The position numbers were made by a program, and so were the translations under genes. Below the pieces are notes generated by a model. The model searched no databases. It saw nothing but the letters and a program-made list of their open reading frames with translations, and was not told the origin of the DNA. This document shows positions 1 through 64,000 of a DNA stretch of 64,000 bases, piece by piece (within the stretch, counting starts at the first letter, position 1; each line of letters begins with the position of its first letter). The stretch comes from Haloarcula hispanica ATCC 33960. GTDB lineage: Archaea > Halobacteriota > Halobacteria > Halobacteriales > Haloarculaceae. The stretch is from assembly GCF_000223905.1 (NCBI RefSeq), contig NC_015948.1:806001-870000 (forward strand), read 5' to 3'.

Positions 1-194
1 TTCGGCGCGAGGACGGCCACGCGACTTCCCTTCGAGACGCCCCGGTCCGACAGCGCGTGTGCCAGTCGATTGACCCGCTTGTTTACCTCCGCGTACGTGT
101 ACTCGGTACCGTCATGGGCGACAATACCGGTTACGTCGTCGTAGATGTCCGCTGCACGGTCGATGAAGTCGGTGGTGAGCATCTCGCGTTTCAT
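1..194 (-). CDS. AMP-dependent acyl-CoA synthetase/ligase, N-terminal part (cut by window edge)
   Basis: The first 64 codons of a gene that runs off the left edge. The protein opens MKREMLTTDF and continues with the typical start of AMP-forming acyl-CoA ligases: a D-G-T-E-Y-T-Y-A-E-V-N stretch, then R-L-A-H-A-L, then G-S-R-V-A-V-L. The ATP-binding P-loop and the rest of the ANL fold lie outside the window, so the substrate (fatty, aromatic or short acid) cannot be told. The ATG is at 192-194, with an AT-rich promoter about 40 bases upstream on the minus strand. Confidence 0.75.
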   Translation of the reverse strand, partial: MKREMLTTDFIDRAADIYDDVTGIVAHDGTEYTYAEVNKRVNRLAHALSDRGVSKGSRVAVLAP

Positions 195-227
195 GATAAC
201 ACGCCTCACTTGTCGTATTCAATCCCA

Positions 228-242
228 ATTATTATTATATTT
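228..242 (-). promoter_or_regulatory. TATA-like promoter of the acyl-CoA ligase
   Basis: An AT-only run (AATATAATAATAATT on the minus strand) in an otherwise GC-rich region, placed about 35-45 bases upstream of the ligase ATG. This implies a short leader of about 10-20 nt. Confidence 0.5.
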
Positions 243-317
243 TCTTCGTGAACGGTTGACAGCCGCCCGAATCGATACCTTCGTGTGAACTAATATGCCT
301 CTCTGGAGAACAACGGC

Positions 318-482
318 CTACGGCCACTCGTCCTCGTGGCCGTCCATCGGCGCGGGGACGACGCCGTCCTTCTGCGCCCAGACGCGGGCGTGGTCCGGAC
401 ACACGTCCCGGTTCGCGTCCCAGGGGATGTGGAGTTCGACCGCGGCCTCGTTTTCGCAGCCGTCCTCCGCACACTGTGTCAT
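318..482 (-). CDS. 54-aa putative zinc-finger protein coupled to DUF456 gene
   Basis: A 54-residue acidic protein with four putative metal ligands: Cys4 and Cys9 at the N-terminus and Cys28 and His31 in VCPDHAR. It reads like a minimal C2CH zinc finger. Its ATG overlaps the TGA of the upstream DUF456 gene by four bases, so it is probably translationally coupled as the last gene of the tmcA operon. Function is unknown; a nucleic-acid or protein-binding role is only a guess. Confidence 0.7.
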   Translation of the reverse strand: MTQCAEDGCENEAAVELHIPWDANRDVCPDHARVWAQKDGVVPAPMDGHEDEWP

Positions 483-976
483 AGGAGCGCGACGGCAATC
501 ATAGTGACCAGTATCGACGCGGTCAGCAAGGCCTGGACGACGCCGGAGGCCAGCATTCCGACGGTGGTTACCAGCGCGGCCTTCGCGCTCCCTCTGGCGT
601 CCTCCTGCCGATAGAACTCGACGACGAACACCGTCCCGGCGACGCCCAGCAGGATGCCGAGCGGGCCGGTGACGAAAAAGAGAACGAGCGCTACGACGCC
701 GGCGAGGGCCGCCGTCCAGTTCGACGCCCCGCCAACGCGTGCAGCAACGGCTCCGCCCGCGATATCGACGGCCCACGTCAGCAGGCCAACCAGCGTCAAC
801 AGGGCCAGCAAGAGCGTCCCGGGGTCGGTCATGCCGCTGGCGACCCAGTAGAGATAGACGCCGGCGAGCGAGACGAGCGCGCCGGGGACTTGGGGCGTGA
901 GGCTGCCGATGACACCGCCGATCAGGAGCGCAAACGCGAGTACAAACAACAGCGCTTCGAGGCCAAGCAGGCTCAT
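479..976 (-). CDS. DUF456 family membrane protein
   Basis: A 165-residue protein made almost entirely of hydrophobic helices (about four to five), opening MSLLGLEALLFVLAFALL and containing the G-x-L-x-P-x-x-P-G-A segment typical of DUF456. Biochemical role unknown; it should be in the cytoplasmic membrane. The start ATG at 974-976 overlaps the tmcA stop by four bases, which makes a coupled tmcA, DUF456, zinc-finger transcription unit. A longer frame opens further upstream inside tmcA but is only overlap. Confidence 0.8.
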   Translation of the reverse strand: MSLLGLEALLFVLAFALLIGGVIGSLTPQVPGALVSLAGVYLYWVASGMTDPGTLLLALLTLVGLLTWAVDIAGGAVAARVGGASNWTAALAGVVALVLFFVTGPLGILLGVAGTVFVVEFYRQEDARGSAKAALVTTVGMLASGVVQALLTASILVTMIAVALL

Positions 977-3210
977 AGGTGTCTGTCGAGTTCCTCCTGT
1001 ACCCAAGGGTCGCCGTACAGACGCGTCAACCTTTCGACTATTCCGCCGAGGGTACGCATGCACTCACGCTCAGAGACGAACGCCAGTTCCTCGGTGACAG
1101 TTGACCATGGATGTGCCTGCAAGACCTTTCGGACAAGCAGGCGTTCCTCCCGCGGCGAGAGCGCGGTCGCGTCGGCTGGGTGCGACAGGTGTCGGCGGGT
1201 GAGGTCACGGAACGGCTTCGGGTTCGTGTCGAGAACCGACGCGCCGCCGGGGACGCCGGCGACCAGCCGCCATTCCCACTCCGAGAGCGATACCGGCCGC
1301 TCGCCGTCGGTCGCTCGAAGCACGGCCCGAACCACGTCGGGGTCACAGTCGTCGAGTGGGTCCGACAGCACCGCCGCGATTCGGTCCTGAAACCACTCCC
1401 TGTGGCGCGCCGCGAGCGCCGCCCCGTCGTCGGAACAGGGGTCGAGCATCACGACGGAGTACTCGCCGCTGGTCGCGTTCCGTGAGGTTGCGAGGTGGAC
1501 GGTGTTGTAGCCGTTATCCGCCCAGAAGCGGACGAGTTCCGGCGTTGCACCGTAGCTGACCCCAACCCAGTCCACATGGTCGGCGAACTCCGTCTTGATT
1601 TCTGAGAGGAGTTCGGAGCCGAGCCCGCGGGACCGGACCGCGGCGTGGGTCGCGATGCGGAGGACTCGCTGGCCGACCGGAACCCCGGCGGCTTCGTCCC
1701 GGAGTTGTGTCGATAGCACGTCTGGGAGCATATTCCCGCGAACGCGTCCACCTTCGTACATCGTGGCCCGGGTCGACGCCGAGAGCCCGCCTTCCTGTGC
1801 CAGCAACGCCACTGCAACGACGTGGCCTTCGTGGGTCAGCGCCCGGACGGTGAGGTTCGGTGCATCAAGCAGTCGGGCCAGGTCCGAGGGTTCCGTCCGG
1901 TAATGCGCCAGCACGAGCAGGCCAAACACCTCCCGGAGCAGGTGCGTGTCGGCGAGCAGGTCAGCCGCCGACAGCTGTCGGTACTCCACGGTCTCCGGCG
2001 TCGCATCTGCGATAAGCTGGTCGACCGGCGGGCGCGCGTCCAGCAACAGCGCCCGGAACGCCCACACCTCCACAGGGTCGGCGTCGCTGTATCGAATCGG
2101 CGTCGTCATCGACACGTCGGTGACGGCGAGGTCGCTTTCGGCAAGTCGGTCACGGAACCGGACGGAGAAGCCCCGGCCTGCCCCCTCGTAGCCGTGGACG
2201 GTCGTGGTAAAGGCGACCGCCGGGGCGTCGAGGTACTGTTCGAGTCGCCGGACCGGCAGGGCCGCGGCCTCGTCGACGATGACCACGTCGGGGTCGTCCG
2301 GAAGTGCCGCGGCTTCGTCCGGCGGTGCGTACCACACACAGCCCGCCCCTGCAACGTCGAGCCGCTGGGGGTCCGACGGCCGGTCGCGCGTGAAATCAAC
2401 GCCAAGCGTCTCCAGTAGATGTGCCGCCCGCGCGAACACCTCGCCGGCGCTACGGTACTGTGGCGCGGTCACCAGTACGTCCCGCCCCTCGACGGCGAGG
2501 TTTCCGGCGGCCAGTCCGGCGGCGCTGGATTTCCCCCGGCCGCGGTCGGCCTCGACCACGACTGCCTCGCCCTCGTTCCGCAGCGTCTCGAACGCCTGGA
2601 CTGCGTCCCGCTGGTCGTCGGTGAGACACTGGGCGTAGGTCTCGGAGCGGAACCACGAATCAGCGGGCGGTGTCGGTGCCGGAACCGGGCGGCTCGGTGG
2701 CGGGTCCGTCAGGCCGTCCTGCTCTATTGTGTCTGTGTTGGCGTCCACGATGGCGATGCCCCGGTGCGCTCGCAGCGTTTCGACGAACCGCTGGCGGAAG
2801 TGGCCGGTCACGTCCTCGACCCTGAACGGCGGGACCGCGAGGGAGCCATCGAACCCGTCCCGCTCCTCGGGCCATCGGTCCAGCGGCGGCGCGAGGAGAA
2901 CGTAGAGGCCGCCGCCGTCGACCGCGCCGACGGTCCGCCCGACCGCGTCCGGCCGCAGTTCCTCGTGCGCATCGACGACGACGGCCGTCCGGGTCCGCCC
3001 GAGGAGTTCCTCGGCGCGGGACTGCTCGTGGTGTTCACAGTCGAGGAACGGCTCCGGCCCGACGACGGTCGTCTCAGCGCTGGGGATATCCGCAGCGTCG
3101 AGGGCTGCCCTCGCTCGCTCCCGCGTCCGGTCGGGGTCGCCCGCCAGCACGAGCAGTCGCCGCTCGTTTGCGCGGCGGGCCTCGGCTCGGAGCGAGCGCG
3201 CGATGTCCAT
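973..3210 (-). CDS. tmcA: tRNA(Met) cytidine acetyltransferase TmcA
   Basis: A 745-residue enzyme that uses acetyl-CoA and ATP to form N4-acetylcytidine in tRNA and, in some archaea, in rRNA. Visible parts are an N-terminal Rossmann-like DUF1726 region (residues 1-165), an RNA-helicase-like ATPase module with Walker A EADRGRGKSS at about 220-229 and a V-V-I-V-D-E-A-A Walker B, and a GNAT domain with the R-S-R-G-L-G-S-E-L-L acetyl-CoA loop. A C-terminal tRNA-binding region follows. The length fits archaeal TmcA. It heads a three-gene coupled operon and is divergent from the nitronate monooxygenase gene. Confidence 0.93.
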   Translation of the reverse strand: MDIARSLRAEARRANERRLLVLAGDPDRTRERARAALDAADIPSAETTVVGPEPFLDCEHHEQSRAEELLGRTRTAVVVDAHEELRPDAVGRTVGAVDGGGLYVLLAPPLDRWPEERDGFDGSLAVPPFRVEDVTGHFRQRFVETLRAHRGIAIVDANTDTIEQDGLTDPPPSRPVPAPTPPADSWFRSETYAQCLTDDQRDAVQAFETLRNEGEAVVVEADRGRGKSSAAGLAAGNLAVEGRDVLVTAPQYRSAGEVFARAAHLLETLGVDFTRDRPSDPQRLDVAGAGCVWYAPPDEAAALPDDPDVVIVDEAAALPVRRLEQYLDAPAVAFTTTVHGYEGAGRGFSVRFRDRLAESDLAVTDVSMTTPIRYSDADPVEVWAFRALLLDARPPVDQLIADATPETVEYRQLSAADLLADTHLLREVFGLLVLAHYRTEPSDLARLLDAPNLTVRALTHEGHVVAVALLAQEGGLSASTRATMYEGGRVRGNMLPDVLSTQLRDEAAGVPVGQRVLRIATHAAVRSRGLGSELLSEIKTEFADHVDWVGVSYGATPELVRFWADNGYNTVHLATSRNATSGEYSVVMLDPCSDDGAALAARHREWFQDRIAAVLSDPLDDCDPDVVRAVLRATDGERPVSLSEWEWRLVAGVPGGASVLDTNPKPFRDLTRRHLSHPADATALSPREERLLVRKVLQAHPWSTVTEELAFVSERECMRTLGGIVERLTRLYGDPWVQEELDRHL

Positions 3211-3297
3211 ACCGGTGGTGGCGGACGCGCCAGTATGGACCTGACGGTCACGGCGCTATCGAGGTACGCTTTTACCGGATCGGACACAGTCGCCGGC

Positions 3298-4311
3298 ATG
3301 GCACCCCTCCAGACCCCGCTCTGCTCTGCGATAGGTATCGACCACCCAGTCGTACAGGCACCGGTCGGGAGCGTCTCCACACCGGCACTGGCTGCGGCAG
3401 TCGCGGACGCGGGCGGCCTCGGGATGCTGGCGATGTCGTGGCGCGACGCCGACGCGATCCGTGATGCGTACACGGCGGCCGCGAGCGCGACCGACGGCGT
3501 GGTCGGCGTCAACGTCGTCCTCGACGAGTCGACGGGCGTGCTCTCGCCGTCGGCATGTCTCGATGCGTGTCTGGACGCGGGCGCGTCGGTCGTCTCCTTC
3601 TCCTTTGGCGATGCCAGGCCGTACATCGACCGGGTCCACGAGGCTGGTGGGACGGTAATGGTCACGGTCGCGAGCGCGGCCGAGGCCAGGGCGGCCGTCG
3701 ACGCCGGAGCCGATGTCGTGGTCGCACAGGGTCGGGAAGCCGGCGGCCACGTTCAGAGCGACGTGACGACTTTCGCCCTGCTCCCGCGGGTGGCCGACGC
3801 GGTTTCCGTCCCGGTGGTCGCGGCCGGCGGTCTCGGCGACGGTCGCGGCCTCGCGGCGGCGCTGACACTTGGGGCTGACGGCGGCTGGTTCGGCACTCGG
3901 TTCGTGGCGACCACAGAATCGGGGGCACACGAGACCTACCGGGAACGCATCGTCGACGCGCCCGAGACGGCGACGCGGTTCACCGAACTGTTCGACCGGG
4001 GCTGGCCGGACCAGCCACACCGGGTACTCGAAACTGATGAGGTCAGGCAGCAGGCCGGTGCCGATTCAGGTGGGGAAAGCGACGGTAACGATTCCGAACA
4101 AGTCGCACAGATGCCCGACGGCGAGCCGATCAGTCGGCTTGCTGATATGCCCCCGCTTGCGGGCATGACCGGCGACGTCGAAGCCCTGCCCCACTACGCC
4201 GGTCAGAGCGCCGGCCTCGCACAGAACGTTCGGCCCGCCGGTGAGGTGGTTGCCCGTCTTGTCTCCGACGCGAGGGCTGCGCTGGCCGATGCGTCGGCGG
4301 CCGTAAAGTAG
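3298..4311 (+). CDS. Nitronate monooxygenase (2-nitropropane dioxygenase family)
   Basis: A 337-residue FMN-dependent TIM-barrel enzyme. It opens with a P-V-V-Q-A-P-V-G substrate/FMN loop and carries V-V-A-Q-G-R-E-A-G-G-H and V-P-V-V-A-A-G-G-L-G-D-G-R-G, the phosphate-binding and catalytic-His regions of the family. Known members oxidise alkyl nitronates; the in vivo substrate here is not evident. The ATG at 3298 was preferred over a much longer frame that runs antisense through tmcA. A TTTTAC box lies about 27 bases upstream, so the transcript is probably leaderless. Confidence 0.85.
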   Translation: MAPLQTPLCSAIGIDHPVVQAPVGSVSTPALAAAVADAGGLGMLAMSWRDADAIRDAYTAAASATDGVVGVNVVLDESTGVLSPSACLDACLDAGASVVSFSFGDARPYIDRVHEAGGTVMVTVASAAEARAAVDAGADVVVAQGREAGGHVQSDVTTFALLPRVADAVSVPVVAAGGLGDGRGLAAALTLGADGGWFGTRFVATTESGAHETYRERIVDAPETATRFTELFDRGWPDQPHRVLETDEVRQQAGADSGGESDGNDSEQVAQMPDGEPISRLADMPPLAGMTGDVEALPHYAGQSAGLAQNVRPAGEVVARLVSDARAALADASAAVK

Positions 4312-4370
4312 GCAGACCCACCGACAGCACCCGTGTGCCGGCCTGGCACGCGATTTCGGCTTCGAAAGCG

Positions 4371-4378
4371 CTTTTAGG
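4371..4378 (+). promoter_or_regulatory. TATA-like box for rpl7ae operon
   Basis: CTTTTAGG preceded by a purine-rich GAAAGCG, which resembles a BRE. A start about 25 bases downstream (around 4400) would give a leader of about 125 nt, unusually long for a haloarchaeal mRNA, and would include the whole folded element at 4411-4502. Confidence 0.5.
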
Positions 4379-4410
4379 GCCGGTGGCACAGAATGGGGTA
4401 CAGCCTGCGC

Positions 4411-4502
4411 CGAGTTGATGATGCTCCCAGCCTTTTCAGGATACACACCATCACGGTGTGACGGGCCCCGCGGCCCGGACACGGCGGGGGAGCCTGAGCT
4501 CG
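4411..4502 (+). promoter_or_regulatory. Structured leader of rpl7ae: candidate kink-turn / box C-D-like element
   Basis: Bases 4411-4415 pair with 4498-4502 (four Watson-Crick pairs and one G-U). Bases 4423-4428 (GCTCCC) pair perfectly with 4488-4493 (GGGAGC). Between these stems TGATGA (4416-4421, box C-like) faces CTGA (4494-4497, box D-like), the arrangement that forms tandem sheared G-A pairs bound by L7Ae. Two further hairpins lie inside: CACACC/GGTGTG at 4444-4460 and CGGGCC/GGCCCG at 4462-4477. The internal loop has about one extra base per strand compared with a textbook kink-turn, so the fold is inferred, not proven. The element ends seven bases before the Shine-Dalgarno sequence. 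Confidence 0.5.
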
Positions 4503-4508
4503 CGCGCA

Positions 4509-4516
4509 GGAGGTGA
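4509..4516 (+). promoter_or_regulatory. Strong Shine-Dalgarno of rpl7ae
   Basis: GGAGGTGA eight bases before the ATG at 4525. It decides the start: an in-frame ATA-ATG extension upstream would bury it. Such a strong site after a long leader contrasts with the mostly leaderless genes nearby and fits translational control. Confidence 0.75.
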
Positions 4517-4524
4517 ACATACAA

Positions 4525-4887
4525 ATGCCAGTATACGTAGATTTCGACGTTCCCGCGGACCTCGAAGACGACGCCCTCGAGGCGCTCGAGGTCGCCCGGG
4601 ACACAGGCGCTGTAAAGAAGGGTACAAACGAAACGACCAAGTCCATCGAGCGCGGCTCCGCCGAGCTCGTCTTCGTCGCCGAAGACGTCCAGCCCGAGGA
4701 GATCGTCATGCACATTCCGGAACTCGCCGACGAGAAGGGTGTCCCCTTCATCTTCGTCGAGCAGCAGGACGACCTCGGACACGCCGCCGGGCTCGAAGTC
4801 GGCTCGGCCGCCGCAGCCGTCACCGACGCCGGTGAGGCTGACGCCGATGTCGAGGACATCGCCGACAAGGTCGAGGAGCTTCGGTGA
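4525..4887 (+). CDS. rpl7ae: Ribosomal protein L7Ae
   Basis: A 120-residue protein, essentially the Haloarcula L7Ae. It is a large-subunit component that also binds kink-turns in box C/D and H/ACA guide RNAs and in RNase P RNA. The RNA-binding signature K-K-G-T-N-E-T-T-K and the [10 protein letters not shown] loop are both present. The C-terminus differs from the H. marismortui sequence I recall at a few acidic positions, which suggests a sister species. It is first gene of an operon with rps28e (11 bases downstream), rpl24e and ndk, and is preceded by a structured leader with box C/D-like motifs. Confidence 0.96.
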
Positions 4888-4898
4888 GGTGACCTCGG

Positions 4899-5126
4899 AT
4901 GAGCGCTGAGGAATCCGAAAGCAGCGGTTCCACGCCCGCCGAGGTTATCGAAGTCGTGGGCCGGACGGGGATGCACGGCGAGGCCATGCAGGTCAAGTGC
5001 CGCATCCGCGAAGGCGAGAACCAGGGGCGCATCATCACGCGCAACGTTCTCGGTCCGGTCCGCGAAGGTGACGTGCTCCAGCTCCGCGAGACGGCTCGCG
5101 AGGCCGACACCATCGGAGGGCAGTAA
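4899..5126 (+). CDS. rps28e: Ribosomal protein S28e
   Basis: A 75-residue small-subunit protein with an OB-like fold. The family core is clear: [16 protein letters not shown] and the C-terminal L-R-E-T-A-R-E-A. The first dozen residues are a Ser/Glu-rich extension usual in halophiles. It sits 11 bases after rpl7ae and two bases before rpl24e, so it is surely co-transcribed. A GAGGTGA sequence just before the ATG can serve as ribosome binding site. Confidence 0.95.
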
Positions 5127-5128
5127 CC

Positions 5129-5497
5129 ATGCCCCGGACACGCGAATGTGACTACTGCGGCACAGACATCGAACCCGGCACGGGCACGATGTTCGTCCAC
5201 AAGGACGGCGCGACCACGCACTTCTGTTCCTCGAAGTGCGAGAACAACGCCGATCTGGGCCGCGAGGCCCGCAACCTCGAATGGACCGACACTGCCCGCG
5301 GCGAAGCCGGTGCGGTCGAGACAGAGGTTGAAGACGAAGCTGAAGAGGCGGAAGCAGAGCCGGCAGCTGATGCCGAGGAAGCTGACGCAGACACCGACGA
5401 GGAAGCGGCTGCGGACGAAGCTGACGCCGACGACGCTGACGAGACCGACGCGGACGAAGACGTCGAGGACGAAGAAGCCGAGGAGGCTGAAGCGTAA
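5129..5497 (+). CDS. rpl24e: Ribosomal protein L24e with long acidic C-terminal tail
   Basis: A 122-residue protein. Residues 1-60 are the L24e zinc domain, with C-x2-C (Cys7, Cys10) and a second C-x3-C (FCSSKCEN) that bind one zinc. After about residue 61 comes a roughly 60-residue tail made almost only of Glu, Asp, Ala and Thr. From memory the H. marismortui protein ends at 66-67 residues, so the tail is an expansion, and its DNA is a run of GAC/GAA/GCT-type codons that looks slippage-prone. Its stop overlaps the ndk start by one base (TAATG), so the tail is in frame and not an artefact of a missed stop. Confidence 0.93.
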
Positions 5498-5961
5498 TGT
5501 CCGAGCACGAGCGCACGTTCGTGATGGTCAAGCCCGACGGCGTCCAGCGCGGCCTCATCGGGGACATCGTCTCCCGTTTTGAGGACCGCGGCCTGAAGAT
5601 GGTCGGCGGCAAGTTCATGCAGATCGACCAGGAGCTCGCTGAGGAGCACTACGGCGAGCACGAGGACAAGCCGTTCTTCGACGGGCTCGTCGACTTCATC
5701 ACCTCCGGTCCCGTGTTCGCGATGGTCTGGGAAGGTCAGGACGCGACCCGGCAGGTCCGCACCATGATGGGCGAGACTGACCCGGCCGAGTCGGCTCCCG
5801 GCACCATCCGCGGCGACTACGGCCTCGACCTCGGTCGGAACGTCATCCACGGCTCCGACCACGAGGACGAGGGCGCAAACGAGCGCGAAATCGAGCTGTT
5901 CTTCGACGAGGACGAACTCGTCGACTGGGACCAGATCGACGCGCCCTGGCTGTACGAGTAA
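5497..5961 (+). CDS. ndk: Nucleoside diphosphate kinase
   Basis: A 154-residue enzyme that moves the gamma phosphate from ATP to NDPs through a phosphohistidine. It has the N-terminal [13 protein letters not shown] and the catalytic V-I-H-G-S-D with His118. Length fits the family. It is last gene of the rpl7ae-rps28e-rpl24e-ndk unit, a conserved archaeal order, and is followed at once by an intrinsic-type terminator. Confidence 0.96.
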
Positions 5962-5986
5962 CGACAGATCGGCTGTCGCGTTTTTT
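5962..5986 (+). terminator. Terminator of the rpl7ae-ndk operon
   Basis: A perfect six-base stem CGACAG/CTGTCG with a five-base loop, then CG and six T residues. It starts one base after the ndk stop codon. Confidence 0.7.
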
Positions 5987-6027
5987 CGAGCACAACCACC
6001 TTGAGGGCGGCGTCCGTACCGCTCAGT

Positions 6028-6285
6028 ATGAGCCTGACGCTCTACCAGCTCGACGGCTGTCCGTACTGCGAGAAGGTCGCCGACCGACTGGACGAACTCG
6101 ACATCGACTACGACAGCGTCTGGGTCGAGGCGCTGCACTCAGAACGTGACGAAGTGAAGCGGGTCTCCGGCCAGCGGGGCGTCCCGGTGCTGGTCGACGA
6201 CGACCGCGGGGTCACGATGGCCGAGTCCGAGCGCATCCTCGAATTTATCGAGACGACCTACGCGCCCGAAGCCCAGTCGGTGTAG
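6028..6285 (+). CDS. Glutaredoxin-like / GST N-terminal domain protein
   Basis: An 85-residue single thioredoxin-fold domain. It has the redox motif C-P-Y-C (residues 11-14), a cis-proline G-V-P-V-L-V-D and the family's E-S-x-x-I-L-E-F-I-E-x-T-Y end. Expected role: thiol-disulfide exchange in the cytosol, in haloarchaea probably with gamma-glutamylcysteine and not glutathione. The ATG at 6028 was chosen over an in-frame TTG-type start at 6001 because the fold begins with S-L-T-L-Y. Its last 28 bases overlap the 3' end of the convergent membrane-protein gene. Confidence 0.87.
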   Translation: MSLTLYQLDGCPYCEKVADRLDELDIDYDSVWVEALHSERDEVKRVSGQRGVPVLVDDDRGVTMAESERILEFIETTYAPEAQSV

Positions 6286-6971
6286 AGGTAGCGGGCGGCC
6301 GCGCCGAGGCTCGCAAATATCAGTGGGAGGAAGAACATCAGAATCAGGAGCCACAGCACCGCTGGCGCGGCCTGTCCCTCGCCCCCGCCGTCGAACATAA
6401 CTGTCCGGACGAATACGAAGCTCCCGATAAACCCAGTGACGACGTAGCCAAAGCCGATGCCGGTCCCGACGAGCGCCGCCTCTTCGAGCAGGCTGTCCGA
6501 CCGGGAATCGCCGCGGTAGCGTTCGAACAGTGCGCCGACGGTGAGCAGCGAGACGATTGGTATCAGGAAATAGACGATAGGGGGGATGCTCGCGTTCTCA
6601 ACACCGTACAGGACGTTCCGCGCGGCCGAGCCGTACACCTCGGCACCTGTCGCAGTCACCAGTGTCGGCACATGATGGGCGTTGTACAGCACGAACCCGT
6701 ACTGGATCAGCCGGTCCGACAGCTCCTGCAGGCCGACCTCCGGCGGGCCGACGAGAAACAGCAGCGTGACGAGCAGATACTCGACAGCCAGCGTCCCGGC
6801 GGCGACGCCGGCAGCCCGGAGCCACGGAAACGTTCGGAGGCTCTCAGCTAGCAGGTGACTCTCCGGCTGTGGCTGCTCGGCAGCGGCGGTCGGTGGCTCG
6901 TCCACCAGCGACTCGTCGACCGGCGCCCCGGCCCCCTCGTTGTCCGCCTCGTCGGTCCCGTGTTCAGTCAC
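6258..6971 (-). CDS. Conserved haloarchaeal membrane protein
   Basis: About 237 residues from a GTG at 6969-6971 (a TTG seven codons earlier is also possible). The first 50 residues are Glu/Asp/Pro-rich and soluble. About four to five membrane helices follow, including a segment rich in Leu/Val near residues 55-75, an I-P-P-I-V-Y-F-L-I-P-I-V-S helix and a final L-I-L-M-F-F-L-P-L-I-F helix ending in A-A-R-Y-L-Y. No transport or enzyme motif is visible. Function unknown. It converges on the glutaredoxin-like gene with a 28-base 3' overlap. Confidence 0.75.
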   Translation of the reverse strand: MTEHGTDEADNEGAGAPVDESLVDEPPTAAAEQPQPESHLLAESLRTFPWLRAAGVAAGTLAVEYLLVTLLFLVGPPEVGLQELSDRLIQYGFVLYNAHHVPTLVTATGAEVYGSAARNVLYGVENASIPPIVYFLIPIVSLLTVGALFERYRGDSRSDSLLEEAALVGTGIGFGYVVTGFIGSFVFVRTVMFDGGGEGQAAPAVLWLLILMFFLPLIFASLGAAARYLYTDWASGA

Positions 6972-7019
6972 GTCTAGCCGTATCAACTTCAATGACGGAA
7001 AAAAGGGTTCCGGTGGTCG

Positions 7020-7424
7020 CTACTCCGACTCGAAGTCGAGCGCCGCGCCGTTGATGCAGTATCGCTTCCCGCTCGGCTCCGGTCCGTCGTCGAATACGTG
7101 GCCTAGATGACCGCCACACTCGGCACAGACGACTTCCGTTCGCTCCATCCCGTGGCTGTTGTCCGCCTGTGTCTCGACGTTGCCTTCCTGATACACGTCC
7201 CAGAAGCTCGGCCAGCCAGTCTCCGATTCGAACTTCCTGTCGCTATCGAACAGTTCTGTCCCACAGCCGGCACAGGTGAACACGCCCTCGTCTTCTACGT
7301 CGATGAGGTCGCTGCTGAACCGCGGCTCTGTTCCGGACTCGCGGAGGATTCGGTACTCCTCGTCGGAGAGAATTTCGCGCCACTCTTCGTCGTTGTCCGG
7401 GAGTTCTCCTTCGGATTCACTCAT
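7020..7424 (-). CDS. msrB: Peptide methionine-(R)-S-oxide reductase MsrB
   Basis: A 134-residue enzyme that reduces the R isomer of methionine sulfoxide in proteins. It carries two zinc-binding pairs (C-A-G-C and C-A-E-C), the T-G-W-P-S-F substrate loop, G-G-H-L-G-H-V-F and the catalytic K-R-Y-C-I-N Cys. A start ATG at 7422-7424 gives the normal length. It lies 36 bases downstream of tRNA-Thr on the same strand. A TTTTTACC box between them gives msrB its own near-leaderless promoter, though a tRNA-mRNA transcript is also possible. Confidence 0.95.
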   Translation of the reverse strand: MSESEGELPDNDEEWREILSDEEYRILRESGTEPRFSSDLIDVEDEGVFTCAGCGTELFDSDRKFESETGWPSFWDVYQEGNVETQADNSHGMERTEVVCAECGGHLGHVFDDGPEPSGKRYCINGAALDFESE

Positions 7425-7460
7425 GCGCCACCGTATGCGCCCCAGCGGTAAAAACGTGAA

Positions 7461-7533
7461 GCCAGGGGTGGGATTTGAACCCACGAACTCTCGATTACAA
7501 GTCGAGTGCTTGGACCACCCAAGCTCCCCTGGC
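7461..7533 (-). tRNA. tRNA-Thr (anticodon TGT)
   Basis: A 73-nt cloverleaf read on the minus strand. The seven-base acceptor is GCCAGGG/CCCTGGC, the D arm GCTTGG/CCAAGC, the anticodon stem CTCGA/TCGAG around loop CTTGTAA (anticodon TGT, decoding ACA), and the T arm GTGGG/CCCAC with loop TTCAAAT. CCA is not encoded and there is no intron. It is followed 36 bases on by msrB. Confidence 0.95.
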
Positions 7534-7565
7534 GCGGTTGCATACCTGCGTTGTGTGGGGACCGT

Positions 7566-8033
7566 TTAGAGAGTATCGTTTTCGGTCGGCTTTTCGAGCT
7601 CGATCCGGTGTGGTGCGTAGCCGTGCGCTCGGTAGAACTGTCGGGCGGATTCGTTGTCCGCCATCGCCTCCAGCGCGAGGATATCCGCACCGGCTTCGCG
7701 AAGTAGTTCCTCCGCCGTATCGAGCAGTTCGCTACCGACTCCCTGACTCCTGTGGACCGGTTCCACGAAGATGTTCTCGATGATGCCCCGCGTTTCGTCT
7801 TGTTCGTACCGGCCGCTGTCGATGGTCACCATGACGAACCCGACGATCTGCCGGTCTATCCGGGCGATACGGACGTTCTCGGCGACAACGCGCTGTACGA
7901 CAGTCTCCCGGACCGCGGTCCGGTTCCGGTCCCCGAACAGATGTGACCCGTGGGTACGTTGGCTCTCCGCCAGTCGGACCCACAGGTCGACGATGGTGTC
8001 CACGTCGTCCATCGAGGCGGTGGCGATTTCCAC
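7566..8033 (-). CDS. GNAT family N-acetyltransferase
   Basis: A 155-residue single GNAT domain starting with GTG at 8031-8033. It opens E-I-A-T-A-S-M-D-D-V-D-T-I-V and has the acetyl-CoA loop R-S-Q-G-V-G-S-E-L-L (motif A) and a C-terminal A-R-Q-F-Y-R-A-H-G-Y (motif B). It transfers acetyl from acetyl-CoA to an amine; the acceptor is not evident. It is a lone gene upstream of tRNA-Thr on the same strand. Confidence 0.85.
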   Translation of the reverse strand: MEIATASMDDVDTIVDLWVRLAESQRTHGSHLFGDRNRTAVRETVVQRVVAENVRIARIDRQIVGFVMVTIDSGRYEQDETRGIIENIFVEPVHRSQGVGSELLDTAEELLREAGADILALEAMADNESARQFYRAHGYAPHRIELEKPTENDTL

Positions 8034-8119
8034 GGTGGTACTCCGTGTCGTACGGTCAAAACAGTTCGGCTACGCCGCCGTATCCGTCCGCTGTGAGAGG
8101 CGGGGCCGGCTGGCGTGGG

Positions 8120-8695
8120 TCAGACGTCACGACAGTCCGCACAGAGGAGTTGCCCGTTGAACGACGCCAGGTCCCGTGTAAACGTGCTACAGGCGGAACA
8201 GATGCCCTGATTATCGAACGAATCCTCGACGGCGGACTGCATCCCGTCGGTGGTGGCTTCCTGCCCGGTCGTCGCAACCGTCGAGGGTTGCTCGGCGACC
8301 TCCGTCGACTCGCTCTCTAACCTCGCAGTCGAGAGGATGTCGTGCTCGGTCAGCGTTCCGAGGGGTTCTCCGTCAGCCGTTACCAGGAGAAACTCCGCGG
8401 ACCGTGTCGCCATTCGGTCCCGGGCCGCCGGGAGTCCAGCATCGGGTCCGATTGTCGGAATGGATTCACGCATCACGTCGCCGACGGTGGCAGTCTCCGG
8501 GTCACCGCCGTCGACGATGTATGCCAGTACGTCTCTGTCCGTCGCGACACCGACCGGTTCGTTCCCCCGTAACACGAGAATCGGATGCTGGTCCTCTCGG
8601 ATCAGCAACTCCGTCGTTTCGAGGAGGTCGTCGGACTCGCTTGCGCCGACGTACTCTCTGTTCATAACCTCCCGCACAGTGACCTCACCGTTCAT
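8120..8695 (-). CDS. CBS-pair protein with C-terminal zinc ribbon
   Basis: A 191-residue protein. Residues 5-120 hold two CBS motifs (V-R-E-V-M-N and V-G-D-V-M-R-E-S starts, with G-V-A-T-D-R-D-V and G-T-L-T-E-H-D-I ends), a fold that senses adenosyl nucleotides. After a 40-residue acidic linker come two C-x2-C knuckles (C-S-A-C and C-A-D-C) forming a small zinc ribbon. The combination suggests an energy-state sensor that docks on nucleic acid or protein. A TATA-like box lies 45 bases upstream. Confidence 0.85.
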   Translation of the reverse strand: MNGEVTVREVMNREYVGASESDDLLETTELLIREDQHPILVLRGNEPVGVATDRDVLAYIVDGGDPETATVGDVMRESIPTIGPDAGLPAARDRMATRSAEFLLVTADGEPLGTLTEHDILSTARLESESTEVAEQPSTVATTGQEATTDGMQSAVEDSFDNQGICSACSTFTRDLASFNGQLLCADCRDV

Positions 8696-8740
8696 GTGTC
8701 TAAGTACCACACGACCGGTCTAAAAGATACCTCCACTACG

Positions 8741-8748
8741 TTTATATC
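8741..8748 (-). promoter_or_regulatory. TATA-like box of the CBS/zinc-ribbon gene
   Basis: GATATAAA on the minus strand, 46-53 bases before the CBS gene ATG, giving an estimated leader of about 20 nt. Confidence 0.45.
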
Positions 8749-8762
8749 GCGTGGTTCACAAC

Positions 8763-9536
8763 TTACTCGGTTGTCTCGGTTTCGATGGTAACGGCCTCGC
8801 CAGTCGCCCGACAGGTCTCTAACGCGTGCTTGGCGTCCATCCCGGCCGTAGCTGCCGTCCGCCCGCGTCCGACACCGACTTTCAACTCTACGTCGACCGC
8901 GTCACGGACGTGGTTGATTGCGTCGTGGTAGTCCGCCTCGTCCAGGTCCGGACAGACCGCGATGACGTTGTCGCCGCCGACGAAAAACGACAACGAGTCG
9001 TGGGCTTCGCGCATATACTTCATGAGCGCCGCGTACCCCTGCTCGATCTGGATGAACGTGTCGAACTCGTTGAGCTGGTCGGTGTACTTCTCGGTGGCGT
9101 CGTCGACATCGAAATGCGCGAGTTGCACGTCTGTGGGCTTCCGGAACTCCTCGTCGATCGTCTGACCGCGTAGCACTTCTCGCCGGCCCTTGTCCTGTGC
9201 GCTACCGGCCTCCTGTAGCTGCTCTGTTGCCGTTCCCAGCGCCGAGACGGGTGTCGTTCCCGTCGCGACCGAGAGGCTCATCGTCACCGGGTAGCGATTG
9301 CCGACGGACTCCTGAATGAGTGCGTGTGCCGCCTCGTCCAGTCCGTTCGTCACGGCGATCATGTTGTCGAACCGCGAGAAGAAGATGTAGCCGTCGCGGT
9401 TCCCGAACAACTGTGCGAGGTCAGCGTACAACCGGGACTGGAGCGTCTGCAGGTCGACTTCACGGCGGGGCTCAGGCGTCACAGTCCACGGCCCGTAGTT
9501 ATCAATCTGTATATGGGTGATCTGGGTGTTGGTCAC
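8763..9536 (-). CDS. arfA: GTP cyclohydrolase III
   Basis: A 257-residue enzyme, GTG start at 9534-9536. It is built of two related palm-type halves: F-S-R-F-D-N-M-I in the first and F-V-G-G-D-N-V-I-A-V in the second, with G-V-G-R-G-R-T-A near the end. The archaeal enzyme turns GTP into the formylamino-pyrimidine FAPy with release of two phosphates, an entry to riboflavin and coenzyme F420. Haloarchaea lack the bacterial RibA route, which fits. It is monocistronic here. Confidence 0.9.
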   Translation of the reverse strand: MTNTQITHIQIDNYGPWTVTPEPRREVDLQTLQSRLYADLAQLFGNRDGYIFFSRFDNMIAVTNGLDEAAHALIQESVGNRYPVTMSLSVATGTTPVSALGTATEQLQEAGSAQDKGRREVLRGQTIDEEFRKPTDVQLAHFDVDDATEKYTDQLNEFDTFIQIEQGYAALMKYMREAHDSLSFFVGGDNVIAVCPDLDEADYHDAINHVRDAVDVELKVGVGRGRTAATAGMDAKHALETCRATGEAVTIETETTE

Positions 9537-9644
9537 TGTCCATCGTTCGTTTAGAAGCAACGGGTATTGCTCTGTCGAAATTAACCGGCAGAGTGGACTG
9601 AAGGCCGGTCCGGCCGGTGTCGGACTCCGGACATGCGAGCAGAT

Positions 9645-9983
9645 TCAACGGGGGTCAGTCGGCACCGCGTCGGGGCGCTGTATCTCGACGGTCCCGACCA
9701 TCGAATCGTATGTTACGATATCTGTTGCCGTCAGTTTCGGGAGGTGTTCGGTGAACAGTTCCTCGGTGAGTTCGTCCCTGTCAGTGTCAGGGACTGCCGC
9801 TGGCTCGATGTCACGCTGGGCCGCCAGAACCGCCGCCGCGAGGTCTGCGACGACAACCGGTTCACCGCGGTCTGCCAGTATCGAGAGCGCACGACGGCGA
9901 GTGCCGTCCGACAACAGATCGGCAACAACCTCCTCGGGGAGTCCCTGCTCGGTGCGGTCGCCGCTTGAAGATGTCGTCGCCAT
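9645..9983 (-). CDS. Small winged-helix regulator (DUF7344-like)
   Basis: 112 residues. The centre reads as a winged helix: L-L-S-D-G-T-R-R-R-A-L-S-I-L-A then V-V-A-D-L-A-A-A-V-L-A, then L-T-E-E-L-F-T-E-H-L-P-K-L and a wing Y-D-S-M-V-G-T-V-E. This is the haloarchaeal DUF7344 layout. Probably a DNA-binding transcription regulator; target unknown. A second member of this kind is at 28141. Confidence 0.75.
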   Translation of the reverse strand: MATTSSSGDRTEQGLPEEVVADLLSDGTRRRALSILADRGEPVVVADLAAAVLAAQRDIEPAAVPDTDRDELTEELFTEHLPKLTATDIVTYDSMVGTVEIQRPDAVPTDPR

Positions 9984-10038
9984 ACGCGACGCTACATCGG
10001 CCTCCCACAAGTATGTGTCGTGCCCACACACTTCGCAG

Positions 10039-10338
10039 TCAGGCCTGTTCGAGTCTGTACGGCCACCAGTCCGCTTCGCGCAGCGCGCGCCCGAGAGATT
10101 TGTGGAAGTCCGGGAAGTCTTCGAACTCCTCCTGATCGACGTATTCGAAGATGTCCGCCACGCTGACGACCGTCTCGTAGTCGATCCGAACCGGGTGGTC
10201 CCCGTACTGTTCGACGTATTCCTCGGCAGTCAGTGGGAAGTCCTCGTCCTCGTCGACTTTCTTCGCCAGCACAGCGTGGCCGTACTTGCGCCGGCCCTCG
10301 CTTCCTTCCTCACCGTCCGGATCGTGTGGCCAATCCAT
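10039..10338 (-). CDS. Conserved haloarchaeal protein (DUF5785-like)
   Basis: A 99-residue acidic, soluble protein opening MDWPHDPDGEEGSEGRRKYG and ending in a Trp/Tyr-rich helix. I recall this family as DUF5785, widespread in haloarchaea and without known function. No cofactor, metal or membrane motif is visible. It stands between the winged-helix gene and the surface-protein gene, all on the minus strand but with separate spacing. Confidence 0.75.
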   Translation of the reverse strand: MDWPHDPDGEEGSEGRRKYGHAVLAKKVDEDEDFPLTAEEYVEQYGDHPVRIDYETVVSVADIFEYVDQEEFEDFPDFHKSLGRALREADWWPYRLEQA

Positions 10339-10383
10339 ACGCGATTCTCTGGACACTGGCACAAAAAGGGTTTCTCTCCCCGC

Positions 10384-11766
10384 CTACAGTTCGAAGCCGC
10401 TGTCGTTCCGGCTGCCACCCCGTCGGAGGAGCACGATGACGACGCCGAACAGGAGCAACGCACCGAGAAGTCCGCCGATGACCAGCACTGTACTGAGGCC
10501 CATGACCGTCGCCGGGAGCGGCCCGAGTCCGCCGTCACCGTCACCCGCGGGTTCGGTCTGGACTGCTGGCTCCGTTCCCGTCGGCTCTGTCTTCGGCTCG
10601 GCACCGCCGTTCTCGTCGGTCTGGAGCTGGCTCTCGGTTACTTTGATTTCACCGGCGTTGGCGTCGTTGAAGCTGATCTGGAACGTCCCCGGCGTCGTCA
10701 CGACCGTCGACAGCGTCACGGTCTGTTCGGTGTCTGCCGGGACAGTCACTGAGGTCTGGTTGACGACCTCGTCGTCTACCCGCATCTGCGCGTCGTACGT
10801 GCCTGGGGCACTGCCGGCGTTTTCGACAGTCCCTCTGACGCTGACCCGATATCCGTCTGTCGCCTGTTCGCTGACGACTGACGTTCGTGTGACGGAGAAC
10901 GACGGCTCAATTTTCCCGATGGCGTAGGCCGTCGTCCCTGCGGTATCCGCCTCGTAAACGATACGGTCGGGCTGCTCCGTGGCGACGGTCGTTTCGGCGG
11001 CTTTCCAGGATCCGTTGATGCGATGATACACGCGGACATCCTGTGGTGCTATTCCGGCTGACTGGAGTGTTGAGCGGTCCAGCGCGAACTGCATCGACGA
11101 CGGCTCGACGCCGTCCGACGACCCGACAGTCACCACACCGAACACCGATGCGTCGTCACCGGACGGTACCGCAAGGTCTGCCGCGCTGGGATCAGTGTAC
11201 TCGGTCACGTCCTGCGTGAATGCCTGCCGTGATGCGTTGACCGTCCAGGACTGGACGGCAAAGGATCGGTTCGTTTGTTCCGATACGTTCAGTTCGTAGG
11301 GTTCGTTCGTCGGGACTGTCCCACCGCGTATCTTGAGCTGCCGCGTAGTCGAGTCCGTACGCGTTGTCTCGACTAGTGCCGGCTTGACCTTGACTCGCCC
11401 AGCTGATTTCCCTGGGCTCTGGACCTTAATCCTGTACGTTCCGGGGGCATCGAACTCCAGTGCCCGCGTCCGCTCGACCGACGAGTCGGCGTCGACGACC
11501 ACCCGTTCGGTCGCTCTAGTCGTGCCGTTTACTACGTACTCGATACCCATCGCACCGCCCGAACTGCCGGTGTTATGGACCGTTGCGGTAACGTTTACTG
11601 ATTCACCGGCCAGTATCGTGTTCGCGTCTTTCGACGCGCCGGACACGAACAGACTCGGTTCAGCAACAGCGGGGCCCGCTACCGTGGCTGCGAGGAGGAG
11701 AGAGACGACACAGACGATTGGGAGGCCCGGAAGATGCTGTCTTGGGGACCTATCTTCACGTACCAT
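10384..11766 (-). CDS. Secreted surface protein with CARDB repeats and PGF-pre-PGF-like domain
   Basis: A 460-residue exported protein. It has a signal peptide (residues 1-35, a C-V-V-S-L-L-L-A-A core ending A-V-A). An Ig-like CARDB domain follows at about 36-125, then a middle domain with V-R-V-Y-H-R-I-N-G-S-W and T-T-A-Y-A-I-G that resembles PGF-pre-PGF domains. A second CARDB domain is near 310-390, then a Thr/Glu/Pro/Gly-rich stalk, one membrane helix and an R-R-G-G stop-transfer tail. The order suggests a cell-surface protein anchored by its C-terminus. Several N-x-S/T sequons allow N-glycosylation. Function may be adhesion or S-layer support. Confidence 0.82.
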   Translation of the reverse strand: MVREDRSPRQHLPGLPIVCVVSLLLAATVAGPAVAEPSLFVSGASKDANTILAGESVNVTATVHNTGSSGGAMGIEYVVNGTTRATERVVVDADSSVERTRALEFDAPGTYRIKVQSPGKSAGRVKVKPALVETTRTDSTTRQLKIRGGTVPTNEPYELNVSEQTNRSFAVQSWTVNASRQAFTQDVTEYTDPSAADLAVPSGDDASVFGVVTVGSSDGVEPSSMQFALDRSTLQSAGIAPQDVRVYHRINGSWKAAETTVATEQPDRIVYEADTAGTTAYAIGKIEPSFSVTRTSVVSEQATDGYRVSVRGTVENAGSAPGTYDAQMRVDDEVVNQTSVTVPADTEQTVTLSTVVTTPGTFQISFNDANAGEIKVTESQLQTDENGGAEPKTEPTGTEPAVQTEPAGDGDGGLGPLPATVMGLSTVLVIGGLLGALLLFGVVIVLLRRGGSRNDSGFEL

Positions 11767-11886
11767 TACACGGATATAATCCGGACCATCGACATAAAAC
11801 CGCCCGATTGCTTCGGTTCGGTAAACTGTGCCTACACATCGGAAGGCAGCGAATTCTGTCCACCTCTTCTGTAGGCTCTTAGACTG

Positions 11887-12134
11887 GACCGAACGTTGCT
11901 GTAGTTGCGTTCGAACCAGAGCAAGACGGTCGCACTCACTGTGTGAGCTGCGACTTGCAGGGTTCAAACCGCCAGTACATACGATGGCTCCTCGCGCATT
12001 TGCTCGGAGCAATACGGTGGGACTGGGATTTGAACCGAGCCGAGACGGCCCTGCTCACGCCGTTGCGAGGGCTGCGACTCGTCGGCTTCAAATCTCAGCT
12101 GGTGCACTTGCCACTCACGGTTTGTTCGTGGCAA
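11887..12134. repeat. Two degenerate ~124-bp tandem units with tRNA-3'-end-like motifs
   Basis: This 370-base gap (11767-12138) holds no convincing gene. Units 11887-12010 and 12011-12134 line up with a 124-base offset: GCTGCGACT recurs at 11947 and 12071, GAACC plus GAGAC/GAC-GG-like stretches recur, and each unit carries a T-arm-like TTCAAA/TTTGAACC. The second unit starts with an exact copy of the tRNA-Ser 3' end. It reads as a decayed duplication product of the tRNA locus. Confidence 0.6.
12011..12036. repeat. 26-bp exact copy of the tRNA-Ser 3' end (att-like)
   Basis: Identical to 12135-12160, which covers the acceptor 3' strand, T-arm 3' strand and T-loop of tRNA-Ser plus four flanking bases. 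Integrases that use tRNA 3' ends leave just such copies. Only 98 bases separate the copies, so no element remains between them. Confidence 0.65.
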
Positions 12135-12138
12135 AATA

Positions 12139-12222
12139 CGGTGGGACTGGGATTTGAACCCAGGAATCCGTGAGGATACCTGCTTTCAAGGCAGGCGCAA
12201 TAGGCCGCTCTGCCATCCCACC
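12139..12222 (-). tRNA. tRNA-Ser (anticodon TGA)
   Basis: An 84-nt type II tRNA on the minus strand. The acceptor GGTGGGA/TCCCACC is a perfect seven-base stem with discriminator G. The anticodon stem CCTGC/GCAGG encloses loop CTTGAAA (anticodon TGA, decoding TCA). A long variable arm follows, and the T arm is CTGGG/CCCAG with loop TTCAAAT. CCA is not encoded. Its 3' end is duplicated 124 bases downstream. Confidence 0.93.
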
Positions 12223-12248
12223 GCAGTCGGGCATACTGCGTGGGCCTT

Positions 12249-13001
12249 CTAAGACCTGTCGGTCTCTTGGACCACGGTCGGCTCGCCGCCGTTGTCGACA
12301 ACACGGATTCCGAGGTCATCGAAGAACGTCATCGTCCGTTCCGGTACGACCCGACCAGCTCGGTTCCGGGCGCGTAGCAGCGGAACCATCGTTTTGAGAT
12401 CCGATTGCGTTTCGAGGACCGGCGTCGACGGGAGAAAGTCCACGTCGAGGCCGGCATCCGCGGCGCGCTCGCCGATGGTTTCGACCGCCGGGGTGGCGTA
12501 GCTGTCCTCGAAATCTATCGGCTCGCCGAAACCCGCGTAGTAGACACGGCCGCCCTCAGCAGGGCCGAGTACCACGCCGCTGGATCGGAGTTTCATCGCC
12601 GCGCTGTCGATGAGTTGGCGGTTCAACAGTGCCGCTGTCGGTTCGACGGCGGCGACGGTTGCGACGTCTTCCCGGTTGAGGAGGTGTGTGACAGTGTTCC
12701 CGACCCGACCGGCGAACGTCGAGCCGACCTGTACCTCGAACCGGGCGTTGCCCGGTGATTCGAGGGCCTCTGTCACTGGCTCTCGCACCGCGGTCTCGGG
12801 GTCTACGCCGTCCGGGACCTGCTCCGAGGCACGGTAGTTCACCAACAGCTCGGCCCCGCTGATCTCCACCGCACGACAGACGTCGAGCAGCATGGCTTCG
12901 TACAGCTTGGCCGCCTCGGCGTCGTCCAAGAGGTCGCCCGCCAGGTCCTGTAACACGAACCCTTCGACTGGCGGATCAGCCAGTACAGTTACCGTAGTCA
13001 T
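12249..13001 (-). CDS. CofC/DUF2064-like nucleotidyl- or glycosyltransferase-fold protein
   Basis: A 250-residue protein opening MTTVTVLADPPVEGFVL, the GT-A-like start shared by DUF2064 proteins and the F420-pathway guanylyltransferase CofC. Other cues are V-Q-V-G-S-T-F-A-G-R-V-G-N-T-V, a D-S-A-A-M-K-L segment and V-V-L-G-P-A-E-G-G-R-V-Y-Y-A-G-F. It may transfer a nucleotide or sugar, but the donor-binding residues are only partly like those of CofC. A bidirectional AT-rich promoter at about 13060 serves this gene and the next. Confidence 0.7.
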   Translation of the reverse strand: MTTVTVLADPPVEGFVLQDLAGDLLDDAEAAKLYEAMLLDVCRAVEISGAELLVNYRASEQVPDGVDPETAVREPVTEALESPGNARFEVQVGSTFAGRVGNTVTHLLNREDVATVAAVEPTAALLNRQLIDSAAMKLRSSGVVLGPAEGGRVYYAGFGEPIDFEDSYATPAVETIGERAADAGLDVDFLPSTPVLETQSDLKTMVPLLRARNRAGRVVPERTMTFFDDLGIRVVDNGGEPTVVQETDRS

Positions 13002-13059
13002 ACTGTCTTCTCGGCCCGACTGTGATTAGTCGCTTGTGTTCCGACGCAGCTACAGAACA

Positions 13060-13069
13060 ATTATAAAAT
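13060..13069. promoter_or_regulatory. Shared AT-rich promoter core for two divergent genes
   Basis: TTATAAAAT reads as a TATA box both ways. On the plus strand it is about 35-40 bases before the ATG at 13102. On the minus strand it is about 60 bases before the ATG at 13001. Confidence 0.45.
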
Positions 13070-13101
13070 GTTAGCAGTATTTGATAACTAAGAGAAACTA
13101 T

Positions 13102-13644
13102 ATGGAGCAATCCCAGACCTACAGATGTGACGGATGTGGGTCGGAGTACCGGGTTCTCGGGGAGCCACGACCCAAGATCGTATGCCGCGACTGCGAACGC
13201 GAGGCCACGTTGTCCGGGACTGCGGCGGCACAACGGGCGTACCATATCGGCTACACGCGGTATCGCGAAGCGCGCCGGCAGCTATCCGACGCGCTAGCGA
13301 CCGTCGAAGACGGGGAGATGGCGCTCGCTCGCGGTGGGTTCGACAGTGCCGCGTCGGACTTCGAGGAAAGCGTCGAGGAGTTCACGACGACTGTTCGCGA
13401 AGCGGACGACGACTCGCTGACCGAGTTAGCGGAACGGGCGCGCAAGAAAGCGACCTGTCTCTGGCAGGCCGCCGAGTGGCTCAGCGGCATGACTTACGCC
13501 AGCGAACAGGGCGAATCGACACAGGCGAGCCAGTACCGCCACGACGCCGAAAACCGGCTACAGGCAGCGACGGAGTACGGGACAGTGTCGAGCCCGGAAG
13601 AGTTGCTCCAGTCCGCTGAGACCGAAGTCCAGTCCGATACCTGA
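13102..13644 (+). CDS. Zinc-ribbon and helical-bundle protein of unknown function
   Basis: 180 residues. An N-terminal zinc ribbon (C-D-G-C at about 9-12 and C-R-D-C at about 28-31) is followed by roughly 130 residues of charged amphipathic helix with regular heptad-like spacing. The helical part resembles a TPR-like or coiled bundle. No catalytic motif is seen. The ATG at 13102 follows an AT-rich promoter closely, and an earlier in-frame ATA-type start is unlikely. Role unknown; the ribbon could bind nucleic acid or a partner protein. Confidence 0.7.
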   Translation: MEQSQTYRCDGCGSEYRVLGEPRPKIVCRDCEREATLSGTAAAQRAYHIGYTRYREARRQLSDALATVEDGEMALARGGFDSAASDFEESVEEFTTTVREADDDSLTELAERARKKATCLWQAAEWLSGMTYASEQGESTQASQYRHDAENRLQAATEYGTVSSPEELLQSAETEVQSDT

Positions 13645-14271
13645 CTACCGCCCGCGTCGGCCCTTCGTCTGCCGGTAGTCCTGTCCAAGCGTCTCGCTGA
13701 GGTGCTCCAGAAACGCTGTCCGTTCCGCATCGGTCTGTTCACTCGGCGGAATCATCGGGAGGATCTCGAATCCCCGACCGCGGATCGTCGTCGCGTGCCG
13801 GTCCTCGATGTCGAGTTCGTCCTCGCTCATCGTCGTGTATTCGAAGGCTAACTCTTCGAGGGGACGCTGGCCGACCGGTAGCAATATCTCGGGATTTATC
13901 ATCCGTATCTCGCTGTTGAGATACGGTTCGCAGTTGACGACCTCTTCGTCGGTTGCGTCCCTTTCGGGATGGCGACAGCGGGTCACGTAGGTCAGGAAGG
14001 TGTTCTCTAACTGCGGCCTGTCGGCGTCCGGGTCCGAGCACATGTCGACTGCGGCGAGGATGTCGAGCAGTTCGCGCTCACTCTCGCCGGTGAACGGGAT
14101 GCCGGACTCATCGGCCCCGGCCGCAGGCGAGTCGCCGAGGACGATGAACTCAGCGCCCACGTCCCCGTAGCCGTGGACGACGTTCTCTCGCGTCTCACAC
14201 AGTGCGGGGCAGTTCTGGCACTCCTCGTCCATCCCGAACGGGTTCGACTTTGACTCCTGATGTGCGTCCAT
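13645..14271 (-). CDS. Uracil-DNA glycosylase family protein (Fe-S, family 4/5-like)
   Basis: 208 residues. It has the UDG-superfamily motif G-D-S-P-A-A-G-A-D-E-S-G-I-P-F-T-G (motif 1, water-activating region) and C-Q-N-C-P-A-L-C near the N-terminus plus T-R-C-R-H, which supply Cys ligands for a 4Fe-4S cluster as in families 4 and 5. V-G-Q-R-P-L-E-E-L-A marks the central sheet. The usual C-terminal H-P-S motif reads M-I-P-P-S-E-Q, without the His, so true glycosylase activity is uncertain. It starts one base after the aroC stop and must share its transcript. Confidence 0.8.
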   Translation of the reverse strand: MDAHQESKSNPFGMDEECQNCPALCETRENVVHGYGDVGAEFIVLGDSPAAGADESGIPFTGESERELLDILAAVDMCSDPDADRPQLENTFLTYVTRCRHPERDATDEEVVNCEPYLNSEIRMINPEILLPVGQRPLEELAFEYTTMSEDELDIEDRHATTIRGRGFEILPMIPPSEQTDAERTAFLEHLSETLGQDYRQTKGRRGR

Positions 14272-14272
14272 C

Positions 14273-15472
14273 TTACTCGTCGTCGATGGTTTTCGCGTGG
14301 GTGTCCGCGTCCTCGGGGTCGTTCTGTGGGCTGGACGGGTGGTAGTCGGTGTCGTACTCGCCCGGTCGGTCGTCGATCCGGTCGGGGTTGATGCGGCCGC
14401 CGAGCAGCATGAAGTCGAGGACCGTACAGGCCAGCATGGCCTCGACGACCGGGACCGCCCGCGGCGGCAGGACCGGGTCGTGGCGGCCGGTGACGGTAAT
14501 TTCCTTGCCTTCGCCCGTCTCCCAGTCGACCGTCTTCTGGGTCTTGGGAATCGACACCGGCGCGTGCCACGACACCTCGCCGTAGATTGGCTGGCCGGTC
14601 GTGATGCCCCCCTGGATGCCGCCGTGGTCGTTGCCGACAGGCGTGGGGTGGCCGTCCTCACTAAACTCCCAGTTCTCGGTGTACTCGCTGCCCTTCGTCG
14701 TCCGGGCCTCGCGGCCGATGCCGTACTCGAAGTCGTTGACCGCCGGAATCGAGTACATCGCCTGGCCGAGCCGGGACGGGAAGCTATCGAACCGTGGCGC
14801 GCCGAGGCCGGACGGGACGCCGCGACATTCGAAGTAAATCGCGCCGCCGATGGAGTCGCCCTCCTTCTGGTGCTTGTCGGCCAGGTCGCGCATCTCCTTG
14901 GCCGCGTCGGGGTCGGCACAGCGGACCTCGTTTTCCTCGCTGTGTTCGAGCATGTCCTCGAAGGTCACCGGGCCGGCCTCGACGTCGCCGATCTGGCAGA
15001 CGTGGGCCTTGATCTGGACGTCGTAGTCGGACTGTTCGAGGATCTGCTTGGCGACGCCGCCGGCGGCGACCCAGTTGACTGTCTCGCGGGCCGAGGACCG
15101 GCCGCCGCCGCCCCAGTTTCGGGTCCCGAACTTCGCGGAGTAGGTGTAGTCGCCGTGGGACGGTCGCGGAGCCGTAATGAATGGCTCGTACTTGCCCGAG
15201 CGGGCGTCCTTGTTCTCGATAACCATTCCGATGGGCGTGCCCGTCGTGTACCCGTCCTGAATCCCGGAGTTAATCGTCACCTTATCCGGTTCGCCCCGGG
15301 AGGTGGTAATCATCGACTGGCCGGGCTTGCGCCGGTCGAGGTCTTTCTGTATCTCTTCCGCTGAGAGTTCGACGCCCGCCGGGACGCCGGAGACGGTACA
15401 GCCCATCGCCTCCCCGTGGGACTCGCCGTAGGTCGTCATGCGGAACAGACGACCGAACTCGTTGCCGTTCAT
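14273..15472 (-). CDS. aroC: Chorismate synthase
   Basis: A 399-residue enzyme that makes chorismate from EPSP, with reduced FMN. Family signatures are all present: G-N-E-F-G-R-L-F-R-M-T-T-Y-G-E-S-H-G at the N-terminus, R-K-P-G-Q-S, A-R-S-G-K-Y-E-P, R-S-S-A-R-E-T and the G-N-D-H-G-G-I-Q-G-G-I-T-T-G-Q-P segment. Length is normal. It lies 94 bases after aroA on the same strand, so the last two shikimate steps are adjacent and probably co-transcribed. Confidence 0.97.
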   Translation of the reverse strand: MNGNEFGRLFRMTTYGESHGEAMGCTVSGVPAGVELSAEEIQKDLDRRKPGQSMITTSRGEPDKVTINSGIQDGYTTGTPIGMVIENKDARSGKYEPFITAPRPSHGDYTYSAKFGTRNWGGGGRSSARETVNWVAAGGVAKQILEQSDYDVQIKAHVCQIGDVEAGPVTFEDMLEHSEENEVRCADPDAAKEMRDLADKHQKEGDSIGGAIYFECRGVPSGLGAPRFDSFPSRLGQAMYSIPAVNDFEYGIGREARTTKGSEYTENWEFSEDGHPTPVGNDHGGIQGGITTGQPIYGEVSWHAPVSIPKTQKTVDWETGEGKEITVTGRHDPVLPPRAVPVVEAMLACTVLDFMLLGGRINPDRIDDRPGEYDTDYHPSSPQNDPEDADTHAKTIDDE

Positions 15473-15566
15473 TACAGTGGTGTCGGGGTTGGGGGCATTT
15501 GAACCTTGTAGATGTGGCCGGTGCTTGTCCCGCTATAGGCGACGATAGCGTCGGTATCCCCGCTAT

Positions 15567-16856
15567 CTACCGCTCGACGGCCGCGCCGAGCGAATCGAGC
15601 ACGTCGAAGAAGTCCGGGAAGGACACGTCGACGTGTTCCGCGCCGGTCACAGTTGTCTCGCCGTCGGCGACGAGGCCGGCGACGGCCAGCGACATGATGA
15701 TGCGGTGGTCCGCACGGCCCTCGACGGTCGTGCCGACGAGGTCGCTGTCAGCGCCGTAGACGAACAGTTCGTCCTGGTGTTCCTCCACCTCAGCGCCCAT
15801 CTTCGTCAGTTCTTCAGCCATCGCGCTCACGCGGTCAGTCTCCTTGTACCGGACGTGCTCGGCGTCGGTAATTCGGGTGACGCCGTCGGCGGCGGCCCCA
15901 AGCGTCGCGATGGTCGGCAGGAGGTCCGGCGTGTCTTCGACGCCGACCTCGATACCGGTTAGCTCGGACTGCGTGACGGTGATTTCGCCGGTTTCCTCGT
16001 CCCAGTCGAGGTCGGCCCCCATCCGGTCGAGGATGTCGACGATGGCGGCGTCGCCCTGAGCGCTGGGGAACGCCGACGTGACGCGCAGGCCGTCCTCGGC
16101 GGCGAGCGCACCGGCCGCGAGCAGGTAGCTCATCGACGAGAAGTCCCCGGGGACGTTGTAGTCGCCGCCCGCTGGCGTGTAGGACTGACCGCCCTCGACG
16201 GTGAACCCGGTATCGGTCTTCTGGGCGTTGATGTCGAAGGCGTCCAGCACCTCCAGCGTGATATCGACGTACGGCGACGATTTCAGCTCGGTCGTCAGGT
16301 CGATATCGATGCCGTCCGGCGAGACGGCCCCCGCCATCAGCAAGGCGGTGATGTACTGCGAGGACACGTCGCCGGGAATTTCGACCCCGCCGCCGTCGAT
16401 GCCGCCGCCGACCACGAGCGGGGCCTGCCCGTTCCGGCGAGTCGATTCGGCGTTGCCATCAAGTTGTTCGATGGCGTCGAGCAGTGGCCCCTGGGGACGC
16501 GACCGGAGGGACTCGTCGCCAGTCAGTACCGCGAGGCCGTCCTGCAGTGCGGCTGTCGCGGTGACCAGCCGCATCGTCGTCCCGCTGTTGGCACAGTCGA
16601 TCACGTCGTCCGGCGTCTCCGGCCGGCCGTCGAAGCCCGTCACTTCGACCGTCGACTCGTCTTCAGCCAGTGAGACGCTCCCGCCGTAGGCCTCGACCGC
16701 TCGCATTGTGGCCTTCGTATCCGCACTCACGAGCGGGTCGTGGACGACCGCGCCGTCGGCGTAGCCCGCAGCCAGCACCGCCCGGTGCGTGTAGCTCTTC
16801 GACGGCGGTGCTTGCGCCGTCCCCTCGACCGTCGATTCGGTAATCGTGATGTCCAT
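15567..16856 (-). CDS. aroA: 3-phosphoshikimate 1-carboxyvinyltransferase (EPSP synthase)
   Basis: A 429-residue enzyme joining shikimate-3-phosphate and PEP. Motifs seen: [10 protein letters not shown] near the N-terminus, N-S-G-T-T-M-R, R-P-Q-G-P-L, and the C-terminal [14 protein letters not shown] is the PEP/S3P-binding loop. The ATG at 16854-16856 gives MDITITE; an upstream in-frame start adds nine non-family residues. First of the aroA-aroC-UDG unit, divergent from the SDR gene. Confidence 0.96.
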
Positions 16857-16953
16857 GCCCGGTCGGTAGCGGGCGTTCGACAAGAGGCTACCGCTCTCTC
16901 ACCCCACCGACGGTGGGAGCAACGACCTTGTGGCTGGCAGCGGTACCACCGCT

Positions 16954-17661
16954 ATGGTCCCAGCGATGGACGGCGCGACCGTTGTCGTCACGGGTGCGAG
17001 TAAAGGTATCGGCGAGCAGATAGCCCACGCGGTAGCGGGAGCGGGCGCACATACGGTCATCTGTGCCCGCGACGCGGAGGCGCTCGAGCGTGTCGAAGCC
17101 GATATACGGGATGCAGGCGGCTCCGTGACCGCGATTCGGACGGACGTGCGCGACGAGTACGACGTGGAACGACTGGTCGAAACTGCCACACGAGACGGTG
17201 ACGGCGCAATACAGTACGTTGTCGCTAACGCCGGCGTCTACCACGGAACCGCCGGCGAGACACCGCTTACCGAGGAATCCTACGCCGCCTTCGACGACCA
17301 CCTCCGGACGAACGCTCGGGGCGTGTTCTCGACGATCCGCGAAGCCGTCCCACACCTCGGTCCGGACGCCCGCATCGTCGTCCCGACGGGCGTCGTCGCC
17401 CGCGAAGGGATGCCCGGATACGGTTCCTACGCAGTCTCGAAGGCCGCCGCGGAGGCCGTTGCCCGCGGGTTCGCCGCCGACCTCGACATCCCGGTCGGTG
17501 CAGTCGACCCCGGACAGGTCGCGACGGACCTCTCCGGCGACGGCGGACGCGACCCGGAATCCGTCGCCGAAATGGTCCTCTGGGCGCTCCGGGACGCTGA
17601 CCCGTCAGCACTGGACGGCGGCGTCATCGACTGGGGCGACTATCGGTCGGCGACCCGGTGA
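16954..17661 (+). CDS. Short-chain dehydrogenase/reductase
   Basis: About 235 residues from the ATG at 16954 (an ATG four codons later is equally good). It is a classical SDR: T-G-A-S-K-G-I-G cofactor loop, N-A-G-V motif and the catalytic Y-x-x-x-K in Y-G-S-Y-A-V-S-K. R-D after the second strand suggests NADP(H). The usual Ser of the triad lies in P-T-G-V-V, where Thr replaces or flanks it. Substrate unknown. Divergent from aroA. Confidence 0.88.
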   Translation: MVPAMDGATVVVTGASKGIGEQIAHAVAGAGAHTVICARDAEALERVEADIRDAGGSVTAIRTDVRDEYDVERLVETATRDGDGAIQYVVANAGVYHGTAGETPLTEESYAAFDDHLRTNARGVFSTIREAVPHLGPDARIVVPTGVVAREGMPGYGSYAVSKAAAEAVARGFAADLDIPVGAVDPGQVATDLSGDGGRDPESVAEMVLWALRDADPSALDGGVIDWGDYRSATR

Positions 17662-17674
17662 CCGCCACCGATGG

Positions 17675-17683
17675 GTTTATTAG
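17675..17683 (+). promoter_or_regulatory. TATA-like box of the ZIP transporter gene
   Basis: TTTATTAG starting 30 bases before the ATG at 17707, spacing that predicts a leaderless mRNA. Confidence 0.5.
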
Positions 17684-17706
17684 CAACAGGCCGGTGATTG
17701 TAGATA

Positions 17707-18573
17707 ATGTCTATTAACTCAACCTCAGTTTTTAATAACGCTGGCCGAATCTCCACCGCCGGCCTCGCGAGTGTTGTCGGCCTGGTGATCCTGTCCGGCG
17801 TCGCAGTCACCGGCGGGGCGAGTAAGGTTCTGGTCATCTCCTGGGTCGCGTTCGTGGCAATGGCACTGGGCGCGTGGCTTGGGGCGCGGGCCGATGAAAC
17901 GAACCCCTACCGACTGGTCTGGGGCTACGGGCTCGCGAGCGGGGCGATGGTCACCTCGGCGGCCATGTTCCTCGTTCCACAGGCGATGGGACTGGGCGGC
18001 CAGGCCGGCGCAGCGCGTATCGGCGGCGTCGGCATCGCCGCCGGACTGGTCACCGGCTACGGCACCCACACTATCGGCCACCGGCTGACCCACGTCGAGA
18101 CTGCCTTCGACATGACGACGCTTGCCATCGCCGCCCACGCCCTCTCGGCCGGCCTGGTCATCGGGCTGGTCTACGCCTCGATGCCGGAACTAGGTATCCT
18201 GCTCGGCCTCGCTATCGTCTCACACAAAGGGCCGGCCGGCTACGCCGCAGCCCGGCGGCTCGGACGCAGCGGCAAGTCCGCCACCGCGCTGTTGCTCCCC
18301 GCGGCCGGCGTCGGCCTGACGGCGATCCCGTCCGCGCTCCTGCCGGTCCCGGAGTCCGCCCTTCTCAACGCAGTTATCTTCGGGTTCGCCGCCGGCATCT
18401 TCCTCCACGTCGCGATGGACTTCCTGCCGAACTGCGAGGCCGGCAGCGAGATCGACGAGGTCTGTGAACTCCACGACCACTCCCACGACCTGCTCGACGA
18501 ACTCCGTACGCACGCCGTCGCGTCGACGCTGGTCGGCGCTGCTGTCATCGTGCTGGCCTGGGTCGCTATCTGA
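17707..18573 (+). CDS. ZIP family metal transporter
   Basis: A 288-residue membrane protein with about eight helices. The metal-site helices are recognisable: I-A-A-H-A-L-S-A-G in helix 4 and V-S-H-K-G-P-A-G in helix 5, the places of the HNxPEG-type motifs, though H-K-G-P replaces the common HNxPE form. A His/Asp/Glu-rich loop (C-E-L-H-D-H-S-H-D) near residues 256-265 before the last helix could sense or collect metal. Likely imports zinc or a related divalent ion. Single gene with its own promoter. Confidence 0.8.
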   Translation: MSINSTSVFNNAGRISTAGLASVVGLVILSGVAVTGGASKVLVISWVAFVAMALGAWLGARADETNPYRLVWGYGLASGAMVTSAAMFLVPQAMGLGGQAGAARIGGVGIAAGLVTGYGTHTIGHRLTHVETAFDMTTLAIAAHALSAGLVIGLVYASMPELGILLGLAIVSHKGPAGYAAARRLGRSGKSATALLLPAAGVGLTAIPSALLPVPESALLNAVIFGFAAGIFLHVAMDFLPNCEAGSEIDEVCELHDHSHDLLDELRTHAVASTLVGAAVIVLAWVAI

Positions 18574-18587
18574 ACGCGCGTCCGTCG

Positions 18588-19988
18588 TCACCGGACGGGC
18601 ACAGTCACGGACACACTCGTCCCGTCGGTATCGGCCCGGATGTCGATATCGCCACCGACGTAGCTGACGAGCCAGTACGCGAACCACAGCCCCAGCCCGG
18701 ACCCGTGTTCGAGCGGCTTCTCTTCCGCCGCCTCGATGACCCGCCGCTCTTGGTCCGGGACCCCCGGCCCGTTGTCCGCAATCGTCACTGTCGCTGTCGA
18801 GTCGTGGCGCTCCGTCCGGACGGTGACCCGCGGTGCCGATGCGTCCGAGTGCTTGATACCGTTCTCGATGAGTTCCTGCAACGCCGGAATGACCTTCGCG
18901 TCTATCGTCGGCGACGGGACGGAGTCGCTCTCGACGACGAACTCGGCGTCGGGGTACGCTGCGGCCAGCCCGTCCGTGATGTCACTGAGGGCGTCTTCGA
19001 GTTCGCGCTCGACATCGTCGGTAAGCGAGTCCGCGAGCAGTTCCTGTACGTGGTGCGCTTTCTCACTGATGTCGAGCAGGGACTGCACGTTCGCTTTGAT
19101 CGTCTCGAGGTGGTCGAGAGCGGCGTCGTCATCCACTAACTCTGACAGAATATCCGCACGTCCACTGATCGTCGTTCCGTTGTTCCGGAGATTGTGCCGG
19201 AGAATCCGATGGAACACGGTGAGCTGTTGCTCGCGCAGTCGGCGACCGGTGATTTCGTCCTGCATCCCGACGAACCCCTGGATCGTCCCGTCCGCGTCCT
19301 GAATCGGGGCGATGGTCTGGTTGATGATGAACCGCTCGCCGGACTTGCGCTCGTTTACGATCTCGCTCGTCCAGACCTCGCCGCGACAGATCGTGTCCCA
19401 GAGCCGTTCGTAGAACTGTTCGCTCTGTTCACCGGACTTGAGTATCCGCGGTGTTCGACCGATTGCCTCTTCGGCGCTGAATCCGGTGAGTTCCTCGAAC
19501 GCCGGGTTGACGTACTCGATGACGCCGTAGGTGTTCGTTATCAGAATCGCGTGGCCCGCATGCTCGACGGCGTTCCTGAACCGCCGGAGTTCGCTGTTTT
19601 GTTCTCTGAGGTCCGCAACGAGGTCCTCGGTGTGGCTGCGCCGGGCGAGGAGGTTCGCGATGGTTCGAAAGAGCGCCTGCGTGTCCAGCGGCGCTGTCAT
19701 GATATCATCGACGACGAGTGGCTGCTCGGCCGCGTCGATATCGGGCAGGTCAATCCTGACTGGCGTCCCCTCACGACGCACCAGAATCACGGGGCAAAAC
19801 ACCGGATCTGCCCGGTGTTTGTACTGCTCTATCGACTCTCTGTACTTCGGAAACGACGACTCGTCGACGATGTGGAGGTCGACTTCCCGGAACTCGTCGT
19901 CCGTGATCGGCGTGTGGTGTTCGGCGACGACGGAGGCGAGTGCCTCCCGGTTGCCGTCGCCGGCCAGCAGTAATTGGACGTCGGCCAT
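18588..19988 (-). CDS. PAS-domain histidine kinase with pseudo-receiver-like N-terminus
   Basis: 466 residues and no membrane helix, so cytosolic. Residues 1-115 fold like a receiver (alternating strands and helices) but the phospho-acceptor region reads I-V-D-E-S-S-F, so it may be a degenerate receiver. Residues 135-250 are a PAS domain (Y-V-N-P-A-F-E-E-L-T-G-F). The phospho-acceptor is His265 in R-H-N-L-R-N. The HATPase has L-I-E-N-G-I-K-H and D-N-G-P-G-V-P, with G-S-G-L-G-L at the end. Its start is only six bases after the stop of the KaiC-like gene, so the two act together. No response regulator is adjacent. Confidence 0.88.
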   Translation of the reverse strand: MADVQLLLAGDGNREALASVVAEHHTPITDDEFREVDLHIVDESSFPKYRESIEQYKHRADPVFCPVILVRREGTPVRIDLPDIDAAEQPLVVDDIMTAPLDTQALFRTIANLLARRSHTEDLVADLREQNSELRRFRNAVEHAGHAILITNTYGVIEYVNPAFEELTGFSAEEAIGRTPRILKSGEQSEQFYERLWDTICRGEVWTSEIVNERKSGERFIINQTIAPIQDADGTIQGFVGMQDEITGRRLREQQLTVFHRILRHNLRNNGTTISGRADILSELVDDDAALDHLETIKANVQSLLDISEKAHHVQELLADSLTDDVERELEDALSDITDGLAAAYPDAEFVVESDSVPSPTIDAKVIPALQELIENGIKHSDASAPRVTVRTERHDSTATVTIADNGPGVPDQERRVIEAAEEKPLEHGSGLGLWFAYWLVSYVGGDIDIRADTDGTSVSVTVPVR

Positions 19989-19994
19989 CGGTGG

Positions 19995-21485
19995 TTAGCG
20001 AGTGGATGAGCGTCCGCCGCTGTCTCCATGCCGTTCGGGCACGCCCTCGAACACGCCGTGCATCCCCGAGACGGGGTCGCCGACCTGAAGGCCGTCGGCG
20101 GTTATCTCGAACCGGCGGGGGACCGCCTCGAACCCGCCGACGCGCTTTTTCAGCGCGCCGACGACTCGCTGGAGTTCGCCCCCGACCTCGATGTAGTTCT
20201 CGAAGACGATGTTGTCGGCGAGGTAACTGACGTTCTCGCTCGTGGGTTCGTGAAGCCCCGTCACGTCCCTACGCTGGTCGATCAGGATCACAGCGGTGTT
20301 CCCGCGCGTGAGATGCTGTGTCAGGGCGTGGAGCCGCCGACGCAGTTCCATGTCGTCCTGTCCGTGCTTGATCGCGTTCTTGTAGCCCGCGATGCCGTCG
20401 ATAACCACGAGTTCGGCCCCGCGCTCCGCGGCCTGTGTCTTCACGCGGTTCGCGAACTCCTCGGGCGACATCGCCAGCGACTCGATCTCCTCGACGAGAA
20501 GTGTCCCCTCGTCACGCAACTCCGAGAGCGGTATCCCGAACGTCTCACAGCGGTGTGTGAACGTGTCGATGGATTCGTCGAACAGGTAGGCAAGCGCCGG
20601 GGACCCGTCTGCCGCTGCGGAGGCCAGGAACTCCGTCGCCGTCGTCGACTTGCCGACGCCGGAGGGGCCACTGAGAATCGTCACCGTCCCGCGTTCGAGT
20701 CCGCCATCGAGGAGCGAGTCCAGTTCCGGTACGCCGGCGGAGAACTGCGTTGGGTCGAACGACCGCGTCCGCTGTTCCGGTTCGAGCGCGGGATACACTT
20801 CGACGCCGGATTCCCGGATTTCCATCCCGTGTGAGCCGTCCTGTTGGCCGATGCCGCGATGCTTGCGCAGTCGAATACGCCGACCCGCCTTCTCATCGCC
20901 GTAACTGAGCGAGATGATGCCGTCACTGAGCGACCGAAGCTGGCTGTCCATCTGATTGCTCGGCGTCTTGGTCGCCAGCACGGTCGTCTCCCTGTCTTGC
21001 AGAAAGCGCGCGAAAGAGATGATACGCTTCCGAAACTGGTACTCGGTCGGTTCGAGATACTGGAAGTGTGTGATCGGGTCAATGAGGACGCGGTCCGGGT
21101 CGACCCGCTCGATAGCCTCGCGGATATCCGAAATCAGGTGGCCGTCCTCGACGTCTCTGGGCTTGACCACGTCGTACGATTCGGCCTCCATGAAAAACTC
21201 CGAATCGGGGCCGACATCCAGAAACGTCGCATCGGCGATATCGATGCCGAGTTCGGCAGTGTTCGCCAGTAAATCGGCAGCCGATTCTTCGGCGTGAATG
21301 AACAGCACGTCGTCGCCTGCTTCGAGCCCCGCTTCGAGAAACTGCGTGCCAAGCAGTGTTTTCCCGGTCCCGGGCGGTCCGATAACGAGATAGAGCCGCC
21401 CTTCCACAAGCCCGCCTCTGAGAAGCGAATCAAGGCCTGAGATCCCGCTGGAAAGCCGCGTGAACTGCCGCAAAGGAGAGGGCAT
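19995..21485 (-). CDS. Two-domain KaiC-like ATPase
   Basis: 496 residues made of two RecA/KaiC domains. Domain 1 has Walker A G-P-P-G-T-G-K-T (36-43), H-A-E-E-S with the catalytic Glu pair and V-L-I-D-P-I-T-H. Domain 2 has G-P-S-G-V-G-K-S (273-280), F-D-E-S and V-V-I-D-G-I-A-G-Y. The cyanobacterial Ser-Thr autophosphorylation pair is not recognisable. Such proteins act as ATP-driven signalling switches; here the partner is almost certainly the histidine kinase that begins six bases downstream. The start ATG at 21483-21485 fits the family; a longer upstream frame does not. Confidence 0.87.
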   Translation of the reverse strand: MPSPLRQFTRLSSGISGLDSLLRGGLVEGRLYLVIGPPGTGKTLLGTQFLEAGLEAGDDVLFIHAEESAADLLANTAELGIDIADATFLDVGPDSEFFMEAESYDVVKPRDVEDGHLISDIREAIERVDPDRVLIDPITHFQYLEPTEYQFRKRIISFARFLQDRETTVLATKTPSNQMDSQLRSLSDGIISLSYGDEKAGRRIRLRKHRGIGQQDGSHGMEIRESGVEVYPALEPEQRTRSFDPTQFSAGVPELDSLLDGGLERGTVTILSGPSGVGKSTTATEFLASAAADGSPALAYLFDESIDTFTHRCETFGIPLSELRDEGTLLVEEIESLAMSPEEFANRVKTQAAERGAELVVIDGIAGYKNAIKHGQDDMELRRRLHALTQHLTRGNTAVILIDQRRDVTGLHEPTSENVSYLADNIVFENYIEVGGELQRVVGALKKRVGGFEAVPRRFEITADGLQVGDPVSGMHGVFEGVPERHGDSGGRSSTR

Positions 21486-21587
21486 AGAGAGAGTATCGGA
21501 TGGCGGGTAATAAGCATCTCGCGAGAACGCGGGCGTGACAACCGAGGACACGAAACACCGATTCGCGTCTCCTCGCTCTTTCGACTA

Positions 21588-21736
21588 ACGTGAGCGAAAA
21601 AGCGACCACTCGCGCTGCTCGTGGTCGTCCTACTCCTCGTCGAGCAACTGCTCGGCCAGAATCGGGACGAAGGTCCGCAATCCACCTTTTTTACCCTCGG
21701 GTGTGCTCCCAGTGGTCGCACACCGCTCGGTAAAAA
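21588..21736 (-). repeat. 149-bp tandem repeat, outer copy
   Basis: Read on the minus strand, the unit holds a long inverted repeat with T6 on both sides, then codons spelling F-V-P-I-L-A-E-Q-L-L-D-E-E and a TAG stop, then the stem CGACCAC/GTGGTCG and a T5 run. These are the last codons and terminator of the LOR/SDH gene, copied without the rest of the gene. About 85-90 percent identical by eye to the next copy. Confidence 0.85.
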
Positions 21737-21885
21737 ACGTGGGTGAAAAAGCGACCACTCGCGCTGCTCGTGGTCGTCCTACTCCTCGTTGAGCAACTGC
21801 TCCGCCAGAATCGGGACAAACGTCCGCAATCCACCTTTTTTACCATCGGGTGTGCTCCCTGTGGTCACACACCACTCGATAAAAA
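21737..21885 (-). repeat. 149-bp tandem repeat, middle copy
   Basis: Same layout and exactly the same length as the outer copy. The coding-like tail reads F-V-P-I-L-A-E-Q-L-L-N-E-E and stop. Many differences from the outer copy fall on third codon positions of that frame. The frame stays open upstream into the real gene's 3' region in a different phase, with a GTG that would give a peptide of about 29 residues. Confidence 0.85.
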
Positions 21886-21972
21886 ACGTGGGCGAAAAAG
21901 CGACCACTCGCGCTGCTCGTGGTCGTCTTACTCCTCGTCGAGTAACTGCTCCGCCAGAATCGGGACGAAGGT
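21886..21972 (-). repeat. 149-bp tandem repeat, partial copy inside the LOR/SDH gene 3' end
   Basis: The third copy is the gene's own end: identity to the other copies covers the terminator, stop codon and last dozen codons, then stops at 21972 as the gene body begins. Confidence 0.85.
21894..21925 (-). terminator. Terminator of the LOR/SDH gene
   Basis: The stem CGACCAC/GTGGTCG (21901-21907 with 21919-21925) has an 11-base loop and is followed on the minus strand by CTTTTTC. It begins just after the stop codon at 21928-21930. The same terminator recurs in both repeat copies, so three lie in series. Confidence 0.7.
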
Positions 21973-23208
21973 GCCGATGTCGGTGACCATCCCGACTGCC
22001 TGTGCGGAGCCACGGTCGAGGAGCTGTGTCACCGTCGCGGGGTTGATGTCGACGCAGACGACCCGCGTCGTCGAGGGGAGACAGTTCCCGACGGCGACCG
22101 AGTGCAGCAGCGTCGAGAGCATCAGCACCATGTCGGCCTCGTGGGCCTGCTCCCGAATGGCGTTCTGGGCCTCGACGGCGTCGGTGATGGTGTCCGGGAG
22201 CGGGCCGTCGTCGCGGATAGAGCCCGCGAGAACGAACGGCCGGTCGTTTTCGATGCATTCGTACATCACGCCGGAGCCGATGGTGCCGGAGTCGACGGCC
22301 TCCTCGATGCCGCCTTCGCGGATGACCTCGCTGATGGCGTAGATGTGGTGCTTGTGGCCGTGGCGGGGATGGTCAAGGCTCTCGGTGTCCATGCCTAGCG
22401 AGGTCCCGTAGATGTCGCGCTCGATGTCGTGGACGGCGAAGCCGTTGCCGGCCGAGAGCATGTCGACGTACCCCTCCCGGACGAGGCGAGCGAGGTCTTC
22501 GCGCGCCCCGGAGTGGATGAGCGCCGGCCCACAGACAGCCATCACCTTGCCGCCCTCTTTTTTCGTCTCCTTGATCGCGTCCGCGATTTTGCGGATGGTC
22601 GACTCCGACGGGCGCTCCGAGGAGACGCCGCCCTGCATGAAGCCGAACGCGCCGCCCGAATCGCGGGGCCGCTCCGGCGGCTGGACCTTGATGCCGGTTT
22701 CGTCGGTGACGACCATGTCGCCCTCCTCGATAGCGTTCAGGACCTTGGTGTAAGCTCGGGGGTAGTCTCTCGGTTCCTCGTCGTCACCGTTCGACTGTTC
22801 CGAGGCGCGGTGCGCTTCGCCATCTTCGACGACCACGGCGCAGTCCATCTCCATGTCCTCGACCTCGATCCACTCGCCGCTGTGGCGGATGAACGTCGGG
22901 TGGTTCGTCGTCGAGTAGAACCCGTGCGGGACGACCTGGTCGTCGGGTGCGGGGACGAGCGTGGCGTCTTTCGGGTCCGAGGGGTTGACGCCGTGCTGGT
23001 GGAGTTCGTGAACAATCGACTGCAGTTGGTCTTCGTCGTCAGCCTCGACGAGCATCCGGGCGTAGGACTCCTCGTCTTTGTGACGGCCGATATCGAACTC
23101 CTGAACGGAGAAGGAGCCGCCCAGATCCATGATGATGCCGAAACAGGACTGCATCATCCCGGAGTCGATGATGTGGCCCTCTAGTTCGACTTCGCGAGAG
23201 ACGGTCAT
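21928..23208 (-). CDS. LOR/SDH-domain protein, probable archaeal ornithine cyclodeaminase (TIGR00300 type)
   Basis: 426 residues, ATG at 23206-23208 (a TTG two codons earlier is less likely). It starts V-S-R-E-V-E-L-E-G-H-I-I-D-S-G and has an N-terminal domain seen in LOR/SDH bifunctional enzymes. A Rossmann-like C-terminal domain follows, with A-V-C-G-P-A-L-I-H-S-G-A, M-L-S-A-G-N-G-F-A-V-H-D and V-V-C-V-D-I-N-P-A-T-V. Homologues of this family, including the C-terminal part of cyanobacterial ArgZ, convert ornithine to proline, and I infer the same here. Its 3' end is repeated twice downstream. Confidence 0.82.
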   Translation of the reverse strand: MTVSREVELEGHIIDSGMMQSCFGIIMDLGGSFSVQEFDIGRHKDEESYARMLVEADDEDQLQSIVHELHQHGVNPSDPKDATLVPAPDDQVVPHGFYSTTNHPTFIRHSGEWIEVEDMEMDCAVVVEDGEAHRASEQSNGDDEEPRDYPRAYTKVLNAIEEGDMVVTDETGIKVQPPERPRDSGGAFGFMQGGVSSERPSESTIRKIADAIKETKKEGGKVMAVCGPALIHSGAREDLARLVREGYVDMLSAGNGFAVHDIERDIYGTSLGMDTESLDHPRHGHKHHIYAISEVIREGGIEEAVDSGTIGSGVMYECIENDRPFVLAGSIRDDGPLPDTITDAVEAQNAIREQAHEADMVLMLSTLLHSVAVGNCLPSTTRVVCVDINPATVTQLLDRGSAQAVGMVTDIGTFVPILAEQLLDEE

Positions 23209-23270
23209 GGCCAAGACATGGAGACAGGTGTGTAAGACGGTTTTGGGTCTGCACCACTCCGGCGACCCGG

Positions 23271-23657
23271 CTACCGCCCGTCAACGTGTCGTTGCACGGC
23301 CCACGACTCTCCCTCGCTGGCCTCACGCAGCCGCTCGAAGAACCGCTGTAGCCCGTCGGACTCTGTGGTCGGCAGGACGTGCAGTCGGACCGTCCCGTCG
23401 CGGACGGCAACGCGGAACACGTCGGTCGTCTCCTCGTCGCGGACCAGCCACAGCGGCATCGGCAGGTCGTGGAAATCACCGTAGCGGTACGGTCCGGCCT
23501 CGAGGATGTCGACGACTGTCTCGGCGAGTTCCGGCGTCGACCGCTCCCGATCCGGGATAAGTCGGAACTCCGTCCCGCCCTCGTATTCGACCCCGCTCCC
23601 GTGGGGAAAGCGCCGCTGTGGGTGTGCAGGGATGCTGAACGGGGGGTCCGTGGTCAT
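23271..23657 (-). CDS. Conserved haloarchaeal protein of unknown function
   Basis: 128 residues, soluble, with regular alternating strands and helices: D-V-F-R-V-A-V-R-D-G-T-V-R-L-H-V is a clear beta-hairpin and L-Q-R-F-F-E-R-L-R-E-A a closing helix. No motif I can name. It lies 62 bases upstream of the LOR/SDH gene on the same strand and could share its transcript. Confidence 0.65.
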   Translation of the reverse strand: MTTDPPFSIPAHPQRRFPHGSGVEYEGGTEFRLIPDRERSTPELAETVVDILEAGPYRYGDFHDLPMPLWLVRDEETTDVFRVAVRDGTVRLHVLPTTESDGLQRFFERLREASEGESWAVQRHVDGR

Positions 23658-23818
23658 CTGTCACGTAGTTGGGCGCTTTCGGATTTAAATTCGCGGGCCA
23701 TGCAGGGCTCGATAGTACAACCGCCCCTGCGTCTGTGGCGTCGATCCGACGCGGTCTAGCATGACCGGTGGCGAACTAAAGTCATGAGAGTGAATTGTCT
23801 TCGGAGTGAGGAATCAGT

Positions 23819-25468
23819 ATGCGCGTTAGTCTGGCGGTGGTAGACCGTCTCGTCGCGAACGGCATCGATACCGTCTTTGGCATCCCGGGGAAGCAGTCCC
23901 TCCCGCTGAACGAGGCCATCGGCAAGCGAGACGACATCCGTTTCGTCGTGGCACGGCACGAAACTGCGGTCTCACATCAGGCCTGGGGCTATGCAGAGAC
24001 GAGCGGGCAGATAGCGAGCACTGTTGTCGTTCCCGGTCCGGGCGATATGAACGCGATGAACGGCCTGAAAAACGCGCTGAACGACTGCACGCCGCTGGTG
24101 CACTTCGCCATCGAAACCGAGCCGGCGCTCCGGGGCGGCGATGCGATCCACGAAACCCCGCCGGACACCTACGACAACGTCGTCAAAGAGAACATACTAC
24201 TGAAGAACCCCGAGACGACAGCGGCGACGATCGACCGAGCGGTACAGATCGCCAAGACACCGCCGAAGGGGCCAGTCAGAGTCGGGCTCCCCAAGAATTA
24301 CTTGCAGATGGACGTGCCAATCGCTGGTGCAAGCACACCTTCGGCTCCGTCCACCAGCACCGTCCCGGAGCAGGCGGTTGCGGAAGCCGCTGAGCACCTG
24401 CTCGCGGCCGAGATGCCAGTTATCATGGCAGGCGGTGGTGTGCGAGCGTCGGGCGGGACGGCGGCGCTCCGAAGCCTCGCCGAGCGACTTGACGCGCCCG
24501 TCGTGACGACGTACAAAGGCAAAGGCGTGTTCCCGGAGGATCACGACCTCAGTGCCGGTGTCCTGAGCGGGAGTGCAAGCCCAGAGCTACTAGACTGTCT
24601 CGCCGACTCCGACGCCGTACTCGCCGTCGGCTCCGACCTTGACGCACACGGGACACGCGGGTGGTCCGTCGAACTACCTGAGACGCTCGTTCACGTCACG
24701 ATTGACGCCGACGACCTCGGCACGGGCTATGACCCGACTGTCGGCATCCTCGCAGATGCCGCGGACGCGATGACGGCGGTCGAGAACAAAATCGCGGCGG
24801 CTGATACCGCTCCTGCTACGAAGGCGGACGGCACCGAACGCGCACAGGCTGTCCGCGATGCCACTGCGCGTCGTATCGAACCGCTCGTGGATTCGGAACC
24901 ACCGCTCACCTCCGTCCATGTGCTGCAAACTCTCCGGGACGCAGTCCCTTCGGATGCTATCACGGCCGTCGACGCCGGGGGGTTCCGCGTCTGGGCGCTG
25001 AACACGTTCGAGGCGTACGGGCCGCGCAGCTACGTCAACCCCGGATCGTGGGCGACGATGGGAACCGGACTGCCGTCGGCGATTGGGGCACAGCTAGCCA
25101 ATCCGGACACGCCCGTCGTCGCGTTGACCGGTGATGGCGGCCTCATGATGTGCGTGCACGAGCTCCACACTGCGGTCGCCGAGGACCTCCCGATCACCGT
25201 CGTCGTCCTCAACAACGACGATTACGCGATTATCAGTGAGGAGGCCGGCCGGAGTTACGACCTCGACCACCAGGCGTACGGATGGGACACGACGCCGATT
25301 GACTTCGGAACTGTCGCTGCCGGAATGGGGATGGAAGCCGTGCAAGCCGACACGCCGTCCGAAATCCGCACGGCGGTTCGCGAGGCGGTGCAGACGGACG
25401 CGCCGACGCTCGTCGAGGTCAGGACCGACCCGACGGAGCCACAGGCGAGCGAGTGGATGAGCGAGTAG
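23819..25468 (+). CDS. Thiamine-diphosphate enzyme, acetolactate-synthase-like
   Basis: 549 residues in the three-domain order of the acetolactate synthase family. The N-terminal PYR domain has G-I-D-T-V-F-G-I-P-G and the catalytic Glu in A-R-H-E. A central Rossmann domain follows, with M-A-G-G-G-V-R-A-S-G. The PP domain has the ThDP/Mg motif G-D-G-G-L-M-M-C-V-H-E-L-H-T-A ending N-N-D-D-Y. The middle FAD-binding signature of true acetolactate synthases is weak, and there is no small subunit nearby. It may be a decarboxylase or carboligase of unknown substrate. Confidence 0.85.
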   Translation: MRVSLAVVDRLVANGIDTVFGIPGKQSLPLNEAIGKRDDIRFVVARHETAVSHQAWGYAETSGQIASTVVVPGPGDMNAMNGLKNALNDCTPLVHFAIETEPALRGGDAIHETPPDTYDNVVKENILLKNPETTAATIDRAVQIAKTPPKGPVRVGLPKNYLQMDVPIAGASTPSAPSTSTVPEQAVAEAAEHLLAAEMPVIMAGGGVRASGGTAALRSLAERLDAPVVTTYKGKGVFPEDHDLSAGVLSGSASPELLDCLADSDAVLAVGSDLDAHGTRGWSVELPETLVHVTIDADDLGTGYDPTVGILADAADAMTAVENKIAAADTAPATKADGTERAQAVRDATARRIEPLVDSEPPLTSVHVLQTLRDAVPSDAITAVDAGGFRVWALNTFEAYGPRSYVNPGSWATMGTGLPSAIGAQLANPDTPVVALTGDGGLMMCVHELHTAVAEDLPITVVVLNNDDYAIISEEAGRSYDLDHQAYGWDTTPIDFGTVAAGMGMEAVQADTPSEIRTAVREAVQTDAPTLVEVRTDPTEPQASEWMSE

Positions 25469-25502
25469 TGGATTTATCCAGCGGGAACGCCAAAAGCAGG
25501 TC

Positions 25503-26204
25503 ATGTGTGGCCGCTACAGTTTGTTCTCTCCTCGCGAGGAAATTGAGACGCGGTTCGACGCCGAGTTTTCTTTCGACTACGAGCCGCGATACAACGCCGC
25601 TCCGAGCCAAGACCTGCCGGTCATCACCAACGAATCACCCGACACAATCCAGCGAATGGAGTGGGGACTGATTCCGTCCTGGGCTGACAACCGCACGGAC
25701 CACGGGCACATCAACGCCCGCGCCGAGACGCTGGCGGAGAAACGTTCGTTCGCCGAGGCCTACGAGGCTCGCCGCTGTCTTGTCCCTGCCGATGGGTTCT
25801 ACGAGTGGGTCGAGACGAGCGACGGCAAGCAACCGTATCGCGTGGCGCTGCCGGACGACGACCTGTTCGCGATGGCGGGGCTGTACGAGCGGTGGGAGCC
25901 GCCACAGCGACAGACCGGGCTGGGGGAGTTCGGCGGGAGCGGCGGCGATTCGGGCGGCGAAGACGATATCGTCGAGTCGTTCACGATTGTGACGACCGAA
26001 CCGAACGACGCCGTCGCTGACCTCCATCACCGGATGGCCGTCATCCTCGACCCGGCTGAGGAGTCGACGTGGCTGCGCGGCAGCGCCGACGACGTGTCCA
26101 CACTGCTTGACCCGTACGACGGCCCGATGCGGACCTATCCGGTTTCGTCAGCGGTTAACAGCCCAGCCAACGACTCGCCGGACCTCATCGAACCAGTCGG
26201 GTAG
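25503..26204 (+). CDS. SRAP/HMCES (YedK) family abasic-site-binding protein
   Basis: 233 residues. Catalytic Cys2 (MCGRY, exposed after Met removal), Asn71 in I-N-A-R-A-E-T, Glu101 in G-F-Y-E-W and the His in L-H-H-R-M-A (about 175-176) are all present. Homologues crosslink to abasic sites in single-stranded DNA through Cys2 and protect them. Residues 141-155 are a Gly/Ser/Asp-rich insertion between core strands, probably a surface loop. Single gene, 34 bases after the TPP enzyme. Confidence 0.92.
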   Translation: MCGRYSLFSPREEIETRFDAEFSFDYEPRYNAAPSQDLPVITNESPDTIQRMEWGLIPSWADNRTDHGHINARAETLAEKRSFAEAYEARRCLVPADGFYEWVETSDGKQPYRVALPDDDLFAMAGLYERWEPPQRQTGLGEFGGSGGDSGGEDDIVESFTIVTTEPNDAVADLHHRMAVILDPAEESTWLRGSADDVSTLLDPYDGPMRTYPVSSAVNSPANDSPDLIEPVG

Positions 26205-26223
26205 TGACGGCTGGGTAACGGCG

Positions 26224-26349
26224 CTACTCGCTCGGCGTGTTCTGGCGCTTGAACTGGTGCAACATCTTCCAGAGCGTCTCTTCTTCGACCTGGTTTTCGG
26301 CGGCGGATAGCTGGCGGTACAGGCCCTCAGAGACGGTAATCTCGGGCAT
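26224..26349 (-). CDS. 41-aa conserved small protein
   Basis: A short minus-strand frame coding MPEITVSEGLYRQLSAAENQ followed by a helical, charged second half that ends in Q-N-T-P-S-E. It resembles the small haloarchaeal antitoxin-like or ribbon-helix proteins that begin with a V-x-x-x-L-Y-x-x-L strand-helix. It lies 19 bases downstream of, and convergent with, the SRAP gene. Function unknown; no toxin partner is adjacent. Confidence 0.65.
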   Translation of the reverse strand: MPEITVSEGLYRQLSAAENQVEEETLWKMLHQFKRQNTPSE

Positions 26350-26468
26350 TACTGGAACGCTCGTGTGGAGACAACATAAGCTTCTGGAGACTCGGAACCG
26401 AGTGAATGTATCCGTCCCACAATATTCTGGGTACGTCGTTACGGGGGCTAATCGCCTTCTCCCGGTGT

Positions 26469-27395
26469 ATGCAGTCGTACGCCCAGCGAGACGACGGTAC
26501 TGTCGCGTCCAGTGTGACTGAGCTCATCGGCGACACGCCGCTGGTCTGTCTCGACAGCTTCGCGGACAATCTGCTCGGCAAGGTCGAAGCGGCCAATCCT
26601 TACTCCGTCAAGGACCGCATCGCGCTGTACATGGTCGAGGCGGCCGCAGAGTCCGGAAACCTACCTGACGACGGAACGGTCGTCGAGGCGACCAGCGGCA
26701 ACACCGGTATCGGGCTGGCCGCTGTCTGCGCTGCACGGGGGTACGACTGCGTGCTGACGATGCCCGAATCGATGAGCGAGGAGCGCCGGCAGTTGCTGTC
26801 GGGGCTCGGCGCGGACCTCGAACTCACGCCGGCCGACGGCGGCATGAGCGGCGCAATCGAGCGCGCGAACGAACTCGCGGATGCGCCGGATACTGTCCGC
26901 GCCCGGCAGTTCGAGAACGAGGCGAACCCGCGCGCCCACCGCGAGACGACGGGTCCGGAGATATGGGCCGATACCGACGGCGACGTGGACGCCGTCGTCG
27001 CCGGCGTCGGGACCGGCGGCACGATCACCGGTATCTCGGAGTACATCGAGGAGGAGGTCGGCGCGGATCTCACATCGGTCGCCGTCGAGCCTGAACAGTC
27101 CAAACTGCTCTCGGCGGATGCCCCGGACAGCCACGACATCCAGGGTATCGGTCCCGGGTTCGTTCCGGACATTCTCCGGCGCGACCTCGTCGACGAGGTG
27201 CGGACCGCGAGCAAGGCGGAATCCATGGAGGCGACCCACCGACTCGCCAGCGAGGAGGGGATTATGGTCGGCATCTCATCGGGTGCGGCGCTGCACGCGG
27301 CCGCGGAGTACGCCACCGAGAACCCCGACGAGACGGTGGTCGCCGTCCTGCCGGACACCGGTGAACGATACCTCTCGACGGACCTGTGGGACTAA
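26469..27395 (+). CDS. cysK: Cysteine synthase (O-acetylserine sulfhydrylase family)
   Basis: 308 residues of the PLP fold-type II family. The PLP lysine is Lys48 in N-P-Y-S-V-K-D-R. S-G-N-T-G-I-G-L-A is the substrate loop, G-V-G-T-G-G-T-I-T-G the phosphate-binding loop and G-I-S-S-G-A-A the C-terminal PLP-nitrogen site. It joins sulfide to O-acetyl- or O-phosphoserine. The ATG at 26469 was chosen because the family begins a few residues before T-E-L-I-G-D-T-P-L-V; the open frame extends 21 codons further up. Confidence 0.93.
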   Translation: MQSYAQRDDGTVASSVTELIGDTPLVCLDSFADNLLGKVEAANPYSVKDRIALYMVEAAAESGNLPDDGTVVEATSGNTGIGLAAVCAARGYDCVLTMPESMSEERRQLLSGLGADLELTPADGGMSGAIERANELADAPDTVRARQFENEANPRAHRETTGPEIWADTDGDVDAVVAGVGTGGTITGISEYIEEEVGADLTSVAVEPEQSKLLSADAPDSHDIQGIGPGFVPDILRRDLVDEVRTASKAESMEATHRLASEEGIMVGISSGAALHAAAEYATENPDETVVAVLPDTGERYLSTDLWD

Positions 27396-27431
27396 GCGAG
27401 AACCGTCGCTGCGATGCGGCGAAAACAGCCT

Positions 27432-28043
27432 TCAGGCGACCCGGCCGAACGCCAGCGTGCCGCTGATGCTCTCGATGTAGGCCTCGACGACCTGCCCTTC
27501 GCGCGCTCCGGAGACGAAGATGGTGTACTTCCCTTTCTCGGCAACACCGTCGCCCTCGCGGCCGGTGCCGGTGATCTTGACCTCGTAGGTCTCGCCCTCT
27601 TCGAGCGTGGGTCGGTCCTGCTGGGTGTTCGAACTCGCGCCCTTGGCGACCGGGCGGAACGCACCGCAGGCCTGACAGCGCAGCATGTCGACGCCGTCCT
27701 CGTTCTTGAGGACGGTGTCGGGCAGGCCACACTCGGAACAGGTGACGTACTCGGCGACGTACGCGTCGATGGCGGCCTCGAAATCAGCGGTGTCGAACGA
27801 CCCGTTGTAGCGGGCTTCGCCGCCGTCGAACTGGCCGTTGGTCCCGAACTCGCGCTGGATGGCGCGGTGGAGATGCTGGGCGTCCCGCGAGACTGCGTCG
27901 GCGATTGCCTCTAAGTTCGTCAGGCGTGTGAACGCCCCGTCGGTCTGGCCCTCGGGGTCGGGAATCGAGAGCCGTTCGCCGGCTTCCCGGGGTTGGTCTG
28001 GTAGTACGTCGTACGCACGCTGTAGGGCGGACTCGTAGTTCAT
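27432..28043 (-). CDS. eif2b: Translation initiation factor aIF2 beta with TRAM domain
   Basis: 203 residues. An N-terminal helix-rich part with the G-T-N-G-Q-F-D core domain is followed by a C-terminal zinc ribbon (C-S-E-C and C-Q-A-C), as in aIF2-beta, which joins the alpha and gamma subunits to deliver Met-tRNAi. Residues about 140-203 add a TRAM domain (G-E-T-Y-E-V-K-I-T-G-T-G-R-E-G-D-G-V-A), an RNA-binding OB-like fold that halophiles append to several translation proteins. Convergent with cysK, divergent from the HTH gene. Confidence 0.92.
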   Translation of the reverse strand: MNYESALQRAYDVLPDQPREAGERLSIPDPEGQTDGAFTRLTNLEAIADAVSRDAQHLHRAIQREFGTNGQFDGGEARYNGSFDTADFEAAIDAYVAEYVTCSECGLPDTVLKNEDGVDMLRCQACGAFRPVAKGASSNTQQDRPTLEEGETYEVKITGTGREGDGVAEKGKYTIFVSGAREGQVVEAYIESISGTLAFGRVA

Positions 28044-28107
28044 ACATCTTAGACGGTGCTGGCACGTAAATGGATTCCGTCACATCTGTGATCTCCTATC
28101 GGCCAAT

Positions 28108-28118
28108 GATATTAATAC
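28108..28118 (+). promoter_or_regulatory. TATA-like box of the HTH-DICT operon
   Basis: ATATTAATACT about 30 bases before the ATG at 28141, giving a leaderless mRNA. Confidence 0.5.
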
Positions 28119-28140
28119 TGAGAGTGGATAATTGATTGAC

Positions 28141-28521
28141 ATGGATCAGCACGAACAGCCTGTGGAGACGCCGGGACTCGCGTCCGAGCGACTCGATACG
28201 CTATTACGGGCGCTGGCAGCCGAGCCCCGGCGGATGATATACACTTACCTCGCCGAACACGACTCGGCCTCAATCGCGGAACTCACTGACGTGGTCGTGG
28301 GCTGGTCCAGCGCGCGTGGTCGAGACACCGACGCCCGCAACTGGGACGATACCCGCACGTCGCTCCACCACCGCCACCTCCCTGTTCTCGATGACGCTGG
28401 CGTTATTAGCTACGACGCTGCCCAGCGGACCGCGACGCTGGCATCGCTGTCGCCATCCACGGCCGAGGTTCTGGCGACGATAACCGATCTGGATACCGCC
28501 GAGACAGACCACGAGGACTGA
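28141..28521 (+). CDS. Winged-helix regulator (DUF7344-like)
   Basis: 126 residues with a winged-helix core: L-L-R-A-L-A-A-E-P-R-R-M-I-Y-T-Y-L-A, then S-I-A-E-L-T-D-V-V, recognition helix L-H-H-R-H-L-P-V-L and wing D-D-A-G-V-I-S-Y-D. This is the haloarchaeal DUF7344 pattern. It stands ten bases before the DICT-domain gene, so the two are one operon and probably one regulatory system. Confidence 0.8.
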   Translation: MDQHEQPVETPGLASERLDTLLRALAAEPRRMIYTYLAEHDSASIAELTDVVVGWSSARGRDTDARNWDDTRTSLHHRHLPVLDDAGVISYDAAQRTATLASLSPSTAEVLATITDLDTAETDHED

Positions 28522-28531
28522 TCGTGGGCCG

Positions 28532-29251
28532 ATGACAGTTCGTACCCTCCTCCGACGCTTCGAGGACTCGGACGTGGAGATAACTGTGTACGGTCCGCCC
28601 GCAACGAAGACTGTGGTAGAGCGTCTGGCAACTCAGGGAATCGACGCCACCTGGCGGAAACTCCCGACTGGACACCAGAACGCGTTTGTCGTCGTCCGCC
28701 GCGACGGCGCGTTCGCCGGGACACCGCCACTCACAGCGCTGCAGGCGTTCTTATGTAAGCCGACGACAGAGCCCGACGACAGCAGGGTGCCTGACAGTGA
28801 CCCGGACCGGCAGCTTCTCCACTCGGCGCTGGCGAACACGCTCCTCGCATCGCTCACGCCGGCACAGTTGCTCGCAACGTCGCACGAGTTCGAGGACAGG
28901 GCCTACCGCGTCGGGAAGGGAACGCTTCGAGTGAGCTTCCAGTCGCTGTCGATCTTCCGCTCTCAGCGCGCCCGATACCAGACGCTCGCCAGCGACACGG
29001 ACCTCGACATCCACGTTTACGGACGAGACGACTGGGAGCCGCCAGCGATTCCCGGAATCTCGTTCCATCCGCTCACAGACACCGTGCTCGAACAGGTGTG
29101 GCTGCTGGCGTTCGACGCCGCCGGCGACGACCAGAACAAGTGTGCACTCGTCGCCGAAGAAACCGAGGACGGACCGTTTCGTGGTCTCTGGACGTACAAC
29201 GCACGGCTGGTCGACGAAATCATGACGGCGGTTGTGGCTGTCGACGAGTAG
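28532..29251 (+). CDS. DICT sensory-domain protein
   Basis: 239 residues. The central part contains S-H-E-F-E-D-R-A-Y-R-V-G-K-G-T-L and S-L-S-I-F-R-S-Q-R-A-R-Y-Q-T-L, and later L-W-T-Y-N-A-R-L-V-D-E-I at the end, which match the DICT domain as I know it from cyanobacterial and archaeal light or signal proteins. The N-terminal 90 residues form a separate alpha/beta part. No chromophore Cys is obvious. Co-transcribed with the winged-helix gene just upstream, so it may supply the input signal. Confidence 0.78.
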   Translation: MTVRTLLRRFEDSDVEITVYGPPATKTVVERLATQGIDATWRKLPTGHQNAFVVVRRDGAFAGTPPLTALQAFLCKPTTEPDDSRVPDSDPDRQLLHSALANTLLASLTPAQLLATSHEFEDRAYRVGKGTLRVSFQSLSIFRSQRARYQTLASDTDLDIHVYGRDDWEPPAIPGISFHPLTDTVLEQVWLLAFDAAGDDQNKCALVAEETEDGPFRGLWTYNARLVDEIMTAVVAVDE

Positions 29252-29290
29252 CAACTGACCACGAGTCGGCCCGGAAACACCCAGCGGATG

Positions 29291-30418
29291 CTATGCCGGA
29301 CATGACAGCGGAACCCGAAGCCCGAGGCCGTCACGCTCGATAGCCGTTCCGAAGGGCCGAGAGCGCTCCCGGAGTGTCTCACGAAGCCACTCAGCCACCG
29401 CTTCGTCGGCGCGTCCGACCTGTACGTACGCGTTCTCGACCGGCGTGAGTTCGAGCGCGGCCAGCCGGCCGTCCTCGATATGGAGTTCGAACAGGAAGCT
29501 CCGGTCGTTGCGGTAGCCGTCCTTGACCGCGTAGTCGTCGACGAAATTACCGGTGTCGTACATGATGGGGCGACCGCGGTACACCTCGACCCCCTGGATG
29601 ACGTGGGCGCTGTGGCCGTGGACCACGTCGGCCCCGTTGTCCACCAGCCAACGGGCGAAGGCCTGCTGTGTCTCGCCCGGTTCGGTCACCCAGTTCGGCC
29701 CCCAGTGAGCGGTGACGACGAGCAGGTCGGGGTCGGCGTCGCGGGCCGCCGCCAGCGCGCCTCCGACACGGCGGCGAGTCAGCGGGTGGTTCGGGTCCAG
29801 CGGTGCGTATGCCGTGCCGGGACTGTCGCCGTCGGCGGCGTAGCTGGGTGACTGGTCAGTGACGGCGACGACGGCGATCGAGAGGTCGCCGATCTCGACG
29901 AACGCCGGCTCGAATGCTGTCTCGCTATCGACGCCGGCCCCGGCTGAGGCGATGCCAGCGTCGGCGAGGTGAGCCGGCGTGTCCGTGAGTGCCGCCGGTC
30001 CGAAATCGAACAGGTGGTTGTTCGCCAGTCCGGCACAGGAGACGCCGGCGCGGTCCAGCGCGGCCACGGCCCATTTCGGGCTCGCTCGGAAGTGGAACGT
30101 ACGGCCGGGCCGCGGTTCGCCGCGGTCCGAGAGACAGCATTCGAGGTTCGCCACCAGCCCGTCGAGTGACTGGAGTTCGTCGAGCATCGACCCCCAGACG
30201 GCCGTCGGTCCGTCGGGGGCATCGCGCCAGCGTTCGTCGACGCTCCGGCCCAGCATCACGTCGCCGACGAACCCGAGACGTAGTGACGCGTCCGTCGGGA
30301 CAGACGGCGGACACGACACGTCCGCGTCGTCGTCGGCACCTAGACACCCCGAAACGGCGGTGAGGCTCCCGAGTGCGGGGCCGCCGCTGGCGAGGACGGT
30401 TCGGCGGGTCGGTGCCAC
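29291..30418 (-). CDS. CapA-type metallophosphatase-fold lipoprotein
   Basis: 375 residues from a GTG at 30416-30418. The N-terminus T-R-R-T-V-L-A-S-G-G is a Tat signal and A-V-S-G-C-L-G a lipobox, so the mature protein is lipid-anchored outside the cell. The CapA domain has G-D-V-M-L-G-R, N-L-E-C-C-L-S, L-A-N-N-H-L-F-D-F-G, T-A-H-W-G-P-N-W and G-H-S-A-H-V, the metal ligands of the calcineurin-like fold. Relatives take part in poly-gamma-glutamate capsule formation or its attachment. No capBC genes are near, so its substrate is open. Confidence 0.85.
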   Translation of the reverse strand: MAPTRRTVLASGGPALGSLTAVSGCLGADDDADVSCPPSVPTDASLRLGFVGDVMLGRSVDERWRDAPDGPTAVWGSMLDELQSLDGLVANLECCLSDRGEPRPGRTFHFRASPKWAVAALDRAGVSCAGLANNHLFDFGPAALTDTPAHLADAGIASAGAGVDSETAFEPAFVEIGDLSIAVVAVTDQSPSYAADGDSPGTAYAPLDPNHPLTRRRVGGALAAARDADPDLLVVTAHWGPNWVTEPGETQQAFARWLVDNGADVVHGHSAHVIQGVEVYRGRPIMYDTGNFVDDYAVKDGYRNDRSFLFELHIEDGRLAALELTPVENAYVQVGRADEAVAEWLRETLRERSRPFGTAIERDGLGLRVPLSCPA

Positions 30419-30538
30419 AGTGAATAGAACATCGGCTGGGACCGCCTTGAATTTCAGTGACGTAAAAACCATCCAGGGTGTGTCGTATCAAAACACACTC
30501 CGGACGGTTACTTTTGGTTATCACCCCTCTATCCAGGT

Positions 30539-30910
30539 ATGTCAAGCGACACTGCACGGGACTACGACGGGGACGAAGAGTGTACGACCACGGAGTCGTT
30601 CGCCGACCACGGCCTCGACGACGGCAGCGTCCTCATCAGCCGGACGTACAACCGAATCGCGGCGGACGGCGAACCCACGTTCGAACCAACCCCGGAGTTC
30701 TTCGACACGCTGGAGGCGGCGTTCATCTGGGCCTACATCGGCACGATTGACGAACCTGGCGTCTCGCCCCATGTCGAAGCGGCCATCGAAGACGCTCGGG
30801 AGTTCACGCGCCGGGAGTTCGAAGACGACCCTGACGTGGACCTTCGAACGGACGTGATTCCGACGTTCTACCAGCAGGTCGCCGGCTTCCACTGCGCCTA
30901 TCGAGATTAA
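30539..30910 (+). CDS. Conserved haloarchaeal protein of unknown function
   Basis: 123 residues, highly acidic, soluble. It has one aromatic-rich central helix (F-F-D-T-L-E-A-A-F-I-W-A-Y-I-G-T-I) and ends Q-V-A-G-F-H-C-A-Y-R-D. No metal or cofactor motif is clear. Its own promoter region lies in the AT-richer gap toward the CapA-type gene, from which it diverges. Confidence 0.65.
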   Translation: MSSDTARDYDGDEECTTTESFADHGLDDGSVLISRTYNRIAADGEPTFEPTPEFFDTLEAAFIWAYIGTIDEPGVSPHVEAAIEDAREFTRREFEDDPDVDLRTDVIPTFYQQVAGFHCAYRD

Positions 30911-30946
30911 AAGAGCAACCGCAGGCGGACTGTTGGGTGGACCGCT

Positions 30947-32770
30947 CTATTCGAGGTGGTGATAGTCGAGTTCGTAGCCGACGTCGACCGCCTCGCTGAC
31001 TTCGTCGCTCGGTTCGGCGACGCCGCGAGTCGTCAGTTCAAGCCCGGTGTCGCCGCGGTCTACGAGGATGTTCCGCCGCCAGTCGGGGTCTACGTCGGGC
31101 GCATCGGTGCGGTAGTGCGCGCCGCGGGACTCGTCGCGCTTGCGTGCGCTCAGCAGCAGGGCCTCGGCAACCGTGAGGCTGAAGAACAGATCGACGGCGA
31201 GTTCGAACGACAGGCTGGTCCGGTCGCCGTCGATACCGATGTCCCCAGTCCGTTCGCGAAGGGCATCGAGCGCGGCGAGGCCGTCCGACAGTGATTCGCC
31301 GTTACGGAGAATACCGGCGTGCTCCCACAGCAGGTCGCCGAGGTCCGCGAGTAGCCCTCCGGGCGTCTCGTCTCCGTCCGACGCCGCCAGTTCCTGCAGC
31401 GACCGGAACTCGCGCTCGGCGATGGCACGCTGACCAGCCGGCAGGGCGTCGTCGCGGTCGTCGCCTGTCACCTGCGCCGCGACGTGGTCGCCGACGAGCG
31501 CGCCGATGGCGACCGTCTCCGCGAGCGAGTTCCCGCCTAGGCGGTTCGCGCCGTGGACGCCTGTGACCGTCTCGCCGACAGCGTAGAGCCCACTGACGCC
31601 GGTTTCCCCGGTCTCGAAGTCGATGTCGACGCCGCCCATCGAGTAGTGGGCGGTCGGCGCGACCTCCATCGGCTTCTCCGTGATGTCGACGCCGAGGTCC
31701 ATGAACCGCTCGTACATCCGCGGCAGTCGGGACTTGATGTACTCGTCGTCGCGGTGGGAAATGTCCAGATAGACGCCGCCGTTCTCGGTCCCACGGCCCT
31801 CGCGGAGTTCCTGTGCGATGGCACGGGCCACCACGTCCCGCGCGTCGAGTTCCATCTGGTCCGGCGAGTACTCCTCCATGAACCGCTCGCCGTCTGTGTT
31901 GAGTAGCCGACCGCCCTCGCCCCGGACCGCCTCGGTGACGAGTCGGCCGTCCCAGTCCTCGCCGTAGCGGTCGCCGACCATCCCCGTTGGGTGGAACTGG
32001 ACGAACTCCATGTCCATCAGCGACGCGCCGGCTTCGAGCGCCAGCGCCGGGCCGTCGCCGTTGTTCTCCTCGTCGCGCGAGGAGTGGCGGTTATACAGCG
32101 CGGAGGAGCCACCCGCCGCCAGGACGACGTGATCCGACTCGAAGAGGATGAACTCGCCGCTCTCCATGTCGTAGCCGGCCGCGCCGTAGACGCGGTCGCC
32201 GTCGGAGAGCAGCCGCGTGATCATCACGTTGTCGCGGTACGGGATATCGAGCGACTGGGCCTTCGAGACGAGCGCATCCAGCATCGCCTCGCCCGTGCGG
32301 TCGCCGACGAAGCAGGTCCGGCGGAACGACTGCGCGCCGAAGTACCGCTGATTGATCTTGCCGTCCTCAGTGCGGTCGAACGCCATCCCCCAATCGTCGA
32401 GTTCCCGGATGCGGTCGGGCATATGCTTGGTCGTCAGCTCGACCGCTTTCGGGTCGTTGATGAAATGTCCCTCGTCCAGCGTATCGGCGGCGTGAATCGT
32501 CCAGTCGTCCTCGGGGTCGAGCGATCCCAGCGAGGCGTTGATGCCGCCGGCCGCCCAGGTCGTGTGTGCGTCGCCGTGGTCCCGCTTGCCGATGACCAGC
32601 GGTTCGACACCGTTCTGGGCAAGTCCGATAGCGACCCGCGCCCCGGCAGCGCCAGCGCCGACGACCAGCACTGGTACCGACACCGTCTCGTAGTCGACCG
32701 CCGGGCCTACGTCGGTCGCCCGACCGTCGGCAGCCTGCTCGCCGTCAGCGGATGGCTTCTGTGGTGTCAT
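30947..32770 (-). CDS. Succinate dehydrogenase/fumarate reductase flavoprotein-like protein (orphan)
   Basis: 607 residues. The FAD dinucleotide fold is V-V-G-A-G-A-A-G-A-R near residue 37. H-T-T-W-A-A-G-G-I-N-A-S carries the His that may hold FAD covalently. The catalytic region shows H-P-T-G-M-V, R-G-E-G-G-R-L-L, H-Y-S-M-G-G-V and G-A-N-R-L-G-G-N-S-L, and a C-terminal helical domain completes the family. No iron-sulfur or membrane-anchor subunit is adjacent, unlike the sdhCDBA operon. It could be a soluble fumarate reductase or an L-aspartate-oxidase-like enzyme. Confidence 0.85.
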   Translation of the reverse strand: MTPQKPSADGEQAADGRATDVGPAVDYETVSVPVLVVGAGAAGARVAIGLAQNGVEPLVIGKRDHGDAHTTWAAGGINASLGSLDPEDDWTIHAADTLDEGHFINDPKAVELTTKHMPDRIRELDDWGMAFDRTEDGKINQRYFGAQSFRRTCFVGDRTGEAMLDALVSKAQSLDIPYRDNVMITRLLSDGDRVYGAAGYDMESGEFILFESDHVVLAAGGSSALYNRHSSRDEENNGDGPALALEAGASLMDMEFVQFHPTGMVGDRYGEDWDGRLVTEAVRGEGGRLLNTDGERFMEEYSPDQMELDARDVVARAIAQELREGRGTENGGVYLDISHRDDEYIKSRLPRMYERFMDLGVDITEKPMEVAPTAHYSMGGVDIDFETGETGVSGLYAVGETVTGVHGANRLGGNSLAETVAIGALVGDHVAAQVTGDDRDDALPAGQRAIAEREFRSLQELAASDGDETPGGLLADLGDLLWEHAGILRNGESLSDGLAALDALRERTGDIGIDGDRTSLSFELAVDLFFSLTVAEALLLSARKRDESRGAHYRTDAPDVDPDWRRNILVDRGDTGLELTTRGVAEPSDEVSEAVDVGYELDYHHLE

Positions 32771-32882
32771 CGTCTAACGTAGGGGCTGTGGACTTATCAG
32801 GGCTTCGCGCGTACGCGCACGCGAGGGCCGCCAGCGTTCAGTCACGATCACACATTCACGACTGCTGGCAGCGCAAGGCGAA

Positions 32883-34358
32883 TCAGTCCTCGCCTGCTGA
32901 CACCGGCCCGGCACTACCGGACTGTCCGGGCGTGCTTTCGGCGTCGGTTCGGTCCGCATAGACGATCTGCCAGCCGGTGACCCCCATGAACAGAAGCACG
33001 AGCGGTGAGAGAAAGCCGAAGAAGTAGTACGGTGCGTATTCCAGCGTCGGGACGCCGAGCGTCCCGGCCATGAACAGACCGCCGCTACTCCACGGGATGA
33101 GCGCACTCGTCGTCGTTCCCGACGCTTCGATGGCTCGGGAGAGATTCTGACTCTTGAGCCCCTGTTCGTTGTACAGATTACCGAGCGTCATCCCCGGCAC
33201 CACGATGCTCACGTACTGCTCCGCCGCGAGAATGTTCATCGAGACGGCGGACACAGCGGTGACGCCCGTGAGGCTCGCAACGCTGTGGCAGAGTCGCCCG
33301 AGATGGTGGGAGAGCACCGCGAGCACGCCGGCCCGTTCAAGCAGGCCGCCCAGTGCGAGCGCGGCAATCGCAATCGTCACAATCCACGCGCCGCCGGTCA
33401 GGCCGCCGCTCTCTAAGAGTCCGTTTACGAGTTCCATGCCCGTCTCTGGGGCTGTCCCGGACTGTGCCGCCGACCACGCAGCGCCGAATCCGGTTCCCTG
33501 CACGAGCATGGCGGTCCCAACGCCCGCGAAGACACCTGTCCCGAGCGTCGGCAGGGCTGGGATGCCACGCAGTGCAAGCCCAAAGGTCACGATGACCGGC
33601 AAAAACACGAGCGGCGAGACGACGTACGTGCTCTCTATCGCCGCCTGGATTGACGCAACGCGGTTGGCGGGGATAGCCCCAGCCGCTCGCAGCCCGAGGC
33701 CGGCGTACAGGACGACGGCAATCGTGAACGCGACGAGCGTGCCGGCCCGCATCGCGTTGATGTGTTCGTACAGGTCCGTGTCTGTCACTGCTGCGGCCAG
33801 GTTCGTCGTATCCGAGAGCGGGGACTGCTTGTCCCCCGTGTAGGCCCCGCTGAGGATGGCACCGGCGGTCATCGGCTCGGAAATACCCAGTCCCGAACCG
33901 ATGCCGATGAGCGCCACCCCGAGTGTCCCGGCCGTCGTCCAGGACGAGCCGACGGCGAAGGAGATTATCGCAGAGAGGATGGCCGCTACTGGGAGAAACA
34001 CTGTCGGCGTGAATAGCTCTAAACCGAAGTACATGAGGCTGGGAATCGTGCCCGCCTGAATCCACGACGCGATGAGCGCGTAGACGGTGAACATGATGAG
34101 AATTACCCGCATGCCCATGAGCAGGCTGCTGGCGATCCCGTCGTACAGGTCTTCCCACGACAGCCCGAGATGATACCGTGCGAACAGGCCGGTGAAGGCA
34201 ATTCCCCAGAACAGCGGGAACTGTGGGTCCAAGTCGAAGGCAATGAGGCCCACACTGAGGAACACAATCATTCCCGCAATCGGCACGAGAGCGGCACCCA
34301 GCGACGGCCGCTCAGCCGGATCGATATCGTCGAACAGCCGGGGTTCGAACTCGACCAT
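32883..34358 (-). CDS. nhaC: NhaC-type Na+/H+ antiporter
   Basis: 491 residues with about 11-12 membrane helices. The family motif around the cation site, G-S-S-W-T-T-A-G-T-L-G-V-A and G-A-Y-T-G-D-K-Q-S-P-L-S-D-T-T, is intact, as is the second S-M-N-I-L-A-A-E-Q-Y-V-S-I-V. It exports sodium in exchange for protons across the cytoplasmic membrane. The ATG at 34356-34358 gives a 30-residue cytosolic start. A TATAAATA box 131 bases upstream implies a leader of about 105 nt. Confidence 0.92.
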   Translation of the reverse strand: MVEFEPRLFDDIDPAERPSLGAALVPIAGMIVFLSVGLIAFDLDPQFPLFWGIAFTGLFARYHLGLSWEDLYDGIASSLLMGMRVILIMFTVYALIASWIQAGTIPSLMYFGLELFTPTVFLPVAAILSAIISFAVGSSWTTAGTLGVALIGIGSGLGISEPMTAGAILSGAYTGDKQSPLSDTTNLAAAVTDTDLYEHINAMRAGTLVAFTIAVVLYAGLGLRAAGAIPANRVASIQAAIESTYVVSPLVFLPVIVTFGLALRGIPALPTLGTGVFAGVGTAMLVQGTGFGAAWSAAQSGTAPETGMELVNGLLESGGLTGGAWIVTIAIAALALGGLLERAGVLAVLSHHLGRLCHSVASLTGVTAVSAVSMNILAAEQYVSIVVPGMTLGNLYNEQGLKSQNLSRAIEASGTTTSALIPWSSGGLFMAGTLGVPTLEYAPYYFFGFLSPLVLLFMGVTGWQIVYADRTDAESTPGQSGSAGPVSAGED

Positions 34359-34488
34359 TACCGCACCCCGTCGCGCCCAGCCGGCCGGACTCCGACATGG
34401 CTTTGGTTTGAAGCTGGGTGTTCCCGCCAGCCCTGTCGACACGCTCCGATACGCCTCTGCCGACCACCTGCGACGGCCCCGCGTGTCA

Positions 34489-34496
34489 TATTTATA
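34489..34496 (-). promoter_or_regulatory. TATA box of nhaC
   Basis: TATAAATA on the minus strand, the clearest TATA in this part. It lies about 130 bases before the ATG, so transcription should start near 34464 and leave a leader of about 105 nt with no obvious gene inside. Confidence 0.6.
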
Positions 34497-34563
34497 TCGG
34501 CGATAACCACAGGTGGGTTAAAACAGGCTCCATTCCGGCGTGGGCGTGAGGATTGGTAGCTTA

Positions 34564-35676
34564 CTACTGTCTGTCGACAGTGTGTGCGTCCGCCGGGTCG
34601 AAGCCGACTGTCACCGTGCCCGTCGGCGGGTCTTCGGCTCGTAACAGGATTTCTCGACCCTCCCAGTCGAGATGAACGCGTGTCGTCTCCCCGAGGAACT
34701 CCGCGCTCGTGACGGTCGCCGTCAGCGCGTTCCGGTCGGCATCGAGGGTAAGCCGCTCCGGTCGCACACAGAACGTGAGCCGGTCCCCGGCCGAGACAGC
34801 GGCCTCCGGGTCGCTGTCACCATCCAGGGCCACTGAGAGCGTCGTACTGTCGACCGTCACGTCCGCGATGGATCGTCCACTCTCGTCGCTGGAATCGTCA
34901 ACCCTGTCGGTCGACCGAACTGCCGTCACCTCACCGCTGAGGACGTTGTTGTCGCCGACGAAGGTGGCGACGAACTCTGTCGCCGGCTCGCGGTAGATGG
35001 TCCGCGGCGGCGCGACCTGTTCCGGCGTCCCGTCTCGCATGACTGCCACGCGGTCTGAGACAGCTAAGGCCTCCTCCTGGTCGTGGGTGACGTAAATCGT
35101 CGTAATGCCCAGTTCCTGCTGAATCTCGCGGACCTGCACGCGCAACCGTTCCCGGAGCTTCGCATCCAGGGCGCTCATCGGCTCGTCGAGCAGGAGCACG
35201 TCGGGGCCGGGGGCCAGCGCGCGGGCCATCGCCACCCGCTGTTGCTGGCCGCCGGAAAGCGTGTCTGGGTCCCGGTCCTGCATACCGTCGAGGTCCACCA
35301 GCTCCAGCAGCTCACGAACCCGCGCTTCGTCGCTGCCGCCGCCGGGCGGGTCGGAGAACGAGAGGCCGTAGGCGACGTTCTCCCCGACGGTCATGTGCGG
35401 GAACAGCGCGTAGTTCTGGAAGACGACGCCCACGTCGCGGTCCTCTGGGGGGACGCCGGTGACGGACTCGCCGCCGAACCGGACTTCGCCCTGCGTCGGG
35501 TCCTCGAAGGCCGCGATGAGCCGGAGCGTCGTCGTCTTCCCACAGCCGGAGGGGCCGACCAGCGTGAAGAACTCGCCGTCCCGAACGGAAAGCGACAGGT
35601 CCTCGACGGCGGTCGTCTCGCCGTAGCGTCTGGTGACGCCGTCGAGTTCGACGGCCGGCGGGGCGGTCCGGTTCAC
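34564..35676 (-). CDS. thiQ: ABC transporter ATPase, thiamine importer type
   Basis: 370 residues from a GTG at 35674-35676. It has Walker A G-P-S-G-C-G-K-T-T, Q-loop F-Q-N-Y-A-L-F-P-H, signature L-S-G-G-Q-Q-Q-R-V-A-M-A-R-A-L and Walker B V-L-L-L-D-E-P-M-S-A-L-D, then a C-terminal TOBE-type regulatory domain from about residue 245. It powers the fused permease encoded just upstream. TOBE-bearing ATPases also serve iron and polyamine importers; thiamine is inferred from the binding protein. The frame stays open far upstream inside the permease gene but is overlap. Confidence 0.85.
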   Translation of the reverse strand: MNRTAPPAVELDGVTRRYGETTAVEDLSLSVRDGEFFTLVGPSGCGKTTTLRLIAAFEDPTQGEVRFGGESVTGVPPEDRDVGVVFQNYALFPHMTVGENVAYGLSFSDPPGGGSDEARVRELLELVDLDGMQDRDPDTLSGGQQQRVAMARALAPGPDVLLLDEPMSALDAKLRERLRVQVREIQQELGITTIYVTHDQEEALAVSDRVAVMRDGTPEQVAPPRTIYREPATEFVATFVGDNNVLSGEVTAVRSTDRVDDSSDESGRSIADVTVDSTTLSVALDGDSDPEAAVSAGDRLTFCVRPERLTLDADRNALTATVTSAEFLGETTRVHLDWEGREILLRAEDPPTGTVTVGFDPADAHTVDRQ

Positions 35677-35701
35677 GGCAGCACTGTCCGACGGCGACTC
35701 C

Positions 35702-37555
35702 TTAGAACCCAACGTCGTCACCCCCCAGCCGGTCGATGAGCAGGAAGCTCGCGCTGGTGACCACGAGCAGGACGACGCCCATCGCTGTCGCGGGACCGAG
35801 CCGGCGGCCGATGAACCGCTCGATGGCGATGGGCATCGTGAACTGGTTCGTTCCCGAGGCGAGGACAATCGTCGCCGAGAACTCCCCGATAGAGATAGCG
35901 AACGCAAAGGCGGCCCCAGCGATGACCGCTGGCCACACGAGCGGCAGTTCGATGTCCAGCAGCGCTCTGGCACGCGGCGCGCCGAGCGCGCGGGCGGATT
36001 CGACCAGCGTGTGGTCGACTCCCTCGAGTCCGGGCGCGACCGTCCGGACGACGAACGGGTAGCCGGCGACGGCATGGGCGGCGACGATGGCGAGGCCGCC
36101 GCCGACGGCGAGACGAGTGTCGCCGACTTCGACGCCGAAGACGAGGCCTCGGAGCAGGCCGAGGCCGACGACGATGCCAGACACGGCCAGCGGGGCCATC
36201 GCCACGGCGTCGACGAGCTTCCGACCGCGGTAGTCCCGGGTCGTGAGGACGGCCACGACGACGCCCATCGGCAGGGCAACGGCGAGCGAGGCGACCCCGA
36301 ACAGCAGTGAGTTCCTGACCGCATCCCACGGCTGGACCTGGAACGCTGCGCCGGTCGTCTGGCGGTCGATGAGGAACTGATAGTTCGCCAGCGTCAGCCC
36401 CTCCGGGCCGCTGAGGCTGGCGAGCACCATGCTCGCTATCGGCGCGACGAACACCGCCAGCGCGACGACGGCGTAGACGGCGAGCCCCAGCCGGGGGAGC
36501 AGTTCCCGGACCGAGAACGACGGCGGTGTCAGCGGCCGCCGCGGAAGCGGTCGAATCCCCCGCGACCGGACAGTATGCTTGGCCTCGTACCGGAGGTACG
36601 CGTACAGCAGCCCCAGCGAGATGCCGAGTTCAATCAGCGCGAGGGCGGCCGCCTCGGCGTACTCCAGGTCTCGGATGAGCCGGTAGACGAACACCTCGAC
36701 GGTCGCCAGCTGGAACCCGCCCAGCGCGAGGACGATGGGGAACGTGCTGAAGGTGAACACGAACGTCAGTGCTGCGCCCATCAGCACCGACGGGTACAGC
36801 TGCGGGGCGACCACGTCGCGGAACGCTCGGACGGGGCTCGCGCCGAGGCTCCGGGCCGTCTCGACCGCACTGGCGTCGACGGACTCCCAGGCGGCGGTGG
36901 TCACCCGTGCCACGAGCGGGGCGTTGTAGAACGCGTGAGCGATGACGACGGCCTCCAGCGTGAACAGGAGATTGACCTGTCCCAGACCGAGCGCGCCGAG
37001 CACGGCGTTGAGCGTCCCGTTCCGGCCGAACGTGGCGACGAAACCGACGCCGACCATTATTGACGGGAGAACGAACGGGAGAATCGTCAGCGACCGGAGC
37101 GTCCGCCGTCCCGGGAACTCAAACCGGGCCAGCAGGTACGCCGCTGGCAGGCCGAGAGCGACGCTGGTGACGGTCGAGAGGGCCGCCTGATACGCCGTGA
37201 AGCCGATGACGCCCAGCCGCCGGTCCGACGACAGGACGCTCTCGATGACGGCCCCCACTGGTTCGCCGGCGAGCAACCGCGCCGGCTCTCCGAGGTAGAA
37301 CGGGTCCCGCAGTATCGAGACGAACACCCGGCCCGTCAAGCGGCCGTCGACGAGGACGCTGTCGATGAACACCGTCGCCACCGGGTAGTAGAAGATGCCA
37401 AGCAAGAGGGCGATAGTTGCGACCGCGAGCCCGACGATTGCCCGACGCTCGATAGTGTTGCGGACGGTCCGGCCCCGCTCGCGGGACGGACTGTTCGCTG
37501 TCCCTGTCGACCCCCCGCCGCCACCATCGGCACCGCCGTCTGAATCTCGGGCCAC
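35702..37555 (-). CDS. thiP: Fused two-domain ABC permease, thiamine importer type
   Basis: 617 residues, GTG start. Two permease halves (about residues 40-330 and 345-617) each carry six or so helices and one EAA coupling loop: E-T-A-R-S-L-G-A-S-P and E-S-A-R-A-L-G-A-P-R. The first 30 residues are a Gly/Asp/Ser-rich cytosolic tail. The fused form is typical of ThiP and ferric-ion FbpB permeases. It sits 12 bases after the binding-protein gene and 25 before the ATPase, as one operon. Confidence 0.88.
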   Translation of the reverse strand: MARDSDGGADGGGGGSTGTANSPSRERGRTVRNTIERRAIVGLAVATIALLLGIFYYPVATVFIDSVLVDGRLTGRVFVSILRDPFYLGEPARLLAGEPVGAVIESVLSSDRRLGVIGFTAYQAALSTVTSVALGLPAAYLLARFEFPGRRTLRSLTILPFVLPSIMVGVGFVATFGRNGTLNAVLGALGLGQVNLLFTLEAVVIAHAFYNAPLVARVTTAAWESVDASAVETARSLGASPVRAFRDVVAPQLYPSVLMGAALTFVFTFSTFPIVLALGGFQLATVEVFVYRLIRDLEYAEAAALALIELGISLGLLYAYLRYEAKHTVRSRGIRPLPRRPLTPPSFSVRELLPRLGLAVYAVVALAVFVAPIASMVLASLSGPEGLTLANYQFLIDRQTTGAAFQVQPWDAVRNSLLFGVASLAVALPMGVVVAVLTTRDYRGRKLVDAVAMAPLAVSGIVVGLGLLRGLVFGVEVGDTRLAVGGGLAIVAAHAVAGYPFVVRTVAPGLEGVDHTLVESARALGAPRARALLDIELPLVWPAVIAGAAFAFAISIGEFSATIVLASGTNQFTMPIAIERFIGRRLGPATAMGVVLLVVTSASFLLIDRLGGDDVGF

Positions 37556-37567
37556 AGTCGGTCGTCG

Positions 37568-38692
37568 TTAGTTCGAGGCGAACTGCCGTTCCCAGTCGGA
37601 GATCCAGCCCGAGACGGAGCCCTTGAGTTCGTCGTAGCCGAACGTGACCGGCTCCGGGGGCTCCTGAGCCAGTTCGGCGTAGTCCTCGGGGAGGTCGGCG
37701 GATTCGGTTGCCGGGAACTGGACGTTCCGGACGGCGATTTCGCCCTGAATCTCCGGGCGCAGCAGGAAGCTCATGAACTCCCGGGCGAGGTCGGGCGTAT
37801 CCGCTCCATCGAAGACCGCCATCCCTTCCGGGTTGGCGTAGCCCTGGTCGTTCAGGAAGCGGATCTGGTGTTCTTCCAGATTGGCGTCGTTCTGGTCCGC
37901 GAACACCTGGTCGGTGGAGTAGGAGACCACCATCGGGGCTTCGCCGCCCGACCAGGCGCTGTAAGCGTCACTCCACGAACCGAGTACCCGAACGTCGTTC
38001 TCTTGCAGGTCGCTCCAGTAGTCCAGATAGCCGTCCGGGCCGAACTGCTTGACCGTGTGCAGCAGGAACGCCCGGCCGGTAGCCGAACTGGACGGATTCT
38101 GCGTGATGAGGTCGCCGGCGTGTTCCTCCGCAAGCAGGCCGTCGAAGGTCTCCGGTGCTGTGGTCTCCGTGCCGTCGAACACCAGGCTGATGTAGCCGGT
38201 GTCGTAGGGGATTGCCCGGCCGTCGGGGTCGAACTGCAGCCCCGGTTTGATGTCGTCCTGGCCGGCCACGTCGCCGACCCCGGCGAACAGCCCGTCGTCG
38301 AGGTTCTCGTCGATCCGGACGAGGTGGTCCGTGTTCAGCCCGAGGTACATGTCGGCCTCGATGTCGACGCCGGCGTTCCGGCGCTCGATGTAGTGGTTGA
38401 CCTCGTTGCTCGGCGTCTGCCAGATCAGGCGGGCGTCGAACTCCTCCTCGAAGCGCTGTTTCACCCACGCGCCCGGACTCGTCGACGGCGAGTCGACGAA
38501 GGCGCTGTAGGTCCCGACGACGAGCGTTTCCTCTACATCGCCGGCGTCGCCGGTACTCGTCCCGGTCGCGGTTGACTCGTCCGTACTCGACGCCTCGGTG
38601 CTCGACTCGTCGCTACCGCCCAGCCCGGCACAGCCGGCAAACGAGACGGACACCGTCGCGCCGGCCGCTGTCAGGAAGGAACGTCTATCCAT
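37568..38692 (-). CDS. thiB: Thiamine-binding ABC lipoprotein
   Basis: 374 residues. M-D-R-R-S-F-L-T-A-A is a Tat-type start and F-A-G-C-A-G the lipobox, so the mature protein is lipid-anchored outside. A Ser/Thr-rich linker follows to about residue 50. The binding domain then shows the ThiB/TbpA pattern: F-E-E-E-F-D-A-R-L, D-M-Y-L-G-L-N, P-Y-D-T-G-Y-I-S-L-V-F-D, N-P-S-S-S-A-T-G-R and G-S-W-S-D-A-Y-S-A-W. It delivers thiamine or a phosphate ester to ThiP/ThiQ. No TPP riboswitch is seen upstream. Confidence 0.85.
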   Translation of the reverse strand: MDRRSFLTAAGATVSVSFAGCAGLGGSDESSTEASSTDESTATGTSTGDAGDVEETLVVGTYSAFVDSPSTSPGAWVKQRFEEEFDARLIWQTPSNEVNHYIERRNAGVDIEADMYLGLNTDHLVRIDENLDDGLFAGVGDVAGQDDIKPGLQFDPDGRAIPYDTGYISLVFDGTETTAPETFDGLLAEEHAGDLITQNPSSSATGRAFLLHTVKQFGPDGYLDYWSDLQENDVRVLGSWSDAYSAWSGGEAPMVVSYSTDQVFADQNDANLEEHQIRFLNDQGYANPEGMAVFDGADTPDLAREFMSFLLRPEIQGEIAVRNVQFPATESADLPEDYAELAQEPPEPVTFGYDELKGSVSGWISDWERQFASN

Positions 38693-38755
38693 TACTCCGT
38701 GGTCACACCCAGTGGTACTTAACGCCGGTGTTCCCGAATCCTAACGCGTCACCCC

Positions 38756-39154
38756 TCAAAACACCGCAACAGCCGTTATCACCCCGCGGTACTGCAGGAT
38801 GGTGACGGCGTTGTAAGCAACGACCGCGAGCGTCACCACGGCGAACAGGGCGAGAAACACCGTCGCGTTGTGTTCGGAGAGCAGTCGCCACCCGGCGACC
38901 AGCCACAGCATCGCCCCGAACTTCACCAGCCAGAGGCCCGCCAGCCCGAACTCCGCGAGCATCGTGCTGACGACGACGTTCCCCTCTTGCAGTCCGACCG
39001 TGAACCCAGTCATCGTCAGGAGGATGTCCCCGACTGTTGCGACGAGGATGACGGTCCAGAGTACTGCATGTGTGTGCGACAGGTGGTGTTCCCACCAGAG
39101 TGTCACCGCACTCTCGTCCGTCTCCGGGTTCGCTTTGCCGGGCATCACCGACAT
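38756..39154 (-). CDS. DUF5658 family membrane protein
   Basis: 132 residues with three to four helices. The first, A-V-L-W-T-V-I-L-V-A-T-V-G-D-I-L-L-T, is followed by G-L-Q-E-G-N-V-V-V-S-T and W-L-V-K-F-G-A-M-L-W, the pattern of DUF5658. Function unknown. The ATG at 39152-39154 was taken; others lie three codons later and six earlier. Divergent from the TIM-barrel gene. Confidence 0.75.
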   Translation of the reverse strand: MSVMPGKANPETDESAVTLWWEHHLSHTHAVLWTVILVATVGDILLTMTGFTVGLQEGNVVVSTMLAEFGLAGLWLVKFGAMLWLVAGWRLLSEHNATVFLALFAVVTLAVVAYNAVTILQYRGVITAVAVF

Positions 39155-39206
39155 ATTGGACGGAAACAGCATGAATACTCGGGCCAGTCGTGTCGACGAA
39201 GGGACT

Positions 39207-39217
39207 GTTTTATTTTC
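39207..39217 (+). promoter_or_regulatory. TATA-like box of the TIM-barrel gene
   Basis: GTTTTATTTTC about 27 bases before the ATG at 39240, which fits leaderless transcription. Confidence 0.5.
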
Positions 39218-39239
39218 GCCGTCGTGGAATCTCCCTCCA

Positions 39240-39896
39240 ATGAATATCGTCGGCAAGTGCCCGCCGACCACAGCCAAGCTCGACGCCGCGGCCGACCGAG
39301 GCTTCGACAGCGTGGAACTCCACCTCCGGCCGTCGGACCTCGACGACGTCGGGGCTACAGCGGCGATGGTCAAACAGTCACCCGTCTCGGCGGCGTCGGT
39401 CCACACGCTTCACGCCCGCCCGGACGATCCGGAACCGTTCCGCCGGAGCGATGCGCTTGCCGAGCGACTCGACGCCTATCTCGTTGTCCACAGCCAGTAC
39501 GCCCAGCACACGCACACCGCCCTGCTGGACAGCTACGACTTCGCCGCCCCCTGCGGCTACGAGAACAACCCTGGCGCGAGCCAGTTCTCGCTGGCGAATC
39601 TACTGCTCGACCGCGGCCACGACCTGGTGCTCGATACGGCCCACCTGTTCATGTCCGAGCCAGCGTATCTGGAGTCACTCTCGGACCTCTTGAAAAGCTA
39701 CGGCGACCAGATTCAGGTCGTCCACTTCACCGACGGAACGCTGTTGAACGACGGCCTCCCCTTCGGCGACGGGGAGATACCCCTCGAACGAACAGCCGAA
39801 ATTTTGGCTTCGGAGTTCGACGGCAACGTCGTGCTTGAGGTCATGCCCGACGACCAAGCCGACGCCCGCCAGCGCGTGCTGGAGTGGCTCAACTAA
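39240..39896 (+). CDS. Xylose-isomerase-like TIM-barrel (AP endonuclease 2 fold) protein
   Basis: 218 residues. A TIM-barrel rhythm of strand-helix units can be followed: F-D-S-V-E-L-H-L, S-A-A-S-V-H-T-L-H, Y-L-V-V-H-S-Q-Y, C-G-Y-E-N-N, L-V-L-D-T-A-H-L, I-Q-V-V-H-F-T-D-G and V-V-L-E-V-M-P. Metal-binding candidates are the His of V-H, Glu of Y-E-N, Asp/His of D-T-A-H and the final Glu. It could be a sugar isomerase, epimerase or endonuclease-type enzyme; none can be singled out. Confidence 0.82.
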   Translation: MNIVGKCPPTTAKLDAAADRGFDSVELHLRPSDLDDVGATAAMVKQSPVSAASVHTLHARPDDPEPFRRSDALAERLDAYLVVHSQYAQHTHTALLDSYDFAAPCGYENNPGASQFSLANLLLDRGHDLVLDTAHLFMSEPAYLESLSDLLKSYGDQIQVVHFTDGTLLNDGLPFGDGEIPLERTAEILASEFDGNVVLEVMPDDQADARQRVLEWLN

Positions 39897-40016
39897 GCGG
39901 CGATGGCGGCCGTGGTCTGGGAAAAGGTCATTGAGACTGAGGAATCCTTGTTCCGTCAGTGAATCAGGGCTCAGACACACCTTTTTGCCAGTCCGCACCG
40001 AGTGTGGTGATACGAC

Positions 40017-41129
40017 ATGGCAACCGACGTGCTCGATAGGGCGTACGACGACCAGGCGCAGGCGCTGGACGCCGATGGCGAGATCGTCGACCCGGACCTC
40101 ATCCCGGACCTCTCTGACGAGAAACTGGTTTCGATGTACCGCGATATGCGCTTTGCGCGGCAGTTCGACGAGCGGATGATAAGTCTCCAGCGGCAGGGTC
40201 GGCTCGGCACCTACTCCTCGCTGGCGGGCCAGGAAGGGTCTCAGGTCGGGTCGACGTACGCGCTGGCCGACGAGGACACAATCTTCTATCAGTACCGGGA
40301 ACACGGCGCGCTCGTCGCCCGCGGGCTCCCCTGGGAGTACGTCCTCTACTGGATGGGCCACGAAGCGGGCAACGCCGCTCTCGGCGACGTGAACGTGTTC
40401 CCGCTGAACATCTCCATCGGTGCACACCTGCCCCACGCCGTCGGGTGGTCGTGGGCGGCAAAGCGAAAGGGCGACGAGCGCGCCGGTATCGTCCACTTCG
40501 GCGACGGGGCCACCAGCGAAGGGGACTTCCACGAGGCGATGAACTTCGCCGGCGTGTTCGAGACACCAACGGTGTTCTTCTGTAACAACAACCAGTGGGC
40601 TATCTCCGTCCCGCGGGAGCGCCAGACCGCCAGCCAGACGCTGGCGCAGAAGGCCGACGCCTACGGCTTCGACGGCGTGCAGGTCGACGGGATGGACCCG
40701 CTGGCGACCTACACCGTCACCGAGGCCGCACGGGAGCGGGCCGTGGGAGCCGACGGACAGGAGCGGGGACCCGTTTTCATCGAAGCCGTCCAGTACCGCT
40801 TCGGCGCACATACGACCGCCGACGACCCGGACGTGTACCGGGACGACGCGGAGGTCGAGCAGTGGCGCGAACGCGACCCGCTGGACCGCATGGAGCAGTT
40901 CCTCAGGAACTGCAATCTGCTGGACGACGAGAAGATCGACGTGATGGACGACACCATCGACGAGCAACTCGGCGAGATTATCGACAACGCGGAGGCTCAC
41001 GCCGCTGAACCGACGGATCTCTTTACCGACGTGTACGCCGAGTCCACGCAGAACATCGACGAGCAGCAGGAGTACTTCGAGGCGCTCCGCGAACGCCACG
41101 GCGACGACGCCTTGCTGGAGTCAGAGTAG
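40017..41129 (+). CDS. pdhA: 2-oxoacid dehydrogenase E1 component alpha subunit (orphan)
   Basis: 370 residues. The ThDP motif runs from G-D-G-A-T-S-E-G-D-F to C-N-N-N-Q-W-A-I-S. Q-Y-R-E-H-G-A is the helix before the active site and Y-R-F-G-A-H-T-T-A-D-D-P the phosphorylation-loop region, where A-H-T stands in place of a Ser. The C-terminus is an acidic helix. The beta subunit, E2 and E3 usually follow, but the next genes here are unrelated, so this subunit must pair with a beta subunit made elsewhere. The substrate could be pyruvate or a branched-chain oxoacid. Confidence 0.85.
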   Translation: MATDVLDRAYDDQAQALDADGEIVDPDLIPDLSDEKLVSMYRDMRFARQFDERMISLQRQGRLGTYSSLAGQEGSQVGSTYALADEDTIFYQYREHGALVARGLPWEYVLYWMGHEAGNAALGDVNVFPLNISIGAHLPHAVGWSWAAKRKGDERAGIVHFGDGATSEGDFHEAMNFAGVFETPTVFFCNNNQWAISVPRERQTASQTLAQKADAYGFDGVQVDGMDPLATYTVTEAARERAVGADGQERGPVFIEAVQYRFGAHTTADDPDVYRDDAEVEQWRERDPLDRMEQFLRNCNLLDDEKIDVMDDTIDEQLGEIIDNAEAHAAEPTDLFTDVYAESTQNIDEQQEYFEALRERHGDDALLESE

Positions 41130-41171
41130 CCGACCGAGCCTGTTATTGCCGTCCCGTCGCTTCCGTCTACT

Positions 41172-41894
41172 GTGACAGAGTGGCCACCGGTGGACCCTGC
41201 CGACGCAACGGCCGTTGCACAGCAGCGTGACGAACTGGTCGCGGCGGTCCGGGACCACGCCGGACAGGTCGCCTACCAGCTCGCCCGGCTGGAAGGCGGC
41301 GACTACGGGCAGGCGGACATCGAGACCGACCGCGGCGAGTGGACCGTCAAGTACGAGGGCGGCGATCTGGAGTATCTGCGGTTCTCGCCGTCGCGCGGCT
41401 CGGACACGTACGTCATCTCGACCAAACAGCCACCCGAGCCGGAGCCGCTGGCCGCCGCACTCGCCGACTACGACGCCTTCGTCGAGGGGTTCAACGACTA
41501 CGTCGCGTCGCTCGACGGCGTGCTCGACGACGTATCGACCGAGTTCCCGGAAATTGCCACCACCGACGGCGTCGTGGCCGAGCGCGACCGTGTCCTCGGC
41601 CGCATCCGCGAGATTTGCGACCAGATTGCCCGGGAACTCCAGCGCTACGAGGGCGGCGACTACGGGACCTTCACCGACCGAATCGGCGGCACGCGCTGGG
41701 AACTCAAATGGGACACCGACGGCGCGTCGTACCTCCGGGTCGGCGGGAGCAACGGGCTCTATCTCCTCTCGCAGTACGAACCGCCGTCGGCCGCCGACAT
41801 CCGGGAGTACGCCCCCCAGTTCGCGGATTTCGTCGACGCCTACAACGACCACGTCGACGAACTGGAATCGGACCTCGGAACCGTTGAACTCTGA
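41172..41894 (+). CDS. Conserved protein with internal duplication
   Basis: 240 residues from a GTG at 41172. Two copies of one module are visible, at about residues 31-116 and 151-235. Each begins with a helix (A-Y-Q-L-A-R-L / A-R-E-L-Q-R-Y), then E-G-G-D-Y-G, a strand ending W-T-V-K / W-E-L-K, a strand Y-L-R, then a Q-x-P-P-x-P-like turn and a helix D-A-F-V-E-G-F-N-D-Y / A-D-F-V-D-A-Y-N-D-H. The copies are 119 residues apart. No catalytic residues stand out. It starts 42 bases after pdhA. Confidence 0.7.
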   Translation: MTEWPPVDPADATAVAQQRDELVAAVRDHAGQVAYQLARLEGGDYGQADIETDRGEWTVKYEGGDLEYLRFSPSRGSDTYVISTKQPPEPEPLAAALADYDAFVEGFNDYVASLDGVLDDVSTEFPEIATTDGVVAERDRVLGRIREICDQIARELQRYEGGDYGTFTDRIGGTRWELKWDTDGASYLRVGGSNGLYLLSQYEPPSAADIREYAPQFADFVDAYNDHVDELESDLGTVEL

Positions 41895-42067
41895 GTCGGA
41901 GCGGTCTGTCCTGCTCTCGGTAGCGTTCCGCTCGGTGAGCGTGTGGTGTGTCAATTCGGCCAGCGCTGTCATTTTCGCATAATCGCTTTACTGAAGTCGA
42001 ATTACCGTAGAATACCACCGAACAATATGTCGGCAGGGTTTTCAGGGGGCCTCACCCAAGCCGGGGT

Positions 42068-43393
42068 ATGAGTTCGACCGAAACCGTCGACAGTTCGGCT
42101 GTTAGCAAGGGAACACTCGGTGAATACGCCGAAGCGATGGGGCCGTCCTGGATCGCGGGTGCAATCGCCGCCGGCCCGGCGACGATTGCCAGCCTCGTCA
42201 CCGCTGGCGGTGCGTTCGGCTACAGCCTCCTGTGGGTCGTCGTCCTCTCCGCGGGGGCGGGGGCGCTGGCCCAGTACCTCGCGATGCGGCTGGGACTGCT
42301 GACCGAACGGGGCATCGTCGCCGTCGTCGAGGAGCACCTCGGCGACGCGTGGGCGTGGCTGCTGGTCGGCGACGCGGTGCTTGCGGCCGGCGTGGCACAG
42401 CTCGTAATCATGAAGACCGTCGCCACGGTCTCGGCGACGGTGACCGGTATCGACGCGCGTATCTGGGGCGTCGCCTGGGCGCTCGTTCTGGCGGCGGGGC
42501 TGGCCGGCGGCGGCTACCGGTTCCTCGAACTGGCCGCAAAAGTCCTCGTCCTGCTGGTCGTCGTCGCGTTCGTCGCCAGCCTGTTCGTCGTGCCAATCGA
42601 CGCTGGCGCGGCGGTGAACGGACTGGTCCCGTCCGTCCCGTCCGGGAGCGCGCTGGTTGCGGCCGGCATCCTCGGCGGCGCGGTCCACATCACGCTCATC
42701 ACGATGCACTCCTACACGATGCGGGCCCGAGGCTGGACCCGCGAGGACTACGACCTCGCGACGGTCGACGTCGGGGCGTCGATGCTGGTGGCGTTTGGGG
42801 TCTACAGCCTCGCTATCTTCCTCGTTACGGCGAGTGTGCTCACCTCCGGCGACCTTACGACGGTCGGCGCTGCGGAGGCCCTCGGTCCATTGGTCGGCGA
42901 CAGCGCTCGCTGGCTGTTCCTGCTCGGCCTCTGGGGCGCGGCCGTGTCGACGCTTGGCGGCAACACCATCGTCCCGCCGTTCCTGCTCGCCGACAAGCTC
43001 GGCTGGGGCACCACTATCGAGGATAACCGTTACCGCGGCCTGCTCGCCGCCGTTGCGCTGCTGTCTGCTCCGGGCGCGTTCATCGGCGGGAACGTGCTCG
43101 GCCAGCTCGTCCTCGTGCTTGCGCTCGGCACCGTCGGCACCCCGTTCGTCATTGCCCTTGTCCTCTACCTCCTGAACTCCGACGCGGTCCCGGAGTCGAA
43201 CTCGCTGGCGGCGAACGCCGGCGGGCTGGCGCTCATCGCAGTTTCGGGCGGGCTCGCCGGGAACTTCGTCGTCGAACAGCTCGGCGGCGGCGTCGGCCCG
43301 CTCTCCGGGTTCGTGCTGGCGTTTGCCATCGTCCTCGGCCTCGCCATGGCCGGCCTCGGCGGGAAGTTCCTCCGGGAGGAACTCCTCGCGTGA
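42068..43393 (+). CDS. Nramp-like transporter lacking the canonical metal motif
   Basis: 441 residues with 11 or so helices in the Nramp/LeuT arrangement. Helix 1 reads G-P-A-T-I-A-S (36-42) where Nramps have D-P-G-N. Helix 6 reads T-M-H-S-Y-T-M near 212-218 where they have M-P-H. The Asp, Asn and Met that hold the transition metal are therefore missing, so it may move another ion (for example Mg2+) or a small solute. Its stop overlaps the next gene's GTG by four bases. AT-rich sequence before 42000 may hold the promoter. Confidence 0.8.
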   Translation: MSSTETVDSSAVSKGTLGEYAEAMGPSWIAGAIAAGPATIASLVTAGGAFGYSLLWVVVLSAGAGALAQYLAMRLGLLTERGIVAVVEEHLGDAWAWLLVGDAVLAAGVAQLVIMKTVATVSATVTGIDARIWGVAWALVLAAGLAGGGYRFLELAAKVLVLLVVVAFVASLFVVPIDAGAAVNGLVPSVPSGSALVAAGILGGAVHITLITMHSYTMRARGWTREDYDLATVDVGASMLVAFGVYSLAIFLVTASVLTSGDLTTVGAAEALGPLVGDSARWLFLLGLWGAAVSTLGGNTIVPPFLLADKLGWGTTIEDNRYRGLLAAVALLSAPGAFIGGNVLGQLVLVLALGTVGTPFVIALVLYLLNSDAVPESNSLAANAGGLALIAVSGGLAGNFVVEQLGGGVGPLSGFVLAFAIVLGLAMAGLGGKFLREELLA

Positions 43394-43944
43394 CCGGCGT
43401 TGGATTCCCACTCTCTGGGTCGACGCTCGTCACCGGTCCCTCCAACGCCGGCAAGACGCGGACGACCGCTGCCGCCATAGAGGCATGGCTCGACCGCGAG
43501 GGCACCGAGGGCGTTGTCGTCCTCGATTTCGCGCCCGAAATCGAACTGGACGGGACTGTATTAGGCGGCCGTCTTGATCGATTTATCAGCGTCCCGGAGT
43601 CGGTCTGGGTCGGCCGGATCGACGCCAGTGCGCCCCGCGCCGAGAGCGAGACGGCCGAGCAGGCGGTCGCACTCGCCCGGGAAAACGCCCGCCGTGCCGA
43701 GCGACAGATTGACGCGCTCCCGGAGAATCCCCGCGCGGTGTTCGTCAACGACGCGACGATTCCGTTCCAGCACGACGCCGCTGCGGTCAGCCGGCTCACC
43801 GAATACTGTAAAAAGGCGGACGTAGCCGTCCTCAACGCCTTCGACAGCGACGAACTGGGCGTCGATAATCCGGTGTTCCGGGCCGAGCGGGACGCGCTCG
43901 ATAGGCTCCGGCGCTGGGCCGACCGGATCGTCGATCTGTCGTAG
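43390..43944 (+). CDS. P-loop NTPase coupled to the Nramp-like gene
   Basis: 184 residues from a GTG at 43390 that overlaps the transporter stop (GTGA). Walker A is G-P-S-N-A-G-K-T near residues 16-23. A V-V-V-L-D-F strand follows and R-A-V-F-V-N-D may be the Walker B strand. Overall size suggests a small RecA- or kinase-like P-loop domain. The tight coupling suggests it serves or regulates the transporter, but no family is known to me. Confidence 0.75.
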   Translation: MTGVGFPLSGSTLVTGPSNAGKTRTTAAAIEAWLDREGTEGVVVLDFAPEIELDGTVLGGRLDRFISVPESVWVGRIDASAPRAESETAEQAVALARENARRAERQIDALPENPRAVFVNDATIPFQHDAAAVSRLTEYCKKADVAVLNAFDSDELGVDNPVFRAERDALDRLRRWADRIVDLS

Positions 43945-43982
43945 CGTCCCGTCGAACGGTGACCGGACGCGTCAGCGGCTGG

Positions 43983-44231
43983 CTACGACCCGCCGCGTTT
44001 CCGGAACCAGACGCGCTCGCCGACCGGATCTTCGTCGTCGCCGATGTCCAGCCGACTGACGAACAGGTCGCGAATGGCCATGGTAACGACGAGTTCAGTC
44101 GGCTCGCCGGACTCGTTCTCAACAGTGACGACACAGTGGCCGTCTCGCTCCGCTATCTCGGTGATTGTACCGACGGTCCATCTGTCGCGGTGGTGTGACG
44201 GTTCCTGCGCGTGAATGCGGTCGTGATTCAT
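43983..44231 (-). CDS. Small conserved protein, probable beta-barrel
   Basis: 82 residues. The middle is strand-rich (T-V-G-T-I-T-E-I-A, H-C-V-V-T-V-E-N, E-L-V-V-T-M-A-I) like an OB or SH3-type barrel, and a charged C-terminus ends in F-R-K-R-G-G-S. Function unknown. It is 20 bases after the small membrane protein gene on the same strand, so the two may be one transcript. Confidence 0.65.
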   Translation of the reverse strand: MNHDRIHAQEPSHHRDRWTVGTITEIAERDGHCVVTVENESGEPTELVVTMAIRDLFVSRLDIGDDEDPVGERVWFRKRGGS

Positions 44232-44251
44232 CGGGACTGCTGTGAGTTATC

Positions 44252-44407
44252 TCACCGGTTCCACTCGTAGAACCACCACGCGCCGCCGAGCACCATCAGG
44301 CCGATACCCAGCGTGGAGGTGGCCGGCTCAGGGATGATGAACAGTACGAGCCCGATGAGTACCATCCCGACCGGTTCGAGTTCGTCGAGATACTGGATGA
44401 TGTCCAT
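44252..44407 (-). CDS. 51-aa membrane protein
   Basis: A short frame starting MDIIQYLDELEPVGMVLIGL. Two membrane helices (about 12-26 and 31-44) are separated by P-E-P-A-T-S-T-L, and the tail is W-W-F-Y-E-W-N-R. Small haloarchaeal membrane proteins of this type are common and unstudied. It lies upstream of the 82-aa gene on the same strand. Confidence 0.7.
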   Translation of the reverse strand: MDIIQYLDELEPVGMVLIGLVLFIIPEPATSTLGIGLMVLGGAWWFYEWNR

Positions 44408-44487
44408 ACGCGGTAGTTCACCCGCCTGCCGTATAGAGGTTCGTCCGGCTATCGGGGAGTGAGAACGAACCGGGAACGGCGACTGGA

Positions 44488-46404
44488 TCAGCGGAAGCGG
44501 AACGTTTCGAGGTTCTCCGGCGCGAAGGTCCGGATGTTCTGGTCGTGGTACAGCGACGAGGAGAGGTCCTGTGTCGCCGATTCGTCGCCGTGGACACAGA
44601 GGATCTTCTCGGGTCTGGGGTTCATCGTCTTCACGAAGTTTTCCAGTCCCTGTCGGTCGGCGTGGCCGGAGAAGCCGTCGACCGTCTCGACGGTCATCTC
44701 CAGCGGGACCGTCTCGCTGCGCCCGTTGCCGCCGACGGGCGCCTCGTCTACGCCGCGCTGGATACGATTACCAAGCGTTCCCTGCGCCTGATAGTCGACG
44801 AAGGTAAGCGTCGAATCCGGGTCGGGGCCGAGCTGTTCGAGCCAGGACATGACCGGCCCGCCGGTGAGCATCCCCGAAGTAGAGAGGATGATAGCGGAAT
44901 CGCCATCGGCGATCTCCTGTCGTTCCTCGTCCCCGCCGTCAATGTGGTTGAACTGATCGGCCAGGAACGGGTTCTGGTCTTCGTCGAAGATACGGTCCTG
45001 CAGACCGTCGCGGAGATACTCGGGGTAGGTCGTGTGAACGGCCGTCGCCTCCCAGATCATCCCGTCGAGGTGGACCGGCATCTCGGGGATGTCGCCGTTC
45101 CGCATCGCCTCTTCGAGGACGAGCATGAGTTCCTGTGACCGCCCGACGGCGAAGGTCGGAATGAGCACTTTCCCGTCGCGGTCGTAGGCGTTCTGGATGA
45201 TCTGTTTGAGCTTTCGCTCTGAGTCTTCCTGATCGGTCTGGTAGTCGTTGCGGCCGCCGTAGGTCGACTCCAGCACGAGCGTTTCCACCCGCGGGAAGTC
45301 GTTGACCGCGCCGTCGAACAGGCGCGTGTCGTCGTAGTGGATGTCGCCGGAGAAGGCGACGTTGTACAGGCCGTCGCCGACGTGGAAGTGACACACCGAC
45401 GAGCCGAGGACGTGGCCGGCGTTGTGCAGCGTCAGTTTGATGTCGGGCGCGATGTCGGTCACGTCGCCGTACTCCAGCGGGATGGTGTGTTTGATGGCTT
45501 CGCGGACCATCTCGGAGTCGTACGGCGGGGTCCGACCGTCGTCCGCGGCAGTGTCCAGATAATCCAGCGTCAGCAGGCCCATCAGGTCCCGCGTCGGCTC
45601 GGTGCAGTAGATGGGGCCGTCGTAGCCGTATTCGAACAGTAGCGGGACCAGCGCGGAGTGGTCCAGATGTGCGTGGGTCAGGACGACGGCGTCGATACCG
45701 TTGGTCCCGGCCCCGAACGCCTCCGGGATGTCCAGATACGGTTGCTCCCCGTTCGACCCGGGCTTGTTACCACAGTCGATGAGGATGCGCGTGTCCGGCG
45801 TCGAGAGGATGAACGCGGCGCGGCCGACCTCTCGGCAGCAGCCCAGTGTCGTGATACGGACGTACTCGTCGTCGGACATCGGCTCGCGGTGGATCTGCCG
45901 GCCGACGCGTTCGAGGATGTCCCGGCGGTCCTCGCGCTCCTGTTTGAGGAAGTTCCGGACGTTCTCGACCGTCGAGGACTCGATGGGGGGCGTTCGAACG
46001 ACTTCGGGCGTCCAGCCGACCTCTTGCGTGATGTCACGCAGGGTCGAGCCGCGCCGGCCAATGACGACGCCGGGCTTCTGGGCCTGGACGACGACTTCGC
46101 CGGTGTCGGTGTGGAAATTCAGGTCCATGACGCCGGCCTCCTCGGGGATGAGTTCCCGAATCGCCTCCTCAGCCTCGGCTGGCGGGGCCAGTACGTCCGG
46201 GTCCGGGCGGACCGTGATTCGCTTGCGGAGTTTCGACGCGAGCCGGCGAACGAGGTCGCTGTTCGCGGCGAACTCCTTCGGGTCCCGCGTGTATATGACG
46301 AGTTCCGGTCCCTCGTACGTGACATCCGAGACGGAGATACGGCGCGGGACTTCCTCGTCGATCGTTGCCTTCACGTCTTCGAGTTGCTTGTCTACAGTGC
46401 TCAT
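44488..46404 (-). CDS. fttA: aCPSF1/FttA beta-CASP ribonuclease, transcription termination factor
   Basis: 638 residues in the full archaeal aCPSF1 order. Two N-terminal KH domains (1-145, with V-I-G-R-R-G-S-T-L) are followed by a metallo-beta-lactamase domain with H-A-H-L-D-H-S and a beta-CASP insertion (E-S-T-Y-G-G-R, F-A-V-G-R-S-Q-E). The closing motifs are D-G-F-S-G-H-A-D and C-V-H-G-D. It cuts nascent RNA at U-rich ends and drives termination behind RNA polymerase. All zinc-binding motifs are intact, so it should be active. The leader has an inverted repeat CATCCCG/CGGGATG. Confidence 0.95.
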   Translation of the reverse strand: MSTVDKQLEDVKATIDEEVPRRISVSDVTYEGPELVIYTRDPKEFAANSDLVRRLASKLRKRITVRPDPDVLAPPAEAEEAIRELIPEEAGVMDLNFHTDTGEVVVQAQKPGVVIGRRGSTLRDITQEVGWTPEVVRTPPIESSTVENVRNFLKQEREDRRDILERVGRQIHREPMSDDEYVRITTLGCCREVGRAAFILSTPDTRILIDCGNKPGSNGEQPYLDIPEAFGAGTNGIDAVVLTHAHLDHSALVPLLFEYGYDGPIYCTEPTRDLMGLLTLDYLDTAADDGRTPPYDSEMVREAIKHTIPLEYGDVTDIAPDIKLTLHNAGHVLGSSVCHFHVGDGLYNVAFSGDIHYDDTRLFDGAVNDFPRVETLVLESTYGGRNDYQTDQEDSERKLKQIIQNAYDRDGKVLIPTFAVGRSQELMLVLEEAMRNGDIPEMPVHLDGMIWEATAVHTTYPEYLRDGLQDRIFDEDQNPFLADQFNHIDGGDEERQEIADGDSAIILSTSGMLTGGPVMSWLEQLGPDPDSTLTFVDYQAQGTLGNRIQRGVDEAPVGGNGRSETVPLEMTVETVDGFSGHADRQGLENFVKTMNPRPEKILCVHGDESATQDLSSSLYHDQNIRTFAPENLETFRFR

Positions 46405-46672
46405 AGCTCAAAACGGGGTGTCATCCCGGTAGCGGGGCCGTCCACGGCTGGCGCGGGCCGACCTGGTGCCGCGGGATGTACGCTCTCTAATAAAGTCATC
46501 AGTTATCGGTGAGTTGCCTCCGGACGTGGAGAGATGTCCGGAAAACCGTCCTCTATTTCTCAGTATTCCCCTCGTGTTATAAAAGCCTTCGCAATACGGA
46601 GGGTAGGGGGCCGGACCGTGGTCGACGCGCTGTTGCCCAAAGGAGTAAACGCACACCGTGTGAGACGCCGCC

Positions 46673-47155
46673 ATGCGACTGACACCGGACACAGTCCGCG
46701 ACGAGTACGAATGGGTACAGGACCGTCGTAGCGACGTCGTCCCGCTGGTGAACGAAACGCGAGCCCATCTCGGGTCCCAGTTCGATGTCGACGTCGAGCC
46801 GCTCACAGACGACGCCTACACGGCCGCCATCGACGAGGTGTTCGCCGACGGCGACCGTGCGGTCAACGTCGCAGCGCTGGTTCATCTCCTTCGAGAACTG
46901 GACGTCACAGGCGATTACCCGGGCTTCGTCGTCGACGAACTGCTGGGCCGTGAGCTGGCAGCGATGATTGCCGGCGAGCAACCGCTCCGGCTGCTCGCGG
47001 AGGCCACCTTCCACGTCGCGGACGTGCGAACCCACGGGGACGACACAGCGGCCGCGGGTGCTGACGACCTCGACGCCGCACTCGCGGCCGGGGTTCAGAC
47101 GCGGGTCCCGGGCTGGCCGTGGCAACAGACGGAGAGTCCGTTCGCCGTGGAGTGA
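46673..47155 (+). CDS. Conserved haloarchaeal protein of unknown function
   Basis: 160 residues, soluble, mostly helical. It begins MRLTPDTVRDEYEWVQDRRS and its middle part has a helix L-V-H-L-L-R-E-L and L-A-A-M-I-A. It ends with an aromatic patch V-P-G-W-P-W-Q-Q. No motif I can assign. A TATAAAAG box at about 46578 could start a transcript with a leader near 70 nt. It converges on the Tp34-like gene. Confidence 0.6.
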   Translation: MRLTPDTVRDEYEWVQDRRSDVVPLVNETRAHLGSQFDVDVEPLTDDAYTAAIDEVFADGDRAVNVAALVHLLRELDVTGDYPGFVVDELLGRELAAMIAGEQPLRLLAEATFHVADVRTHGDDTAAAGADDLDAALAAGVQTRVPGWPWQQTESPFAVE

Positions 47156-47196
47156 GCCATGGTCCGCTCTCGCAACCGAACGACTGGTCGAGGCGG

Positions 47197-48255
47197 TCAG
47201 CCTCCCGAAAACGAGAACGAGGGCGTCGTCAGGAACGCCGTCTCGTACCCCTCGTGGCGGGACACCTGCGGCGGGGCGACGACGTCGACACCGACAGACG
47301 GATCCTGGGCTGTCGTCTCAATGATTGCGCCGTAGTGATACCCGATTTCGGGGTGGACCGCGGCGGTCAGCGCGTCCTCGAACACCGTCTCGCCGTCGGC
47401 CTCAACAGTCCCGTCGAGCGACATCATCGGAAGGGGAACGCGGTTGTACGGCGTCCGAGCCGAGACGGCGAGATACGACTCGCCATCGGAGAGGAACGCG
47501 GCGTCCTGTACCCACGTCACGGCGTACACGCCGTCGCTCCCTTTGTCCGTCCCGAGGACCGTTCCGGGCAGGGCCGACACTTCTGGGACCTGCGATGTCG
47601 GTACCATGTCCATGTTCATCAGGTCGACCGCCCCGCGCTCGCCCTGTGAGTCCGGGAACTCCTCGAAGGAGAGTTGGTCGCGGGTGGACTGTGCGAAGTC
47701 GAACTCGACCGTTGCCTCGCCGGCCTCGCCGAACCGACCGTCGAAGCCCCCCAGTCGGCGTTCCCCCATCCCGTTGACGCGGACGGAAAGCTGGTAGACA
47801 CCGTCGCCGTCGAGCGCGTAGTTGTCGCCGTAGTGAAAGCCCATGTTCTGGGAGATCATCGGCCACGGGGACTTGTCGGCGACCGTCTCGCCGTCGCGTT
47901 CGATGGTGATCGAGAGGCCGGCAGACACCGGCAGTACCATCTCGGTCTCGGGGTCCCAGATGGTTGCCATCAGGTGGACGCTGTCCTCGCTCCGGATGTC
48001 GACCTTTTCGGCTGTCGTCCCGGTGACCGTCCAGAAGCGGTGGGGAAAGGAGTAGCTCAGCCCGACCATGTACTCACCCGCCTGTGCCATCCCGGCCATT
48101 CCCATCCCCTCGGCGTGGGTGGGGCGATACGTGGCATCGGGGCGGTTCTCGACCAGCGGGGGAGCGCGTGTCGACTGGGAACTCAGCGAACCACACCCCG
48201 CCAGAACCGTCGTGCCGGCGAAAGCGGCACTGGCGAGGAACTCTCGGCGATTCAT
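47197..48255 (-). CDS. Tat-exported lipoprotein, Tp34/P19-like iron-transport type
   Basis: 352 residues. M-N-R-R-E-F-L-A-S-A is a Tat leader and L-A-G-C-G-S a lipobox. The first domain is Met- and His-rich (A-E-G-M-G-M-A-G-M-A-Q-A-G-E-Y-M, F-P-H-R-F-W, Q-N-M-G-F-H-Y-G-D-N-Y) as in the P19/Tp34 family that binds iron or copper outside the cell. The second half repeats the style, with P-E-I-G-Y-H-Y-G-A-I. A metal-binding role is inferred. A Dyp-type peroxidase gene lies nearby, a pairing like EfeO/EfeB. Confidence 0.75.
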   Translation of the reverse strand: MNRREFLASAAFAGTTVLAGCGSLSSQSTRAPPLVENRPDATYRPTHAEGMGMAGMAQAGEYMVGLSYSFPHRFWTVTGTTAEKVDIRSEDSVHLMATIWDPETEMVLPVSAGLSITIERDGETVADKSPWPMISQNMGFHYGDNYALDGDGVYQLSVRVNGMGERRLGGFDGRFGEAGEATVEFDFAQSTRDQLSFEEFPDSQGERGAVDLMNMDMVPTSQVPEVSALPGTVLGTDKGSDGVYAVTWVQDAAFLSDGESYLAVSARTPYNRVPLPMMSLDGTVEADGETVFEDALTAAVHPEIGYHYGAIIETTAQDPSVGVDVVAPPQVSRHEGYETAFLTTPSFSFSGG

Positions 48256-48305
48256 GGACCGCCTTTGGGTCCTCATCTGAAAGACCGTTCTGGTACGATA
48301 GCCGA

Positions 48306-48848
48306 ATGTCGTGGCGAGACCGAAACGGCACAAGACATTTGCTATCGGTCGGTGCAATCCCGGCCGTGTCCTCCAGAATCGCCCGCACTGCGGTCCTCAG
48401 CTTCGTCGTCTTGGCCGCGGGATGTTTCGGTGGACCGTCGCCGGAGTCAGCGGCCCCGTCGGAGGCAGCGACAACCGTTGCATCCCCGACAGGGACTGTC
48501 GAGTTCCATGACGGTCCAAAGGACCCGCCCGACCAGCCCGTGACGCTGAACGAGTCCTCCGCCCGCGAGTTCGTCTACGAGTACCAGTACCGGAGCGTCT
48601 ACAACGGTCTGTGGCAGGGCGAACACACCGAGATGACCCTCGACTGCCGCATCGACAACGTCACCGAGCGGTCGTGGGGGTACGACGTCGTCATCACCTG
48701 TACAGGGTCGTCGACGACCGACCCGCCGGCCGGCTCGACAGCGACGGACGGTCCGATATCCGACTACTTTACCCAGTCGTATCGGTACAGCGTCAGCGCC
48801 GACGCCCTGGCTCGTGAGACAGTCGAGAACCGTGACGCGGTCTCCTGA
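48306..48848 (+). CDS. Putative lipoprotein of unknown function
   Basis: 180 residues from the ATG at 48306. A GTG at 48366 would give the more usual short signal peptide (V-S-S-R-I-A-R-T-A-V-L-S-F-V-V). Either way a lipobox L-A-A-G-C-F-G is present. The mature part has a Thr/Pro/Ser linker, then strand-rich sequence E-F-V-Y-E-Y-Q-Y-R-S-V-Y-N-G-L-W and two Cys residues (D-C-R-I, I-T-C-T) that may form a disulfide. It is divergent from the Tp34-like gene and convergent with the Dyp peroxidase gene. Confidence 0.7.
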   Translation: MSWRDRNGTRHLLSVGAIPAVSSRIARTAVLSFVVLAAGCFGGPSPESAAPSEAATTVASPTGTVEFHDGPKDPPDQPVTLNESSAREFVYEYQYRSVYNGLWQGEHTEMTLDCRIDNVTERSWGYDVVITCTGSSTTDPPAGSTATDGPISDYFTQSYRYSVSADALARETVENRDAVS

Positions 48849-48861
48849 CGACATCGACCCG

Positions 48862-50127
48862 TCAGGCTGGGTCGGCCGGTGGGAGTGCCCGCAACGAGCG
48901 CGGGGGGAGCAGGTAGTTCCCGCGTCGCGTGACTGTCATGTACTGGAGGATACCGTTGTTCACTCGCTGACCGACGGCGGAGTCGTTAGCGACGTCCGTT
49001 CCGTTCATCGCCTGTTTCGTCGCGACGAAGTCGGCGATAGAGCGCTGCAGCGAGAGGAAGTGCAGCCCCGCTTCGCCGCCGTCGGTCGAACTGAAGTCCC
49101 GGCGGAGGATGGTCGGTGTCCCGTCTTCTCTGACGCGGGACATCTTCTGTGCGTGACCGACGACGCCCTCCCGTCGGCCGCTATCGACCACGTCCTCGGG
49201 GCACTCGCCGGCACCGTTGTCAGTACCGAGGTTCTCGCCGACGCCTTCGACCCTGTCCTCGTCAGCGTGGGCCGGACAGAACATCTTCGAGACGCGCTGG
49301 TCCCGGGAGTCCTGTTCGTACCACTGCTGGAGTTGCAGTCGGATCTTCGAGAGGTGCTGGGTCGCGCCGCCGGCGAACGGTCCCGAATCGACCGTTACGC
49401 GGTCCTCGGAGGCCTGGTTTTCCTTGAACCCGGACTTGAACCCCATGAACAGCGGGGCCTCTTCGGGGACCGGGTCGGAGTCCGGAACCCCGTCGACGTC
49501 TTGATTCTCGGCGGGGAGGCCGGCCCCGACGAACCCCGTCCGTCGCTCTGCCTCGCGCAGGACGCCCTCGAAGGTAGCGCTCATCTCGTGGTCGTTCGCA
49601 GTGTCCCGATTCCCCTTCAGTGCTTCTTCGGCCTCGATGACGGCTCGCTCGTCGTCACTGGCGAGGTGCAGGAGCGCGTCGGGCGTGTCGAGTTCCGGGT
49701 CTTCGAAGGGGGCAAGCGCCATCGGCTCTGGCAGGTCGACGCCGGCTACGTCGGCCTCGAAGCGGTCGAAGTAGGCCGGACTGTACCCGAGCGTGAACAG
49801 TAACCCCTCGTTGCTCCACTCGTAGGCCTGTTCGAGGTCGCGGAGCGCCGTATCGACCTGCTCGCGGTCGGCATCCGTCGGCGTTCCGTCGCCGGTGTAA
49901 TCCAGCAGCAGGAGGACGTGGTGGCGCGACAGTCGGTGGTTCCCGGCGTCGTCGGTCGCCAGCGACGCATCCCAGGCGTGCTGGCGCTCCGGGAGCGACG
50001 AAGGGTCGTCGGTGCCCTTGGGTACCGTCCCCGACCCGCGGTCGAGACAGGCGGCCAGCGCCGCGGTGCCGCCGATGGCGACGGCGCTCTTGGCGAACTC
50101 GCGTCGGGAAATTCCGCGTTCAGTCAT
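48862..50127 (-). CDS. Tat-exported Dyp-type peroxidase, altered GxxDG motif
   Basis: 421 residues. R-G-I-S-R-R-E-F-A-K-S is a twin-arginine leader and L-A-A-C-L-D a lipobox-like site. The Dyp fold is shown by P-F-A-G-G-A-T-Q-H-L-S-K-I-R-L, a proximal haem His325 in V-V-G-H-A-Q-K and I-L-R-R-D-F-S. The distal motif reads G-F-K-S-G (229-233) where Dyp enzymes have G-F-K-D-G, so the catalytic Asp is Ser. It may extract iron from haem as EfeB is proposed to do, or have lost peroxidase activity. ATG at 50125-50127. Confidence 0.85.
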   Translation of the reverse strand: MTERGISRREFAKSAVAIGGTAALAACLDRGSGTVPKGTDDPSSLPERQHAWDASLATDDAGNHRLSRHHVLLLLDYTGDGTPTDADREQVDTALRDLEQAYEWSNEGLLFTLGYSPAYFDRFEADVAGVDLPEPMALAPFEDPELDTPDALLHLASDDERAVIEAEEALKGNRDTANDHEMSATFEGVLREAERRTGFVGAGLPAENQDVDGVPDSDPVPEEAPLFMGFKSGFKENQASEDRVTVDSGPFAGGATQHLSKIRLQLQQWYEQDSRDQRVSKMFCPAHADEDRVEGVGENLGTDNGAGECPEDVVDSGRREGVVGHAQKMSRVREDGTPTILRRDFSSTDGGEAGLHFLSLQRSIADFVATKQAMNGTDVANDSAVGQRVNNGILQYMTVTRRGNYLLPPRSLRALPPADPA

Positions 50128-50205
50128 CACCCACCCTATGGACTGCCCGTGCAATTGGGTTGTGGTACGGGACTCGAAATCAGCCACTGTCCGCGGGTAG
50201 TCGAA

Positions 50206-50709
50206 CTAGCCGCTCTCGAAGAGGCGGTCGAGTAACCGGGTGAAGCGGTCAGACAGGCGGTCGGGGGCCGTGGGGTCGACCGTCGCGAGCAGTTCGACCG
50301 TCTGGTCACGCCGACAGAGCGCCAGCATCACCCGTCCCCCGTCCCGACGCTTTTCGACGATGTCGTGTTCGACCAGGCCGCTGAGGTGGTGTTCGAGCGT
50401 GCTCCGAGCGATGTCGAGGTGGTCGGCCACTTCGCCGGGGCGAGCGGCTTCGCGCTCTACGAGCGTGACAAGAACGTCTCTCGCCGTTTCGCGACGGAGG
50501 AAGGCGATGGCGTGGCGCTCCCAGGGGTCGAACGACGCCGTGTAGTAGTGCGTGCGCCCGTTGATCGACTCGCTGGTGATGCGGTCGAGTCGGCCCAGAT
50601 GGTACTGTACCTGTCCCGTTGCGAGGTCCAGCGCCCGGGTTAGCTCCCGGAAGTGAACTCCCGGATTGGACTCGATGTGCCGGTAAATCCGCGCTCTGGT
50701 GTCGCTCAT
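50206..50709 (-). CDS. Tandem winged-helix transcription regulator
   Basis: 167 residues with two winged helices. The first (about 1-60) shows R-I-Y-R-H-I-E-S-N-P-G-V-H-F-R-E-L-T-R-A-L and G-Q-V-Q-Y-H-L-G-R-L. The second (about 75-140) shows R-P-G-E-V-A-D-H-L-D-I-A-R-S-T-L-E-H-H-L-S-G-L. Its ATG overlaps the stop of the membrane-protein gene by four bases, so it probably regulates that gene or senses through it. Confidence 0.85.
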   Translation of the reverse strand: MSDTRARIYRHIESNPGVHFRELTRALDLATGQVQYHLGRLDRITSESINGRTHYYTASFDPWERHAIAFLRRETARDVLVTLVEREAARPGEVADHLDIARSTLEHHLSGLVEHDIVEKRRDGGRVMLALCRRDQTVELLATVDPTAPDRLSDRFTRLLDRLFESG

Positions 50710-51041
50710 AGCCCCTCCTCGTCGAGGCGTTTCTCGACTGTCCGGGCGTAGTACACTGCACCGAGGACGAGGACGACAAAGAGGGTATCGAGCGCGTGTT
50801 CGAGGAAATGGTGGGTCGGTCCTGAGACCAGTGCGAATCCGGACAGCAGCGCGATGAGTGGGCGGGCAAACAGCGCGGCGAGTGCGAGCACAATCAACAG
50901 ATACGCACGCGTCCCGCGCTGGCGGTACGCGACCAGGGCAAGCCCACACAGGACCGCCCCGGCCACAGCGGAGAGGACGACGACGGCGGCGATGTCCCAG
51001 CTCCCGGCACCGAGATGGCCCCCAATACTGAGCGGTTTCAT
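50706..51041 (-). CDS. Small membrane protein coupled to a winged-helix regulator
   Basis: 111 residues with three to four helices: one from about 18 to 38 (I-A-A-V-V-V-L-S-A-V-A-G-A-V-L-C-G), one near 47-70 and one near 88-99 with H-H-F-L-E-H-A-L-D before it. Three His and two acidic residues beside the membrane could bind metal or haem. The gene overlaps the regulator by ATGA. This membrane protein plus winged-helix pair recurs in haloarchaea in my memory. Confidence 0.72.
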   Translation of the reverse strand: MKPLSIGGHLGAGSWDIAAVVVLSAVAGAVLCGLALVAYRQRGTRAYLLIVLALAALFARPLIALLSGFALVSGPTHHFLEHALDTLFVVLVLGAVYYARTVEKRLDEEGL

Positions 51042-51122
51042 CAGGCGTTTACTTCGGAACCACGGTGCCTCAGTCGTTCGGTTTTGCGCGACTTTTTTAT
51101 CGGACCGCTGAGACGTGGCGGT

Positions 51123-51845
51123 ATGGACTGCATCGGCTTCATCTGCGAGCCTGAACACCCGGTGTTCGGTGCCGTCGCAGAGCGGCTCTCCGCCCGGGGG
51201 TTCGACGTCCAGTTTCTCCGCCCCGGAAACCCGGTGGCCAGAGCCGATATCGACGACCTGGCCGCACTCGTCAACACGACGCTCCGGCCCGAGTCGTTCA
51301 GCGCCCTTCGCTACGCCGACAGGGTCGGCGTCGAGACGTGGAACGGGTTCCTGCCGACGACGGCGCTGGCCTGCCGACTCGTCGCCCTCCACGGGCTGGA
51401 GCAGGTCGGCTGTCAGGTCCCGACCGTCTGGTTCGAAAAGCCGGATCACGACTACATCGCCCGGACTCGCTACGCCTGGGACGGGATACCGGCGAACAGT
51501 GACGAGGGCGATTTCTACCAGGCCCGGGTTCGGGAGGAGCCGGTGGAGTACAAGTACTTCGCCGTCAACGACGGCCGCGAAACCCATCTGCGGGCGATTC
51601 AGGTCCGGTCGGAAGTGTCCGGGCTGGACCACGTCATCAGCGAGGAGACTGTCGAGGTGACGCTCGCGGCCCGCGTCCGGGAGTTGCTGGACCGCTTTGG
51701 CGCGCGGGCACTCTGTGTCGAGTTCGTCGAGAGCAAGGAAGGGTTCTACGCGCAGGCTGTCGACCCCGCGCCGGGATTCACCGGGACGGGAATGGAACGC
51801 CGTGTCGCTGACTCTATCGCCTCGCTGACGACAATCGGTGCCTGA
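51123..51845 (+). CDS. ATP-grasp-like protein of unknown substrate
   Basis: 240 residues. The pattern is that of RimK/ITPK-type ATP-grasp proteins: G-F-I-C-E-P-E-H-P-V-F at the start, a first domain ending W-N-G-F-L-P-T-T-A-L, then V-P-T-V-W-F-E-K, E-Y-K-Y-F-A-V-N-D-G and a C-terminal V-E-F-V-E-S-K-E-G-F-Y-A-Q-A-V-D-P-A-P-G-F. The last part is like the Mg-binding E-x-N region, but Asn is not evident. ATP-grasp is likely, activity uncertain. A TTTTTTATCGG box precedes it by about 30 bases. Confidence 0.6.
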   Translation: MDCIGFICEPEHPVFGAVAERLSARGFDVQFLRPGNPVARADIDDLAALVNTTLRPESFSALRYADRVGVETWNGFLPTTALACRLVALHGLEQVGCQVPTVWFEKPDHDYIARTRYAWDGIPANSDEGDFYQARVREEPVEYKYFAVNDGRETHLRAIQVRSEVSGLDHVISEETVEVTLAARVRELLDRFGARALCVEFVESKEGFYAQAVDPAPGFTGTGMERRVADSIASLTTIGA

Positions 51846-51938
51846 GTGTCGGCGCGGGGTGCGTTTGACAGCGCTGGCTCTGTTACCAAGGCACAAGATT
51901 ATACAGGTTCACCGACGTGGTAGCGACCGGAGCCTTTC

Positions 51939-52718
51939 ATGAGCACGTTCGTCCATCTCATCGCGGACTACGGCCCGGCCGATCCGGCATTCTCGGAGGT
52001 CGTCCACCGTCTCACTGCCGCAGACCCGACGATTACCGTCCAGTCGACCGAGGTGCAGCCGTTCTCGACGGTCGCCACGGGGTTCTGGATCGCACAGCTG
52101 GGCGCTCACAATCCCTCGTTCGACGACCTGCTGATTTACTCGAACACCGCGCCACGAACCACGGAATCGACGCCGGAGCGGGCCGACACCGGCGGGCCCC
52201 TGTGCTATCTCGAACTGGACAACGGCGTCCCCGTCGTCGCCGTCGACGCCGGCTACAACCTCTCGTTTATCGCCGGCCGCGCGACGACCTTCCGCGAGAT
52301 CGAACTGCCGGCCGACACCGGCCAGTTCCGCTCGCGGGACGTGTTCCCGCGCCGGGTCGCCGAAATCGCGAACGGGAACCGCTCCTCGCTCGGGGCGGAG
52401 CGCTCACTCGACGACGTCCCGGCCCCGCCCGAGTCCGTGGTCTGTCACGTCGACGGGTACGGGAACGTCAAGACCTCGATTCGAACCTCGGAGTTCGAAC
52501 CCGGTAGTGACACAGTCGCTGTCGAACTTAACGGCGCATCCCGAGAGATCGTCGTCAGGGACGCTGTATCGGACGTTCCGGAGGGGTCCCTCGCTATCGT
52601 CCCGGGGTCGGCTGGAGGTGGCGACCCGTATCAGGAGCTGTTCTTGCGCGGCGGCTCCGCGGCATCGGCCTTCGGTACCCCGGAGCCCGGAGACAGTCTC
52701 TCTATACGGGCGGAATAG
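51939..52718 (+). CDS. S-adenosylmethionine hydrolase (DUF62) family protein
   Basis: 259 residues of the SAM-hydroxide adenosyltransferase family, related to chlorinase and fluorinase. It starts F-V-H-L-I-A-D-Y-G-P-A-D-P and has G-V-P-V-V-A-V-D-A-G-Y-N, S-R-D-V-F-P-R-R-V-A and C-H-V-D-G-Y-G-N-V-K-T, the Asp/Arg/His residues of the family water-activating triad. It cleaves SAM to adenosine and methionine in known archaeal members. A TATAC-type box precedes the ATG at about 30 bases. Confidence 0.87.
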   Translation: MSTFVHLIADYGPADPAFSEVVHRLTAADPTITVQSTEVQPFSTVATGFWIAQLGAHNPSFDDLLIYSNTAPRTTESTPERADTGGPLCYLELDNGVPVVAVDAGYNLSFIAGRATTFREIELPADTGQFRSRDVFPRRVAEIANGNRSSLGAERSLDDVPAPPESVVCHVDGYGNVKTSIRTSEFEPGSDTVAVELNGASREIVVRDAVSDVPEGSLAIVPGSAGGGDPYQELFLRGGSAASAFGTPEPGDSLSIRAE

Positions 52719-52847
52719 AGCTGAGATCGACCTCCGCTACGATGGTCCTCGCGGCGCGAAGCGGGGCATCGAACTGGTCCGGTCGGCGTGCCAGCGGCTC
52801 ACCACCCTTCGGGGAGTTTATTAGCGCCGTGGGCCACGACACACCTA

Positions 52848-54302
52848 ATGAGTGGCGAGCAGGAACTCGGCATTACCGAGAGCAAGGAGCATTCACCCGG
52901 CGAGTGGTACGCCGAGGTCGTCCAGAAGGCCGGCCTCGCGGACTACGCCCCCATGGGCGGGTTCATCGTCACGCGACCACGCGGCTACGCCATCTGGGAG
53001 CGTATCCAGAACAACCTCGACGGCTGGTTCAAGGACACCGGCGTCCAGAACGCCTACTTCCCGCTGTTTATTCCCGAGAGCTATCTGGAGAAGGAGAAAG
53101 ACGTCGTCGAGGGGTTCGACCCCGAGGTCGCGTGGGTGACCCACGGCGGCCACGATGAACTCGAAGAGCGCCTCGCGGTTCGGCCCACCAGCGAGTCCAT
53201 CATCGCGCCGTTCATGGCCCAGTGGACCCGCTCGCACCGGGACCTCCCTTTGCGGTTGAACCAGTGGTGTTCCGTTGTCCGGTGGGAGGCCACCGAGACG
53301 AAGCCGTTCTTCCGCACTAAGGAGTTCCTCTGGCAGGAGGGCCACACTGCCCACGCCGACGAGGACGGCGCGTGGGAGGAGACGATGACTCGTCTAGACC
53401 AGTACGCTCGCCTCTACGAGGAGGTCATGGCGATGCCGCCGCTGAAGGGCCGCAAGCCCGAGCACGACAAGTTCCCCGGGGCACACACCACGACGACCAT
53501 CGAGACGCTGATGCCCGACGGCAAGACCGTTCAGGCCGCCACCTCTCACTATCTGGGGACCTCCTTCGGCGAGGCGTTCGACATCACATACGCCGACGCC
53601 GACGAGGAGGAGAACACCGCCCACACGACCTCGTGGGGGCTGTCCTGGCGCGCGATGGGCGCGCTCATCATGACCCACTCCGACGACCAGGGGCTCGTGC
53701 TCCCGCCCGCGCTCGCACCCGATCAGGTCGTCGTCGTCCCCATCTGGCAGGAGGACAACAAGGACGAAGTCATCGACTACGCCGCCGACCTCGCTGCCGA
53801 ACTGGACGAGGCCGGCGTCCGCGTCGAACTCGACGACCGCGAGCACCGCAATCCCGGCTTCAAGTACAACGAGCACGAACTACACGGCGTTCCTCTCCGA
53901 ATCGAAATCGGTCCCCACGAGGTCGAGGACGGGGAAGCCACGCTGGTCCACCGGCCCGACGGTGAGAACGCGACCGTCGACCGCGAGAGCATCGCTGACA
54001 CCGTTACCGACCACCTCGACACTGTCCACGCCAAGCTGTACGCCGACGCCGAGGAGACGCTGGAGGGCGAAATCCGCGAGGCTGAGTCCCGTGAGGAGAT
54101 TCTGGGCACTATCGGCCAGCACGGCGGCTACGTGAAGTGTGGCTGGTGTGGCGACGCGGACTGTGAGGAACCGATCAAAGACGCTATCGCGGCCGAAATC
54201 GTGATGGTTCCCCTCGACCGCGACGAGGAGCCGATCCACGACGACTGCGCCATCTGCGGTGAGGACGCCGAGGAGACGGCGTACTTCGCGAAGAGCTACT
54301 GA
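52848..54302 (+). CDS. proS: Prolyl-tRNA synthetase, archaeal/eukaryal type
   Basis: 484 residues, class II. Motif 2 is W-C-S-V-V-R-W-E with T-K-P-F-F-R-T-K-E-F-L-W-Q-E-G-H-T-A-H, and motif 3 is G-L-S-W-R-A. The A-V-R-P-T-S-E proline pocket is clear. The C-terminus carries a zinc site (C-G-W-C, C, C-A-I-C) and ends in K-S-Y, as in the eukaryote-like ProRS. The ATG at 52848 gives MSGEQELGI; the frame continues 20 codons upstream without a good start. Confidence 0.96.
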   Translation: MSGEQELGITESKEHSPGEWYAEVVQKAGLADYAPMGGFIVTRPRGYAIWERIQNNLDGWFKDTGVQNAYFPLFIPESYLEKEKDVVEGFDPEVAWVTHGGHDELEERLAVRPTSESIIAPFMAQWTRSHRDLPLRLNQWCSVVRWEATETKPFFRTKEFLWQEGHTAHADEDGAWEETMTRLDQYARLYEEVMAMPPLKGRKPEHDKFPGAHTTTTIETLMPDGKTVQAATSHYLGTSFGEAFDITYADADEEENTAHTTSWGLSWRAMGALIMTHSDDQGLVLPPALAPDQVVVVPIWQEDNKDEVIDYAADLAAELDEAGVRVELDDREHRNPGFKYNEHELHGVPLRIEIGPHEVEDGEATLVHRPDGENATVDRESIADTVTDHLDTVHAKLYADAEETLEGEIREAESREEILGTIGQHGGYVKCGWCGDADCEEPIKDAIAAEIVMVPLDRDEEPIHDDCAICGEDAEETAYFAKSY

Positions 54303-54314
54303 GAAGGCGGGTGC

Positions 54315-55274
54315 TTACTCCGGTATCCGGTCCAGAAACGCGCCGGCTTCGGCCCGGCCCGTTTCCATGAGGTCCTCGATGAACCGAGGGTCGCGGTCGC
54401 GCTTCGAAGCTGCTGTCAGCTTTTCATCGAGTCCCAGTCGCCGTATCTCGATGTGTTTGAAATCGTCCGGGAGATACCCCTTTTCGACCCATTCGTTGAC
54501 CTTCCGGACGAAGAACAGCTCCTGATTCAGCGAGAGATTCCCCGATAGTTCCTGCCGGCGGTCGGTGATCTCCGCAAGCGATGTCGGTCGGTCGTCGCGG
54601 GTCTGTGGCTCGATCTGGATGACCCAGATCTCGTCCGGTTTCGGTCGGTCGCTGGTCAGGAACTCCCGGATCGGTGGGTTCTGTGAGAACAGGCCGTCCC
54701 AGTGCCAGTGACCGTTCAGTTCGACGGCTTTGTACAGCAGCGGGAACGCGGCCGAGGCCAGTACCGTCCTCGCTGTGATGGCATCGTCGGTGAACGTCTC
54801 GAACACGCCGCTGTTGACGTTGACCGTGCCGACGGTCACATGCGGTGGTACCTCGTCGGCGAGACTGTCGAACTCGTCGAACTCGATGTGGCGGTCGAGC
54901 AGCGATAGGAACCAGTCGTGGCCGACCGCTCCTGGCGTCGCGTAGGGCGAGATGTCGGCCGCAGGGACCATGAGATTCTGTAGTCGCTTGCGCCAGACGA
55001 GCGACTCGTTCAGCAGGACCGAGGGCGGTGTCGTGGCGGCGACGTCACACCAGACGTCTCCCAGCAGCTTCTCGGCGTCGTCGGGGCCATCACTGAGCAG
55101 TCCGTACCAGGCCGTGACCGCACAGAGCGCGCCACCGGAAGTACCACTCAACCCCACGAGATTGTACTCGTTGTCGACAGTTGGTAGGAGTCGTTGCAGC
55201 ACACCGGCGGTAAACGCACTGTGGCTGCCGCCGCCCTGACAGGCGATGGCGACGCTGGGTCCATGACCAGACAT
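54315..55274 (-). CDS. Patatin-like phospholipase/acylhydrolase
   Basis: 319 residues. The oxyanion hole is A-C-Q-G-G-G-S-H, the nucleophile Ser46 sits in G-T-S-G-G, and the Asp of the Ser-Asp dyad in H-W-H-W-D-G-L-F. The substrate is probably an acyl ester, perhaps a polar lipid or storage compound. No signal peptide, so cytosolic or peripheral. The C-terminal third is helical. It converges on proS, and a strong inverted repeat stands 50 bases upstream of its start. Confidence 0.88.
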   Translation of the reverse strand: MSGHGPSVAIACQGGGSHSAFTAGVLQRLLPTVDNEYNLVGLSGTSGGALCAVTAWYGLLSDGPDDAEKLLGDVWCDVAATTPPSVLLNESLVWRKRLQNLMVPAADISPYATPGAVGHDWFLSLLDRHIEFDEFDSLADEVPPHVTVGTVNVNSGVFETFTDDAITARTVLASAAFPLLYKAVELNGHWHWDGLFSQNPPIREFLTSDRPKPDEIWVIQIEPQTRDDRPTSLAEITDRRQELSGNLSLNQELFFVRKVNEWVEKGYLPDDFKHIEIRRLGLDEKLTAASKRDRDPRFIEDLMETGRAEAGAFLDRIPE

Positions 55275-55763
55275 GGTTTAATTCATATACGAGGGGCTTG
55301 CATAGATAGTTGCCGGCCCACCGATACTGCCGGCTGTGAGCCGGTGAAGTGTCTTGCCACCTCTGGGTAGCGGGCATCTTCACTAACACAGCCGGCAGTA
55401 TGAAGGAAGGATGGGGTCGGGGAGCGTGTGACATTTTCCTCCGTGCCCCCGATGACCACTGCTGTCTCTATGTATATAAATCGCCGTCAGACTACAGTCA
55501 TACAAACGCCAAACGGCGAACAGATACCGTCGTGGGAACCGTGGATGTATCGCCCATTCTGGGTCATCAGCGGTGGGCCGACAGCCCCGACGTGATCGAC
55601 CAGTCGGGATGCGGCGTCGGGGAGACAGCGAGCGACTGGTTGGGTGGTGCATTCGTCGGCGCGAGCGCAGAATATTAAGACCTTATATATTTCTCTGCAT
55701 CGCTGCAATCGGTAAATATCCGGAACCAACACGGTTATACCTCGCCCTATGTTATCGGCTGTC
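55275..55763. other. 489-bp intergenic region without a convincing gene
   Basis: Contains the long hairpin at 55324-55401 and TATA-like runs at about 55470 (TATATAAATCG), 55682 (TTATATATTTC) and 55733 (TTATAC). The last two lie upstream of the CBS gene. Short frames on both strands (for example 48 codons from a GTG at 55532) lack family features. Part of it could encode an untranslated RNA started at the 55470 box. Confidence 0.55.
55324..55401. repeat. Long inverted repeat (possible RNA hairpin)
   Basis: Arms 55324-55338 and 55387-55401 are 15 bases each and exactly complementary (ATACTGCCGGCTGTG). A second inner pair, GTGAAG/CTTCAC, at 55344-55349 and 55378-55383 extends the stem, leaving a 28-base loop. 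No flanking T run on either strand, so not a plain terminator. Confidence 0.75.
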
Positions 55764-56177
55764 ATGGACGACGTGTTTGTCGGACGAATTATGTCATCGC
55801 CTGTCACCACTGTTGCTGCTGACGCGAACGCGAAAGCGGTCGCCAAGCGGATGCTCGACGAGAACATCAGCTCTGTTGTTGTCGTCGACGCTGACGGAGC
55901 GTTGTTGGGGATTCTCACCTCCACGGATTTCGTCGAAATCGCCGCACAAGGTGGCGATACGACGGCGCTAGACGTGTCTGACTTCATGACGACGGAGCCG
56001 GTTACAGTAACGGCAAACGACCCCATCGAGGCGGCCGCAAGCCTGATGCTGGACCACAGTGTCCACCACCTCCCTGTCGTCGATGAGACGGAAGGAGTCG
56101 TCGGAATGTTGACGACGACTGATATGACGGCCTACGTTTCGGGTATCGAGCAGTCATCCGCTCCTGTGCTCGGCTGA
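55764..56177 (+). CDS. CBS-pair protein
   Basis: 137 residues: two CBS motifs and almost nothing else. The first starts V-G-R-I-M-S-S-P-V-T-T-V and ends G-I-L-T-S-T-D-F-V-E, the second V-S-D-F-M-T-T-E-P-V-T-V and ends G-M-L-T-T-T-D-M-T-A. Such small proteins bind AMP/ATP/SAM and act on partners. The ATG at 55764 was preferred to one five codons earlier because it fits leaderless spacing from the TTATAC box. Confidence 0.85.
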   Translation: MDDVFVGRIMSSPVTTVAADANAKAVAKRMLDENISSVVVVDADGALLGILTSTDFVEIAAQGGDTTALDVSDFMTTEPVTVTANDPIEAAASLMLDHSVHHLPVVDETEGVVGMLTTTDMTAYVSGIEQSSAPVLG

Positions 56178-56208
56178 ACAGCGTGTGAACCGCCAGCCTG
56201 CGGACGAC

Positions 56209-56293
56209 CGTTTATAAACCATGATACAGTCCCAACAATCGTTATAAATATATACTCCCTAATGTGGGGTTAAACAACACTAATACCATTAGG
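56209..56293 (+). promoter_or_regulatory. Multi-TATA promoter and operator-like inverted repeat of gltB
   Basis: GTTTATAAACC at 56209-56219 and TTATAAATATA at 56242-56252 are two strong TATA-like boxes. CCTAATG (56258-56264) and CATTAGG (56287-56293) form a seven-base inverted repeat with 22 bases between, around the likely start of the second box. This looks like a regulated promoter, as expected for ammonium assimilation. Confidence 0.55.
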
Positions 56294-56300
56294 ATTACCC

Positions 56301-56308
56301 TCTTATAG
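56301..56308 (+). promoter_or_regulatory. Proximal TATA-like box of gltB
   Basis: TCTTATAG, about 25-30 bases before the ATG at 56332. It would give a leaderless mRNA beginning at that ATG, which supports 56332 over the GTG at 56308. Confidence 0.5.
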
Positions 56309-56331
56309 TGGCATCCCCAGTCGTGAAACAC

Positions 56332-59300
56332 ATGGTTGAGCGACAGACAGGTCTCTCTGCAGGCGACGCCGGGCTTGCAGATCCCACGGACGAACGGTCG
56401 AACTGTGGCGTCGGGGTCGTCATGGACCTCGACGGCCAGAGCGACCACTGGGTTGTATCGGACGGACTCGAACTCCTCGACAACCTCGAACATCGAGGGA
56501 CGACAGGAGCCGAGCAAGATACGGGCGACGGAGCGGGCATCATGCTCCAGATCCCCCACGAGTTTTTCGCTGCCGAAGTCGACGCCGACCTGCCGCCCGC
56601 CGGCGAATACGCCGTTGGCACGCTCTTTCTCCCGAAAGACGACGAGGTCGCCGGGAGTCTGAAGGACCTCGTCGAGACGGAACTCGCCGCAGAGGGCCTG
56701 GACGTCCTCGACTGGCGCGACGTCCCGACTGACAACAGCGACCTCGGCGCGACGGCGCTCGAATCTGAGCCGGACATCGTCCAGTTTTTCGTCACTTCCG
56801 CGACGGGCAAGACCGGCGACGCCTTCGAGAATCAACTGTATATCGGCCGCCGGTCGCTCGAAAACACCGTCAAGGAAGCGAAACCACCGGGTCACGAGCG
56901 CTTCTATGTTGTCTCGCTCGCGACCGACGTAGTGGTGTACAAAGGCCTGCTCAAGGCCGAACAGCTCGAAGACTACTACCCTGACCTCGAAGACGAGCGG
57001 CTGCAGTCCACGTTCGCGATGGTCCACGCCCGTTTCTCGACGAACACGCTGGGCGCGTGGCACCTTGCCCACCCCTACCGCCGTGTCATCCACAACGGCG
57101 AGTTCAACACGATTCAGGGGAACATCAACTGGATGCGCGCTCGGGAGACTGACATCCAGAGCGACGAGTTCGAGGGCGACTTAGAGAAAATCAAGCCGAT
57201 TATCGACGACCCCGAGCAGTCGGACACCGCGAGCGTCGACAACGCGCTCGAACTCCTGCTGCAGGGCGGCCGCGACCTCCCCCACGCGCTCCGGATGCTC
57301 ATCCCGGAGGCCTGGCGCGGCGAGATGAACGACGTGACCGGTGACCGGCGTGATTTCTATGACTACCACGCCTCGCTGGTCGAACCCTGGGACGGCCCGG
57401 CGCTCGTCGCGGCCACCGACGGCGACCGCATCGGTGCCGTGCTGGACCGGAACGGGCTGCGCCCGTGTCGCTACGACGTGCTGGAGGACAACACGCTCGT
57501 GATGTCCTCGGAAGCCGGCGCGCTGGAACACGACGCCAGCGAGATTCAAGAGCGCGGCCGGCTCCAGCCCGGACAGTGTTTCCTCGCCGACCCCGAAGAG
57601 GGGCGTGTCATCCCCGACGCCGAAGTGTTCGACGACATCACGGACGACAAGTACGGCGAGTGGGTCGCCGAGGAACAGGTCGCCCTCGACGAGGTCGCCG
57701 ACCGCGGGGACAACGCGCCCCGGGACCCCGCGGATGCCCTCCGAAGCCACCAGGCCATGTACGGCTACACGTACGACGAGGTCGACCACCTCATCGAGCC
57801 GATGGCCGAGAAAGGGAAAGACCCCGTCGGCTCCATGGGCGACGATACGCCGCTGTCGGTCCTCTCGCAGTTCAACCGTCCGCTGTTCACCTACTTCAAG
57901 CAGCTGTTCGCCCAGGTGACGAACCCGCCGCTCGACTACATCCGCGAGGAACTCGTCACCTCGCTGGAATCCCGGCTCGGGTTCCAGCGCAACATGCTCG
58001 ACGAGAGCCAAGATCACGCCCGCCAACTCGTCCTCGACTCGCCGATCCTCACCGACGAGGAGACGGCGTCGATCAAGGACCTGAACGCCAACGGCATGTC
58101 CACGAAGGTCATCGATATTACCTACAAAGAGGGCGGCGACCTTCGTCAGGCCGTCGAAGACGTGCGGGCCGAAGCCGACGCCGCTGCCAAAGAGCACGAC
58201 ATCCTCGTGCTCTCGGACCGTTCGGCCAGCGAGGACCGCGTGCCGATTCCGAGCCTGCTGGCCGTCGGTGGCGTCCACCACCACCTCGTCCGCAACGGCC
58301 TCCGCAACCACGTCGGGCTCGTCGTCGAGTCCGGCGACCCGCGTGCGGTGCATCACTTCGCGACGCTCATCGGCTACGGCGCTGGCGCGGTCAACCCCTA
58401 CCTGGCTTACCAGACCATCGAGGATCTGGTCGCTGGACCGGACGGCGCGGACCTCGCCGACGCTATCGACGCCTACATCACCGCCGTCGAGGACGGCCTT
58501 CTGAAGACGATGGCCAAGATGGGTATCTCCACCGTGGAGTCCTACCAGGGCGCTCAGATCTTCGAGGCCGTCGGCCTCTCCTCGGACTTCATCGCCGAGT
58601 ACTTCGAGGGGACGACCTGCCGGACGGAGGGTATCGGCATCGAGGAGATCGAGGACGACCTCACCCAGCGCCACGAAATCGCTTGGAGCGAGGAAGAGCC
58701 GGAGATGCCCCGCCAGGGCGAGTACGAGTTCCGCTCGAACGGCATCCACCACCAGTGGAACCCCAACACGGTCGGCAAGATCCAGCAGGCTGTCCGCATG
58801 GGTGACTACGACACGTACAAGGAGTTCGCCGAGCTGGTCAACGACCAGAACGAGGAGCTCCAGACGCTCCGTGGCCTGCTTGAGTTCGACTCCGACCGCG
58901 AGTCCATCCCCATCGAGGACGTCGAGCCGGTCGAGGACATCGTCGAGCGCTTCGAGACGGCGGCGATGTCACTCGGGTCGCTGTCGCCCGAGATGCACGA
59001 GAACAACGCCATCGCGATGAACCGGCTTGGGGCCAACGCCAACACCGGCGAGGGCGGCGAGCCGCCCGAGCGGTTCGACACCGAGAAGGAGTGTACCACG
59101 AAGCAGGTCGCCTCCGGCCGCTTCGGCGTCACCTCGGATTACCTCGCGTCGGCCGACGAGCTCCAGATCAAGATGGCGCAAGGTTCGAAGCCCGGCGAAG
59201 GCGGCCACCTGCCCGGCAAGAAGGTCAACGAAATGATCGCCCACGTCCGGTACGCGACGCCGGGCGTCGGCCTCATCTCGCCGCCGCCGCTGCACGATAT

Positions 59301-60879
59301 CTACTCCATCGAGGACCTCAAGCAGCTCATCCACGACCTCAAGGCCTCGAACCCCGAGGCCGACATCAACGTCAAGCTGGTCTCCGAGGACGGCATCGGG
59401 ACCATCGCGGCCGGCGTCGCCAAGGCCAACGCCGACGTGGTCCACATCTCGGGCCACGACGGCGGGACCGGTGCGTCGCCGAAGACCTCAATCAAGAACG
59501 CCGGGCTCCCCTGGGAGCTAGGTGTTTCGGAGGCCAACCAGATGCTCCGGGCCACCGGCCTGCGCTCGCGCATTAAGGTGACCACCGACGGCGGCATGAA
59601 GACCGGCCGTGACGTGGCCGTCGCCGCCCTGCTCGGTGCCGAGGGGTACACCTTCGGGACCGCCTCGATGGTCACCTCGGGCTGTGTGATGGCTCGGCAG
59701 TGCCACGAAAACACCTGCCCGGTCGGCATCGCCACGCAGAACGAGAACCTCCGCGAGCGCTTCCCCGGCGAGCCACAGCACGTCATCAACTACATGACGT
59801 TCGTGGCTCAGGAACTGCGGGAGATTATGGCCGAACTCGGCTTCGAGACGGTCGACGAGATGATCGGCCGACCGAGCGTGCTGGCACAGCGCGACGACGT
59901 GTCCCAGCCGAAGGCCCAGAAGCTCGATCTCTCGGGAGTTATCGCGGAGCCGGCCGACAACGACGGCCGCTACAAGCAGGAGGAACAGACCCACGAGGTC
60001 GACGAACAGCTCGACTGGGATCTCATCGACGCCGCCGAAGACGCCATCTACGACGGCGACCCGGTCGCAATCGATACCGATATCACCAACGTCGACCGTG
60101 CGGTCGGGGCGACGCTCTCGAACCGTATCTCCCGCGAGCACGGCGGCGACGGCCTCGCCGACGACACCATCCGGGTGGACTTCGACGGCACGGCCGGCCA
60201 GTCCTTCGGCGCGTTCCTCGCACAGGGCGTGACGATGGAGCTGACCGGGACGGCCAACGACTACGTCGGCAAGGGCCTCTCCGGCGGGAAGCTCGTTCTG
60301 AACACGCCCGAGAACGCCCCCTTCGACCCGACGGAGAACATCGTCATCGGCAACGTCGCGCTGTACGGCGCGACCCAGGGCGAGGCCTACGTCAACGGCA
60401 TGGCCGGCGAACGCTTCGCCGTGCGTAACTCCGGGGTCAAGGGCGTCGTCGAGGGCGTCGGCGACCACGGCTGTGAGTACATGACCGGCGGCGCTATCGT
60501 CGTCCTGGGCGAGACCGGCAAGAACTTCGCGGCCGGGATGTCCGGCGGCGTCGCCTACGTCTACGACCCCGACGGCGAGTTCGCCGAGAAGGCAAACACC
60601 GGCATGGTGTCCCTGTCCGATACCCTCGAAGGAAAGGACCGCCAGATGATCACTCGCCTCGTCGAGAACCACGCCGCCTACACCGACTCCGACCGCGCGG
60701 CGGAACTGCTCGATGACTGGGACGCCGAAGTGGAGAACTTCACGAAGGTGATGCCCGACGCCTACGCCGAGGTCATCGCCGACCGCGAGCGCGACGACGT
60801 GCGCAACGAGCCGCCGGCCAAGGCCGCGCCGAGTGCCGAAGCCGCCGAAGCCGACTTCGCCGCCTCGACAGACGACTGA
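56332..60879 (+). CDS. gltB: Glutamate synthase, large (ferredoxin-type) subunit
   Basis: 1515 residues. The order is Ntn-type glutaminase, central domain, FMN synthase domain and C-terminal GXGXG beta-helix. Cys25 (S-N-C-G-V-G-V-V) is the likely nucleophile, so about 24 residues must be cut off. The FMN domain has K-P-G-E-G-G-H-L-P-G-K-K-V and G-H-D-G-G-T-G-A-S-P, and the 3Fe-4S Cys set is G-C-V-M-A-R-Q-C-H-E-N-T-C-P-V-G. It makes two glutamates from glutamine and 2-oxoglutarate. No small NADPH subunit follows, so ferredoxin is the probable donor. The last 40 residues are Ala/Glu-rich. Confidence 0.95.
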   Translation: MVERQTGLSAGDAGLADPTDERSNCGVGVVMDLDGQSDHWVVSDGLELLDNLEHRGTTGAEQDTGDGAGIMLQIPHEFFAAEVDADLPPAGEYAVGTLFLPKDDEVAGSLKDLVETELAAEGLDVLDWRDVPTDNSDLGATALESEPDIVQFFVTSATGKTGDAFENQLYIGRRSLENTVKEAKPPGHERFYVVSLATDVVVYKGLLKAEQLEDYYPDLEDERLQSTFAMVHARFSTNTLGAWHLAHPYRRVIHNGEFNTIQGNINWMRARETDIQSDEFEGDLEKIKPIIDDPEQSDTASVDNALELLLQGGRDLPHALRMLIPEAWRGEMNDVTGDRRDFYDYHASLVEPWDGPALVAATDGDRIGAVLDRNGLRPCRYDVLEDNTLVMSSEAGALEHDASEIQERGRLQPGQCFLADPEEGRVIPDAEVFDDITDDKYGEWVAEEQVALDEVADRGDNAPRDPADALRSHQAMYGYTYDEVDHLIEPMAEKGKDPVGSMGDDTPLSVLSQFNRPLFTYFKQLFAQVTNPPLDYIREELVTSLESRLGFQRNMLDESQDHARQLVLDSPILTDEETASIKDLNANGMSTKVIDITYKEGGDLRQAVEDVRAEADAAAKEHDILVLSDRSASEDRVPIPSLLAVGGVHHHLVRNGLRNHVGLVVESGDPRAVHHFATLIGYGAGAVNPYLAYQTIEDLVAGPDGADLADAIDAYITAVEDGLLKTMAKMGISTVESYQGAQIFEAVGLSSDFIAEYFEGTTCRTEGIGIEEIEDDLTQRHEIAWSEEEPEMPRQGEYEFRSNGIHHQWNPNTVGKIQQAVRMGDYDTYKEFAELVNDQNEELQTLRGLLEFDSDRESIPIEDVEPVEDIVERFETAAMSLGSLSPEMHENNAIAMNRLGANANTGEGGEPPERFDTEKECTTKQVASGRFGVTSDYLASADELQIKMAQGSKPGEGGHLPGKKVNEMIAHVRYATPGVGLISPPPLHDIYSIEDLKQLIHDLKASNPEADINVKLVSEDGIGTIAAGVAKANADVVHISGHDGGTGASPKTSIKNAGLPWELGVSEANQMLRATGLRSRIKVTTDGGMKTGRDVAVAALLGAEGYTFGTASMVTSGCVMARQCHENTCPVGIATQNENLRERFPGEPQHVINYMTFVAQELREIMAELGFETVDEMIGRPSVLAQRDDVSQPKAQKLDLSGVIAEPADNDGRYKQEEQTHEVDEQLDWDLIDAAEDAIYDGDPVAIDTDITNVDRAVGATLSNRISREHGGDGLADDTIRVDFDGTAGQSFGAFLAQGVTMELTGTANDYVGKGLSGGKLVLNTPENAPFDPTENIVIGNVALYGATQGEAYVNGMAGERFAVRNSGVKGVVEGVGDHGCEYMTGGAIVVLGETGKNFAAGMSGGVAYVYDPDGEFAEKANTGMVSLSDTLEGKDRQMITRLVENHAAYTDSDRAAELLDDWDAEVENFTKVMPDAYAEVIADRERDDVRNEPPAKAAPSAEAAEADFAASTDD

Positions 60880-61066
60880 CGCGCGGTTATTCGGCGGTTT
60901 TGGATATCAGTCGGCAATAGCTCGCTTTTTTCGATCACAGTCGAGAGGGAGGTCCGGTAGCCCTAGTGCGACACTGTGACAATCAACCGCTGGCTCTATA
61001 GCCGTCGGGCCAAAGTGCGGGACATGGTCCCTGTAAACCAACCGTGGTATCGCATCGGAGCACAGC

Positions 61067-62038
61067 ATGAGTGACATCCCTGACCCTGGCCCTGATTCCG
61101 GGTCGGATATCGACATCGATGTCGGCCGCGGCCTCCGTATCGGCGTCAGCATCGTTGTTGCCCTTGCCGTCGCAACGGCCCTGTTCGGTGGCTATCATCA
61201 GGTCCCCGAAGGCCACGTCGGCGTCCAGAAATCGTTCGGCGCGGTAACCGGCGCTGAATTCCAACCGGGCGCACACATCATCGTGCCTGTCAAGGACTCG
61301 GTCCAGGACGTGGAAATCCGGCCACGGACCTACACCATGGCCAACACCGAGGGCGAAGGCGACAGAGCGGCCCAATCCGATGCGGTGACCGTCCAGACGA
61401 TAAACGGGACGACGGTCGACATCGACATCACCGTCCGGTACAAGGTCGAAGAAGCGGACGCGTCAGGGTTCGTCACGGAATGGCGGAACGTCGAACAGGC
61501 GGAGGAACGGCTTATTCGACCGTCCGTTCGGTCGCAACTCCGTGACGAGGCCGCCGGTATCCAGACAAGCGAAATATACACCAACAGCGGCCGCGAGCGG
61601 CTTGGTGAGGCGGCACAGCAGAAACTCGAATCCGCGTTTGAGGGCGAAGCGCTCGTCCTCGAAGAGGTACAGGTCCGTGACGTCGACCTCCCGGACTCGT
61701 ACGACCAGGCGCTCAACGACAAGGAAATCGCCAAGCAACGCGTCGAAGAGAAGAAGTTCGAGATTCAACAGGCCGAACGCGAGAAGAAGCGTCAGGAGAT
61801 TCAGGCCGAAGCCGACGCCCGGGTTATCGAGATCCGCGGCGAGGCGCTTCGGGACAACCCGGTCGTGCTGAAACAGCAGTACGTGCAGAGCATCGACGAT
61901 TCGGATAAGGTCATTCTGGCGACTGACGACGAGGGGACACCGATTATCCTGCAGACTGGCAGGAGTAGCGGCGGAAACACTTCCAGTGCCGATACGGGGT
62001 TCTCGACAAACGTGACGAACGCAACGGGCGGGAACTGA
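61067..62038 (+). CDS. SPFH/prohibitin-family membrane protein
   Basis: 323 residues. An acidic start (Asp/Pro/Ser) is followed by one membrane helix (about 23-43, G-V-S-I-V-V-A-L-A-V-A-T-A-L-F). The SPFH domain begins V-P-E-G-H-V-G-V-Q-K-S-F-G-A-V and has D-I-D-I-T-V-R-Y-K-V. A long charged coiled coil runs through about 205-265 (Q-R-V-E-E-K-K-F-E-I-Q-Q-A-E). The tail is Ser/Gly/Thr-rich. These proteins form large membrane rings and may protect the FtsH-type protease or the membrane. Single gene. Confidence 0.88.
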   Translation: MSDIPDPGPDSGSDIDIDVGRGLRIGVSIVVALAVATALFGGYHQVPEGHVGVQKSFGAVTGAEFQPGAHIIVPVKDSVQDVEIRPRTYTMANTEGEGDRAAQSDAVTVQTINGTTVDIDITVRYKVEEADASGFVTEWRNVEQAEERLIRPSVRSQLRDEAAGIQTSEIYTNSGRERLGEAAQQKLESAFEGEALVLEEVQVRDVDLPDSYDQALNDKEIAKQRVEEKKFEIQQAEREKKRQEIQAEADARVIEIRGEALRDNPVVLKQQYVQSIDDSDKVILATDDEGTPIILQTGRSSGGNTSSADTGFSTNVTNATGGN

Positions 62039-62098
62039 CCACAGGCAAGAAGGAGCGCCTCGTTCGTTTTTGTCCCGCTGTGCCGGGTACCTGTCGAG

Positions 62099-62710
62099 TC
62101 ATGCAGTTAATTCCTGTCGGATAATAACCGCGTTCGACGGGGTGTGCACGACTCGGACGGTTACCGTGTCGCCCGACTGCAAGTCACAGTCCCCGCCTGC
62201 GATTCGGAAGATGATAACGTCACCGGGGCGGAACTCGTCCGTAACCAGTGCCCCGGTATCATCGGCACCGCGCTCCGTGAGCGAGCCAGTGCTCTCGTCG
62301 AAGAGATCGTCGCCCTCGATGTTGTCACTCTGTGGCCGGTCACCGGATTTCGCCGGCAGATTGACTAACCGCCCGTGCTTTTCAGTTCCGTCACCGCTAC
62401 AGTCGGCACTGACTGCCACTTCGATATCCGAGACACGGACGACATCTCCAGCAACGTGCGTGATACGGACGATGCCCCCGTCGAACCCATCCTGTGCGGC
62501 GAACTCACCGTCTGATTGGCCGATTACGGGCGCTGTATCATCCAACGTCTCCGCGAGGTCAACCGTCGCCATAGACAGCACTGCCGCGAGAACGACAGTT
62601 ACCGCCACGAGAAGGATAACTGAAATGACCGAAGAGACAGCACGCAACTGACCCGTCACTGGGTCTGCTACTATCCGGTTACATAAAAACACCCGCAACG
62701 GGACTGGCAT
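62099..62710 (-). CDS. Type IV pilin-like protein
   Basis: 203 residues from the ATG at 62708-62710; a GTG at 62658-62660 would start 16 codons later. L-R-A-V-S-S-V-I-S-V-I-L-L-V-A-V-T-V-V-L is the class III signal and membrane helix of archaeal pilins, with a PilD/FlaK-type cut before A-V-S. After about residue 50 it is a beta-rich acidic domain with D-I-E-V-A-V-S-A-D-C and G-D-C-D-L, which may bridge two Cys. It is probably a cell-surface pilin subunit. A frame running upstream over the epimerase gene is only antisense. Confidence 0.8.
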   Translation of the reverse strand: MPVPLRVFLCNRIVADPVTGQLRAVSSVISVILLVAVTVVLAAVLSMATVDLAETLDDTAPVIGQSDGEFAAQDGFDGGIVRITHVAGDVVRVSDIEVAVSADCSGDGTEKHGRLVNLPAKSGDRPQSDNIEGDDLFDESTGSLTERGADDTGALVTDEFRPGDVIIFRIAGGDCDLQSGDTVTVRVVHTPSNAVIIRQELTA

Positions 62711-62872
62711 GAGACGTCGTCTTGAACCGTACATTGCCGGTTCTATCATCGCATTCTGCGGAGGAACCGGTCGTCTTGCCGCCCCGGCAAACAATCGGTA
62801 TCGACTGTCGGACCTGCGGCAGACTCCGGCGGTGAGCCACACTGTTTTGCTGGTCCCGTCCGAGCACAGCGT

Positions 62873-63856
62873 ATGGACAGCGTCCTCGTCATCGGCGGCG
62901 GCAGGTTCATCGGCCGACACACGGTCACCGAGTTCCGCGACGCGGGCTACGACGTGACGATGCTCACCCGCGGCCAGCGCTCGAATCCGTTCGCGAACTC
63001 CGATGTCACTCACATCAAGGGCGACCGGAACGAGCGGGACACACTCGAAACCGCCCGCAAGCAGATCGATCCCGACGTAGTCGTCGACTGCGTAGCGTAT
63101 TTCCCGGAAGATGTCCGGGCGGCGACCGACGTGTTTGCTGACGCCGAGGCGTACGTGTACGTCTCGAGCGGCGCGGCCTACGGCGTCGAACGGACGCCCA
63201 AACGGGAGGGAGAGACACCGCTTGCAGGCTGTACCGCCGAGCAGGCCACAACCGACAGCGCGGAGACCTACGGGCCACGGAAAGCTGAAGGCGACCGCGA
63301 GGTGTTCGCCGCCGCGGAGGACGGCGTGCGGGCGATGAGCGTCCGGCCGACCGTCGTGTACGGCCCCTACGACTACACCGAGCGGTTCGCCTACTGGGTG
63401 GACCGCGTGGCCGAGTACGACCGAATTGTGGTACCTAGCGACGGCCTCAGTCTGTGGCAGATGGCCTACGTCGAGGACGTGGCGAGCGCGCTTCGCCTCG
63501 TCGCGGAGCGAGGGACGGCCGGCGAAGCCTACAACGTCGGCGACGAGCACGCGCCGACGCTCCGGGAGTGGGTTGACCTGCTCGCCGGAGTACATGACAC
63601 GTCCGTCGAGACCATCGGCGTCGGCGAGCGTGAGCTCGCGGCGGCGGGACTGGACCCCGACGACTTCCCCATCTACCGCGACTCGCCGCATCTGCTGTCG
63701 ACGGCGAAGCTCCGCGACCTGGGCTGGTCGTCGACGCCCCACGAGACGGCGCTGGCCGTGACCGTCGCCGAGCATCGGGAGAACGACCGAACCGGCCGGG
63801 AGTTCGGCCCGGACCGAGACACGGAAGCGACGCTTATCGACCGCCTGACCGGGTGA
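62873..63856 (+). CDS. NAD-dependent epimerase/dehydratase
   Basis: 327 residues, extended SDR. The NAD loop is G-G-G-R-F-I-G (in place of GxxGFxG). V-S-S-G-A-A-Y-G gives the Ser, and Y-G-P-R-K near residue 138 the catalytic Tyr and Lys. V-R-P-T-V-V-Y-G-P-Y-D is the next conserved stretch, and Y-V-E-D-V-A-S-A and Y-N-V-G-D-E mark the substrate domain. It resembles nucleotide-sugar epimerases; substrate not known. Divergent from the pilin gene with 162 bases between. Confidence 0.88.
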   Translation: MDSVLVIGGGRFIGRHTVTEFRDAGYDVTMLTRGQRSNPFANSDVTHIKGDRNERDTLETARKQIDPDVVVDCVAYFPEDVRAATDVFADAEAYVYVSSGAAYGVERTPKREGETPLAGCTAEQATTDSAETYGPRKAEGDREVFAAAEDGVRAMSVRPTVVYGPYDYTERFAYWVDRVAEYDRIVVPSDGLSLWQMAYVEDVASALRLVAERGTAGEAYNVGDEHAPTLREWVDLLAGVHDTSVETIGVGERELAAAGLDPDDFPIYRDSPHLLSTAKLRDLGWSSTPHETALAVTVAEHRENDRTGREFGPDRDTEATLIDRLTG

Positions 63857-63859
63857 TCA

Positions 63860-64000
63860 CTACGCCCGGCGGAGCGTCGTGTGCTTGACCTCGTAGTCCT
63901 CCAAGAACGCGCCGTATCCGCCGACAGCGATGTGGTCTTGTCCGGTGTCGACGACCAGCGAGTTCTCGAACCCGAAGTCGCTGTTGTGCGGTTCGACGAG
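63860..64000 (-). CDS. C-terminal 46 residues of an unidentified protein (cut by window edge)
   Basis: The stop is at 63860-63862 and the frame stays open to the right edge. The visible tail includes S-D-F-G-F-E-N-S-L-V-V-D-T-G-Q-D-H-I and ends H-T-T-L-R-R-A. The pattern looks like strand-turn-strand of a beta-rich domain. Convergent with the epimerase gene, three bases apart. The family cannot be told from this part. Confidence 0.7.
   Translation of the reverse strand, partial: LVEPHNSDFGFENSLVVDTGQDHIAVGGYGAFLEDYEVKHTTLRRA

What the first reader, a model, noticed from the sequence alone, without database searches (positions are those of the whole stretch)
4400..4516. Box C/D-like kink-turn candidate in the leader of rpl7ae: possible autoregulation by L7Ae
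Seen: two stems (4411-4415 with 4498-4502; 4423-4428 with 4488-4493) enclose TGATGA on one strand and CTGA on the other, right before a strong Shine-Dalgarno sequence and the gene for L7Ae, the protein that binds exactly this motif. The leader is about 125 nt if the TTTTAG box is the promoter, long for a haloarchaeal mRNA. Known: L7Ae binds kink-turns, and self-binding in the 5' UTR has been reported in another archaeon as I recall. Inferred: excess L7Ae would close the leader and shut off its own operon, which also holds rps28e, rpl24e and ndk. The internal loop has about one extra base per strand, so it is not a perfect kink-turn.
Basis: partly seen in the sequence, partly recalled or inferred. 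Interest (0 to 1): 0.74.

Follow-up and report, generated by a model that had tools for sequence, protein, structure and literature searches.

The report
Kink-turn-like switch before L7Ae gene
The mRNA of the ribosomal protein L7Ae begins, in all 170 salt-loving archaeal leaders compared, with the same folded RNA hairpin carrying the kind of site L7Ae binds, right where ribosomes must land, so the protein most likely shuts off its own production; this kind of control is known from other archaea, but the haloarchaeal form is larger and differently built.

Summary
The motifs are at the stated coordinates, but stem I is longer (4404-4415 with 4498-4510, reaching into the Shine-Dalgarno sequence). 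All 170 haloarchaeal l7ae leaders examined (133 distinct, 11 of the order's 13 sampled families) carry this hairpin. 14 of 19 base pairs show changes on both sides (0/500 shuffles reach this). A covariance model finds it in 59 of 60 sampled Halobacteriales genomes and in none of 236 others of the phylum. Two basal families have instead a minimal canonical k-turn in the same place.

Best explanation: L7Ae binds its own leader and clamps a hairpin that hides the Shine-Dalgarno sequence. This is known for other archaea (Daume 2017; Huang 2019). Daume noted a Kt-b strand further upstream in Haloferax volcanii, but their 50-bp test fragment would lack the b strand found here if it lies as in the leaders sampled. 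New here: the haloarchaeal architecture (mostly a 4-nt bulge, an extra base opposite, a long GC-rich stem, a conserved apical RGGA). Binding and regulation are untested.

The parts
4363..4377 (+). BRE/TATA-like promoter (CGAAAGCGCTTTTAG), TTTTA at 4372-4376
   Evidence: TTTTA-type box 27-29 nt before the conserved TACA in 129 of 133 distinct haloarchaeal leaders
4399..4402 (+). Conserved TACA, inferred transcript 5' end; UAC 4399-4401 can pair with GUG 4513-4515 of the SD
   Evidence: T 120/124, A 122/124, C 121/124; 4513-4515 predicted mostly paired (unpaired probability 0.01-0.19); TSS not measured
4404..4415 (+). P1 (stem I / C helix) 5' strand; last pair U4415.G4498
   Evidence: 7 of the 11 counted pairs show changes on both sides, 95.7% of cells paired
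4416..4419 (+). k-turn bulge UGAU (4 nt); U4419 invariant; 3 nt (UGU, CAU, CGU, GGU) in 16 of 133 distinct leaders
4420..4421 (+). k-turn G1b A2b, forming G.A and A.G with 4496-4497
   Evidence: GA in 124/124 distinct cores
4423..4427 (+). P2 (NC helix) 5' strand, pairs with 4489-4493
   Evidence: all 5 pairs show changes on both sides, 93.2% of cells paired
4430..4432 (+). P3 5' strand GCC, pairs with GGC 4483-4485
   Evidence: 99.4% of cells paired, changes on both sides in 2 of 3 pairs
4438..4441 (+). Conserved apical-loop motif AGGA (RGGA); function unknown
   Evidence: RGGA in 131 of 133 distinct leaders, about 9% in shuffled insert sequence
4444..4460 (+). Accessory hairpin 1 inside the apical region (variable insert)
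   Evidence: sequence varies but stays complementary within the genus by eye; absent from compact leaders
4462..4477 (+). Accessory hairpin 2 inside the apical region (variable insert)
   Evidence: varies within the genus; absent from compact leaders
4483..4493 (+). P3 3' strand (4483-4485), internal-loop side GGG (4486-4488), P2 3' strand (4489-4493)
4494..4497 (+). Non-bulged strand CTGA: only GA (4496-4497) conserved, C4494 and T4495 variable
   Evidence: A4497 124/124, G4496 121/124, C4494 36/124, T4495 42/124
4498..4510 (+). P1 3' strand with one bulged base, ending inside the SD
   Evidence: SD starts 1 nt before the last P1 base in 121 of 170 leaders
4509..4516 (+). Shine-Dalgarno sequence GGAGGTGA
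   Evidence: GG and GUG predicted paired, AG free
4525..4887 (+). rpl7ae (L7Ae / eL8)
   Evidence: PF01248 E 1.1e-25; identical to the chain of PDB 1s72_F
4899..5126 (+). rps28e
   Evidence: PF01200 E 2.4e-30
5129..5497 (+). rpl24e with an acidic C-terminal tail
   Evidence: PF01246 E 2.9e-23, residues 3-65
5497..5961 (+). ndk
   Evidence: PF00334 E 3.8e-57

Best explanation
The roughly 125-nt leader of rpl7ae folds into one long hairpin. Its middle is a kink-turn-like L7Ae site (bulge UGAU; G4420.A4497 and A4421.G4496). Its closing stem P1 takes up the first bases of the Shine-Dalgarno sequence, and the very 5' end (UAC) can take up more of it. When L7Ae exceeds its ribosomal and sRNA sites it binds this turn, locks the hairpin and blocks 30S binding, so L7Ae (and possibly the genes behind it) is translated less. 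Shown here: the conserved, covarying hairpin, the invariant GA pairs, its place at the SD, its restriction to this one gene. Inferred: L7Ae binding, repression, and any effect on rps28e, rpl24e and ndk.
For: Same hairpin in all 170 l7ae leaders examined from 11 of the 13 sampled families of the order. Covariation: 14 of 19 pairs with changes on both sides, 0/500 shuffles, slid controls at most 51% paired. GA/GA core conserved at 124/124 and 121/124 although the flanking nt vary. Covariance model: 59 of 60 order genomes, one strong site each, adjacent to l7ae wherever I compared coordinates. SD abuts or overlaps P1. Basal families f8/f10 have at the same place a canonical minimal k-turn (CGU-AAU-GA-CGCGC-GGGA-GCGCG-GA-ACG) directly followed by the SD. 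The protein is identical to H. marismortui L7Ae of PDB 1s72. Published: S. acidocaldarius L7Ae represses its own mRNA through a leader k-turn, and leaders of several archaea respond in a reporter (PMC5539422); crystal structure and in-line probing of the A. fulgidus leader with L7Ae (PMC6298567).
Against: The turn is not a standard k-turn in the window: 4-nt bulge and one extra nt on the non-bulged strand. P1 is long and GC-rich and is predicted to be closed without any protein (pair probabilities about 1), unlike the weak stems on which the published OFF-switch model rests, so what L7Ae would add is unclear. Neither the L7Ae-RNA contact nor the transcript start was measured. Strong sequence conservation of P2, P3 and the apical RGGA is not explained by L7Ae binding alone.
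Confidence: 0.82

Rival explanations
1. The hairpin is a regulatory leader, but the ligand that matters is another one (another protein of the operon such as S28e or L24e, or the 30S itself through the apical RGGA and the GGCRGGGGAGC strand); L7Ae binds weakly or only helps it fold.
For: P2, P3 and RGGA are far more conserved in sequence than a k-turn needs; RGGA does not follow changes in P1 or P2, so it is kept as an unpaired motif; GGCGGGGGAGC is identical to 11 nt of the 16S rRNA.
Against: The part that tolerates least change is the bulge U plus the two facing GA, which is the L7Ae signature; basal relatives keep only the k-turn and lack the rest; the 11-nt match to 16S is short and many genera read GGCAGGGGAGC.
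Confidence: 0.12
2. A box C/D guide sRNA that overlaps the start of the l7ae transcript, with the UTR function secondary.
For: Box C-like AUGAUG and, in Haloarcula, a box D-like CUGA closed by a terminal stem.
Against: CTGA is not conserved; the box C-like strand is directly followed by a paired helix, leaving no guide; no C'/D' pair apparent; no Rfam match; the stem always abuts the SD.
Confidence: 0.02
3. A DNA element (inverted repeat bound by a transcription regulator) or chance conservation of promoter-proximal DNA.
For: It lies just downstream of the promoter.
Against: Many G-U wobble pairs in P1 (24/124 U-G at 4406-4508, 20/124 G-U at 4409-4505), a U.G/U-A/C-G step at 4415-4498 and non-Watson-Crick GA/GA sites point to RNA; arm spacing varies with inserts of 12-119 nt.
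Confidence: 0.03

Closest known systems
Autoregulatory k-turn in the l7ae mRNA leader of Sulfolobus acidocaldarius (Daume et al. 2017, PMC5539422)
   Same: Same gene, same place next to the SD, facing Kt-b and Kt-n strands with tandem G.A pairs
   Different: Here a long hairpin with about 12 bp of GC-rich C helix, mostly a 4-nt bulge, an extra nt on the n strand, a conserved apical RGGA and accessory hairpins
Archaeoglobus fulgidus l7ae leader k-turn (Huang, Ashraf, Lilley 2019, PMC6298567)
   Same: RNA stem-loop with bulge, G.A and A.G at the SD; L7Ae induces the fold
   Different: That stem is weak and unfolded without protein; the haloarchaeal P1 is predicted to be stable on its own. No Haloferax or 'halo' term occurs in that paper
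Haloferax volcanii l7ae leader as treated by Daume et al. 2017
   Same: Same order; the authors mark a Kt-b strand further upstream in their alignment
   Different: They tested about 50 bp; in every leader sampled here the b-strand GA lies 64-177 nt before the ATG, so a 50-bp fragment would lack it. Not checked on the H. volcanii sequence itself
Box C/D k-turn of archaeal guide sRNAs
   Same: RU-GA-U core and terminal stem
   Different: No conserved CUGA, no guide, no C'/D'
Yeast RPL30 (L30e) autoregulation through a k-turn in its own transcript (as described in PMC6298567)
   Same: An L7Ae-family ribosomal protein controls its own mRNA through a k-turn
   Different: Acts on splicing as well as translation, in a eukaryote

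Membership tests
L7Ae-autoregulated l7ae leader (Daume/Huang type) | Element lies in the 5' leader of the gene for L7Ae | tested here: met
   PF01248 gene at 4525; element 4399-4516, same arrangement in 170 leaders
L7Ae-autoregulated l7ae leader (Daume/Huang type) | Facing strands with tandem G.A and A.G | tested here: met
   G4420.A4497 124/124; A4421.G4496 121/124, A-A in the other 3
L7Ae-autoregulated l7ae leader (Daume/Huang type) | SD inside or directly next to the k-turn stem | tested here: met
   SD starts 1 nt before the last P1 base in 121/170, within 2 nt of it in 164/170
L7Ae-autoregulated l7ae leader (Daume/Huang type) | C helix with few Watson-Crick pairs, unfolded without L7Ae (described for the six published leaders, not shown to be required) | tested here: not met
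   P1 about 12 bp, predicted closed without protein; folding in real salt not testable here
L7Ae-autoregulated l7ae leader (Daume/Huang type) | L7Ae binds the leader and represses translation; GA mutations relieve it | not testable with these tools
   needs gel shift, RIP-seq or a reporter
Standard kink-turn (Lilley nomenclature) | Three-nucleotide bulge between C helix and the G.A pairs | tested here: not met
   Window: 4 nt (UGAU). 3 nt in 16/133 distinct haloarchaeal leaders, 4 nt in 117/133; 3 nt in basal families f8/f10
Standard kink-turn (Lilley nomenclature) | C and NC helices flank the loop | tested here: met
   P1 and P2 supported by changes on both sides in 12 of 16 pairs
Box C/D guide sRNA | Conserved box D CUGA | tested here: not met
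   CT of CTGA not conserved: 36/124 and 42/124
Box C/D guide sRNA | Guide sequence upstream of D or D' | tested here: not met
   The bases next to both boxes are in helix P2

The most novel reading that the evidence does not exclude
The haloarchaeal leader is a two-input switch: a k-turn-like L7Ae site and, separately, a conserved apical RGGA/GGCRGGGGAGC module that reads a second ligand (30S anti-SD, another ribosomal protein, or assembly state), built by enlarging the minimal ancestral k-turn still seen in the basal families; because its stem is stable without protein, L7Ae acts on an already folded RNA rather than inducing the fold.
Probability: 0.25. Interest if true: 0.6.

Novelty: new variant of a known kind. 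Interest (0 to 1): 0.42.

Why it matters
Haloarchaeal mRNAs are mostly leaderless, and a genome-wide TSS study concluded that control by structured leaders is not typical of haloarchaea (PMC4983044). This is a clear, order-wide exception with strong covariation, found in genetically tractable organisms. It gives a defined RNA and defined mutations for testing L7Ae feedback in haloarchaeal cells. It also suggests that the published H. volcanii test used a fragment without the true b strand.

Tried and rejected
Rfam at gathering and at E-value threshold: no relevant family. Box C/D sRNA: rejected, CUGA not conserved. Mimicry of 23S Kt-15: only CGA(A)GCCC of one strand is similar, not pursued. 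Identity of GGCGGGGGAGC with 16S rRNA: 11 nt, other genera read GGCAGGGGAGC, left as a curiosity. Alternative pairing of the apical CAGG(A) with the 5' CCUG or with UCC(U) of P2 (a classical riboswitch-like alternative): by inspection, RGGA does not follow changes in CCUG or UCCU, so no support. Other copies in the genome: remaining covariance-model hits are weak (20 bits or less). A second hit in genome G210 (25.7 bits) falls in sequence that reads as coding. nop5-fibrillarin leader of the same genome: no facing UGA/GA motifs seen close to the start. A simple script for k-turns in other leaders of the phylum was too unspecific (shuffles reach the score 14-33% of the time), although by eye most show (G/A)ATGA(A/T)TNATGA, a hairpin, then GAAGGAGG.

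Full report
Setting. The window carries rpl7ae (4525-4887), rps28e, rpl24e and ndk in a row (Pfam). The L7Ae protein is identical to the Haloarcula marismortui chain of PDB 1s72.

Check against chance. The leader folds at -62 kcal/mol, better than all 200 shuffles (z -3.8). I collected l7ae leaders from the genus (30 loci), 60 representatives of other genera and families of the order, and 80 named genome records. All 170 leaders (133 distinct) carry the same hairpin. On 53 representative cores (inserts shortened), the structure P1 4404-4410/4504-4510 and 4412-4415/4498-4501, P2 4423-4427/4489-4493, P3 4430-4432/4483-4485 has 95.6% of cells paired. 14 of 19 pairs have changes on both sides; no shuffle of 500 reaches this, and slid controls pair at most 51%. 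These counts include inherited changes, but the number of pair types (40 beyond the first against 27.5 shuffled) points the same way.

The k-turn register. Comparison decides it: T4419, G4420, A4421 and A4497 are invariant in 124 distinct cores and 4496 is G in 121 and A in 3. The first GA (4417-4418) is disrupted by a 1-nt deletion in 16 of 133 distinct leaders, which then have a 3-nt bulge UGU, CAU, CGU or GGU. So the tandem pairs are G4420.A4497 and A4421.G4496, the bulge is UGAU (4 nt) in the window, and the step before the bulge is U4415.G4498 (also U-A and C-G). G4423 pairs with 4493 (G-C, G-U, A-U), leaving C4494 and U4495 opposite U4422, one nt more than a standard k-turn. In one group of species (n strand AGTCGAGC; L073, L157, L160 and others) this extra nt is absent. 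CTGA as such is not conserved.

Position and promoter. A TTTTA-type box lies 27-29 nt before the conserved TACA in 129 of 133 distinct leaders, which fits a transcript start at about 4399-4402; this is inference. The SD GGAGGTGA begins one base before the end of P1 in 121 of 170 leaders and within 2 nt in 164. ViennaRNA predicts P1 fully closed, G4509-G4510 paired, and G4513-G4515 mostly paired, in the minimum-free-energy fold with the 5' end, leaving A4511 and G4512 free.

Distribution. A covariance model finds one significant site in the own genome. In a phylum sample it finds 59 of 60 Halobacteriales genomes and none of 236 others; the coordinates I compared lie directly before l7ae. The genome missed belongs to basal family f10. 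It and three genomes of family f8 have instead a minimal hairpin such as CGU-AAU-GA-CGCGC-GGGA-GCGCG-GA-ACG immediately followed by AGGUGA, a canonical k-turn with the same polarity. The haloarchaeal element therefore looks like an enlarged descendant of the widespread archaeal one.

Mechanism. Most likely translational feedback: free L7Ae binds the turn and fixes a hairpin whose stem covers the start of the SD. Shown: structure, conservation, placement, uniqueness. Inferred: binding, repression, co-regulation of the downstream genes. Caveat: the published OFF-switch model relies on stems that are unfolded without L7Ae (PMC6298567), whereas haloarchaeal P1 is predicted to be stable. L7Ae may therefore act as a clamp, or on the kinetics of folding during transcription, rather than induce the fold.

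Relation to the literature. L7Ae autoregulation was shown in S. acidocaldarius and supported for other archaea in an E. coli reporter (PMC5539422). The authors state that the H. volcanii 50-bp sequence has a potential Kt-b strand apart from one seen further upstream in their alignment. In all leaders here the b-strand GA is 64-177 nt from the ATG, so the 50-bp fragment would not contain it, provided H. volcanii follows its relatives (not checked directly). Structured leaders were called untypical of haloarchaea (PMC4983044). I found no paper in the held library describing this haloarchaeal architecture; the supplementary Text S1 of Daume et al. could not be read and may show part of it.

Unexplained. 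An apical RGGA is kept in 131 of 133 distinct leaders (about 9% in shuffled inserts), and the strands of P2 and P3 are more conserved than an L7Ae site requires. A second ligand is possible.

Verdict. It works like the known archaeal l7ae leader k-turn and is most likely its haloarchaeal variant, but in the window it does not meet the strict definition of a standard k-turn (bulge length), and L7Ae binding remains to be tested.

Noticed in passing
L220-L223 (basal families f8/f10 of the same order), about 45 nt before the start codon: Minimal canonical k-turn directly before the SD in place of the large hairpin; suggests stepwise enlargement of the element in haloarchaea.
   Followed up: partly
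4438-4441 and the same place in 131 of 133 distinct leaders: Conserved unpaired RGGA in the apical loop, not covarying with other parts; unknown function.
   Followed up: partly
4483-4493 (GGCGGGGGAGC): Identical to 11 nt of the 16S rRNA about 985 nt before the 23S start in the own genome; other genera have GGCAGGGGAGC in the leader, so perhaps chance.
   Followed up: partly
5324-5494: L24e ORF carries a tail of about 57 residues, strongly acidic (Glu, Asp, Ala), beyond the Pfam domain (residues 3-65).
   Followed up: no
own genome C3 near 1436637 (L219): nop5-fibrillarin leader of this genome shows no obvious k-turn near the start codon, unlike reports from Sulfolobus and Thermococcus.
   Followed up: partly
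L224-L239 (other genomes of the phylum): Many l7ae leaders read (G/A)ATGA(A/T)TNATGA, a short hairpin, then GAAGGAGG, a recurring form with the SD used as the stem strand.
   Followed up: partly
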